Below, piece after piece: positions 1-40,006 of a stretch of 40,006 nucleotides of DNA. The notes below the pieces were generated by a model. That model was not told the DNA's origin. It was given only the letters and a program-made list of their open reading frames with translations, and made no database searches. The DNA comes from Acidimicrobiaceae bacterium (lineage in GTDB: Bacteria; Actinomycetota; Acidimicrobiia; Acidimicrobiales; Aldehydirespiratoraceae), in assembly GCA_002729125.1 (NCBI GenBank), contig PBTQ01000067.1:1-40006 (forward strand), given 5' to 3'. Numbering within the stretch: the stretch's first letter is position 1; each line of letters starts with the position of its first letter. Made by a program: the position numbers and the translations under genes.

Positions 1-1131
1 CTCCCCGCCGCCTTGCTGGTGCCCATCCAGTACTTCATGCCCAACGTGTGGCTTTTCGCCGCCGTGGGCGCCCTCAACACGACCTTCCTCGGCGCCGCGT
101 TCGCGATGATCCAGCCATCGATCCAGAGCGTGGTGCCGTACCGCCTGCGGGGCATGGGCACGGCGATCATCACCTTCTTCATGTTCGCCATCGGCGGCAT
201 CGGCGGCGGCATGCTCTCCGCCTTCCTGCAGGACGCGATCGGCGAACGACCGACGATCATTATCCTCACGATGCTGTTCATGCCGGTGGGCGGCTTCTTC
301 GTCATTCGCGGTTCGGGCCGTCTGCGTCGCGACCTCAGCCTTGTCGTCACCGAACTCCAGGAGGAGCAGGAAGAAGAGCGTCGCCAAGCCGCCGACCCCG
401 ACGAGGTCCCAGCAATCCAGGTCAACCAGATCGACTTCAGCTACGGCCAGGTCCAAGTTCTTTTCGACGTCTCGTTCGAGGTGAAGAAAGGCGAGTCACT
501 CGCCCTGCTCGGCACGAACGGCGCCGGCAAATCGACCATCCTCAAGGTCATCACCGGACTCGGCACGCCTGAACGGGGCGTCGTTCGGCTCAACGGACAG
601 ACCATCACGTTCGCCACCCCGGAGATCCGTGGTGGGCTCGGCATCGAGATGCTCCCCGGCGGACAGGGCACATGGCAGGCCATGACCGTTGCCGACAACC
701 TCGAGATGGGCGCCTTCCGGTATCGACGCGACCCGGCCGACGTAAAGCGTCGTATTGCCCGGGTCAGGGAGCTGTACCCATCGCTCAACGACCACCTCAC
801 CAAGCGGGCCGGTGACCTGTCGGGCGGGCAGCAGCAGATGCTCGCCCTCGCCCGAGTGATGCTGCACGAACCCGACGTGTTGATCATCGACGAACTCAGC
901 CTCGGACTCGCACCGACCGTCGTCCAGGATCTGCTGAGCCACATCGACACCCTGCGCGCAGCGGGACAGACGATGATCATCGTCGAGCAGTCACTCAACG
1001 TCGCGCTCGCAATCGCCGACCGGGCCGTCTTCCTCGAGAAGGGCCAGGTCCGGTTCGAGGGCGACGCTCAGGAACTCGCCGAGCGTGACGACCTCGCCCG
1101 AGCCGTGTTCCTCGGAACGGAGGGCGGCTGA
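1..1131 (+). CDS. MFS-like membrane domain fused to LivF-type ABC ATPase (5' partial)
   Basis: The gene is open at the window's left edge, so its N-terminus is missing. Counting from the Met at base 13, residues 1-100 are hydrophobic helices resembling the end of a major-facilitator transporter. A charged linker with a Glu-rich stretch (about 105-130) leads to a complete LivF-like ATPase. Visible are Walker A GTNGAGKST (167-175), signature LSGGQ (269-273), Walker B with D293 and E294, and the LSLGLAP segment typical of branched-chain amino-acid transporters. It should energise import together with the next gene, which its stop codon overlaps by one base (TGATG). I recall similar MFS-LivF fusions in actinobacteria. 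What the MFS half does is unknown. The solute-binding protein is not in this window. Confidence 0.85.
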   Translation, partial: LPAALLVPIQYFMPNVWLFAAVGALNTTFLGAAFAMIQPSIQSVVPYRLRGMGTAIITFFMFAIGGIGGGMLSAFLQDAIGERPTIIILTMLFMPVGGFFVIRGSGRLRRDLSLVVTELQEEQEEERRQAADPDEVPAIQVNQIDFSYGQVQVLFDVSFEVKKGESLALLGTNGAGKSTILKVITGLGTPERGVVRLNGQTITFATPEIRGGLGIEMLPGGQGTWQAMTVADNLEMGAFRYRRDPADVKRRIARVRELYPSLNDHLTKRAGDLSGGQQQMLALARVMLHEPDVLIIDELSLGLAPTVVQDLLSHIDTLRAAGQTMIIVEQSLNVALAIADRAVFLEKGQVRFEGDAQELAERDDLARAVFLGTEGG

Positions 1132-4010
1132 TGTCGAACCACCTCCTCGCCATCCTCGGACTCTTCGAAGGGCCGGCCCCGACCCGCAATGTCTGGTTCG
1201 ACGGTGTCGTCTTCGGCCTCGTCATCGGCCTGCTGGCGATGGGGGTCATCCTCATCTACCGGTCGACCAAGGTCATCAACTTCGCCGTAGGCAACATGGG
1301 TCTGCCCGGCGCCACTCTCTTCGCACTCCTGGTCATCAACTGGGGATGGCCGTTCTGGCTCGCCCTCATCGCCTGTCTACTCATGGGGGCACTGATCGGC
1401 GCCGTCATCGATCTCACAGTCATCTGGCGACTCTTCGATCGCCCGCGGGTCATGTTGCTGGTCGCCACCGTCGGTCTCAGCCAGCTCATGCTGGGCGCCA
1501 ACCTCGCCCTGCCCGACGTCGACACCGACGCCGCCCAGATCCGCTTCCCCGCTGCGATCGGGCGGTCGTGGAACGACATCGTCGGCCTCACCCCCACTGG
1601 CCCCCAAGTCCAGATCCTGATCGCCGCGCCGGCGGTCGCCATCGCCCTCGCCTACTGGCTCAACCACACGACCTTCGGCAAGGCCGTCACCGCATCGGCT
1701 GACAACCCGAGCCTGTCCCGCCTCGCCGGCATCAGCCCCCGCACCGTCTCGACCATCGTGTGGACGGTCGGTGGCTTCCTCGCCACGTTCTCGATGATCC
1801 TGCTGAGCAGCGGCGGACCCAGCACCGGTGTCAGCAACCTCGGCATCACGACACTCAACCTGGCGCTTGTCGCAGCCGTGCTCGGCGGGATGCGCTCGTT
1901 CACCCGGGCGATGGTCGGCGGTGTCGTGATCGGCATCTTCACCAACATCTTGCAGTGGTACTACTCCCGCGAGGTCGGCCTCAACAGCTTCATTTTCTTC
2001 GCCGCCGTGCTGATCGCCATCTATTGGCAGCGCCGACCAGCCGGCAACGAAAGTTCGGCTTTCACCCCGAAGGTCCGGCCGGTCCCTGCGCACCTGCGCG
2101 AGATCTGGTGGATCCGCAACATGGCCAAACTCTCGGTCGGCGCCCTGTTGCTGATCGCGTTCGTCTTGACCTGGTACCACGAGCGACTGCTGTACGTGGA
2201 CTTCCCACCGTCACGCTTCTTCCTCTACTCGACAATCATCGTCTTCGCCCTCGTTGCGTCGTCGGTCACCGTTATCACCGGATGGTCGGGCCAGTTGTCG
2301 CTCGCCCAGATGGCGTACGCCGGCATCGGCGGCCTGTTGGCCGTCCATCTCCACAACGGCTTCTCGATGGATGTCGGGCTTGGCTCGACCCGACTGCTGA
2401 AATTCGAACTGGTCGGTGTCACCCAGGGCTGGGCGATCATCGTCGCCGCCTTTATGACCGCCGGCATCGCCGTGCTCACCGGCCTCACCGCGCTTCGGGT
2501 TCGGGGTCTGATGCTGGCCGTCGTCACGTTCGCGTTCGCGAACGCCGCGCTCGGTTACCTCTACCCCCGTCCGTTCTTCAACGGCGGTCTGCGCACGCCG
2601 TCGGTCGAACGCGGCACCTTCTTCGGCATCGACATGTTCGACCAGCGCAACTTCTTCTACTTCACAGCAGGCAGCGCGCTGATCGTTCTGCTGATCCTCA
2701 ACCATCTGCGCGGCTCGGCGATCGGCCGCCGAATCTGCGCCGTTCGCGATAACGCCGATACCGCCGCCGCCTACACGGTCAGCCCCACCCGCACGAAGCT
2801 GCTGGCCTTCGGCCTCGCCGGATGGGTCGCCGGCCTCGCCGGTGGCCTCTTCGCCAACCTGCTGCCCGCCGTCCGCTACGGCGACGCCCATTTTCTGATC
2901 GGCGAATCGCTCGAGGTGGTCGGCATCGCCGTGATCGGCGGACTCGGCTCGATCACCGGCGCCATACTCGGTGCGCTGTGGGTGATCGGTCTGCCAGCGT
3001 TCTTCCCCGACAACGAACTCGTCCCGCAGTTCACCTCGTCGATCGGCCTGCTCGTCATGTTGATGTACTTCCCGGGCGGGTTCATCCAGATCGCCAACAG
3101 CGCTCGCAACAGCATCGTGTCGTTCGCCGAACGCCGCATGGGCCTCGAGCCGGACCCGGTATCGAGCACGGTCGCACCGGCGTCGATCAGCCGCCGCACC
3201 AGCGACGAGCCACTCCCCGACATCACCCTCAAGGTCGAGGACGCCAAGGTCGCATTCGGCGGCAACGTGGCGGTGGCCGGCGTGAACCTCGAGGTGCGTC
3301 GCGACGAGATCGTCGGCCTGATCGGCACCAACGGTGCCGGAAAGTCGACCTTGATGAATGCCATCGGCGGCTACGTCTCGTCGACCGGCACGGTCGAGCT
3401 TTTCGGCAGGGACATCAGTTCCAAGAGCCCATCACAGCGAGCTCCGCTCGGGCTCGGCCGCACGTTCCAGGCGGCCACCCTGTTCCCGGAACTGACCGTG
3501 CGCGAGACGATCCAGGTCGCCCTGGAGGCCCGCAAACGATCGTCGTTCGTGCTGTCAGCACTGTTCCTCGACGGCCGGGCCGAGCGGCGTCAACGAGCCG
3601 AGGCCGACGAGTTGATCTCGTTCCTGGGCCTGGGCCGCTACGCCGACTCGTTCATCAGTGATCTGTCGACCGGTACTCGCCGAATTGTTGAGCTCGCCGG
3701 CTTGTTGGCAGTCGACGCCACGGTGCTGTGTCTCGACGAGCCGACTGCCGGTGTGGCCCAACGAGAAGCCGAGGCGTTCGGTCCACTCATTCAGGAGATC
3801 CGGCGCGAGCTTGGAGCGTCGATGTTGATCATCGAGCACGACATGCCGCTGATCATGAGCATCTCGGATCGGGTGTACTGCCTCGAGTCGGGCGCGGTGA
3901 TCGCGTCGGGCAAACCGGCCGAGGTTCGCAACAACCCGGCAGTGGTGGCCAGCTATCTGGGCACCGACCTTCGGGCGATCGAGCGCAGCGACAGCGGCAC
4001 AACCTCATAG
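1131..4010 (+). CDS. LivH-LivM-LivG fusion: branched-chain amino-acid-type ABC permease/ATPase
   Basis: One 959-residue polypeptide carries three subunits that are normally separate. Residues about 1-300 are a LivH-like permease with many membrane helices, 330-655 a LivM-like permease, and 690-950 a LivG-like ATPase. In the ATPase, Walker A is GTNGAGKST (732-740) and Walker B ends in D869-E870 followed by PTAGVAQ. The signature is LSTGT (845-849) rather than LSGGQ. With the LivF domain of the upstream fusion this makes a full transporter from two proteins, placed in the cytoplasmic membrane. The ATG overlaps the upstream TGA by one base, so translation is probably coupled. Substrate is inferred from family only; amides, urea or other amino acids are possible. 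Confidence 0.9.
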   Translation: MSNHLLAILGLFEGPAPTRNVWFDGVVFGLVIGLLAMGVILIYRSTKVINFAVGNMGLPGATLFALLVINWGWPFWLALIACLLMGALIGAVIDLTVIWRLFDRPRVMLLVATVGLSQLMLGANLALPDVDTDAAQIRFPAAIGRSWNDIVGLTPTGPQVQILIAAPAVAIALAYWLNHTTFGKAVTASADNPSLSRLAGISPRTVSTIVWTVGGFLATFSMILLSSGGPSTGVSNLGITTLNLALVAAVLGGMRSFTRAMVGGVVIGIFTNILQWYYSREVGLNSFIFFAAVLIAIYWQRRPAGNESSAFTPKVRPVPAHLREIWWIRNMAKLSVGALLLIAFVLTWYHERLLYVDFPPSRFFLYSTIIVFALVASSVTVITGWSGQLSLAQMAYAGIGGLLAVHLHNGFSMDVGLGSTRLLKFELVGVTQGWAIIVAAFMTAGIAVLTGLTALRVRGLMLAVVTFAFANAALGYLYPRPFFNGGLRTPSVERGTFFGIDMFDQRNFFYFTAGSALIVLLILNHLRGSAIGRRICAVRDNADTAAAYTVSPTRTKLLAFGLAGWVAGLAGGLFANLLPAVRYGDAHFLIGESLEVVGIAVIGGLGSITGAILGALWVIGLPAFFPDNELVPQFTSSIGLLVMLMYFPGGFIQIANSARNSIVSFAERRMGLEPDPVSSTVAPASISRRTSDEPLPDITLKVEDAKVAFGGNVAVAGVNLEVRRDEIVGLIGTNGAGKSTLMNAIGGYVSSTGTVELFGRDISSKSPSQRAPLGLGRTFQAATLFPELTVRETIQVALEARKRSSFVLSALFLDGRAERRQRAEADELISFLGLGRYADSFISDLSTGTRRIVELAGLLAVDATVLCLDEPTAGVAQREAEAFGPLIQEIRRELGASMLIIEHDMPLIMSISDRVYCLESGAVIASGKPAEVRNNPAVVASYLGTDLRAIERSDSGTTS

Positions 4011-4022
4011 ACCGGCAGCAGT

Positions 4023-4038
4023 CGCCTCCGAGCAGGCG
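4023..4038. terminator. Small hairpin between convergent genes
   Basis: CGCCT (4023-4027) and AGGCG (4034-4038) pair around a six-base loop between the stop of the ABC permease gene and the stop of mscS. It has no T-tract, so it is only a weak bidirectional terminator candidate. Confidence 0.3.
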
Positions 4039-4039
4039 G

Positions 4040-5125
4040 TCAGTCGCTTGCTCGGTCGTCGGCGACCGGTGCCGGTTCGTGGGTCTCAATGGTGGCCGGA
4101 GCAGGTGCCGGCTCGAGCGGATGATCGCCCTGGTGCCGGAACCACACAGTCTGCTGGGGGAACGGGATCTCGATACCCGCCTCATCCAGCGCTTCCTTGA
4201 CCCGCAAACGAATCTCACGCTCGACCGACCACTGCATTGAAGGCTCAGTCTTCACAGCAAGCCGGATCGCGATGCCGCTGGCGCCGAGGTTCTGGATACC
4301 CCACACCTCGGGGCGCTCCATCAGCTCGTCGCCGCCCCATTCGGGGTCTTCCCACAAGCCGTCAGCGACCCGCTGGATGATGCCCTGGGCGTAGCGGAGA
4401 TCGACGTCGTAGGCGACCTCGACATCGATCACGGCTCGGGACCACAGCTGGCTGTAGTTACCCACCCGACCGATCTCACCGTTGGGGATGTGCCACACGG
4501 TGCCGTGGACATCCCGCAGGGTCGTGGATCGCAACGACACCACTTCAACGGTGCCGGTGGCAGGCCCGATATCGATGACGTCGCCCACGCCGTACTGATC
4601 CTCAATCAACATGAACAGCCCGGAGAGGAAGTCCTTCACAACCGACTGGGCGCCGAAGCCGAGCGCTAGACCACCGATACCGGCACCGGCGATCAGCGGC
4701 GCGAGATCGATGTTGAGCTGGCCGAGCACCAGCAGGGCGGCGACCCCCCAGACTGCTGCGCCGATGATGCTGCGGAGAACGAGACCGATGGTCTCGGCGC
4801 GGGCGTCGGCACGCTTTCGGGCGGTCTCCTCGATCAGGAGTCGACCGGGACCGCGTTCGCGCAACTGGCTGAGTGCGTTGTTGTTGGACGGATTCGCGAT
4901 CGCTCGGGTGAAGCGGATGACGGTCCGCTGCAACAGCCGCGTGACGGCCCATGCCGTCAGCAGGATGAGGGCGATGCGGATCGGTCGGTCGAGGATCCAC
5001 TCAGCGGCGACCGCCCAGAACTCGCTCTCGGTCCACTCGAAGACCCGCTTACAGGTGAACGTGGGTTCGAGACCGCACGCATCGGTCAACGGATCGGTCG
5101 CTTCCTGGCCCAACACGCTTGTCAT
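4040..5125 (-). CDS. Small-conductance mechanosensitive channel (MscS family)
   Basis: This is a 361-residue membrane channel that would release solutes when turgor rises. Helices lie near residues 48-75 and 112-137. The pore helix and MscS hallmark follow at about 140-180, including GIGGLALGFGAQSVVKDF and then GDVIDIG of the beta domain. A cytoplasmic alpha/beta domain follows, with a Pro/Ala-rich tail. Start choice: the frame opens 27 bases further upstream, but the ATG at 5125 has a TACCGT box seven bases before it, matching the leaderless pattern seen across the window. It is transcribed divergently from the molybdate operon, and the two genes share 86 bases of upstream DNA. I am sure of the family; conductance and gating are not inferable. 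Confidence 0.92.
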   Translation of the reverse strand: MTSVLGQEATDPLTDACGLEPTFTCKRVFEWTESEFWAVAAEWILDRPIRIALILLTAWAVTRLLQRTVIRFTRAIANPSNNNALSQLRERGPGRLLIEETARKRADARAETIGLVLRSIIGAAVWGVAALLVLGQLNIDLAPLIAGAGIGGLALGFGAQSVVKDFLSGLFMLIEDQYGVGDVIDIGPATGTVEVVSLRSTTLRDVHGTVWHIPNGEIGRVGNYSQLWSRAVIDVEVAYDVDLRYAQGIIQRVADGLWEDPEWGGDELMERPEVWGIQNLGASGIAIRLAVKTEPSMQWSVEREIRLRVKEALDEAGIEIPFPQQTVWFRHQGDHPLEPAPAPATIETHEPAPVADDRASD

Positions 5126-5132
5126 GGCCAAG

Positions 5133-5138
5133 ACGGTA
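5133..5138 (-). promoter_or_regulatory. Candidate leaderless -10 box of mscS
   Basis: TACCGT on the minus strand ends seven bases before the ATG at 5125, so transcription would begin at or next to the start codon. Confidence 0.4.
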
Positions 5139-5167
5139 CGCGGCGGCACCAAACGTCTGGTGGATCA

Positions 5168-5188
5168 GCAGCTTTGCTGCATATGCAG
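5168..5188. promoter_or_regulatory. Overlapping inverted repeats, candidate operator of the mod operon
   Basis: Two symmetric elements overlap. GCAGC-TTT-GCTGC covers 5168-5180 and the perfect 12-base palindrome CTGCATATGCAG covers 5177-5188. They sit where the -35 region of the downstream promoter (TAGTAT at 5198-5203) would be. A repressor bound here, plausibly the HTH-Mop protein itself, could block transcription of the mod operon. Binding is inference; the symmetry and position are seen directly. Confidence 0.5.
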
Positions 5189-5197
5189 GCCTTTCGG

Positions 5198-5203
5198 TAG
5201 TAT
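5198..5203 (+). promoter_or_regulatory. Candidate leaderless -10 box of the mod operon
   Basis: TAGTAT lies eight bases before the ATG at 5212 and directly downstream of the palindromic operator candidate. Confidence 0.5.
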
Positions 5204-5211
5204 TTCTTTGC

Positions 5212-5604
5212 ATGTATCGGTTTCGAATCGGAAAAGCAGCGCAACTGCTGGGAGTCAGCCCTGACACGGTCCGGCGCTGGGCCGATCAGGGCCGCGTCGC
5301 AACCGTGCGCACCGAAGGCGGCCAGCGCGAGATCGAAGGACCCGAACTGGCCCGCCTCGCACTCGAACTCGGCGACCAACCACTCGATGACGCCGATTCG
5401 GTGTCGGCGCGCAATCGCTTTCCCGGACTCGTCACCCGAGTGATCCGCGACACGGTGATGGCACAAGTCGAGATCCAGGCCGGGTCCCACCGAGTGGTGT
5501 CGCTCATCTCCGCCGAAGCGGTCGACGCGCTCGAGCTCGAACCAGGAGTCCCTGCGGTCGCCTCGATCAAATCGACCAACGTTGTTATCGAACGGGCCAC
5601 GTGA
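5212..5604 (+). CDS. HTH-Mop molybdate-responsive regulator
   Basis: This 130-residue protein joins an excisionase/MerR-like helix-turn-helix (residues 4-25, with GVSPDTVRRW) to a single Mop/TOBE domain (about 68-128, starting RNRFPGLV). Mop domains bind molybdate or tungstate as oligomers, so the protein probably senses molybdate and controls the transporter genes that follow. A longer frame exists from 5119, but the ATG at 5212 starts right at the HTH and has a good -10 box (TAGTAT, 8 bases). The stop overlaps the GTG start of modA by three bases, showing one operon. A family-level name is safe; whether it activates or represses is not shown, although the operator position suggests repression. 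Confidence 0.88.
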   Translation: MYRFRIGKAAQLLGVSPDTVRRWADQGRVATVRTEGGQREIEGPELARLALELGDQPLDDADSVSARNRFPGLVTRVIRDTVMAQVEIQAGSHRVVSLISAEAVDALELEPGVPAVASIKSTNVVIERAT

Positions 5605-6332
5605 GCGGACGGATCGTGGCGCTGATCGGCGCCATCGCTGCGATCGTCGTCGTACTCACCGTACTCGGTGCGAGGGGTGACGCCGATACACCGCTCGTGT
5701 TCGCGCCATCGTCGCTCGCCCCATTTGAAGCCGAACTCGACGCAGCGTTGATCGAATCGGGCATCGGCCCGGTCGAGTGGGTATTCGCCGGGAGCCAATC
5801 GCTCGTCACCCAACTGATCGACGGCGCCCCGGCCGACGTGTTGATCACCGCCGATGCCGCCACCTTCGCCCGGGCGAACGCCGCCGGCGTGACCTGGGAC
5901 GACGGCCACAACCTCGTCACCAATGGCCTCGTCCTGGCTGTGGCACCCGGAAACCCCGGAGGCATCTCATCGCTCGACGATCTCGGCCGCAGCGACCTGC
6001 TCGTCGGTGTCTGCGCCCCCGAGGTCCCATGCGGCCGCCTGGCCATGGCCGCGACAAACGGCCGAGTGGCGATCGACGCCGACACCGAAGAGACGAACGT
6101 CCGGGCGTTGACCACGAAGCTTTTGGCAGGTGAGCTCGACGTCGGACTCGTGTACCGCACCGACGCCCGAGCCGCAGGTCTCGAGACCATCGCCGACGAC
6201 ACACTCGGCCAGACGACCACCGACTACCAAGGCAGCGCGAACCCGGCCGGCGCCGCAGTGCTTGCGTCATTCGACGACGGCGCGGCGCAAGCCGTGCTCC
6301 TCGAAGCCGGCTTCCTCGGCGTGACGACATGA
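5601..6332 (+). CDS. modA: Molybdate ABC transporter substrate-binding protein
   Basis: This 243-residue extracellular binding protein captures molybdate (or tungstate) and hands it to ModB. An N-terminal hydrophobic segment (residues 4-23) acts as signal or membrane anchor. The mature part begins near residue 29, with the FAPSSL motif and a second oxyanion-loop region, AGSQSLVTQL. A PADVLITAD stretch is typical of ModA. No lipobox cysteine follows the hydrophobic segment, so it is either released or held by an uncleaved helix, which is unusual for a Gram-positive binding protein. It starts with GTG inside the stop of the regulator (GTGA) and ends inside the ATGA start of modB. Confidence 0.9.
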   Translation: MSGRIVALIGAIAAIVVVLTVLGARGDADTPLVFAPSSLAPFEAELDAALIESGIGPVEWVFAGSQSLVTQLIDGAPADVLITADAATFARANAAGVTWDDGHNLVTNGLVLAVAPGNPGGISSLDDLGRSDLLVGVCAPEVPCGRLAMAATNGRVAIDADTEETNVRALTTKLLAGELDVGLVYRTDARAAGLETIADDTLGQTTTDYQGSANPAGAAVLASFDDGAAQAVLLEAGFLGVTT

Positions 6333-7120
6333 AGCCGCCGACCGCACGCCCGTCAGCACTCCTGCTGATCCCTGCCGGGGCCGGCCTCCTGCTTGTGGCC
6401 GTACCGGTGATCGGCCTGCTGCAACGGGCGCCGTGGTCGTCGCTGCTCGACCGTCTCACGAGCGACACCGTGCTCGACGCGATCCAGGTCTCGGTCACGG
6501 TCAGCGTCACCGCCGCGATCGTCGCTGCCCTGCTCGGCCTGCCGCTCGCCTGGCTGCTCGCCCGTCACGACGGCCGGTTGGCGACGATCGTCCGAGCAGC
6601 CGTACTGGTGCCGATGGTGTTACCGCCAGTCGTCGGCGGCACCGCCCTGCTGTTCGCGCTCGGGCGACGCGGCCTTGTCGGACAGTGGCTCGACTCCTGG
6701 TTCGGCATCTCGCTGCCGTTCACCACCGCCGGAGCGGTCGTCGCCGCCAGCTTCGTCGCGCTGCCATTCTTCGTCACGACGGTCGAGGCATCACTTCGAC
6801 AGGCCGGCACCGACCTCGAGGAGGCAGCGGCCGTCGCCGGAGCCAACCCACTCACCACCCTCGTGACCGTGACCGTGCCCGCCTCACGCGATGCGATTCT
6901 CGCTGGGCTCGCGCTGGCGTGGGCCCGAGCCCTCGGCGAGTTCGGTGCAACCATCACCTTCGCCGGCAACCTCGCCGGCCGCACTCGGACGCTGCCACTC
7001 AAGATCTTCTTGGCGCTCGAATCAGATCCGGAGTCAGCTATCGCCGTGAGCGTGCTCCTCCTCTCGGTCAGCTTCGCCGTGCTGATCGTCCTGCGGGGAC
7101 GGTGGTTCTCTCGTGGCTGA
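6329..7120 (+). CDS. modB: Molybdate ABC transporter permease
   Basis: This 263-residue inner-membrane permease has about six helices and a ModB/CysTW-type core. The cytoplasmic EAA loop is visible around residues 150-185 (LEEAAAVAGANPLTTL), the contact site for the ATPase ModC. The final part includes GEFGATITFAGN, a strongly conserved ModB signature. Its ATG overlaps the modA stop (ATGA) and its end overlaps modC by eight bases, so all three transporter subunits are translationally coupled. Confidence 0.95.
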   Translation: MKPPTARPSALLLIPAGAGLLLVAVPVIGLLQRAPWSSLLDRLTSDTVLDAIQVSVTVSVTAAIVAALLGLPLAWLLARHDGRLATIVRAAVLVPMVLPPVVGGTALLFALGRRGLVGQWLDSWFGISLPFTTAGAVVAASFVALPFFVTTVEASLRQAGTDLEEAAAVAGANPLTTLVTVTVPASRDAILAGLALAWARALGEFGATITFAGNLAGRTRTLPLKIFLALESDPESAIAVSVLLLSVSFAVLIVLRGRWFSRG

Positions 7121-7748
7121 GCGACTGTCCATCTGCGGCCGCTTCCGACGCGGCGACATCGACTTCGATCTCGACCTGTCACTCCCCGCCGGACGCATCG
7201 CCGTCGTCGGCCCCAACGGCAGCGGCAAATCAAGTCTGCTACGCCTGATCGCCGGACTCGAAGCGCTCGACGACGGCCAGCTGACCCTCGACGGCACACG
7301 CCTCGATCACCGCCCCGAGATCTTCGTCCCCCCGCACGAACGACCGATCGCAATGTCGTTCCAGGAACCACGGCTCTTCTCCCACCTGCGGGTGATCGAC
7401 AACGTCGCCTATCCCCTCCGGCGCGCAGGCCGACCCCTCGACGGGGCCCGTATCCACCTCGACCGGGTCGGAGCCGGCTCTCTCGCCGACCTTCGACCCA
7501 CTCGGCTTTCGGGCGGACAGGCCCACCGGGTTGCGCTTGCCCGCGCCCTCGCCGCCGATGCCCCGACACTGCTGCTCGACGAACCGCTCGCCGCGATCGA
7601 CGAAGCCGGCCGCGACGAGGTCGGCTCACTTCTCCGGTCGCTCAACACCCGCCGCGTCCTCTGGGTCACCCACGATCCAGCCGATACCGGCGACGCCGAT
7701 GTCATCGTCTCAATCCGGGATGGCGTCGTGCGCCAGACTGCAACCTAA
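7113..7748 (+). CDS. modC: Molybdate ABC transporter ATPase lacking the TOBE domain
   Basis: This 211-residue ATPase powers molybdate import. Walker A is GPNGSGKSS (33-41), the Q-loop is MSFQEP around Q84, the signature is LSGGQ (132-136) and Walker B ends in D156-E157. It stops shortly after the H-loop (WVTHDPAD). Full-length ModC proteins are usually about 350 residues and carry C-terminal Mop/TOBE domains for feedback by molybdate; none is present here. The operon's Mop domain is on the separate regulator instead. The start is GTG at 7113 within modB. Confidence 0.93.
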   Translation: MAERLSICGRFRRGDIDFDLDLSLPAGRIAVVGPNGSGKSSLLRLIAGLEALDDGQLTLDGTRLDHRPEIFVPPHERPIAMSFQEPRLFSHLRVIDNVAYPLRRAGRPLDGARIHLDRVGAGSLADLRPTRLSGGQAHRVALARALAADAPTLLLDEPLAAIDEAGRDEVGSLLRSLNTRRVLWVTHDPADTGDADVIVSIRDGVVRQTAT

Positions 7749-8522
7749 ATGACCAGGACCGACCCCACCGCCGCCTTCCGCCTCGACGACAAGGTCGTCT
7801 TGATCACCGGCGCGAGCAGCGGCCTCGGTGCCCGGTTCGCCCGGGTCGCCTCAGCTGCCGGCGCGACGGTCGTGGTGGCCGCCCGACGGGCCGACCGGCT
7901 CGCCGAGCTCGTTGACGAACTTGATGACGCCCTTGCCGTCGAGGTTGATCTCACTGCGCCCGGAGGGCCCGAGGTGTGCGCCGCCGCATCGATCGAGCTC
8001 GCGGGCCGCATCGATGTCCTCATCAACAACGCCGGGATCTCTCAGGTGGCACCGGCACTCGACTTCACCACCGAGGACTTCCGCCACGAGATCGAGATCG
8101 ACCTCGTCGCTCCCTTTGCCCTTGCCCGCGACATCGCCCGCGACGCGATCACCAACGGTCGCCCGGCGTCGATCATCAACGTCGGCTCGATCCTCGGCGA
8201 GGTCGGAGGCGGCAAGCTCCGGGTGCCGGGCTACGCCGCAGCCAAAGGAGGCCTGCACAACCTCACACGCGAACTGGCGTCGCAGTGGGGCCGCAAGGGA
8301 GTGCGCGTGAACGCAATCGCACCGGGCTGGTTCGAGACCGAGATGAACGACGCCATGTTTAGCGACGGCGGCGGCCAGGCGTACATGGAAGCGGGCGCAG
8401 CGATGGGTCGACCCGGCATCGAGGGTGAGCTCGACGGGGCCATGCTGTATCTCGCGAGCGACGCCTCAAGCTTCGTGACCGGGCACGTGCTCCAGGTCAG
8501 CGGCGGCTGGACCGCCACCTGA
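7749..8522 (+). CDS. Short-chain dehydrogenase/reductase
   Basis: A 257-residue NAD(P)-dependent oxidoreductase of the classical SDR family. The cofactor motif TGASSGLG is at 20-27, NNAG at 93-96, and the catalytic Ser147, Tyr162 and Lys166 (GYAAAKGG) are present. The C-terminal GGWTAT is typical. The arginine pair after the second strand (AARR) suggests NADP preference, which is inference. The ATG follows the modC stop with no gap, so it is probably co-transcribed with the molybdate operon, though it has no obvious molybdenum role. Substrate unknown. Confidence 0.88.
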   Translation: MTRTDPTAAFRLDDKVVLITGASSGLGARFARVASAAGATVVVAARRADRLAELVDELDDALAVEVDLTAPGGPEVCAAASIELAGRIDVLINNAGISQVAPALDFTTEDFRHEIEIDLVAPFALARDIARDAITNGRPASIINVGSILGEVGGGKLRVPGYAAAKGGLHNLTRELASQWGRKGVRVNAIAPGWFETEMNDAMFSDGGGQAYMEAGAAMGRPGIEGELDGAMLYLASDASSFVTGHVLQVSGGWTAT

Positions 8523-8607
8523 TTGTCCCCCGAGGTCGGGCGGCCCATCGCGGCGGCGATGGAACGCACCTCCTCCCCCAAAGGATGCGCACCATCGCCC
8601 CGCAATC

Positions 8608-8626
8608 CGGAGCCGAACGGGCTCCG
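8608..8626. terminator. Stem-loop after the mod operon and SDR
   Basis: CGGAGCC (8608-8614) and GGCTCCG (8620-8626) form a perfect seven-pair stem with a five-base loop. It lies in the 212-base gap between convergent genes and could end transcription from both sides. There is no T-tract, as is common in high-GC actinobacteria. Confidence 0.5.
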
Positions 8627-8734
8627 TCGTCGCCACTCGGATTCCCGCAGTGGTGAAGCGATCGACATGTTGCGCCCGTCACACGTCGGACGTCAAGTGA
8701 TTGCGACCGTTGGTGCACAATCTAACGGATCGTC

Positions 8735-9907
8735 TCAGGATCTGAGATCCGAGACCGGAATCAGTCGGCACGAGACCTGAGGCTCGCGGCTGGGTCGCAC
8801 GAACCGGATCCCCATGACTCCGTGATCATGAGTGTCGGGCCGGATCCAATTCGGCACGCCTGGATCTTCGTGGGCGACGACGATGCGCAGCTGCGTGCTA
8901 TCGCGCACTGCGTTCTCCTTGTCGATGTAGCCCTCGCCGGTCGAGTAGTTCGCAAGGTTCTCCATCCAGTGGTTGCACAGCTGGAAGTTCCAGTGCTGTG
9001 TCGGCACCTCCTCGAACTCGACGACGAGCGCCATGCCCTCAGGGACCCGCCAGTAACCAAACTCGAAGTGGCGGTCGTCAGGCGAGCCACCGATGCGTTC
9101 GTACCACTCGCGGGTGAAATGGGTGTCGTTCTCCCGAGTGAGAAGATCGTTGGTCCAACCCTCGTAGTCGGCCTTCTGACCAAGGATCAGCTGGCCGGCA
9201 ACAGCGAGCCGTTCGGCCATGTCCTCCAGCGATGGCGTCTCCGGCTGCTCGTGTTCGTCGAGGCACTCGATCACCAGACGCGGCGGAGTCTGTTCGTTGC
9301 GGTCATCCCAGACGACTCGACCCATGAGCTCTCGGGTGGTCGGCGCCATCGACATCCAGGCAGAACCGTCGTCGGGCGGGTCGACCGACAAGATGAAGTC
9401 GACCGTGCCATCGGCGTGGGCGATATCGCCGAGCACGAGCGTGTGTGGTGTGAGCGCCATGTTCGGGTTGAACGTCTCGAGATGATCCTCGGCGTCGAGG
9501 CCGACGGGAACAGCACCGACATCGTCGGGAATCGGGGGACTCCACGCCGACAGGTGGGTGTAGACGTCGCCGGCCGTGCCGGTGATCCGGTAGCGATAGC
9601 GAGCGTCGACCGGTTGAACAATATGGTCCTGATTTGGCGACTGCACTCCGATGCCGCCCTTGAGCGGGGGAGGGATTAACCCGATGAAGCAGGGCTTGGT
9701 GCCCGGAGTGCGGCGTTCGATCACACGTAAGTTGCCCATCATGAGCATTCGGGTGAGATAGCGGTAGCCCTCGACTGCATCCTGCGGGTCGCCTCCGGCG
9801 GTCTCACGGGCCACGATCCGGCCCGCAGCCTTCAACTGGTCACAGAAGTCGTCCCACGCCTCACCGCTCATCAGCCGGGCGCACCGTACCTCGTCAACGC
9901 TCATCAT
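8735..9907 (-). CDS. DUF1214 domain-containing protein
   Basis: About 390 residues of the DUF1214/DUF1254-like type. The C-terminal half has the family pattern of aromatic and Asn residues (HWNFQLCNHWMENL near the middle of the DUF1214 domain) and FGYWRVPEGMALVVEF before it. The function of this family is not established; homologues often sit with steroid or lipid catabolism genes. Start is uncertain. A GTG at 9928 opens the frame but lies within a hairpin right after the upstream gene. Two adjacent ATGs (9907 and 9904) follow a GGGGGAG stretch, so I chose the first of these. It follows the S9 peptidase gene closely on the same strand. Confidence 0.75.
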   Translation of the reverse strand: MMSVDEVRCARLMSGEAWDDFCDQLKAAGRIVARETAGGDPQDAVEGYRYLTRMLMMGNLRVIERRTPGTKPCFIGLIPPPLKGGIGVQSPNQDHIVQPVDARYRYRITGTAGDVYTHLSAWSPPIPDDVGAVPVGLDAEDHLETFNPNMALTPHTLVLGDIAHADGTVDFILSVDPPDDGSAWMSMAPTTRELMGRVVWDDRNEQTPPRLVIECLDEHEQPETPSLEDMAERLAVAGQLILGQKADYEGWTNDLLTRENDTHFTREWYERIGGSPDDRHFEFGYWRVPEGMALVVEFEEVPTQHWNFQLCNHWMENLANYSTGEGYIDKENAVRDSTQLRIVVAHEDPGVPNWIRPDTHDHGVMGIRFVRPSREPQVSCRLIPVSDLRS

Positions 9908-9924
9908 CTCCCCCTCGTGCTCCG

Positions 9925-9940
9925 ACACAGCCCACTGTGT
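9925..9940 (-). terminator. Hairpin directly after the S9 peptidase stop
   Basis: ACACAG (9925-9930) and CTGTGT (9935-9940) pair around a four-base loop just past the peptidase stop codon. It may separate expression of the peptidase and the DUF1214 gene, or be a weak terminator. Confidence 0.35.
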
Positions 9941-12030
9941 CAGGTGTCGATGCCCAGAGCCTTGCGGAGGAACATCGACTGCACCAACAAGAGGTTCTCG
10001 GCGACCTCCTCCTGCGGCGTCATGTGGGTGACTCCAGAGAGTGGGAGCACCGTGTGGGGCTTGCCCGCCTCGAGCAGCGCCCGGCTCAACTGCAGCGTGT
10101 GGGCGGTAACAACATTGTCGTCCGCGAGGCCGTGGATCAACATCAACGGTGGAAGTTGCCGGTCGCCGAGCGCAGCAGCATCGGTGCAGAGGTGGGTGCG
10201 CTCATAGTTGACCGGCTCATCGTTCGGGTTCCCGAGGTAGCGCTCGGTGTAGTGCGTGTCGTAGAGCCGCCAGTCGGTGACCGGCGCACCGGCGATCGCC
10301 GCGTGGAAGACGTCGGGACGCCGCAACACCGCGAGGGCTGCCAGATAGCCGCCGAACGACCAGCCCTTGATCGCCACCCGAGACAGGTCGAGAAACGGAT
10401 GCTCGGCCGCCATCGCGTGGAGCGCATCGACTTGATCGTCGAGCACCGGTGCAGCGAGGTCGCCTCGGACCGCGCGTTCGAACACCGGACCACGGCCGGG
10501 GGTACCGCGGCCGTCGGTCACGATCACGGCGAAACCCTGATCGGCGAACCACTGCGACGCTGAAAAGAGGCCGGCCACTCGTTGCACCCGCTGGGCGTGG
10601 GGGCCACCGTACGGGTCCATGAGCACGGGAAGTGGGGTGACCCCGTCGTGACCGCTCGGCAGGACAAGTGCCGTCGCAAGGGCTCGCTCACCGACCGCAT
10701 GGAACGTGACGTTGAGATCCATCGCCGGGATCTCGCTGAGGTCGACGAGATCACCGATCGGCTCGTTGTTCGACACGACCGTACTGCGACGCTCAGTGGG
10801 GTGCATCGAGCGCACGGAGCGCACCATGGTCGACCCACCGACGACAGCCCCGTGGAACTCGAGGGCTGGACTTCGCTCGTGGTCGGTGCCGTCCCAGTCG
10901 ACGTGCACCAACGTCATCTCGGTCGGGTCGTGCGAGGCGGCGACGAGCACCCCGTCATCGCTCACGTCGATCACCTTGCGGACCTGTAGGTCGTCGCCGG
11001 TCACGGCTTCGCCATCGACACAGAGGCGACGGGCCGCAGCACGGTCTTCGACGGTGATGAGCTTGCCACCGTGCAGGCAAGGCATACCGGGGATGAGCTC
11101 GACCCAATGCTCGTCGGTCACCCGGTGGCGCTCGGCGCACACGCCGGTGTCGGGATCGACATCGAGAACGGCGAGCGTGCGCTGGTCGCGGGTCTGCACC
11201 GTGAGGATGAGACCCTCGCTCGACCACGAGGCGTCGGCGAGGTACTCCCACTCCCCCGTTGGGTTCCACTCAACGGAGCGTCGCTCGCCATCAAGTCCGA
11301 TGATGGCGAGCGCGACCTCGGCATTGGGTGTGCCGGCGCCGGGATACCGGATCGGACGGGGAGCCTGAGCCGGCGTGACGGGCGCGGCAATCCACCACGT
11401 GTCGATCGGCGCGACATCGACCCGTTCGACGAGCAGTCGCTGCGAGTCGGGCGCCCACCAGAAGCCGCGGGTACGGCCCATCTCCTCACCGGCGATGAAC
11501 TCTGCCGCCCCCCACGAAATCGTGTCGCCGTCCTCGTGGATCACGCTGCGGTCCCCCTGGGCATCGATCAGCCGAAGACCGTCGTCGGCGACATACGCAA
11601 CCGCCGACCCGTCGGGCGCCAGGCGAGGGTCGAAGCCTCCCGGCACAGTGGCGAGGAGCTCGGCCGTGCCGGCGACAAGGTCAGCACGTCCGATCTGACC
11701 ACCGAGCGCGAAGCAGGCGGTGGTCAGATCACGGTCGGAATCAAACGCAACGATGCCGCCCCCGCTCTCCCGTGCCCGTTCGCGGCGAGCCTGTTCTTCC
11801 GGCGGCAGGTCGGCGTCGTCGGCGCCGAGCGCCGCCGGATCGACAACACGGCGCTCCACTGCGGAGTTGACGTCGAACACCCAGAGACCGTTGACCGGAT
11901 CCTCGGGCCCGGACGAGCGAAGGAACGCGACCCGAGCACCATCGGCCCCGACGACGATGTCGCGGGGAGCGCCGAGGGTGAAGCGTCTCGTGACGGCATT
12001 GCGGCGGGGATAGGACTGCGCGCTGGCCAT
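9940..12030 (-). CDS. S9 family peptidase (dipeptidyl-peptidase IV-like)
   Basis: A 696-residue serine peptidase with an N-terminal beta-propeller (about 20-450) and a C-terminal alpha/beta-hydrolase domain. The nucleophile is Ser558 in GWSFGGY, the acid is in ADDNV (637-638) and the His is H669 in GVTHM. The propeller carries AEFIAGEEMGR, matching the double-Glu anchor that DPP-IV enzymes use to bind the free N-terminus of peptides, so it probably removes dipeptides from short peptides. No signal peptide is evident, suggesting a cytoplasmic location. I chose the ATG at 12030 over one 18 bases upstream because it fits the start of the family's homology. Confidence 0.9.
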   Translation of the reverse strand: MASAQSYPRRNAVTRRFTLGAPRDIVVGADGARVAFLRSSGPEDPVNGLWVFDVNSAVERRVVDPAALGADDADLPPEEQARRERARESGGGIVAFDSDRDLTTACFALGGQIGRADLVAGTAELLATVPGGFDPRLAPDGSAVAYVADDGLRLIDAQGDRSVIHEDGDTISWGAAEFIAGEEMGRTRGFWWAPDSQRLLVERVDVAPIDTWWIAAPVTPAQAPRPIRYPGAGTPNAEVALAIIGLDGERRSVEWNPTGEWEYLADASWSSEGLILTVQTRDQRTLAVLDVDPDTGVCAERHRVTDEHWVELIPGMPCLHGGKLITVEDRAAARRLCVDGEAVTGDDLQVRKVIDVSDDGVLVAASHDPTEMTLVHVDWDGTDHERSPALEFHGAVVGGSTMVRSVRSMHPTERRSTVVSNNEPIGDLVDLSEIPAMDLNVTFHAVGERALATALVLPSGHDGVTPLPVLMDPYGGPHAQRVQRVAGLFSASQWFADQGFAVIVTDGRGTPGRGPVFERAVRGDLAAPVLDDQVDALHAMAAEHPFLDLSRVAIKGWSFGGYLAALAVLRRPDVFHAAIAGAPVTDWRLYDTHYTERYLGNPNDEPVNYERTHLCTDAAALGDRQLPPLMLIHGLADDNVVTAHTLQLSRALLEAGKPHTVLPLSGVTHMTPQEEVAENLLLVQSMFLRKALGIDT

Positions 12031-12076
12031 GTCGGCATCATGCCCCACGCCAGGGCCTCATTGGCCGCCCGGGGCT

Positions 12077-12094
12077 CGAACGGCGAAACGTTCG
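12077..12094 (-). terminator. Stem-loop after the enoyl-CoA hydratase-like gene
   Basis: CGAACG (12077-12082) and CGTTCG (12089-12094) form a perfect six-pair stem with a six-base loop just after the stop of the gene ending at 12098. Confidence 0.45.
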
Positions 12095-12097
12095 GCG

Positions 12098-12901
12098 CTA
12101 CTCGGACCGGTCGGTGCCGGCGACGTTCTCGCGCTTCATAGCGCCGAGAGGATCGGCTCGGAAGGCCTGGACCGAGGCCTGGTGGCCGGCGAGGGCCTGG
12201 AACTCCTGTCCCGCCCGGATTGCGGCCCGTCCGCCGCGCACATCGAATTGGCGGTGCACCAAGCGCTTCTTGATCTGTGTGAGATCCGTGGCGACACCGG
12301 CGATACGAACTGCGACGGCGAATACCGACTTGGCCAACCGGTCGGCCGGGTAGGCCCGGTTCGCCCACCCGATACGAGCGGCTTCGATCCCGTCGACGGC
12401 ATCGCCGGTGAGCAGGGCCTCCATGGCGTGGCGCATCCCGAGCAATGGCTCGTGGTACTGCCAGTCGGGCGGCGAGGCGACACGGACCACCGGGTAGGAG
12501 ATCTGCGCATCCTCGGCGACATAGACGAGGTCGCAGGCCGACGCGAGTTCGGTCGCACCCGCCATCGCATAGCCGTGCACCTGTGCGATGACCGGCTTGG
12601 CGAGATCCCAGATCGAGAACCAGCCGTCGGTGGCTTGACGACTCCACGCGCCGTCACCCGGCGCCGAGTGGTACGGCGGATCGTCCATCAACCCCGACGA
12701 GAGGTCGTACCCCGACGAGAAGCAATCACCGGCACCACGGATCACCGAAACCCGGACGGCGTCGTCGTGATCGTGGGCTTGGAGGGTGGCGAACAACTCG
12801 GCCCGCATCGCAGTCGAGATCGCATTCTTTTTCTCGGGCCGGTTGAGCGTGACGTACCGCACCCCGTCGGCGGCGTCGGTGATCGTGATCAGTTCCGTCA
12901 T
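12098..12901 (-). CDS. Enoyl-CoA hydratase/isomerase family protein
   Basis: A 267-residue crotonase-fold protein acting on an acyl-CoA. The first oxyanion segment is CFSSGYDL (60-67) and the second is HGYAMAGATELASACDL (109-125), with Glu118 at the place of the first catalytic glutamate of hydratases. The position of the second glutamate falls in VVRVASPPDW, which has no Glu, so the reaction may not be simple hydration; isomerase, hydrolase or decarboxylase activity is possible. It starts one base after the stop of the LLM oxidoreductase gene, so the two form an operon, perhaps for degrading an unusual acid or lipid. Confidence 0.88.
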   Translation of the reverse strand: MTELITITDAADGVRYVTLNRPEKKNAISTAMRAELFATLQAHDHDDAVRVSVIRGAGDCFSSGYDLSSGLMDDPPYHSAPGDGAWSRQATDGWFSIWDLAKPVIAQVHGYAMAGATELASACDLVYVAEDAQISYPVVRVASPPDWQYHEPLLGMRHAMEALLTGDAVDGIEAARIGWANRAYPADRLAKSVFAVAVRIAGVATDLTQIKKRLVHRQFDVRGGRAAIRAGQEFQALAGHQASVQAFRADPLGAMKRENVAGTDRSE

Positions 12902-12902
12902 C

Positions 12903-13955
12903 TCAGACCTCCTCGGCGAGCTCGGATGCTCCGGTGATCGACGCGGCGATCTCCAGCGCCTCGAGATCCTCGGTGCGAAGGATCACCCCGGTCAACCCGT
13001 CGGGCACGATCTCGTCCCAACGTTGGGCGATCCTCGATGCCGAACCGAAGAGGGCACCGGCATCGATGTAGTCGTCGGGCACGGCGGCGATCGCCTCGTC
13101 TTTGCGGCCCGCGAGCCAGAGTTCCTGAATCCGAGCTGCAGCCTCGGGCCACCCGCGCCGGGCCATCGCATCACGGTGAAAGTTGTTGTCCTCGCTGCCC
13201 ATGCCCCCCACATACATGCCGGTGAGGGGCTTCTTCGCGTCGATCGCCGCCTGGACATCGTCGGTGACCTCGATGGTGAGATTGCCCATGATCTCGAAGT
13301 TGTCGGGCCGGCCGCCACGCCGAGCCCAACCCTGTTCGAGGTTGGCGCCGTGGATGGACCAACCATCGGAGCCGTACCCCATCGGCAACCAGCCATCGGC
13401 GACCTCGGCCGCAAGGGCCGTGTTCATCGGTCCGCCCGACGCGATCCAGATCTCGACCCGGCCGGCCGGGTGCAGGATCGACTTCAGTGCCTTGCCCTCC
13501 CCGATCGCGCCCGGGCCATCGAACGGCAACGAGAGTTCGGCCCCCCGGTGTTCGACCGGCGCCTCCCGGTCGACGACCTGCCGCATGATCGAGACATAGT
13601 CACGCAGGCGCCGATTGGGGCTCCCCCACGGCCGGCCGTACCACCCCTCGACGATCTGTGGACCGCTCACCCCGAGGCCGATGATCACGCGATCACCGCC
13701 AGCGAGCTGGTCGATCGTCAGTGCGTGCATCGCCGTCGCCGCCGGTGTGCGGGCCGACACCTGAACGACACCCGTGGCCAGCTTGATCCGGGAGGTGTGC
13801 GCCGCAAAGAAGGCGAGCGGGCTCAACGCATCGGCGCCATAGGCCTCTGCGGTCCACACGGAGTGGAAGCCGAGACGATCGGCGGCCGTGACGAGATCAA
13901 GCGGCACATCGAGGTGCTTCGCCCGGTAGAGCTCCAGGCCGAGTCCGAGTTTCAC
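12903..13955 (-). CDS. LLM-class F420-dependent oxidoreductase
   Basis: A 350-residue TIM-barrel protein of the luciferase-like family. It begins GLGLELYRAKHLDVPLD, followed by WTAEAYGADALSPLAF and the IKLATGVVQVSARTPAATAM segment that marks F420-dependent members. IIGLGVSGPQIVEGWYGRPW is another hallmark of the actinobacterial subgroup. It would reduce or oxidise a substrate with coenzyme F420; the substrate is unknown. The start is GTG at 13955 with TAGCAT seven bases upstream. It overlaps nothing upstream and is followed after one base by the hydratase-like gene. Confidence 0.9.
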   Translation of the reverse strand: MKLGLGLELYRAKHLDVPLDLVTAADRLGFHSVWTAEAYGADALSPLAFFAAHTSRIKLATGVVQVSARTPAATAMHALTIDQLAGGDRVIIGLGVSGPQIVEGWYGRPWGSPNRRLRDYVSIMRQVVDREAPVEHRGAELSLPFDGPGAIGEGKALKSILHPAGRVEIWIASGGPMNTALAAEVADGWLPMGYGSDGWSIHGANLEQGWARRGGRPDNFEIMGNLTIEVTDDVQAAIDAKKPLTGMYVGGMGSEDNNFHRDAMARRGWPEAAARIQELWLAGRKDEAIAAVPDDYIDAGALFGSASRIAQRWDEIVPDGLTGVILRTEDLEALEIAASITGASELAEEV

Positions 13956-13962
13956 GACGCCG

Positions 13963-13968
13963 ATGCTA
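13963..13968 (-). promoter_or_regulatory. Candidate leaderless -10 box of the LLM operon
   Basis: TAGCAT on the minus strand, seven bases before the GTG start at 13955. Confidence 0.45.
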
Positions 13969-14005
13969 GGACGGCAGCCGGGCCGAGCCCGAACTCCGAC
14001 GGAAC

Positions 14006-14881
14006 GTGGCCGACTTCTCGTTCCGGCCGACCGTCCCCGATAGCGTCCCCGGCGTGTCGCCGAGTCCCCCGCCCCAGGATCGCCGTGCCCGGTTCGACCG
14101 GCGGATCGAGACCCAGCGGGCAGGCGACCGGCCCTGGGGCGACGGGATCTACCGGCGGCGAATCACCGTGCGCCGCACGGGGCCGACCACCGCGGTCGGC
14201 GAACTCGAAGACGACTTCCATCACTTCGGTGTGCAGATCGGCCACGACGAAACCGAGATCACGGCGATCACCGCCGACGCAGAGCGACATCCGTGGGATA
14301 TCTGTGCCGAAGCCGACCGACCGATCCAGGCGATCATCGGCACAACCCTGCGGGATCACCCGAGCGTGCTCAGCGAACACGACGCCCGAGCCAACTGCAC
14401 CCACCTCTTCGATCTCACCGGCCTCGTCGTCGCCCACGCGGCCCGCTCGACCACCGAACGACGGTTCGAGGCCGAAGTCACCGACCCCGACGAATACGGC
14501 GACCGCATGGCGCGTCTCTGGGTCGACGGTGATCTCACGATCGAATGGGCGATGCGCCAACGCGAGGTCGTCGGGCCGGACCACTGGGCGGGAGCGCCCC
14601 TCTGGAACGGGTTCATGGGCTGGGCGCTCACCGAACTCGACGACGCAACCGCCGAGGCGGCGATCGTGCTGCGGCGAGCAGTCGACATCAGCCGCGGCCG
14701 GATGCAGGACCTCGACGACTACCGCAGCAACGCGGAACTCGCCGGGTTCATGACCGGCATCTGCCACGCGTTCACCCCCGAGAACAACGAGCGCGGCGGG
14801 CGACTCGTGGGATCGGCTCGCGACTTCACCGACCAACCAGAACTGCTCCTCGCCGACTTCGACGACCGCAACCCGAACTGA
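14006..14881 (+). CDS. DUF2889 domain-containing protein
   Basis: A 291-residue soluble protein. After a Pro-rich start, YRRRITVRR (about 49-57) and ELEDDFHHFGVQIGHD lead into the DUF2889 pattern, and CTHLFDLTGLVVAHA is its second hallmark. No function is established; members occur in actinobacteria and proteobacteria near oxidoreductases and hydrolases. The GTG at 14006 opens the frame; a GTG at 14054 is a possible alternative. It ends 13 bases from the convergent oxygenase gene. Confidence 0.75.
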   Translation: MADFSFRPTVPDSVPGVSPSPPPQDRRARFDRRIETQRAGDRPWGDGIYRRRITVRRTGPTTAVGELEDDFHHFGVQIGHDETEITAITADAERHPWDICAEADRPIQAIIGTTLRDHPSVLSEHDARANCTHLFDLTGLVVAHAARSTTERRFEAEVTDPDEYGDRMARLWVDGDLTIEWAMRQREVVGPDHWAGAPLWNGFMGWALTELDDATAEAAIVLRRAVDISRGRMQDLDDYRSNAELAGFMTGICHAFTPENNERGGRLVGSARDFTDQPELLLADFDDRNPN

Positions 14882-14894
14882 AGCCGTCGATCAC

Positions 14895-15887
14895 TCAACC
14901 GCCGTAGTGCTCGATCCCGGACAGCGCACCGGCGCGCATCTCGGCGGCGGCCTGCGCGACCTCGGCGATGGCGGAGTCGAGTTGTGCGGCGACCGCTTCG
15001 GGATCGGCGGAAAACTCGAGTTCGTCGAGGAGGGCCCCAAGCCGGCCGTGGGAGCGCCATGCGGCGAACTTCGCCCACTCCGTGTAGAGCGCATTGGGAT
15101 CATCGACGACGATCAGGTCGGCCGACCGGCTCTGTTCGTCACGACTGGTGTCGACCGCCACATAGCCGTTGACCATCGAGATGCGTTCCGTCAACTCCGT
15201 GAGGGGCCCGGCCCGATGCACGACCATGTCGCCGTGAAGGGCAATGGCGTAGCCCGGCCCCGGGAAGTTAGGCGCGACGGTGCGAGCGGGCGGCGGGGTC
15301 TCACCCCGCGCCGAGAGCGCTGCGGCCTCGTGCTTGGTGCCGAGGAAGTACTCGAAGCGACCACCGGCGACGAGGGCCGGGTCGGTAACGGTCATGACGA
15401 AGTCGAGCGGCAAGGTGTCGTGGTGCCACTTGTCGATCGCGGCATCGTTGCGGCTCGGCTCGAAGTTGATGTGACCGAGATGCAACGGCATGGCGTGCGG
15501 GGCGATCTCGATCCCGTAGATCTGCTCGAGATGGTCCGTGACCTCGGGGCTCACGCAGAGATCGCGCAGCCACATCGAGCGGTAGCAGCCCCCACGGGTC
15601 ATCGACTCGATTCGATCGCCGGCCGGCATGGCGAATTCGCGGAGCCGGCGAGCGATCGTCAACATGACCTCGGCGCCCTCGGCGCTGAGCATCCGGAACG
15701 GCGACGACGCCGCCACCGGCGAGGCCTTCGTGGCGATTTCCTCCTCCGAGTAGCCAAGGTCGGCCAGCAGCACGATGTCGGTCGGTGCCTCGAGTTGGAG
15801 ATGCCGGGCCGGGTCGAAGACCGGCTCGTCGACAAACCATTCATAGCCGGGAGGCTGGGTGTCGGGGAACGGAACAGCGATGCCCAT
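14895..15887 (-). CDS. PhyH-like Fe(II)/2-oxoglutarate-dependent oxygenase
   Basis: About 330 residues. The iron-binding motif is H155-x-D157 in KWHHDTLPLDF. The distal ligand is H224 in MVVHRAGPLTELTERISM, with R235 eleven residues later as the likely 2-oxoglutarate anchor. This spacing is that of the phytanoyl-CoA dioxygenase superfamily, so it should hydroxylate or otherwise oxidise a small molecule using O2 and 2-oxoglutarate. The reading frame stays open 144 bases further upstream, but that extension is low in family-like sequence and would overlap the divergent transporter, so I chose ATG 15887. Substrate unknown; the neighbouring exporter and dehydrogenase may act on the same compound. 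Confidence 0.75.
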   Translation of the reverse strand: MGIAVPFPDTQPPGYEWFVDEPVFDPARHLQLEAPTDIVLLADLGYSEEEIATKASPVAASSPFRMLSAEGAEVMLTIARRLREFAMPAGDRIESMTRGGCYRSMWLRDLCVSPEVTDHLEQIYGIEIAPHAMPLHLGHINFEPSRNDAAIDKWHHDTLPLDFVMTVTDPALVAGGRFEYFLGTKHEAAALSARGETPPPARTVAPNFPGPGYAIALHGDMVVHRAGPLTELTERISMVNGYVAVDTSRDEQSRSADLIVVDDPNALYTEWAKFAAWRSHGRLGALLDELEFSADPEAVAAQLDSAIAEVAQAAAEMRAGALSGIEHYGG

Positions 15888-16003
15888 CCCGTCAGTATTG
15901 GCCCGGAGCAATGATGCGTCCAACACCCCTGGTGGCCCGCCGCCACAGCCGCTGAGCTGCACCAACGGGCCGTTGCACGACCCTGGAGCCAAACCGTCGC
16001 CGG

Positions 16004-16009
16004 TAGCGT
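16004..16009 (+). promoter_or_regulatory. Candidate leaderless -10 box of the MFS-ADH operon
   Basis: TAGCGT six bases before the ATG at 16016, in the 128-base gap shared with the divergent oxygenase gene. Confidence 0.4.
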
Positions 16010-16015
16010 GCCGGC

Positions 16016-17476
16016 ATGGCCGAGACCGCACCTCCGGACACCATCTTCAGTGGTGAGAAACGAGGGCTGACGATCGCGGTGATGGCCTCGATCGGCATCA
16101 TCGCCTACTCCAACCTCGGCCTCACCGCCGCTCTTCCTGAAATCGGCAACGACCTCGGCGACGTCGCACTCCTGCCGTGGGCGATCACGGTCGAGTTGCT
16201 CATGTCCGGCGTCGCCGTCCTCGCTGCGGGTCCTGTCGTCGACGGCCTCGGTGCCCGCAGGGTCTTTCGCTGGTCCGTCGTCGGATTCGTGATCACCTCA
16301 GCGTTGTGCGGGCTGGCCCCGACGATGCTGCTGCTGGTGATCGGACGGGCGCTCCAGGGCATCACGATCGGTGTGCTGCTTACCTCGGCGATGGTGGCGA
16401 TCGGCCTCTCCTATCCCGTACACCAGCGCGCCCGGGTATTCGCCATGAACTCCACCGTCTGGGGCGTGATGAGCGTCGGCGGGCCCTCGATCGCTGCGGT
16501 CATGGTCGCCACCCTCAACTGGCGTGGCGTGTTCTTCTTCAGCGTTCCGGTCGGCCTCGTCGCCGGTGCGCTTGCCTGGAACAACCTTCCCGGTCCGACA
16601 AGCGAAGCCCAGACCTCCACCGCCGACGTTCGCGGTATCGGCATCGTCGCCGTCATCGCTGCTGCTGGCCTCGCCGTCGCTCAGGGCTCGTTGACGGCGA
16701 TCGCCGGCGGAACGCTCGTCGTGGCACTTGGCGTGGCCGGCTACGCCCGTCACGCCCGTTCGGTGCCCGACCCCGTCGTGCGGCCCCGACATCTGTTCGC
16801 CACCCGGTTCCGCAGCGTGCACACCACCTCGCTGCTCGCCGTCGGCGGAGCACTCGGCTTTCACTCGTTCTTGCCGGTGTACCTCAACGGTGTCCGCGGC
16901 CTCTCGACCACCGCCGCCGCCATCTCGGTCGCCTACCTGTCGGCCGGATGGACCACCGGAGCCGTCAGCAGCAGCCGGCTCCAGGACCGCATCCTGCGCG
17001 AGCAGGTTGTGTTGCTCGGGTCGGTCGTCTTGTCGATCGGCATCCTCCTCTCAGCGGTGCTCGTCTGGGCTGAGGCGCCGATCGCCGTGCTCGCGATCGG
17101 TCTGTTCATCTCCGGGCTCGGAACGGGCTCGATCTCCACCACCGGCATCAACGTCCTGCAGGAACGCACACCGCTTTCCGAGATGGGTCGGGTCAACGGG
17201 GCCCACCAATTCACCCGATCGATGTCGGTCACCTACGGCGTCGGCATCGCCGGAGCAGTGATCCTGACAACCGTCGACCGCCGCACCGGCGACGTGGAAG
17301 CGGTGCGCGACCTCCTCGGTGGCGACGTTGAGACGGTGAGTCGGCCAGTCGCCGATGCACTCGGTGCCGGCTTCCTTTTCGCTATTGCGGTGGCGGCAGT
17401 CGCCGCAGTGGCAACCATCCCGGCCGCCCGGCACCTCGTGCGTAGCCGGCCCGAAGCGGTAACCTCCGCGGCGTGA
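16016..17476 (+). CDS. MFS transporter (drug/metabolite exporter type)
   Basis: A 486-residue membrane protein with about 12-14 helices. The A-motif-like segment GPVVDGLGARRVFRWSVVGF (about 72-91) and a GRALQGITIG motif resemble the DHA2/EmrB type of proton-driven exporters. A second-half motif is SGLGTGSISTTGINVLQERTP. It ends within the GTG start of the next alcohol dehydrogenase gene (GTGA overlap), so exporter and enzyme are made together. Substrate unknown. Confidence 0.88.
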   Translation: MAETAPPDTIFSGEKRGLTIAVMASIGIIAYSNLGLTAALPEIGNDLGDVALLPWAITVELLMSGVAVLAAGPVVDGLGARRVFRWSVVGFVITSALCGLAPTMLLLVIGRALQGITIGVLLTSAMVAIGLSYPVHQRARVFAMNSTVWGVMSVGGPSIAAVMVATLNWRGVFFFSVPVGLVAGALAWNNLPGPTSEAQTSTADVRGIGIVAVIAAAGLAVAQGSLTAIAGGTLVVALGVAGYARHARSVPDPVVRPRHLFATRFRSVHTTSLLAVGGALGFHSFLPVYLNGVRGLSTTAAAISVAYLSAGWTTGAVSSSRLQDRILREQVVLLGSVVLSIGILLSAVLVWAEAPIAVLAIGLFISGLGTGSISTTGINVLQERTPLSEMGRVNGAHQFTRSMSVTYGVGIAGAVILTTVDRRTGDVEAVRDLLGGDVETVSRPVADALGAGFLFAIAVAAVAAVATIPAARHLVRSRPEAVTSAA

Positions 17477-18666
17477 AGGCTCTCCGCTTTTCCCGCAAAG
17501 AAGGCCGCTACGCCGCTGCGATGGCGGCATCTCGGCTCCGCCCCGGCTCCGGCGCCGCCGTCGGGCCCCTTTCGTTGATCGACGAAGACGCTCCCGAACT
17601 CCCGACCCCGGACTGGGTGCGGGTGTATCCCCGGCTCGCCGGTATCTGCGGTTCTGACCTGTCGACGGTCGACGGCCATGCGTCGCGCTACTTCGAACAT
17701 TTCGTCAGTTTCCCGTTCGTTCCCGGCCACGAGGTCGTCGGCGACACCGACGACGGTCGACGGGTCGTGCTCGACCCGGTGCTCGGCCATGCCGCCCGCG
17801 GCTTCGGACCTCCGTTCGAGGGGGCGCAGCCCGGCGACGGCGACGACTACCGCCATCTCACCACCGGCGATCTTGAGCCCGGCATCCAGACCGGCTTTTG
17901 TGAGACGACCGGTGGAGCGTGGTCGACCGAGTTCGTCGCCCACCCCAGCCAGCTTCACGAGGTCCCCGACTGGATGAGCGATGAACTCGCCGTTCTGATG
18001 GAGCCGGTCGCCGGCGGTGTCCACGCCGCACTCCGGGCGAAGGTTGCCAACAGCGACACTGTTGCGGTGATCGGTGCAGGCACGATGGGTCTGGTCACCG
18101 TCGCCGCGCTGCGTCATCTGACATCCCCCGGCTCGATCCTGATCGGGGCCAAGTACCCGACCCAACGGCAGCTCGCCGAGGAGTTCGGCGCCGACGTCGT
18201 GTGCGCACCCGACGAGCTCAGCCGAGCAGTCCGACGAGCGACCGGATCGTTCATGATCGACGGCCGACTCTCCGGTGGTGCCGACATCGTCATCGACGCC
18301 GTCGGCTCCCAGCAGTCGATCGAAGCAGCGATCGGGATGTGTCGCCCGCGGGGCCGGGTGGTGCTGCTCGGCATGCCGAGCGTGGTCGAACTCGATCTCA
18401 CCGCCCTGTGGCATCGCGAGACCGAACTCATCGGCACCTATACCTACGGATCCGAAACCACCAACGACGGCCGTCGCACGAGCAGTTTCGAGCTCGCATT
18501 CGAACTCGCCGGCAAGGTGCCCTTCGACAAGATGCTGTCGGCCACCTACCCCTTGGCTCGCTATGTCGACGCAATCGCCCATGCGGCCGAGTCGGGAACT
18601 CGAGGCGGGGTGAAGGTCGCCTTCGACATGCGAGACGAAAAACGTCGAGGCACTGGCGACACCTGA
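17473..18666 (+). CDS. Zinc-type alcohol dehydrogenase (MDR) lacking structural zinc cysteines
   Basis: A 397-residue medium-chain dehydrogenase. Catalytic-zinc residues are C59 (GICGSD), H86-E87 (GHEVVG) and E177 (MEPVAGGVHA); the nucleotide-binding GAGTMG is at 201-206. The lobe that usually carries four structural-zinc cysteines is replaced by a longer acidic insertion (about 100-150) with one cysteine. It would interconvert an alcohol and a carbonyl compound with NAD(P). It starts with GTG inside the stop of the exporter gene, so both probably serve one pathway. Confidence 0.87.
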   Translation: MKALRFSRKEGRYAAAMAASRLRPGSGAAVGPLSLIDEDAPELPTPDWVRVYPRLAGICGSDLSTVDGHASRYFEHFVSFPFVPGHEVVGDTDDGRRVVLDPVLGHAARGFGPPFEGAQPGDGDDYRHLTTGDLEPGIQTGFCETTGGAWSTEFVAHPSQLHEVPDWMSDELAVLMEPVAGGVHAALRAKVANSDTVAVIGAGTMGLVTVAALRHLTSPGSILIGAKYPTQRQLAEEFGADVVCAPDELSRAVRRATGSFMIDGRLSGGADIVIDAVGSQQSIEAAIGMCRPRGRVVLLGMPSVVELDLTALWHRETELIGTYTYGSETTNDGRRTSSFELAFELAGKVPFDKMLSATYPLARYVDAIAHAAESGTRGGVKVAFDMRDEKRRGTGDT

Positions 18667-18674
18667 CAAGGATT

Positions 18675-18704
18675 TCGCCGCCCGTCGAGTCGTCATCGCG
18701 GCGA
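18675..18704. terminator. Stem-loop after the MFS-ADH operon
   Basis: TCGCCGC (18675-18681) pairs perfectly with GCGGCGA (18698-18704), leaving a 16-base loop, within the 58-base gap before the acidic protein gene. Confidence 0.4.
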
Positions 18705-18724
18705 GGACCGGCCAGACTACGGCC

Positions 18725-19165
18725 ATGGCCGAAACCGACACCGCCCCGTCGCTCGACGACGAGACGACCGCAGCGCTCACGCTCTTCAACGAGTACGTCG
18801 ACGCCGATCGTGAGCGCACTCGCCGCGAAAAGCGGGTGAAGAAGGCCGAACGGGCCAAGGACGAAGCCGCCACCGTCGTGCGCAAGGCCAACGAATCCGG
18901 CTCCGCCGAAGAGAAGGCCGCGGCCGAGGCTGCCTACCGCGAAGCGCAGGAAGCGTTCAAGAAGATCCGCGACGGCGAGGAACCCGACGAGCCGGCGGCT
19001 GACGAGGCTCCGGTTGACGAGACCGACGCCGAAGACGCCCCCGCCAAGGCCACCGCCGACGAAGAGGCTCCCGCCGACGAGCCGGCGATGGCCACCGATC
19101 GCACCGACGACGACGCCGAGGACGCCGCCGACGACGAAGCGCCGGCCGCCGACGAAGAGCAGTAG
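18725..19165 (+). CDS. Acidic low-complexity protein with charged helical N-terminus
   Basis: A 146-residue hypothetical protein that I do not recognise. Residues 10-85 are a charged, helix-prone stretch (ERTRREKRVKKAERAKDEAA, then AEEKAAAEAAYREAQEAF) likely to form a coiled coil. The last 60 residues are almost entirely Asp, Glu, Ala and Pro with repeats of the ADEAP/ADEE type and no Cys. It has no signal peptide or membrane segment. It stands alone between two dehydrogenase genes with a hairpin on each side. The strong composition bias means the coding call rests on the clean frame, the ATG at 18725 and the flanking terminators. Confidence 0.65.
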   Translation: MAETDTAPSLDDETTAALTLFNEYVDADRERTRREKRVKKAERAKDEAATVVRKANESGSAEEKAAAEAAYREAQEAFKKIRDGEEPDEPAADEAPVDETDAEDAPAKATADEEAPADEPAMATDRTDDDAEDAADDEAPAADEEQ

Positions 19166-19180
19166 TCCCCCAGCGCCACC

Positions 19181-19205
19181 GCCACGCCGAGCCCGGCGTA
19201 GTGGC
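19181..19205. terminator. Stem-loop after the acidic protein gene
   Basis: ACGCCG (19184-19189) and CGGCGT (19194-19199) pair around AGCC. Outer GCC (19181-19183) and GGC (19203-19205) extend the stem after a three-base bulge. Confidence 0.45.
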
Positions 19206-19237
19206 AGTCACGTTCGTGAGCATGGTCAACTGCGTCG

Positions 19238-20170
19238 ATGCGCGCAGTACGTATTGTCGACGGCACCCCGACCCTGGAGACCCTCGCCGGGCCGGAGGGC
19301 GACGGCGTTCGCGTGAAGGTGGCGAGTTCGTCGATCTGCGGGAGCGACCTGCACCTGCTGGACGGCGGGATCGCCGAGGGCATGATCCTCGGTCACGAGT
19401 TCTGCGGCATCGCACCCGACGGCACCCCGGTCGCGGTCGAGCCGATGGCGGGGTGTGGCAGTTGCTGGGCATGCGACGAGGGCCACCTGAGCTTCTGCTC
19501 GAACGGCGCGGTCTTCTACGGCATCGGCCTGCCGGGGGGTATGGCCGACGAAATCATCGTGCACCCCGATGCGCTCGTCGCTCTGCCGTCGGGGCTTGCG
19601 CTCGAACACGCCTGTCTGGTCGAGCCACTTGCGGTCGCGACCCACGCGCTGGACCGCGCCCGGGTCACTGACACCGACCGGGTGCTGGTCATCGGTGCAG
19701 GTCCCATCGGCTTGGCAGCCGCCGCGATGCTCCGCCACCGGGGGATCCCGGCCACGGTCAGCGCCCGTCACCCCCACCAGCAGGCCGCAGCGGAACGGCT
19801 GGGCGCCTCCCTCGATGCCGGCGACGGTTACGATGTCGTGATCGACGCCGTCGCCACCAGCGCCTCGGTCGGTGAGGCCGTCCACCGCGCCCGCCCGATG
19901 GGCCGAGTCGGGTTGGTCGGCACGACATGGCAGCCGGCTGAGCTCAGCATCGCCGCCTGCATGAAGGAGATCGAGATCCTCCCGGCGATGACGTACCGGT
20001 GCCGCGTCCCCGGACGCGACTTCGACGAGGCGGCGGCCGCCCTCGCTGCGGCGCCCGACATCGGCCCGACGATCATCACCCATCGCTTCCCACTCGACGG
20101 CTGCGTCGAGGCGTTCGCGACGGCAGCCGATCGTTCCTCGGGCACGATCAAGGTGGCGTTCGGCCTCTGA
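19238..20170 (+). CDS. Zinc-type alcohol dehydrogenase (MDR) with structural zinc site
   Basis: A 310-residue medium-chain dehydrogenase, shorter than the usual 340-380. Catalytic-zinc ligands are C34 (SICGSD) and H53-E54 (GHEFCG). The structural-zinc cysteines C73, C76, C79 and C87 have the normal spacing. The Rossmann motif GAGPIG lies near residue 151. The substrate lobe is compact. It is not obviously coupled to its neighbours: a hairpin lies upstream and a convergent gene follows after 15 bases. Substrate unknown; sugar-alcohol or threonine-type dehydrogenases are alternatives within the family. Confidence 0.87.
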   Translation: MRAVRIVDGTPTLETLAGPEGDGVRVKVASSSICGSDLHLLDGGIAEGMILGHEFCGIAPDGTPVAVEPMAGCGSCWACDEGHLSFCSNGAVFYGIGLPGGMADEIIVHPDALVALPSGLALEHACLVEPLAVATHALDRARVTDTDRVLVIGAGPIGLAAAAMLRHRGIPATVSARHPHQQAAAERLGASLDAGDGYDVVIDAVATSASVGEAVHRARPMGRVGLVGTTWQPAELSIAACMKEIEILPAMTYRCRVPGRDFDEAAAALAAAPDIGPTIITHRFPLDGCVEAFATAADRSSGTIKVAFGL

Positions 20171-20185
20171 TCGTCGGCCGCTCGG

Positions 20186-20965
20186 TCAGGTGCGCCGACC
20201 ACCGACCGTCGACACGACGGCCACCCGACCGGTGCCGGCATCGACGAGTTCGACCCGAACGAGTCGAGTCTCGCCGCGGTCGATCGTCTCCACGACCCGA
20301 ATCTCTCCCGGCCCCTCCTTCACCGCCCGCAGGTAACGAGTGACGAAGTCGGTCGGCGCCGCGATTCCCGCACGAAACGCCGCCTGCTCGATGAGCAGCC
20401 CGGTGAGGCCGCCGTGCAGGATTCCCCACGGGTTGCGGGTGCGTTCGGAGAGGTCGACTCGCAGATCGTCGGCGCTCACATCGACCCCGAAGTACGACTC
20501 GAGCGAGTCGTCAGGATCGGTTGGCGGCGTGAACACCCGACGGCCACCGACCGTCATGCCGCGAAGGTCGTCGTCGAACGTGGGCTCCAGCACGCCGTGA
20601 TTCGCCGTCGCAAGCGCCACGAGTTCGTCGTCGGCGCCAGCGTCGACGACACGGCACTCCACGACGGACATGGTGCGCCCCGGCTTGATCGCCCGAGTGT
20701 CGACCCGAAGCGGCCCGACCGTGCAGCCACCGACAAGGTGAGTCTCGATATCGGCGGTGACGGTCCATCCGGGCAGCACCGCCTGCCCGGCCGTGATTCC
20801 GGCGCCCATGTCGATCCCCATCAGGACTGCAGCGATGCGAAGGCTGCCGTCGGGGGCGGCGAGATCCGGACGCAGCGGGACGAAGGTCGATGTCCCGCTG
20901 TCGGTGCGTTTGATTTCGACGCCGTAGCGCCCCGGAATCTGTTCGTAGCCTGGAACGTCGTTCAA
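20186..20965 (-). CDS. Double-hotdog (PaaI/TesB-like) thioesterase-fold protein
   Basis: A 259-residue protein with two hotdog-like halves. The C-terminal half has NPWGILHGGLTGLLIEQAAF (178-197), with the HGG element typical of PaaI-type acyl-CoA thioesterases. The N-terminal half (about 35-125) repeats the hotdog pattern. The proposed start is TTG at 20965: it overlaps the stop of the nucleoside hydrolase gene (TTGA), and no ATG or GTG in this frame lies nearby before conserved sequence. The same frame runs further upstream, but that part merely overlaps the hydrolase gene. The likely role is hydrolysis of an acyl-CoA thioester; why it is coupled to a nucleoside hydrolase is unclear. Confidence 0.75.
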   Translation of the reverse strand: MNDVPGYEQIPGRYGVEIKRTDSGTSTFVPLRPDLAAPDGSLRIAAVLMGIDMGAGITAGQAVLPGWTVTADIETHLVGGCTVGPLRVDTRAIKPGRTMSVVECRVVDAGADDELVALATANHGVLEPTFDDDLRGMTVGGRRVFTPPTDPDDSLESYFGVDVSADDLRVDLSERTRNPWGILHGGLTGLLIEQAAFRAGIAAPTDFVTRYLRAVKEGPGEIRVVETIDRGETRLVRVELVDAGTGRVAVVSTVGGRRT

Positions 20966-21888
20966 GTTCGGTATGCGTCGAAGAGCAACTCGAAGAAGTG
21001 ATCGCTCGGGTAGTGGGTGACGATGTCGACGTTGGGTTCGCCGCCGACGAAGCCCATGCGATCGACCTCCATCACCCCGCGCTGGCCCCCGTCGCCGAAC
21101 ATGACCTTGACGTTCAGTCGGCTGATCTCGGCGACCGATGGATCGATGGCGTGGGCCATCGCAATCGGGTCGGGCAGATCGTCGCCTTCCATGCCGTGCT
21201 CGAGGGCGAATCGACGCACGGCCTGCGCGATGTCGACACCGAACCTCGCAAGTGGGGTGCCGATGGCGAGCATCGCATCGTGGCGTTCCTGGGTGACGAT
21301 CGCCGACGTGATGGAGATGTCCCAGCCGACGAACTCGAGCGGCATCCCGGATGCCGTGACGATCGCCGCAGCCTCGGGGTCGGCCCAGAAGTTGAACTCG
21401 GCCATCGCGCTCACATTGCCGGGGCCGTGCACACCGGTGCCGCCCATGATCACCACCCGCTCGACCGCCTCGGTGATCTCCGGGGCACGGAGGACGGCTG
21501 CGGCGACGTTCGAGAGCGGGCCGAGGCACACAAGGGTCACCTCGCCCGGCGAGCCGAGGATCGTGTCGACGATGACATCGACCCCACGCCCTGTAGCCGG
21601 CGTGCGGCCGTGAAGCGGCAAGCCACAGTCGCCCATGCCGTCGTGACCGTGAATGCTCTGCGCGGTCTCGAGGGTGCGCATGATGGGCTGGGCCCGGCCG
21701 GCGTACACCGGCGTCTCCTTGCCACACAGCTCCACCGTGTAGAGCGCGTTCTGCACCGCTTGGTCGAGCCCGACATTGCCGGCGACAACTGTGAGCGCCT
21801 CGACATGCACATCGGGATGCTGCAGCGCCATGACGATCGCAACGGCGTCGTCGCTGGCGGTGTCGGTGTCGATGAGAAAGCGTCGCAT
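20962..21888 (-). CDS. Inosine-uridine-preferring nucleoside hydrolase family
   Basis: A 308-residue hydrolase that splits ribonucleosides into base and ribose. The calcium-binding motif D-x-D-x3-D-D is at residues 7-14 (DTDTASDD). Other active-site elements are NVSAMAEFNFWADPEAA (158-174), with N166 and D170, and D240 and H246 in DPIAMAHAIDP. Length is normal for the family. The ATG at 21888 has TAAGGT six bases upstream, a leaderless arrangement, and is divergent from ileS with 69 bases between starts. Its end is translationally coupled to the hotdog gene. Base preference cannot be told from sequence. Confidence 0.92.
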   Translation of the reverse strand: MRRFLIDTDTASDDAVAIVMALQHPDVHVEALTVVAGNVGLDQAVQNALYTVELCGKETPVYAGRAQPIMRTLETAQSIHGHDGMGDCGLPLHGRTPATGRGVDVIVDTILGSPGEVTLVCLGPLSNVAAAVLRAPEITEAVERVVIMGGTGVHGPGNVSAMAEFNFWADPEAAAIVTASGMPLEFVGWDISITSAIVTQERHDAMLAIGTPLARFGVDIAQAVRRFALEHGMEGDDLPDPIAMAHAIDPSVAEISRLNVKVMFGDGGQRGVMEVDRMGFVGGEPNVDIVTHYPSDHFFELLFDAYRT

Positions 21889-21894
21889 GGTCGC

Positions 21895-21900
21895 ACCTTA
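21895..21900 (-). promoter_or_regulatory. Candidate leaderless -10 box of the nucleoside hydrolase gene
   Basis: TAAGGT on the minus strand, six bases before the ATG at 21888. Confidence 0.45.
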
Positions 21901-21943
21901 CTGTCGGCGGCGAAACAGCGACCGGCGGATCGGACTGCGCCGG

Positions 21944-21949
21944 TATCCT
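21944..21949 (+). promoter_or_regulatory. Candidate leaderless -10 box of ileS
   Basis: TATCCT eight bases before the ATG at 21958. The 69-base divergent gap leaves no room for a T-box leader, which some actinobacterial ileS genes have. Confidence 0.5.
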
Positions 21950-21957
21950 GCGTCGCT

Positions 21958-24900
21958 ATGAGTGACGCAGCGAAGGCGCCGTACCCCCATGTCGAGAGCC
22001 CGGACCTCCCGGGCATCGAGCGGCGAATTCTCGCGCGGTGGAGCACCGACGAGACCTTCGACGAGAGCGTGGAGAGCCGGCCCGAGGACCACGAATACGT
22101 CTTCTACGACGGCCCACCGTTCGCCAACGGCCTCCCTCACCACGGTCACCTGCTCACCGGCTACGTGAAGGACGTGGTGCCCCGGTACCAAACCATGAAG
22201 GGCAAGCGAGTCGAGCGCCGCTTCGGTTGGGACTGTCATGGCCTCCCCGCCGAGATGGAAGCCGAGAAGGACCTTCCCGTCAGCGGCCGGGCGTCGATCA
22301 TCGACTACGGCATCGAACGTTTCAACGAGCACTGCCGAACCTCGGTGCTGAAGTACACCCAGGAGTGGGAGAAGACGGTCACCCGTCAGGCCCGCTGGGT
22401 CGATTTCGAGAACGACTACAAGACCATGGACCTCGACTACATGGAGTCGGTCATGTGGGCGTTCAAGCAGCTGTGGGACAAGGGGCTGATCTATCAGTCC
22501 AACCGCGTGCTGCCGTACAGCTGGGGGGCGGAGACCCCGCTGTCGAACCACGAGATTCGTCTCGACGACGCCACGCGCCCCCGTCAGGACCCGGCCGTCA
22601 CCGTCGCATTCGAACTCGACGACCCATCGGGCATCCCCGGTGATGCCGACACGCCCGCCAAGATCCTCGCCTGGACCACCACGCCGTGGACCCTGCCCTC
22701 GAATCTCGCGCTCGCCGTCGGCCCCGAGCTCGACTACGCCGTGATGCTCGACGGCGACGGCTCGCGTTACCTGCTCGGCGAAGCCGTCATCGGCAGCTAC
22801 GAAAAGCAGCTTGAGAACGCCACCCAGGTCGGCACCCTCAAGGGTTCCGGCCTCGTCGGCCGCACCTACACACCGATCTTCCCGTACTTCGCCGACATGG
22901 CCGAGGTCGACCCGACCAAGCCGCATCACGGCACCGAACGAGCGTTCCAGATCCTCGCAGGCGACTTCATCGACACCTCCGAGGGCACCGGCGTCGTGCA
23001 CATGGCCCCCGGTTTCGGCGAGGACGACCAGCGGGTGGTCGGCGAAGCCGGCATCGGCATGGTCGTGCCGGTCGACGACTCGGGTCGCTTCACCGACGAC
23101 GTCGTCGAGTGGGCCGGCCAGAACGTGCTCGAGGCCAACAGCGGCATCATCAAGCACCTGCGCGAAACGGGTCAGCTGGTCCGCCACGACAGCTATACCC
23201 ATAACTACCCGCACTGCTGGCGCACCGACACGCCGATCATCTACAAGGCGATGCCTTCCTGGTACGTGAAGGTCACCGACATCCGCGACCGGATGCTCGA
23301 AACCAACCAAGCGATCAACTGGGTGCCCGGCCACATCCAGAACGGCCGCTTCGGCCAATGGCTCGAAGGCGCCCGCGACTGGTCGATCAGCCGCAACCGG
23401 TTCTGGGGCTCACCGATCCCCGTGTGGGTCAGCGACAACCCCGACTATCCCCGCATGGACTGCTACGGCAGCCTCGACGAACTCGTGGCCGACTTCGGCG
23501 TCCGCCCGACCAACCTGCATCGTCCCTACATCGACGAACTCGTACGCCCCAACCCCGACGACCCGACCGGCGCGTCGATGATGCGCCGCGTGCCCGAGGT
23601 CCTCGACTGCTGGTTCGAATCGGGCTCGATGCCGTTCGCTCAGGTGCACTACCCGTTTGAGAACAAGGACTGGTTCGACGAGCACTTCCCGGCCGACTTC
23701 ATCGTCGAATACATCAACCAGTCGCGCGGCTGGTTCTACACGCTCCACGTGCTCGCCACGGCGCTGTTCGATCGTCCTGCGTTCCAGAACGTCATCTGTC
23801 ATGGGATCCTGCTCGCCGACGACGGCGCCAAGCTCTCCAAGAAGCTCCGCAACTACACCGAGCCGGAGTTGATCTTCGAGAACCAGGGCTCCGACGCCCT
23901 GCGGTGGTACTTCATGTCCACCAACATCGTGCGCGGCGGCGATACGCGAATCTCCGATCAGGCGATCGACGATGTCGTGCGCCAAGTGATCCTGCCGATC
24001 TGGAACGCCTACTCATTCTTCACGCTGTACGCGAACGTCGAAGGCCACCGAGCGACATTCACGCCCGACCCGGGAACTGACGCTGATCTGCTCGACCGCT
24101 ACATCCTCGCCAAGACCCACGACCTCGTCGCCGCAGTCGAGGCGAACATGGACGACTACGACCTCCCCGGCGCCGCCATGGAGATTCAGGCGTTCATCGA
24201 CGCCCTGAACAACTGGTACATCCGCCGCAGCCGCGACCGCTTCTGGGGCACGGGCGAGGGCGGGGCCGATCTCGCCGGACTCGACACGCTCTTCACCGTG
24301 CTCGTGACGCTGACCCAGGTCGCAGCGCCGTTCCTTCCGATGATCACCGAGGAAATCTGGTCGGGACTGTGCAACGGCGACGACACCATGCCGCCGTCGG
24401 TGCACCTGTCGACATGGCCCACCGCCGCGACCTACGGCGACGACCCCAGCCTCGTCGCCGCCATGGACCGTTTGCGCGACGTCGCCTCCACCGGTCTTCG
24501 CCTTCGCGAGGATCAAAGCCTCCGCGTCCGTCTCCCGCTCGCGTCGGTCACGATCGCCGGCCGCGACGCGTCGACCCTCGAGCCGTTCGCCGACCTGCTC
24601 CGCAACGAACTCAACGTCAAGGACGTTCACGTCACCGAGGAGATCGGTGACCTCGCCACCTTCATCCTTCGCCCCGACGGCAAGGCCCTGGGACCCCGCC
24701 TCGGTAAGGACGTGCAGGCCGTGTTCGGCGCCGCCCGATCCGGTGACTGGACCGCCAACGATGACGGCACCGTCGATGTCGGCGGCCACCTGCTCCAGCC
24801 CGACGAGTACGAGCTGGCGCTCGAGTCGCCCGAGGGTGTCGTCGCTGCTGCGCTGCGCTCCAACGATGCTGTCGTCACACTCGACACCGACGTCACGCCC

Positions 24901-25170
24901 GAACTCGAAGCCGAGGGCCTGGCCCGCGATGTCGTGCGCGAGATCCAAAATGCCCGCAAGGCCGAGGATCTCGTCGTCACCGACCGCATCGACCTCTGGA
25001 TCGACGCCGCCTCGGCCACCGTTGCCGCTGCGATTGGCACCCACGAGGCCTACATCGCCGAACAGGTGCTCGGCACGTCGATCACCATGGGCGCCGGCCC
25101 CGACGACGTGTCGACGCACGAGGCCACTGTCGGTGGTGAGCCCCTGCGCTTCTCGCTGAAGGTCAGCTGA
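21958..25170 (+). CDS. ileS: Isoleucyl-tRNA synthetase (large, eukaryote-like type)
   Basis: A 1070-residue class I aminoacyl-tRNA synthetase that charges tRNA-Ile. The HIGH-type motif is HHGH (61-64), within GPPFANGLPHHGHLL. The KMSKS loop is KLSKK (625-629). An editing domain (WTTTPWTLPSNLAL segment) lies between them and an anticodon-binding domain is C-terminal (NNWYIRRSRDRFWG). The sequence pattern RRFGWDCHGLPAEMEAEK is that of the eukaryote-like IleRS common in actinobacteria; some such enzymes resist mupirocin. The frame stays open for 960 bases upstream, but that part merely lies opposite the nucleoside hydrolase gene; the ATG at 21958 has a promoter box directly before it. Confidence 0.97.
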   Translation: MSDAAKAPYPHVESPDLPGIERRILARWSTDETFDESVESRPEDHEYVFYDGPPFANGLPHHGHLLTGYVKDVVPRYQTMKGKRVERRFGWDCHGLPAEMEAEKDLPVSGRASIIDYGIERFNEHCRTSVLKYTQEWEKTVTRQARWVDFENDYKTMDLDYMESVMWAFKQLWDKGLIYQSNRVLPYSWGAETPLSNHEIRLDDATRPRQDPAVTVAFELDDPSGIPGDADTPAKILAWTTTPWTLPSNLALAVGPELDYAVMLDGDGSRYLLGEAVIGSYEKQLENATQVGTLKGSGLVGRTYTPIFPYFADMAEVDPTKPHHGTERAFQILAGDFIDTSEGTGVVHMAPGFGEDDQRVVGEAGIGMVVPVDDSGRFTDDVVEWAGQNVLEANSGIIKHLRETGQLVRHDSYTHNYPHCWRTDTPIIYKAMPSWYVKVTDIRDRMLETNQAINWVPGHIQNGRFGQWLEGARDWSISRNRFWGSPIPVWVSDNPDYPRMDCYGSLDELVADFGVRPTNLHRPYIDELVRPNPDDPTGASMMRRVPEVLDCWFESGSMPFAQVHYPFENKDWFDEHFPADFIVEYINQSRGWFYTLHVLATALFDRPAFQNVICHGILLADDGAKLSKKLRNYTEPELIFENQGSDALRWYFMSTNIVRGGDTRISDQAIDDVVRQVILPIWNAYSFFTLYANVEGHRATFTPDPGTDADLLDRYILAKTHDLVAAVEANMDDYDLPGAAMEIQAFIDALNNWYIRRSRDRFWGTGEGGADLAGLDTLFTVLVTLTQVAAPFLPMITEEIWSGLCNGDDTMPPSVHLSTWPTAATYGDDPSLVAAMDRLRDVASTGLRLREDQSLRVRLPLASVTIAGRDASTLEPFADLLRNELNVKDVHVTEEIGDLATFILRPDGKALGPRLGKDVQAVFGAARSGDWTANDDGTVDVGGHLLQPDEYELALESPEGVVAAALRSNDAVVTLDTDVTPELEAEGLARDVVREIQNARKAEDLVVTDRIDLWIDAASATVAAAIGTHEAYIAEQVLGTSITMGAGPDDVSTHEATVGGEPLRFSLKVS

Positions 25171-25171
25171 T

Positions 25172-25183
25172 CGGCGATCGCCG
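25172..25183. terminator. Short palindrome between convergent ileS and AIM24 genes
   Basis: CGGCGATCGCCG is a perfect 12-base palindrome that can fold as a four-pair stem with a GATC loop between the two convergent stop codons. Weak as a terminator. Confidence 0.25.
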
Positions 25184-25193
25184 GAGGCGGCGG

Positions 25194-25877
25194 TCAGTTA
25201 CGACTGGCCGGCATGTTCCGGTAGATGTACTGCACGATTTCATCGGGGTTGCGCGACTGCATCATCAGCTCGCCTGGGCCGGTGAACACGAAGACAAAGC
25301 CCTCGCCGGTCTTGGCCGACTTCATGAACGAGTCGCTGGCCCGCGTGAGCTCCATCTGGACGCTTTCGGCGAAGGCGACCATGTGGTTCGTGTCGACGAC
25401 CACCTGCTGGCCGGGCTGCAACTCGAAGCGGTCGAGCGCGCCGTAGCACGACAGCACGACCTTCCCCTGCCCGCTCGCCCGCAGGAGGAAACCGCCCTCG
25501 CCACCGATGAGGTTGCGCATCCCACCCCACTGGGTGTCGATCTCCACACCCATCTCGGCGCACAAGAACGAGCCCTTCTGGATGAGCAAAGGCATTTCGG
25601 GGGTGACGTCGAAGACGGTGACGTCGCCCGGCAACGAGGGAGCGAAGTCGATCCAGCCGCCGTGGGCTGAGGCCGTTGCCGTCGTCATGAACAACGACTC
25701 GCCGCCGAGGACACTGCGTTTGAGGCCCTTCATCAGGCCACCCTCGATCTTCGCGTCGAGATTGAGGTCGGCGGCCATCGCCATCATGGCGCCCGATTCG
25801 GCTCGGATCGCCTCAGACGGGCCGAGGATGGCGCGCGCCACCGAGAACGAGGGGTTGTGTCGCAGTTGGATATCCAT
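25194..25877 (-). CDS. AIM24 family protein (TIGR00266-like)
   Basis: A 227-residue all-beta protein of the AIM24 family. Typical elements are SGAMMAMAADLNLDAKIEGG (about 28-47), GGESLFMTTATAS, GSFLCAE and a C-terminal TGPGELMMQSRNP. Bacterial members have no firm role; the yeast namesake is mitochondrial. No signal peptide is seen. I chose the ATG at 25877, which has TACGAT six bases upstream, over one 18 bases earlier. It is convergent with ileS. Confidence 0.85.
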   Translation of the reverse strand: MDIQLRHNPSFSVARAILGPSEAIRAESGAMMAMAADLNLDAKIEGGLMKGLKRSVLGGESLFMTTATASAHGGWIDFAPSLPGDVTVFDVTPEMPLLIQKGSFLCAEMGVEIDTQWGGMRNLIGGEGGFLLRASGQGKVVLSCYGALDRFELQPGQQVVVDTNHMVAFAESVQMELTRASDSFMKSAKTGEGFVFVFTGPGELMMQSRNPDEIVQYIYRNMPASRN

Positions 25878-25883
25878 GGGGCG

Positions 25884-25889
25884 ATCGTA
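25884..25889 (-). promoter_or_regulatory. Candidate leaderless -10 box of the AIM24 gene
   Basis: TACGAT on the minus strand, six bases before the ATG at 25877. Confidence 0.4.
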
Positions 25890-25977
25890 GGCCACTCACG
25901 TCGCCGCGTGCGCTCGGCTCGACGCGCTGCGGGTGCCGGTCTGTATCGTCACCGACGGCCTGTGGGAGGGTCGCACC

Positions 25978-26050
25978 ATGACTGAACCTCGAGTCGCGCT
26001 CGTCACCGGCGGCGCTCGCGGCATCGGTGCCGGTGTCGCCGCTGCGGCAT
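25978..26050 (+). pseudogene. Remnant of a short-chain dehydrogenase gene (N-terminus only)
   Basis: An ATG at 25978 has a good ribosome binding site (GGGAGGG, seven bases away) and a TATCGT box at 25944-25949. It begins a typical SDR: the first 22 codons give a strand plus the cofactor loop TGGARGIGAG. After about base 26050 the similarity stops in every frame, and the convergent oxygenase gene ends at 26133. The rest of the SDR (some 230 codons) is missing, so this looks like the stump left by a deletion. The 80 bases from 26051 to 26132 contain nothing I can identify. Confidence 0.6.
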
Positions 26051-26132
26051 CAGCGTCCCCGCATGCCGCACCAGATGGGCGAGGAGGACGTCATCAACGA
26101 AGGCTTGGTCCGGGTCACTGCGGGCGGCGGTG

Positions 26133-27110
26133 TCAGTCGTCGGCGTCGACCCGGCGGCCGTCCTCCACCAGGTTGATCTCGTAGAGGACCTTGTCGAGCG
26201 CGTCGCTCGCAGCGATCGCGCTGTACCGCAGCGGATTCTCTGCCGTGACGGTGCTCGGCATCGGCGCCAGAATCGTCCATGGCGTCGGGTGGGCGAACTG
26301 CACGACCGAATAGCGATCGCCCTGCTGGCCCGCACCCGACACGACACGATGAATCCCGGGCGGGATCATGCCGTTGGTCAATCGCTCGAGCATCAGACCG
26401 GTGTTGATGATCGCGGAGCCCTCCGGCGGGGCGACGTCGGACCACTCGCCATCGGGGGTCTTGAGCTGCAGACCAGCCGCCGTGGCGCGGGGCAACGCCG
26501 TGATGAGGTTGATGTCGGCGTGTTCGCCAGCCCAGACATGCTGTTCACCAGGTGCCTGCTCCATCGCCGGGTAATGGATTGCCCGGGTGAGGGTGGCGCC
26601 ATCGGCGAGCATCTCGTCGAAGAAAGTCTCGTGGGCTCCGAGCCCTTCCGCAATGATCCGCAGCACACGACGCTGCAAGTCGGCGACGCTGCGATGGAAG
26701 TGCATCAAGAGGTCCCGGACACCCGGCAAGTCGTTCTCGGGAAGGGTCGGCGGACCGTAGCGGTGGGGATACTTCGCCCGCAGCGGGTGACCATCGCCGA
26801 GAGGCGCCCCCCAGTTGAGCATCTCCTTCCAGTCGGGTACGTCGGCGACCGCCGCCGTCTCGACCAGCAGGCCCGTGTAGCCGCTCTGCCCATTGGAGCC
26901 CGGCACGACATAGGTGTCCTTGCGCCCCTGGGGGAGGGTGAAGAACGCCTCAAGCCGCGCGTACGCCTCATCGATGAGATCGACCGACAGGTCGTGTTCC
27001 ACATAGACGAAGCCGGTGGCGAGGCTGCGAAGCACGCCATCGACGACCGAGCGGCGTTCCTCGGAGCTCCCGGTCTCGAAGGCGAGCAGATCGACGTCAA
27101 GGATCTCCAT
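26133..27110 (-). CDS. Isopenicillin-N-synthase-like Fe(II)/2OG oxygenase
   Basis: A 325-residue non-haem iron oxygenase of the plant/fungal-type family (DIOX_N plus 2OG-FeII_Oxy). Iron ligands are H197 and D199 (GEHADINL) and H254 (PPGIHRVVSG). The R266-x-S268 pair (DRYS) anchors the 2-oxoglutarate carboxylate. The N-terminal domain has the usual GFVYVEHDLS and FFTLPQGRKD segments. It probably hydroxylates or desaturates a small metabolite; the family is too broad to name one, and true beta-lactam synthesis is unlikely as no other such genes are here. The ATG at 27110 has TAGAGT six bases upstream. Confidence 0.9.
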   Translation of the reverse strand: MEILDVDLLAFETGSSEERRSVVDGVLRSLATGFVYVEHDLSVDLIDEAYARLEAFFTLPQGRKDTYVVPGSNGQSGYTGLLVETAAVADVPDWKEMLNWGAPLGDGHPLRAKYPHRYGPPTLPENDLPGVRDLLMHFHRSVADLQRRVLRIIAEGLGAHETFFDEMLADGATLTRAIHYPAMEQAPGEQHVWAGEHADINLITALPRATAAGLQLKTPDGEWSDVAPPEGSAIINTGLMLERLTNGMIPPGIHRVVSGAGQQGDRYSVVQFAHPTPWTILAPMPSTVTAENPLRYSAIAASDALDKVLYEINLVEDGRRVDADD

Positions 27111-27116
27111 CCGGTG

Positions 27117-27122
27117 ACTCTA
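27117..27122 (-). promoter_or_regulatory. Candidate leaderless -10 box of the 2OG oxygenase gene
   Basis: TAGAGT on the minus strand, six bases before the ATG at 27110. Confidence 0.4.
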
Positions 27123-27171
27123 CCGCTCACGACGTTGGCGCCCAGTGGCGTATCCGTGTGACGCTGGAGCC

Positions 27172-27651
27172 ATGTCCGGTACACCGAAACCGCGAGCAGG
27201 AGCCGACGACGCCCTCGCCAAGATCGTCACCAAAGACTGGTTCCGAGCGATCGCCCCCAAGGTCATTCCGCCGATGCATAAGGCGATGAACAAGCTCACC
27301 CGGGGCCGCTTCGTTCCGGGTGCCGGACTCGTGCTCTACACCACCGGTGCGAAATCAGGGAAGCGCCGCGAGACCCCGCTCGAAGCGGTGCCGAGCTCAA
27401 ACGGTTCGTGGGTGGTGGTCGGGTCGAACTTCGCACGCGAGCCACACCCGGCCTGGACCGGAAATCTGATCGCCCATCCCGAATGCGAGATCCTGGTGCG
27501 CGGCAAAACGACGCTGGCGACGGCCACACTGCTCGAGGGCGAGGCGCGCGAGGAGGGGTGGCAAGAGGCACTCGCCCACTTCGGCGGCTGGCAGGCCTAT
27601 ACGGGCATCACCGATCGTCAGTTCCGGATCTTTCGGCTGACCCCCCACTGA
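27172..27651 (+). CDS. Ddn-like deazaflavin (F420)-dependent nitroreductase family protein
   Basis: A 159-residue split-barrel protein of the Ddn/Rv3547 type. Hallmarks are LVLYTTGAKSGKRRETPLEAV (about 55-75; phosphate and F420 contact region), WVVVGSNFAREPHPAWTGNL and HPECEILVRGK. Members use reduced coenzyme F420 to reduce quinones or nitro compounds. The start ATG at 27172 was chosen over a GTG 27 bases earlier because it marks the family's N-terminus. It stands alone between a divergent oxygenase and a convergent MarR gene. Physiological substrate unknown. Confidence 0.87.
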   Translation: MSGTPKPRAGADDALAKIVTKDWFRAIAPKVIPPMHKAMNKLTRGRFVPGAGLVLYTTGAKSGKRRETPLEAVPSSNGSWVVVGSNFAREPHPAWTGNLIAHPECEILVRGKTTLATATLLEGEAREEGWQEALAHFGGWQAYTGITDRQFRIFRLTPH

Positions 27652-27681
27652 GGGCGCGCCGAAGCCACGACGCCGACTGGC

Positions 27682-28182
27682 TCAGTCGTTCTCGAGCGAA
27701 GCGACCAAGCGCGGCAGAACGCTGGCGAGGACCTCGATCTCGTGGGCTTCGAGTCGGTCGATAAACGCTTCCCGCACCGCCTCGACATGGCCGGGCGCCG
27801 TCGCCTCCAGCTTCTCGCGTCCGGTGGCGGTGAGCTCGACCCACCAGACTCGGGCGTCGTTGTCACACCGAACCCGAACCACATAGCCGTCTCGGCTGAG
27901 ACGGCCGACCCGCTGCGAAAGCCGACTCGGCGAGTTGGTGACCGAACTCGCGAGGTCGGACATGCGCAGTCGGTGCCCCTCGGCCTCGCTCAGCCGCACA
28001 AACACCTCGTAATCGTCGGTGGCGAGGCCGGCGTCGCGCTTGAGTTGGCGATCGGTGGCTGCGAGCACGCGGCGGCTGGCGTCGATCCAGCCCCGCCAGG
28101 CGAGCTGTTCGGCCTCTGAAAGCCAGCGAACGTCGGCTGGTTCGGCGACGGCGTGCGTTCCCCTGCGGACAGTGAATGACAT
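27682..28182 (-). CDS. MarR family transcriptional regulator
   Basis: A 166-residue winged-helix regulator. The recognition helix region (about 78-100, RMSDLASSVTNSPSRLSQRV) and the wing with DNDARVWWVELTATG are typical of MarR. Helices at both ends would form the dimer. There is one cysteine, in the wing, and no paired redox cysteines as in OhrR. The frame is open much further upstream, through the intergenic region, but that part has no homology. The ATG at 28182 has TAGGTT seven bases upstream and a symmetric operator candidate over the -35 position, pointing to autoregulation. It is divergent from nrdAB, with 308 bases between starts. Ligand unknown. Confidence 0.88.
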   Translation of the reverse strand: MSFTVRRGTHAVAEPADVRWLSEAEQLAWRGWIDASRRVLAATDRQLKRDAGLATDDYEVFVRLSEAEGHRLRMSDLASSVTNSPSRLSQRVGRLSRDGYVVRVRCDNDARVWWVELTATGREKLEATAPGHVEAVREAFIDRLEAHEIEVLASVLPRLVASLEND

Positions 28183-28189
28183 GTCGTGC

Positions 28190-28218
28190 AACCTAGCGGC
28201 TTTCGTTTCAACGTTGAA
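28190..28218 (-). promoter_or_regulatory. marR promoter with palindromic operator candidate
   Basis: On the minus strand TAGGTT (28190-28195) is the -10 box, seven bases before the ATG. Seventeen bases further the perfect 12-base palindrome TTCAACGTTGAA (28207-28218) covers the -35 position. MarR dimers bind palindromes of about this size, so self-repression is likely. Confidence 0.55.
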
Positions 28219-28242
28219 GTTGTGGTGCGCCGACACACAGGC

Positions 28243-28336
28243 TGTGGAAAGCACCCCAAAATCATCCCCACGACAGGTTTTGTCACTGTGCGTAATTTGG
28301 GGATAACCCCGATTTTGGTTGAAAACATGGGGATTT
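28243..28336. promoter_or_regulatory. Cluster of DnaA-box-like 9-mers upstream of nrdAB
   Basis: Four 9-mers resemble the DnaA box TTATCCACA: CTTTCCACA (minus, 28243-28251), TCATCCCCA (plus, 28262-28270), TTATCCCCA (minus, 28298-28306, 8 of 9 matching) and AAATCCCCA (minus, 28328-28336). The last two are 30 bases apart in the same orientation. The stretch is clearly richer in A/T than its surroundings. In Escherichia coli DnaA controls nrdAB through such boxes; here that role is inference. The 308-base gap 28183-28490 also holds the marR operator, the nrd promoter and the nrd leader. Confidence 0.35.
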
Positions 28337-28358
28337 CTGGAAAACCTGGCTGCCCCCC

Positions 28359-28388
28359 TTGACGGAGACGTAATTACGGGGGTGTAAT
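28359..28388 (+). promoter_or_regulatory. nrdAB promoter (TTGACG-18-TGTAAT)
   Basis: TTGACG (28359-28364) and TGTAAT (28383-28388) are close to the vegetative consensus with an 18-base spacer. The spacer contains the 10-base palindrome CGTAATTACG (28369-28378), a possible operator. Transcription should start near 28395, giving a leader of about 95 bases. No clear NrdR box was seen. Confidence 0.6.
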
Positions 28389-28395
28389 GTTTCAC

Positions 28396-28490
28396 CCGGT
28401 CATCACCTGTCCGGGGCGGGACGAAGGTGATGCTGAGAGCCTTCTGCAGACCGACTTGGTGATCTCGGCGCGAAATCCAGAGGGGCACAC
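28396..28490 (+). promoter_or_regulatory. Structured 5' leader of nrdAB, candidate cis-regulatory RNA
   Basis: ATCACC (28402-28407) can pair with GGTGAT at 28426-28431, enclosing a second stem (TGTCC/GGACG) and a GGGGCG loop. The same ATCACC can instead pair with a second GGTGAT at 28458-28463, so two folds compete. CGGTC (28397-28401) can pair with GACCG (28449-28453). CCTTCT (28440-28445) is complementary to the ribosome binding site AGAGGG (28479-28484), allowing a mask over translation initiation. Related streptomycete nrdAB genes are controlled by an adenosylcobalamin riboswitch; the 28437-28453 stretch only loosely recalls a B12 box, so I do not assign a ligand. Confidence 0.45.
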
Positions 28491-30950
28491 ATGGCGATCA
28501 CGGAGGACCGACTTTCCGCAGTCGGCGACAACGACACGACGGTCGAAACGGCCACCACCATGCGGGTGAAGAAGCGCAACGGCTCGCTCGAACCCGTCGA
28601 TCTCAACAAGATCGTCAACGCCATCGCCCGCGCCTCCGAAGGCCTGATGGGCGTCGACCCGATGGTCGTCTCCACCCGAACGATCTCGGCGCTCGCCGAC
28701 GGCTCCACCACCCAAGAGCTCGATGAGCTGTCGATCCGCACCGCAGCCGGCCTCATCGTCGAGGAGCCCAACTACTCCAAGCTTGCCGCCCGCATGCTGG
28801 CGACCTACGTCGACAAAGAAGTCCGCAACCAGAACGTCCCCTGGTTCTCGGAGTCGGTCACCCTCGGCCACACCCTCGGCCTGATCGGCGACGACGTCCT
28901 GGAGTTCGTCACCACCCACGCCCCCGAACTCAACGCCGCCATCAACTCCCAGCGCGACAAGAACTTCGAGTTCTTCGGCCTGCGCACGGTCTATGACCGC
29001 TACCTCCTCCGCCACCCCGAAACCCGCAAGGTCATCGAGACCCCGCAGTACTTCTTCCTGCGGGTCGCCTGTGGCCTGTCCACCGACGCCGACGAGGCCA
29101 TCAAGTTCTACGACCTCATGTCGTCGCTAGCCTACCTTCCGTCGTCGCCCACTCTGTTTAACTCGGGCACGACCCACCCGCAGATGTCCAGCTGCTACCT
29201 GCTCGACTCGCCTGAGGACTCCCTCGAGGGCATCTATAAGCGCTACACCGACATCGCCCGCCTCTCGAAGTTCGCCGGCGGTATCGGCGTCGCCTGGCAC
29301 CGCATCCGCTCCAAGAACAGCCTGATCGTCGGCACCAACGGCCTCAGCAACGGCATTATCCCGTGGCTCAAGACCCTCGACGCCTCGGTCGCCGCCGTCA
29401 ACCAGGGCGGCCGCCGCAAGGGAGCCGCTTGCGTCTACCTCGAAAGCTGGCACGCCGACATCGACCAGTTCCTCGAACTGCGCGACAACACCGGCGACCA
29501 TGCCCGCCGCACCCACAACATCAACCTCGCCAACTGGATCCCCGACCTCTTCATGGAGCGGGTCGAAAAGGACTGGCAGTGGAGCCTCTTCGATCCCAAA
29601 CGGGTCCCCGAGCTCATCGACACCTTCGGCGAGGAGTTCCGCACCATCTACGAACAGGCCGAGGCCGACGGCCGCTACGAAAAGCAGGTTCCGGCCCGTC
29701 AGCTCTACCAGCGCATGATGAAGACGCTCGCAGAGACGGGCAACGGCTGGATGACCTTCAAGGATCCCAGCAACGAAAAGTGCAACCAGACCGGTCCAGG
29801 CACCGCCGCCGAGGGCAACGCCCGCGACCGGGTCGTGCACCTGTCGAACCTCTGCACCGAAATCCTCGAGGTCACCTCGCAGTCCGAGACGGCGGTGTGC
29901 AACCTCGGTTCGGTCAACCTCGGTGAGTTCGTCGCCGAAACCGACGGAGTCGCTGGCGTGGACTACGAGCGTCTTGGCGAGGTCGTCCGCCAGGTCGTGC
30001 CCTTTCTCGATCGGGTCATCGACATCAACTACTACCCGACCGATGAGGCCGGCGTGTCCAACGCCCGCTGGCGCCCGGTCGGCCTCGGCCTGATGGGCCT
30101 CCAGGACGTCTTCTTTAATCTCGGCGTCCCGTTCGACAGCCCCGTCGCTCGCGGCGTCAGCCGTCGGATATCCGAGGAGATCTACTTCAACGCCCTGTGG
30201 GCCTCCACCGAATTAGCCGAGGCCAACGGCGCCCACGCTGCCTTCCCCGAGACTCGTGCCGCAAACGGCGACCTGCAGTTCGACCTGTGGGGCGTCGAGC
30301 CCTCCGACACCGAGCGTTGGGAGCCACTGCGTGAGCGCATCAAGGCCCACGGTCTGCGCAACTCGCTCATGATCGCCATCGCCCCGACCGCAACGATCGC
30401 CTCGATCGCCGGCTGCTACGAGTGCATCGAGCCCCAGGTCTCGAACCTCTTCAAGCGTGAGACCCTCTCAGGCGAGTTCATGCAGATCAACCGCCACTTG
30501 GTCAAGGAACTCCAGAGCCGGGGCCTGTGGGACGCCGAGATGATCGCCGAGGTGAAGAAGTCCGAGGGTTCGATCCAAGACGTCGACCGGATCCCCGACG
30601 ATCTCAAGGCGATCTACCGCACGGCGTGGGAGATCCCGATGAAGAGCTTGATCGAGATGGCCGCCGACCGCGGCGCCTTCATCGATCAGAGCCAGTCGCT
30701 CAACCTCTTCATGGAGTCGCCCACCATCGGCAAGCTCTCGTCGATGTACATGTACGCCTGGAAGGCCGGTCTCAAGACCACCTACTACCTGCGTTCGCGT
30801 CCAGCGACCAAGATCAACAAGGCCACCGCCGGTGGCTCGGGTGGCCCCACCGGCGGTGGGCAGCCCGCTCCAGAAAAGAAAATGTTCACCGACGATGAGG
30901 CCATCGCCTGCTCGCTGGAGAACCCCGAAGCATGTGAGGCGTGCGACTGA
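28491..30950 (+). CDS. nrdA: Ribonucleoside-diphosphate reductase class I, alpha subunit
   Basis: An 819-residue enzyme that makes deoxyribonucleotides. An ATP-cone regulatory domain occupies about 23-110. Active-site cysteines are C235 (SSCYLLDS) and C470, with the radical cysteine C455 in the N453-x-C455-x-E457 motif (NLCTE). The TTYYLRS motif near the end is the radical-transfer tyrosine pair. The tail C815-x2-C818 (CEACD) is the redox shuttle to thioredoxin or a redoxin, separated by a Gly/Pro-rich flexible linker. The ribosome site AGAGGGG lies five bases before the ATG. Its stop overlaps nrdB (TGATG). The enzyme needs the NrdB tyrosyl radical and therefore oxygen. Confidence 0.97.
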   Translation: MAITEDRLSAVGDNDTTVETATTMRVKKRNGSLEPVDLNKIVNAIARASEGLMGVDPMVVSTRTISALADGSTTQELDELSIRTAAGLIVEEPNYSKLAARMLATYVDKEVRNQNVPWFSESVTLGHTLGLIGDDVLEFVTTHAPELNAAINSQRDKNFEFFGLRTVYDRYLLRHPETRKVIETPQYFFLRVACGLSTDADEAIKFYDLMSSLAYLPSSPTLFNSGTTHPQMSSCYLLDSPEDSLEGIYKRYTDIARLSKFAGGIGVAWHRIRSKNSLIVGTNGLSNGIIPWLKTLDASVAAVNQGGRRKGAACVYLESWHADIDQFLELRDNTGDHARRTHNINLANWIPDLFMERVEKDWQWSLFDPKRVPELIDTFGEEFRTIYEQAEADGRYEKQVPARQLYQRMMKTLAETGNGWMTFKDPSNEKCNQTGPGTAAEGNARDRVVHLSNLCTEILEVTSQSETAVCNLGSVNLGEFVAETDGVAGVDYERLGEVVRQVVPFLDRVIDINYYPTDEAGVSNARWRPVGLGLMGLQDVFFNLGVPFDSPVARGVSRRISEEIYFNALWASTELAEANGAHAAFPETRAANGDLQFDLWGVEPSDTERWEPLRERIKAHGLRNSLMIAIAPTATIASIAGCYECIEPQVSNLFKRETLSGEFMQINRHLVKELQSRGLWDAEMIAEVKKSEGSIQDVDRIPDDLKAIYRTAWEIPMKSLIEMAADRGAFIDQSQSLNLFMESPTIGKLSSMYMYAWKAGLKTTYYLRSRPATKINKATAGGSGGPTGGGQPAPEKKMFTDDEAIACSLENPEACEACD

Positions 30951-32038
30951 TGGCACTGGCAGAAGATCACAACTACGCACTCGCGGCGGAGCCCGCCCAG
31001 ATCAACAACCTCGGCCACTCCGCCAACCGAGGTGCCCACACCAACATTCTCGACCCCGGCTTCGACCTCACGTTGCGGCCAATGCGGTACCCGCAGTTCT
31101 TCGAGATGTACAAGGACGCGATCAAGAACACGTGGACCGTCGAGGAGATCGACTTCTCCGACGATCTCACCGACCTCGATCGCAAGCTGATGCCGGCCGA
31201 GAAGCACCTGATCAGCCGCCTCGTGGCGTTCTTCGCCACCGGCGACTCGATCGTGGCCAACAACCTGGTGCTCAACCTCTACCAGCACATCAACTCGCCC
31301 GAAGCCCGGATGTACCTGAGCCGGCAGCTCTACGAAGAGGCGCTGCACGTCCAGTTCTATTTGAACCTGCTCGACAACTACATCCCGGATCACGACGAGC
31401 GGGCCGAGGCGTTCGCAGCGATCGAGAACATCCCTTCGATCAAGGCCAAGGCCGACTTCTGCTTCAAGTGGATGAGCGGTGTTCCTGACGGGGCCCTGCA
31501 GACCGAGGAGGACCGCAAGCGGTTCCTCATGAACCTCATCTGCTTCGCCACCTGCATCGAGGGCCTGTTCTTCTTTGCGGCGTTCGCCTACGTGTACTTC
31601 CTGCGCAGCAAGGGCCTACTCAACGGTCTCGCCGCCGGCACGAACTGGGTGTTCCGCGACGAGTCGATGCACATGAACTTCGCTCTTGAGGTCATCAATA
31701 CAGTGCGGGCCGAGGAGCCCCAGCTGTTCGACGACGATCTCGGCGAGCGCATCACCGCAATGATCGAAGAGGCCGTCGACGCCGAATTCCAGTTCGCCGA
31801 GGATCTCCTCGGCGAAGGTGTGCCCGGCATGTCCACGGTGGACACCCGTACCTACCTCGAGTTCGTCGCCGATCAGCGTCTGAGCCAGCTCGGCCTGCCC
31901 AAGCGCTTCAACGCCTCGAACCCGTTCGCCTTCATGGAATTGCAGGACGTCCAAGAGCTCTCGAACTTCTTCGAGCGCACTGTCTCGGCCTACCAGGTCG
32001 GCGTCGAGGGCGATGTCTCCTTCGACGAGGACTTCTGA
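30950..32038 (+). CDS. nrdB: Ribonucleoside-diphosphate reductase class I, beta subunit
   Basis: A 362-residue ferritin-fold protein that holds the di-iron centre and tyrosyl radical needed by NrdA. Metal ligands are D99, E130, H133, E204, E238 and H241; the radical tyrosine is Y137, four residues after H133 as in the Escherichia coli enzyme. The acidic C-terminal tail (SFDEDF) docks into NrdA. The ATG shares one base with the nrdA stop. All key residues of a tyrosyl-radical (class Ia) subunit are present, so a Mn/Fe class Ic type without tyrosine is ruled out. Confidence 0.97.
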   Translation: MALAEDHNYALAAEPAQINNLGHSANRGAHTNILDPGFDLTLRPMRYPQFFEMYKDAIKNTWTVEEIDFSDDLTDLDRKLMPAEKHLISRLVAFFATGDSIVANNLVLNLYQHINSPEARMYLSRQLYEEALHVQFYLNLLDNYIPDHDERAEAFAAIENIPSIKAKADFCFKWMSGVPDGALQTEEDRKRFLMNLICFATCIEGLFFFAAFAYVYFLRSKGLLNGLAAGTNWVFRDESMHMNFALEVINTVRAEEPQLFDDDLGERITAMIEEAVDAEFQFAEDLLGEGVPGMSTVDTRTYLEFVADQRLSQLGLPKRFNASNPFAFMELQDVQELSNFFERTVSAYQVGVEGDVSFDEDF

Positions 32039-32108
32039 AACCCACGCTCTCGCCTCCCCGAGTCACCACCAACAACGTCGCCCGACACCAAGCGGGCGCA
32101 CCCCTCAG

Positions 32109-32140
32109 ACGGCCGCCTCGCTCACCAACGGGGCGGCCGT
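32109..32140 (+). terminator. Stem-loop terminator after nrdAB
   Basis: ACGGCCGCC (32109-32117) pairs perfectly over nine bases with GGCGGCCGT (32132-32140), with a 14-base loop, 71 bases after the nrdB stop. No T-tract follows. Confidence 0.6.
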
Positions 32141-32208
32141 CCCACGCCTAGGCCCAACCGAAAGCGGCGGCCACCACCGCGTCGAAACCGATCACGAGTC
32201 GGCATGTC

Positions 32209-32232
32209 GACACACCGCACGGTAGGTGTGTC
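32209..32232 (+). promoter_or_regulatory. Eight-pair inverted repeat upstream of the antiporter gene
   Basis: GACACACC (32209-32216) and GGTGTGTC (32225-32232) are perfect inverted repeats with an eight-base spacer, ending 32 bases before the antiporter ATG. It could be a regulator's operator or an RNA hairpin in the leader. Confidence 0.45.
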
Positions 32233-32264
32233 ATCGTGAATCCCCATCGAGTCCGGAGTTTGCC

Positions 32265-34400
32265 ATGAGCCTCAACCCCCCGACCGAGCACCAACTCCTC
32301 GTCTTCTGGGTCGGCCTCCTCGTGATCCTGGTGGCCGCGCGGCTGCTCGGGGCGGTGATGCAGCGCATCGGCCAGCCCGCAGTGATCGGCGAACTTGCTG
32401 CCGGTCTCATTCTCGGCCCGTCGGTACTCGGCAAACTCGCCCCCGACATCACCGACTGGACGTTCCCCGCCGACGATGTTCAGACCGGCATGCTCTTCAC
32501 CGTCGGATGGCTCGGTGTGTTGTTCCTACTCGTCAGCACTGGCTTCGAGACAGACCTCGGCTTGATCGGCCGGCTCGGCCGCGCCGCAGTGATCGTGTCG
32601 GCAGGATCGTTGCTGGTTCCGGCGATCGCCGGCTTCGCCGTCGGTTGGTTTCTCCCGACGGCCTTCGTCGGCAGTGACACTGAGCGCTATATCTTTGCCC
32701 TCTTCGTCGCCGCCGCGCTCTCGATCTCGTCTCTCCCGGTGATCGCCAAGATCCTCGGCGAGATGGGCCTCATGCGCCGTAACTTCGGCCAACTCACCCT
32801 TGCGGCTGGCATGGCAAACGACGTCATCGGCTGGGTCGCACTGGGCCTCATCGCCGGCCTTGCGCAAGCCGGCGGCCTGAAGCTTGACAAGCTCGCCTTC
32901 ACCGTCGTCGGGCTCATCGTGTTCTTCGTCGTTGCCTTCACGATCGGGCAGCGGGTCGTTGACACTGCGCTCAAACGGGTTCGAGCCAACGGGGGTGACC
33001 AACTCTCCGGCATGACCGTAGTGCTCGTCACCACGCTCTCGTTCGGTGTGGTCACCCAGTGGCTCCACGTTGAGGCTGTGCTGGGTGCCTTCATCGCCGG
33101 GGTCATCCTCGCCCGCTCTCGTTTCGCCGAACACGAACTCATCCGACCGCTCGAGACGATGACCGCCGCAGTCTTCGCACCGATCTTCTTCGCCACCGCC
33201 GGCCTGCGAGTCGACCTCGGACTGCTGGCCGACGGCGAGACGATCATGTGGGCCCTGATCGTGCTCGCGATCGCGTCGTTGTCGAAGTTCCTCGGTTCGA
33301 TTGTCGGAGCGCAGTTGTCGTTCCTCCCGCTGCGCGAAGGTGCTGCCCTCGGTTTCGGGCTCAATGCCCGTGGCGCGCTCGAGATCGTGATTGCCACGGT
33401 CGGCCTCTCACTCGGCGTTCTAAACGATCGCTCCTACACCGTCATCGTGCTGATGGCGATGGCCACCTCAATGGCCGCTCCCCCGCTGTTGCGTCGAGCC
33501 CTCTCCGGATGGGAAGGCACCCCCGAGGAACGACAGCGGCTCGACATGGAAGCCCAACTTGCGAGCAACATCGTCGTGCGGGGCAACCGCATCCTGATCC
33601 CGACCAAGGGCGACGTACCATCGCTGCTCGCCGCCCAGGTCGCAGGGCTGACCTGGCCAGCCGATACGGCCGTCACGCTCCTCACCGCCGGCGATGCCTC
33701 GACGGTCGACGTGCAAGCCCATCGAGATGTCCTGTTCGGCCGGGTCGTCGACCACGACGTCGTCGATGCGCGGGTCGCCGATGCCGTCATCACCGAGGCG
33801 GTACTTGGCTACGACGCCATCGTGATCGGCGCGCCGACCGGCGGTAAGACCTCCGAGTACGTGGCGGAGATCATGCGTCGCTCACCGATCCCCGTCGTGA
33901 TCGTGCGAGGGGCAGCATCACTCAATGGCCGTCTGCCGTGGGCGTTCGCCCGTGCGCTTGTTCCTGTCAACGGTTCGAAGTCGGCCAAACCGGCACTGGA
34001 GCTGGCCACCCAGCTGAGTTCTCATCTGGGCACTCAGCTGCTCCAGCTCCACGTCTCACCCACACCACCGACTCGCATGGAATCTCTGATCGGCGAGCGC
34101 GGTCCCGACCGGGCCCGTCACCGCGCCATCCTCGACGAGGCCGCTTCAGTCGCCGACGCAAGCGGCGCTCGGGCATCGTCGATCCTGGCCCACGACCCGA
34201 GTCCTGCTGCCGGCATCTTGTCGACGGCCACCGAACTCAGCGCTGATCTGATCGTGATGTCGGGGAGCAGCCGCGACAACGCTGGTGTTCCCGCGGTAAG
34301 CGCCACGATCCAGCGGGTGCTCGACGGCTCCGACATCACACTCGTCGTCGTCCTCGTACCCGAGGACGACGGATCCGGCTCCAGTAACGAGGCCCACTGA
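32265..34400 (+). CDS. CPA2 cation:proton antiporter with two C-terminal universal stress (Usp) domains
   Basis: A 711-residue membrane protein. Residues 1-405 form a KefB/NapA-like sodium or potassium/proton exchanger of about 12 helices, with GELAAGLILGPSVLG (42-56) and the ion-site pair N185-D186 in MANDVIGW. An Asn-Asp pair is linked to electroneutral exchange in known CPA members. A first, degenerate Usp-like domain (about 440-560) starts NRILIPTKGD. A second (about 565-700) starts ALVPVNGSKSAKPALELA and includes DLIVMSGSSRDN, a nucleotide-binding-like motif. The Usp parts probably sense ATP, AMP or cyclic nucleotides to gate transport. ATG 32265 has CCGGAG six bases upstream, so this start is better than one 39 bases before. 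Confidence 0.9.
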   Translation: MSLNPPTEHQLLVFWVGLLVILVAARLLGAVMQRIGQPAVIGELAAGLILGPSVLGKLAPDITDWTFPADDVQTGMLFTVGWLGVLFLLVSTGFETDLGLIGRLGRAAVIVSAGSLLVPAIAGFAVGWFLPTAFVGSDTERYIFALFVAAALSISSLPVIAKILGEMGLMRRNFGQLTLAAGMANDVIGWVALGLIAGLAQAGGLKLDKLAFTVVGLIVFFVVAFTIGQRVVDTALKRVRANGGDQLSGMTVVLVTTLSFGVVTQWLHVEAVLGAFIAGVILARSRFAEHELIRPLETMTAAVFAPIFFATAGLRVDLGLLADGETIMWALIVLAIASLSKFLGSIVGAQLSFLPLREGAALGFGLNARGALEIVIATVGLSLGVLNDRSYTVIVLMAMATSMAAPPLLRRALSGWEGTPEERQRLDMEAQLASNIVVRGNRILIPTKGDVPSLLAAQVAGLTWPADTAVTLLTAGDASTVDVQAHRDVLFGRVVDHDVVDARVADAVITEAVLGYDAIVIGAPTGGKTSEYVAEIMRRSPIPVVIVRGAASLNGRLPWAFARALVPVNGSKSAKPALELATQLSSHLGTQLLQLHVSPTPPTRMESLIGERGPDRARHRAILDEAASVADASGARASSILAHDPSPAAGILSTATELSADLIVMSGSSRDNAGVPAVSATIQRVLDGSDITLVVVLVPEDDGSGSSNEAH

Positions 34401-34424
34401 ACCGACCGGAGGGGCCGCTTCAGT
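34396..34424. terminator. Bidirectional stem between convergent stop codons
   Basis: ACTGAA (34396-34401) and TTCAGT (34419-34424) pair over the gap; both stop codons lie in the arms. An inner GC-rich stretch may extend it. Weak to moderate candidate. Confidence 0.35.
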
Positions 34425-35424
34425 AGCCGCGTACCCCGTGGTACGGACTGCCCTTCGCCTTCCAGTCCTCGTAGAGCGCCATGAAGTTCTCTCCGAACGG
34501 GTCCTGCCCTCGGAGCGGCATCATCGCCCGCCGAATGGTCCAGTCCTCAGGGGCCAGTTCGGCGGCCCGATCGAAGTTCCGGTCGCAGCCAGCTTGATCG
34601 CCCCGATCACGCAACGCGAGCGCGAGACGGAAGTGGAGACGGGCGGCTTCTTCCTCGCTAGAGAGATCACCCACCACACCGATCGCCTCACCCGTCGACA
34701 TCCCTGCATCGCCCTCGCGCACCCAGCGACGGATCCGGTCGTGCTGCTTGCCGGATTCGACACCGGTGAACTCGCTGAACAGGTCGCTGCCATAGGCGCT
34801 CCAGTTCGGCATGGCGATCGTGTCGTCCTCGTTGACCAACACAACGGTAGGGACATTTGAGATCGCGTAAAGCTCGGTGACGACATGATGGGCATCAACC
34901 ACCACCGGGTAGGTAATTCCCTCGGCCAACTCACGGAGCTTCTCGATGTTTTCGTCGATGGCGACGGCAATGATCTCGAAGTCCGTGTGCCCCTCGGCGT
35001 GGATTTCATTTTGCAGTGTCTGCCACCCGGGCAGCTCGTAGCCGCACCCTCACCAACTGGAGAAGGCGATCAACAGCCGTTTTTTGCTGCGATGATCGCT
35101 CAGCGAGGTGACCCCGCCGCCCGTAAGGTTGGGCAGGGTGAAGTCGGGAGCGACGAGATCGTCGAGTGCCTGGCGGCGAGCCACCCGGGGCACACCGATC
35201 GCAGCGAGACCCGCCTCGGTATCGATGGCGACGGGACGGTCGAGTAGATCACCGAGGACGGCCAGACCAAGGCCGTCGTTGGAAACGAGGGCGCCACGGT
35301 CAGGGATGAGCACACACGTGTCGTCCTGACAAAGCCCCTCTGGCTTGAGCGTCCAGCCGAGTTCGGCGAGTTGGGCCTCGCTGATCGTGCCGAACGAGTC
35401 GAGCAGTGCAGTGTCGTTGGCCAT
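34420..35424 (-). CDS. Candidate selenoprotein: thioredoxin-fold (AhpC/TSA-like) protein with Sec at an in-frame TGA
   Basis: Reading through a single TGA (35052-35050) gives 334 residues. Before it are a 90-residue N-terminal part and the redoxin start (PDFTLPNLTGG, SLSDHRSKKRLLIAFSSW). At the TGA, residue 125, relatives have the first active-site cysteine: the motif becomes W-U-G-C with C127, followed by GYELPGWQTLQNE. Further on are the cis-proline loop SNVPTVVLV and a TPR-like helical tail ending DPFGENFMALYEDWKAKGSP. Upstream and downstream parts are in the same frame, no other stop occurs, and both look conserved. So insertion of selenocysteine is more likely than a nonsense mutation. 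It probably reduces disulfides or peroxides. ATG 35424 has TACGGT six bases upstream. The selenocysteine machinery is not in this window. Confidence 0.78.
35020..35052 (-). promoter_or_regulatory. Sec TGA codon with bacterial SECIS-like hairpin
   Basis: On the minus strand the TGA (35052-35050) is followed, after 15 bases, by CTGCC (35034-35030), loop CGGGT (35029-35025) and GGCAG (35024-35020). This is a perfect five-pair stem with a G- and GU-containing loop that begins 20 bases after the TGA. Known bacterial SECIS elements have a short stem with a G in the small loop about 16-37 bases from the TGA, so the position fits binding by SelB. Confidence 0.6.
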
Positions 35425-35430
35425 GCGGGG

Positions 35431-35436
35431 ACCGTA
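35431..35436 (-). promoter_or_regulatory. Candidate leaderless -10 box of the selenoprotein gene
   Basis: TACGGT on the minus strand, six bases before the ATG at 35424. It supports the chosen start and separate transcription from the MFS gene upstream. Confidence 0.45.
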
Positions 35437-35466
35437 GTCGGCCCGTCCGCTGTGGCGCCCGTTCGC

Positions 35467-36723
35467 TCAGGCCGGCTCCGACGGTGGTGTGGCGAAAATC
35501 CAGAAGACGGTGCCGCAGGCCGCCGCAACGCCAAGGATCGTGAAGCCGAGGCGATAGTCGCCAGTGGCATCGGCGAGTGAGCCGGCGATCAGCGGGCCGG
35601 CGATCGCGCCCATCGTCACGATGATGTTTGACCAACCCATGATCGAGGCGAACGATGTCGATCCGAAGTAATCGGCTCGGATCGCTTGCATCTGCGGGCC
35701 GCGCACACCCCATGCAAGTCCATGGAGGACGATGAAGATCACGACGGCGAATCCTGCGTCAATCCACACTAGGCCGAGCAACGCAGCGCCATGCATCTGC
35801 ATCGCGACACCCGAGATCAGCCGCTTGTTGATCCGGTCGCCGAGGTAGCCGCCGGCCGCTGTGCCGAGGATCTGCACGAGCGGCACGATGCCCGCCACGA
35901 TCGCCGCCGAGCCAGCCGAGTAGCCACGGTCTTCGGTGAGGTAGAGCGCGAGGTGGGCCATCGACGACACGACGACGAGCAGGGCAAACGCGTGTCCGAA
36001 CGAGATCATCCAGAAGCCCCGTGTGCGCAACGCCTGTTGGGCCGTGAGGTGGCGCCCGGTGCTCCCCTCGGCGTCGGGGGTGGCGTCGGCCTCGGCCGCA
36101 GTGAGGCCGTCCATTGGTTCGCCCGTGTCCTCTGGGCGGCGACCAGTGATCCCGGCCGCCCACCATGCGGCGCTCGAGAGGACCCCACCGACGACCAGGA
36201 CCGTCGCTCGCCAACCGACCGTCTGGAATCCCAAGACCATGATCGGTGCAGCGAACCCGCCGAGCGCGAAGCCCATCGTCTGGATCGACAGTGCTCGGGC
36301 TCGCCGTTTCTCGAACCAGGCGACGGTCGCCGCCGAGATGGTGAGAAAGCCGACCAGGCTCATGCCAATCGCCAGCAGAAGCATCGCGAGGAGGAACTGG
36401 GCGCGGCTATCGATCACGGCGACGGCGACGAAGCCGGCAGCGCTCGCGATCGCGCCGGCGCGCATCACCGGGGCGACACCTCGACGCTGGATCTCTCGTC
36501 CCTGCACCGGCCCGATGAAGGCGATCTCAGCGCGCGTTGCCCCGAAGACGACCGAGAGGAAGGTCTTCGACCAGCCAAACTGATCTCGGAGTTCCACGGC
36601 GAGATTCCCGAATCCCTGGACCCACACCATCGACTGGAGCGACCACACGACGGAGTTAGCGCCAACCACCTTCCATCCTGTGTACCGGCGCCGAGCCGTG
36701 GTGTCGGTGGTGGGTTCCGCCAT
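35467..36723 (-). CDS. MFS transporter (OFA/monocarboxylate-like)
   Basis: A 418-residue, 12-helix membrane transporter. The first half has SMVWVQGFGNLAVELRDQFG and a loop with GREIQRRGVAPVM in the A-motif place. The second half, after a hydrophilic loop (about 200-230), includes GGYLGDRINKRLISG as second A-motif. The pattern resembles the oxalate/formate or monocarboxylate branch, where the substrate is often an organic acid; this is inference. I chose ATG 36723 rather than a start 33 bases upstream. It lies between the selenoprotein gene and the mmsA operon on the same strand, 42 and 114 bases away, without clear coupling. Confidence 0.87.
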   Translation of the reverse strand: MAEPTTDTTARRRYTGWKVVGANSVVWSLQSMVWVQGFGNLAVELRDQFGWSKTFLSVVFGATRAEIAFIGPVQGREIQRRGVAPVMRAGAIASAAGFVAVAVIDSRAQFLLAMLLLAIGMSLVGFLTISAATVAWFEKRRARALSIQTMGFALGGFAAPIMVLGFQTVGWRATVLVVGGVLSSAAWWAAGITGRRPEDTGEPMDGLTAAEADATPDAEGSTGRHLTAQQALRTRGFWMISFGHAFALLVVVSSMAHLALYLTEDRGYSAGSAAIVAGIVPLVQILGTAAGGYLGDRINKRLISGVAMQMHGAALLGLVWIDAGFAVVIFIVLHGLAWGVRGPQMQAIRADYFGSTSFASIMGWSNIIVTMGAIAGPLIAGSLADATGDYRLGFTILGVAAACGTVFWIFATPPSEPA

Positions 36724-36837
36724 ACGGCGATCGTGCCCTCGTGGTCGTCGAAACACAACAACCGTCGTCTTCGCTACTGGAGTTCTGCTGGCCGCAGTGC
36801 CGCGCTCGTTGCGCGAGATCCGCCGACGGCTCCGGGG

Positions 36838-38331
36838 CTAGTTGGTCGGGAAGCCGAGATCGACCGACGAACTGGCCGGGTCGGGCCAGCGAGTCGTGAT
36901 CGCCTGGGGCTTGGTGTAGAAGCGCACACCTTCGGGGCCGTAAATCGCCGTATCGCTGAAGATGGAATCCTTCCATCCACCGAACGAGTGGTACGCCACC
37001 GGCACCGGGATCGGGACGTTGACGCCGACCATGCCGACCGGGGCCTCCTCGGTGAACTGGCGAGCAGCACCACCATCGCGGGTGAAGATCGCCGTGCCGT
37101 TGCCGTACGGATTGTCCTCGAGCAGCTTGATCGCATCGTCGAAGGTCGGCACACGCACCACACCGAGGAGGGGTCCGAAGACTTCGTCCTGATAAACGGT
37201 CATGTCAGGTGTGACGTCGTCGAGAAGAGTGCACCCGAGGAAGTAGCCGTCGCCGTCGAACCCGGCCTCACGGCCGTCGAGCACCACCTTGGCACCCGCG
37301 TCAGCACCGGCGGCGATAGAGGACTCGACCCGATCGCGGGCCTCTCGGGTGACGAGTGGGCCCATCTCCGAGGCGGGATCCATGCCATCGCCGATCGTGA
37401 GTGCACGGGTGCGCTCGGCGATTGCGTCGACCAGTGGGTCGGCGGCCTCGCCGACTACGACGACAACTGAGATGGCCATACAGCGCTCACCGGCCGAACC
37501 GAAGGCCGCCGACACGGCTGCGTCAGCCGCAAGACCGATATCGGCATCGGGCAGCACCAACATATGGTTCTTGGCGCCACCGAGGGCTTGTACCCGCTTG
37601 CCGTGCTCGCTGGCGGTGCGGTGGATGTATTGGGCGATCGGGGTGGAGCCGACGAAGCTCACCGCCTTGATATCGGGATGCTCGAGGATGGCGTCAACTG
37701 CGGTTTTGTCGCCGTTGACGAGGTTGAACACGCCGTCGGGGAAGCCGGCCTCGTGGATTAATTCGGCGAGGAACATCGCCGAGGTCGGGTCCTTCTCACT
37801 GGGCTTGAGTATGAAGGCGTTGCCGCAGCCGAGGGCGTTGGGAATCATCCAGAGCGGCACCATCGCTGGGAAGTTGAACGGGGTGATGCCGGCGACGACC
37901 CCGAGCGGCCGACGGACCGTCGTGACGTCGACGCCGGTCGAGACCTGGTTCGAGTGGCTGCCCTTGAGCATCTCGCCGATGTTGCAGGCGAACTCGATGT
38001 TCTCGAGGCCACGGGCGACCTCACCCATCGCGTCGCTGTGGACCTTGCCGTGCTCGGCGGTGATCTTCGCAGCGAGTTCGCGCGCGTTCTGCTTCACCAG
38101 GTTTCGCAGGTTGAACATCGCCTCGGCGCGCTTGGCGACACTCGAGGAGCGCCACTTCTGGAACGCGGCGTTCGCAATGGCGACTACAGCATCGAGCTCC
38201 TCGACCGACGCGAGGGCGACGGCGCCGGTCTGCTGACCGGTGGCGGGGTTGTAGACCGGGCTGGTGTTGCCGGATGTGCCGGCGACCGTACGGCCTCCGA
38301 CGAAGTGTCCGATTTCGGTGATGTCACTCAT
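36838..38331 (-). CDS. mmsA: Methylmalonate-semialdehyde dehydrogenase (CoA-acylating)
   Basis: A 497-residue aldehyde dehydrogenase. The nucleophile is C284 in GSAGERCMAIS and N153 (PFNFP) stabilises the intermediate. In place of the usual general-base glutamate is Asn255 in GGAKNH, the signature of CoA-dependent members that form propionyl-CoA or acetyl-CoA from methylmalonate or malonate semialdehyde. It follows the aminotransferase gene by 25 bases, so together they could convert beta-aminoisobutyrate or beta-alanine (from pyrimidine or valine breakdown) to acyl-CoA. ATG 38331 is the family's start; the frame upstream of it only overlaps the aminotransferase gene. Confidence 0.93.
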   Translation of the reverse strand: MSDITEIGHFVGGRTVAGTSGNTSPVYNPATGQQTGAVALASVEELDAVVAIANAAFQKWRSSSVAKRAEAMFNLRNLVKQNARELAAKITAEHGKVHSDAMGEVARGLENIEFACNIGEMLKGSHSNQVSTGVDVTTVRRPLGVVAGITPFNFPAMVPLWMIPNALGCGNAFILKPSEKDPTSAMFLAELIHEAGFPDGVFNLVNGDKTAVDAILEHPDIKAVSFVGSTPIAQYIHRTASEHGKRVQALGGAKNHMLVLPDADIGLAADAAVSAAFGSAGERCMAISVVVVVGEAADPLVDAIAERTRALTIGDGMDPASEMGPLVTREARDRVESSIAAGADAGAKVVLDGREAGFDGDGYFLGCTLLDDVTPDMTVYQDEVFGPLLGVVRVPTFDDAIKLLEDNPYGNGTAIFTRDGGAARQFTEEAPVGMVGVNVPIPVPVAYHSFGGWKDSIFSDTAIYGPEGVRFYTKPQAITTRWPDPASSSVDLGFPTN

Positions 38332-38356
38332 GGTCGTGGTGTCTCTCGTCGGGGAT

Positions 38357-39679
38357 TCAGCGTTTGGCGTTGATGTCATCGATGGCGGCGAACATGGCGA
38401 CGATGGCTTCGTCCATCTCGGCTTCGGTGACGTTGAGCATCGGTGCGATGCGGATGACGTTGCCGTACAGGCCGCCCTTGCCGACGAGCAGACCGTGCGA
38501 CCTGCAGCGCTCGAGGAACTCGGCGGTCGTGGCCGCATCGGGCTCATTCGAACCGCTGTGGACGAACTCGAGCGCCTGCATGAGGCCCTTGCCGCGCAGC
38601 TCGGCGATCCAGTCGTTCACCTCGACCGCAGGAGTGAGCCCGGCGGTGAGTTGGTTGCCACGAGCGAGGGCGTTGGCCTGCATGTTCTCGTCCTCGAGGG
38701 CCTGAAGGGTGGCGTTGCCGGCCGCAGCAGAAAGCGGATTGCCGCCGAACGTCGAGAACGACGTGACCTGGATCGTGTCCATGATTTCGGCGCGGGCGAC
38801 GACACCGGCGAGCGCGGCGCCGTTGCCGACCCCCTTAGCGAAGGTGAGCATGTCGGGAACGATGTCGTGAGCCTCGTAACCCCAGAAATGTTCGCCAGTG
38901 CGCCCCCAGCCAGTCTGGACCTCGTCGGAGATCAGCAGGATGCCGCGGGCGTCGAGCTCCTTCTGGAAGGCACCGAAGAACCCGTCGGGTGGGGTGGCGA
39001 ACCCACCGACACCTTGAATCGGCTCGGCAATCAGGCAGGCCACGTCGCCGGCCGACACCATGTCGAGCATCTGGGCGAGGTCGTCGACACAGGCCTCGGT
39101 GAAGGCGGCGTCGTCGAGGTCGCGGAACGGGCTGCGAAGGCGGTAGCCACCCTGCACGAAGTTCACATCAAGACCCGAGATCGAAGTCGAGGACCACGAA
39201 CTGTGCGACGTAATGGCCTGGGTGGTGAACGAACGCCCGTGGTAGCTGTTCCGCATCGCCAGCACCTGATTACTCTTGCGGTAGCTGGTGGCTAGTAGGA
39301 GAGCGGTGTCGTTGGCCTCCGAGCCCGAGGCGGTGAAGAAGACCCGGGCGTCGGGGATGCCCGACAGGCGACAGATGCGTTCGGCAAGTTCGATCATCGG
39401 CTCGTTGAGATAGAGCGTCGAGGTGTGCATCACTTTCGCGGCCTGCTCCTGCACGGCAGCGGTGACGTTCGGGTGGTTGTGCCCGATCATCGTGGTGAGC
39501 ACGCCGCCAAAGAAGTCGAGATACCGGTCGCCCTCAGCCGTGAAGACGGCGCTGCCGTCGCCATGGTCGATCGAGATCGGCTCGGCGAACATTGGCTTCA
39601 CGAACGACGGCAGCGAATTGCGGTAACGCTTGAGCAGTGCAGCATCGACCGACAGGTTGTCGACAGCGGTGGTTCGCAT
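38357..39679 (-). CDS. Class-III aminotransferase (AGXT2/beta-alanine-pyruvate-like)
   Basis: A 440-residue PLP enzyme of fold type I. The Schiff-base lysine is K282 in FAKGVGNGAALAGVV, with D252 in SDEVQTGWGRTG binding the pyridine nitrogen. Other hallmarks are SGSEANDTALLLA (118-130), YHGRS (146-150) and EPIQGVGGF (219-227). It likely transfers the amino group of an omega-amino acid to pyruvate or glyoxylate, giving the semialdehyde used by the MmsA encoded next to it. The ATG at 39679 has AGGAG immediately before it, too close for a normal ribosome site, so another initiation mode may apply. It is divergent from a GntR-type regulator. Confidence 0.9.
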   Translation of the reverse strand: MRTTAVDNLSVDAALLKRYRNSLPSFVKPMFAEPISIDHGDGSAVFTAEGDRYLDFFGGVLTTMIGHNHPNVTAAVQEQAAKVMHTSTLYLNEPMIELAERICRLSGIPDARVFFTASGSEANDTALLLATSYRKSNQVLAMRNSYHGRSFTTQAITSHSSWSSTSISGLDVNFVQGGYRLRSPFRDLDDAAFTEACVDDLAQMLDMVSAGDVACLIAEPIQGVGGFATPPDGFFGAFQKELDARGILLISDEVQTGWGRTGEHFWGYEAHDIVPDMLTFAKGVGNGAALAGVVARAEIMDTIQVTSFSTFGGNPLSAAAGNATLQALEDENMQANALARGNQLTAGLTPAVEVNDWIAELRGKGLMQALEFVHSGSNEPDAATTAEFLERCRSHGLLVGKGGLYGNVIRIAPMLNVTEAEMDEAIVAMFAAIDDINAKR

Positions 39680-39709
39680 CTCCTGATTCTGGACCGCACT
39701 TTGATTGCG

Positions 39710-39737
39710 TACAAGGCCTTGTTTGTTCTATACAAAG
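39710..39737. promoter_or_regulatory. Operator candidates between the aminotransferase and GntR genes
   Basis: The 62-base divergent gap holds a perfect palindrome ACAAGGCCTTGT (39711-39722), an inverted repeat TTTGT-TCTAT-ACAAA (39722-39736), and two TACAA direct repeats (39710 and 39731) exactly 21 bases apart, two helical turns. MocR/GntR regulators often bind paired repeats near their own promoter, so this is the likely target of the divergent regulator. TATACA (39729-39734), seven bases before the GTG, could be its -10 box. Confidence 0.5.
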
Positions 39738-39741
39738 ATTC

Positions 39742-40006
39742 GTGACCGATATCGCCAGGCCCAGCAGCGCCGAGCTCGCCGCCATCATCGAAGGGAGAAC
39801 CGCCGAGGAGATCGCAGCATCGATCGCCCGGCATGTTCACCAGGCCCCGCTCTCTGCGGACACCCCGCTCCCGACCGTGCGAGGCCTCGCCACCGAACTC
39901 GGAGTGAGTGCCAGCACCGTCAGCGACGCCTGGCGGATCCTCCGTGCTCGCGGCGTGATCGAGACCGACCGCCGTCGTGGCACGACCGTGCGTCTCGACC
40001 GCACCA
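39742..40006 (+). CDS. GntR-family (possibly MocR-type) regulator, 3' partial
   Basis: Only the first 88 codons are in the window. They encode a GntR winged helix (about residues 18-85): LPTVRGLATELGVSASTV is the recognition region and the wing has GVIETDRRRGTTVRL. The start is GTG at 39742. Its place opposite an aminotransferase gene suggests a MocR/GabR-type regulator, which would carry a PLP-binding domain further on, but that part lies beyond the edge. It probably controls the aminotransferase-mmsA operon. Confidence 0.8.
   Translation, partial: MTDIARPSSAELAAIIEGRTAEEIAASIARHVHQAPLSADTPLPTVRGLATELGVSASTVSDAWRILRARGVIETDRRRGTTVRLDRT

Follow-up and report, generated by a model that had tools for sequence, protein, structure and literature searches.

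A TGA-interrupted thioredoxin-fold gene of an Acidimicrobiaceae bacterium as a divergent member of a known selenoprotein family

A stretch of 40,006 nucleotides from an Acidimicrobiaceae bacterium (hereafter, the window) was analyzed, and one locus on its minus strand is, with high confidence, a single selenoprotein gene in which SelB and a hairpin would direct selenocysteine (Sec) to UGA codon 125. Its product is most likely a ResA/TlpA-like disulfide (or peroxide) reductase. The gene is complete, encodes 334 residues, and spans positions 34420 to 35424, from an ATG at 35424-35422 to a terminal TGA at 34422-34420. A first open reading frame of 124 residues (35424-35050), which starts at the ATG, closes at a TGA at 35052-35050; beyond this codon, the frame meets no further stop until the terminal TGA. 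An earlier note on this DNA had regarded the two minus-strand frames as one gene cut by this single TGA, and its coordinates proved exact. The residues around codon 125 read S-S-W-U-G-C-G-Y-E-L-P, with U125 encoded by the TGA and the putative resolving residue, Cys127, encoded by a TGC at 35044-35046. U125 and C127 are thus separated by one residue (UxC), in contrast to the usual CxxC or UxxC of thioredoxins.

The in-frame TGA is conserved. Ten relatives covering the site were obtained from a scan that retained one genome per species (nine are contigs from acidimicrobial metagenome-assembled genomes, and the tenth is gammaproteobacterial), and codon 125 was TGA in all ten, at identities falling from 97% to 32%. 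In four close relatives, dN/dS was 0.04-0.08 downstream of the TGA compared with 0.2-0.4 upstream, indicating that the part after the stop is a translated protein under selection. The gene for a major facilitator superfamily (MFS) transporter upstream terminates in TGA, and TGA is therefore an ordinary stop elsewhere, as the earlier note had remarked of the neighboring genes.

The residue at position 125 was then compared across a tree and alignment of 93 homologues, comprising 76 TGA rows and 17 rows in which precisely that codon column holds TGC or TGT. Positions 32, 37, 125, and 127 were Cys or Sec in all 93, and C32, C37, U/C125, C127, N190, and P192 were invariant. The earlier note had named homologues with Cys or U at residue 125 as support for its reading, and only Sec or Cys occurs there; N190 and P192, which never vary, belong to the cis-Pro loop. 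Neither a Cys codon nor a frameshift was found at the site in close relatives. The only change of the intervening Gly among the 93 homologues was W-U-T-C in place of W-U-G-C, in L108. On a quick tree of these sequences, at least nine changes between Sec and Cys were counted, five of which are forced by well-supported branches.

Across the class, the two forms are associated with the presence or absence of selA. Among 395 genomes searched with the NCBIfam model NF041054 and for selA, selA was detected in 259. A strong TGA-containing match was found in 98 genomes, 94 of which carry selA, while 16 of the 17 genomes with the uninterrupted (Cys) form lack it (Fisher p 5e-15, a value to be taken as indicative since related genomes were counted as independent, here as in the homologue counts). 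The exceptions are four TGA-form genomes in which selA was not detected and a single genome of the Cys form, G162 (L065), that carries it. The selA of G162 scored 603 bits, far above the others of the class; with an assembly contamination of 5%, this score suggests that the gene may be foreign. In G392, which belongs to the same genus as the window and has selA, the NF041054 search gave no strong family match, and the gene may thus not be universal in the genus.

A SECIS-type apical hairpin, CTGCC-CGGGT-GGCAG, lies on the minus strand at 35020-35034 (loop 35029-35025), 20 nt past the TGA. Published rules for bacterial SECIS elements (PMC13188914) give a loop of 3-9 nt, an upper stem of 4-16 bp, a G within the first two loop bases, a spacing of 16-37 nt, and a minimum free energy of -7.5 kcal/mol or lower. 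The window hairpin fits them with a loop of 5, a stem of 5, G as the second loop base, and the 20-nt spacing; a constrained fold of the 48-mer gave -11.2 kcal/mol, a 26-nt piece -7.3 kcal/mol, and the hairpin alone -6.0 kcal/mol. All five pairs form in each of 74 distinct Sec sequences but in only 9 of 17 Cys sequences (p 3e-7), and a G within the first two loop bases was present in all 74. Conserved Leu and Gln codons underlie the stem, and Sec genes use only those codons that pair. Compensatory pairs were also observed, namely TTG..CAA in L026 and L061, and CTT..AAG in L116, where Gln is also replaced by Lys. When the 48-nt window RNA was folded in isolation, a competing hairpin was the minimum-energy fold (-14.5 kcal/mol), and the conserved hairpin was 3.3 kcal/mol weaker; this competing hairpin would probably be opened by a ribosome positioned at the UGA.

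The Sec machinery that the earlier note had proposed to look for (selA, selB, selD, and tRNA-Sec) is all encoded in the same genome, a draft assembly of 118 contigs that is 89.9% complete. The tRNA-Sec has the anticodon UCA and scores above the Rfam cut-off, and selA and selD scored 374.6 and 364.9 bits, respectively. selB (289 bits) adjoins selA on the same contig and is cut by the contig end, beyond which its C-terminal SECIS-binding part would lie. SelD itself is a selenoprotein here, its motif G-A-G-U-G-C-K containing a TGA in frame (contig C3:20401-21327, L017), so that Sec is very probably inserted at TGA codons of other genes in this organism as well. The genome also encodes a further likely selenoprotein with a thioredoxin fold, a TlpA-like, lipoprotein-type protein with the motif W-A-P-W-U-A-T-C (UxxC), on contig C52:1946-2470 (L032, L123). 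Its TGA is retained in more than 12 relatives, and uninterrupted forms occur in G110, which lacks selA, and in G414.

These observations bear on other explanations of the TGA. The two frames might be the remains of a dead gene interrupted by a recent nonsense mutation, and a gene caller would indeed list two separate ORFs. However, the same TGA recurs in relatives with as little as 32% identity and occupies 76 of the 93 rows of the tree, the only alternative residue there is Cys, and dN/dS past the TGA remains at 0.04-0.08; the conservation of the TGA refutes the reading as a pseudogene, whose probability is negligible. Nor is it credible that the TGA is an assembly or sequencing error for a real TGC or TGT. 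The fragmented source assembly would leave room for such an error, but the TGA is shared by genomes that several projects assembled independently, and the synonymous changes near it differ among them.

Read-through by itself leaves the inserted residue unnamed, and a suppressor could in principle insert Trp, Gly, or Cys in place of Sec. We consider this very improbable, given that the homologous residue is otherwise only Cys and that tRNA-Sec is present. Moreover, TGA-form genomes carry selA where Cys-form genomes do not, the hairpin is complete in all TGA forms against about half of the Cys forms, and neighboring genes stop at TGA. An altered genetic code was likewise rejected on the conservation of the TGA, the link with selA, the hairpin, and the selection. 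Decoding of codon 125 as Sec draws on a conserved Sec/Cys position, the Sec machinery, SECIS conservation, the predicted fold, and selection, all read from sequence, and selenium incorporation at residue 125 would be expected in vivo.

The read-through protein consists of three parts. The conserved N-terminal domain (residues 1-85; 35424-35170), for which a Pfam search gave no match, bears the motif L-G-W-x-L-K-P-E-G-L-C-Q-D-x-x-C. Within it, a C32-x4-C37 pair (CQDDTC; 35314-35331, minus strand), both of whose cysteines are present in 93 of 93 homologues, lies outside the thioredoxin domain. No hydrophobic stretch was seen by eye in the N-terminus, MANDTALLDSFGTISEAQLAEL. The thioredoxin-fold domain (approximately residues 85-238; 34710-35170, minus strand) is ResA/TlpA-like, with the cis-Pro loop NVP at 190-192. 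Pfam AhpC-TSA and Redoxin matched residues 92-203, AhpC-TSA (PF00578) with an E-value of 2.4e-9 and 37.6 bits against a cut-off of 26. The C-terminal region (34423-34707, minus strand) is made up of helices and weakly resembles TPR sequences (TPR_2, with an E-value of 0.003 that falls below the cut-off). A search of PHROGs gave no match. An AlphaFold2 model built from 11 window and locus sequences had a mean pLDDT of 88 and a pTM of 0.86 and was all-helical in the C-terminal region. Residues 85-238 of the model matched ResA (1st9) with a Z-score of 13.9 and an rmsd of 2.3 Å over 134 residues at 24% identity, other parts being barely covered, and also matched DsbE-like proteins and TlpA.

The selenoprotein reading of the earlier note was thus supported; its family, however, has been described previously, and the gene is a new member on a divergent branch rather than a new type of selenoprotein. 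The closest described family is NF041054 (ResA-like WAxxUGC, WAxxUGC_long), which matched the read-through protein with an E-value of 1.8e-47 and 162.3 bits, below its cut-off of 300, and each half alone with just 63-73 bits. Homology extends over nearly the full length, the UGC is at the same place, the N-terminal CxxxxC is invariant, and most members have an in-frame TGA, as in the window gene. Unlike this equivalog, the window protein has F-S-S-W-U-G-C rather than W-A-x-x-U-G-C, retaining UGC with F-S in place of W-A. A literature search for "WAxxUGC" found no paper, and one on CGC-type thioredoxin sites yielded none that is used here. Table 2 of the Global Ocean Sampling (GOS) selenoproteome study of 2008 contains a "Prx-like (UGC-containing)" family (pfam00578) with 46 sequences in the Sec form and 855 in the Cys form (PMC2398784), a later review lists a "UGC-containing Prx-like protein" (PMC9312934), and a "UGC-containing TlpA disulfide reductase family protein" is also listed (PMC13188914). 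The Prx-like family shares with the window protein the Pfam00578 domain, the UGC motif, and many Cys homologues, and the two are equated by domain and motif only. The entries in these three sources give no functional assignment and describe no N-terminal CxxxxC. Compared with the thiol-disulfide oxidoreductases ResA, TlpA, and CcmG, the window protein shares the thioredoxin domain and the cis-Pro loop but has UxC instead of CxxC (one spacer rather than two), carries extra N- and C-terminal domains, and shows no obvious signal for export or anchor in the membrane. UxxC TlpA-like selenoproteins, such as the one on C52, also place Sec in a thioredoxin-fold active site, but differ in spacing, in their lipoprotein-like N-terminus, and in lacking the extra domains.

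Based on these features, a mechanism can be proposed. SelB, directed by the hairpin just 3' of the TGA, would bring selenocysteyl-tRNA-Sec to UGA codon 125, yielding a protein in which the N-terminal Cys-x4-Cys domain is followed by the ResA/TlpA-like domain with W-U-G-C and a helical TPR-like tail. The selenolate of Sec125, as the nucleophile at the thioredoxin position, would attack the substrate, and Cys127 would resolve the intermediate to form a Sec-Cys selenenylsulfide, which may be re-reduced by C32/C37 or by another thiol in the cell. The enzyme most likely resides in the cytoplasm and uses its selenol to reduce disulfides (or peroxides). We infer its location, the direction of its redox reaction, its substrate, and the participation of C32/C37 in a relay; the invariance of C32, C37, U125, and C127 suggests that electrons pass from C32/C37 to the U-G-C motif or in reverse. 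Tentatively, we suggest that the family may operate a self-contained cytoplasmic relay between CxxxxC and a one-spacer Sec-Gly-Cys, with repeated switching between Sec and Cys across the class upon loss of the Sec machinery and the four redox residues always kept.

The main functional rival is a selenoprotein acting as a peroxiredoxin-like peroxidase rather than as a disulfide reductase. The AhpC-TSA/Redoxin match and the name "Prx-like (UGC-containing)" in older papers (PMC2398784, PMC9312934) are consistent with such a role. However, the nearest folds and sequences are reductases of the ResA, TlpA, and DsbE types and not peroxiredoxins, and Sec occupies the thioredoxin nucleophile position, preceded by Trp and with the resolving Cys two residues after it. 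We regard a peroxidase as unlikely, though to be taken seriously, and prefer the disulfide reductase.

The MFS gene (35467-36756, minus strand; PF07690, 4e-36) is the adjacent upstream gene, lies in the same direction, and is a probable operon partner in this genus; in L022, whose selenoprotein is 66% identical, the two genes overlap where the MFS gene stops and the selenoprotein gene starts. The neighbors are different in L023, a more distant relative, on the side that is sequenced, and the context thus yields no substrate. Ribonucleotide reductase genes are located nearby in the window (28491-32038, opposite strand) and in L022 (7229-10905, directly downstream and convergent). This proximity is probably local synteny only, and the genes were set aside as functional context because they are on the other strand and are not a conserved neighbor. 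An unannotated stretch of a plasmid of Streptomyces sp. NBC_00536 (L129) resembles the C-terminal half of the family; it was rejected as a member, being a decayed, frame-broken remnant without the UGC region.

The branch to which the window gene belongs, whose named relatives are Acidimicrobiales, is well conserved and lies below the curated NF041054 cut-off, so that automatic naming is expected to miss the gene. Its members would be called as two fragments, and their recognition as one gene likely corrects an annotation failure. The lineage has at least three selenoprotein genes, encoding SelD, the window protein, and the TlpA-like UxxC protein, and the searchable open-access literature holds almost nothing on Sec in this class. 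The repeated switches between Sec and Cys, which go together with selA and with hairpin decay, constitute a natural experiment on Sec retention, and the invariant CxxxxC and UGC motifs lead to a testable mechanism.
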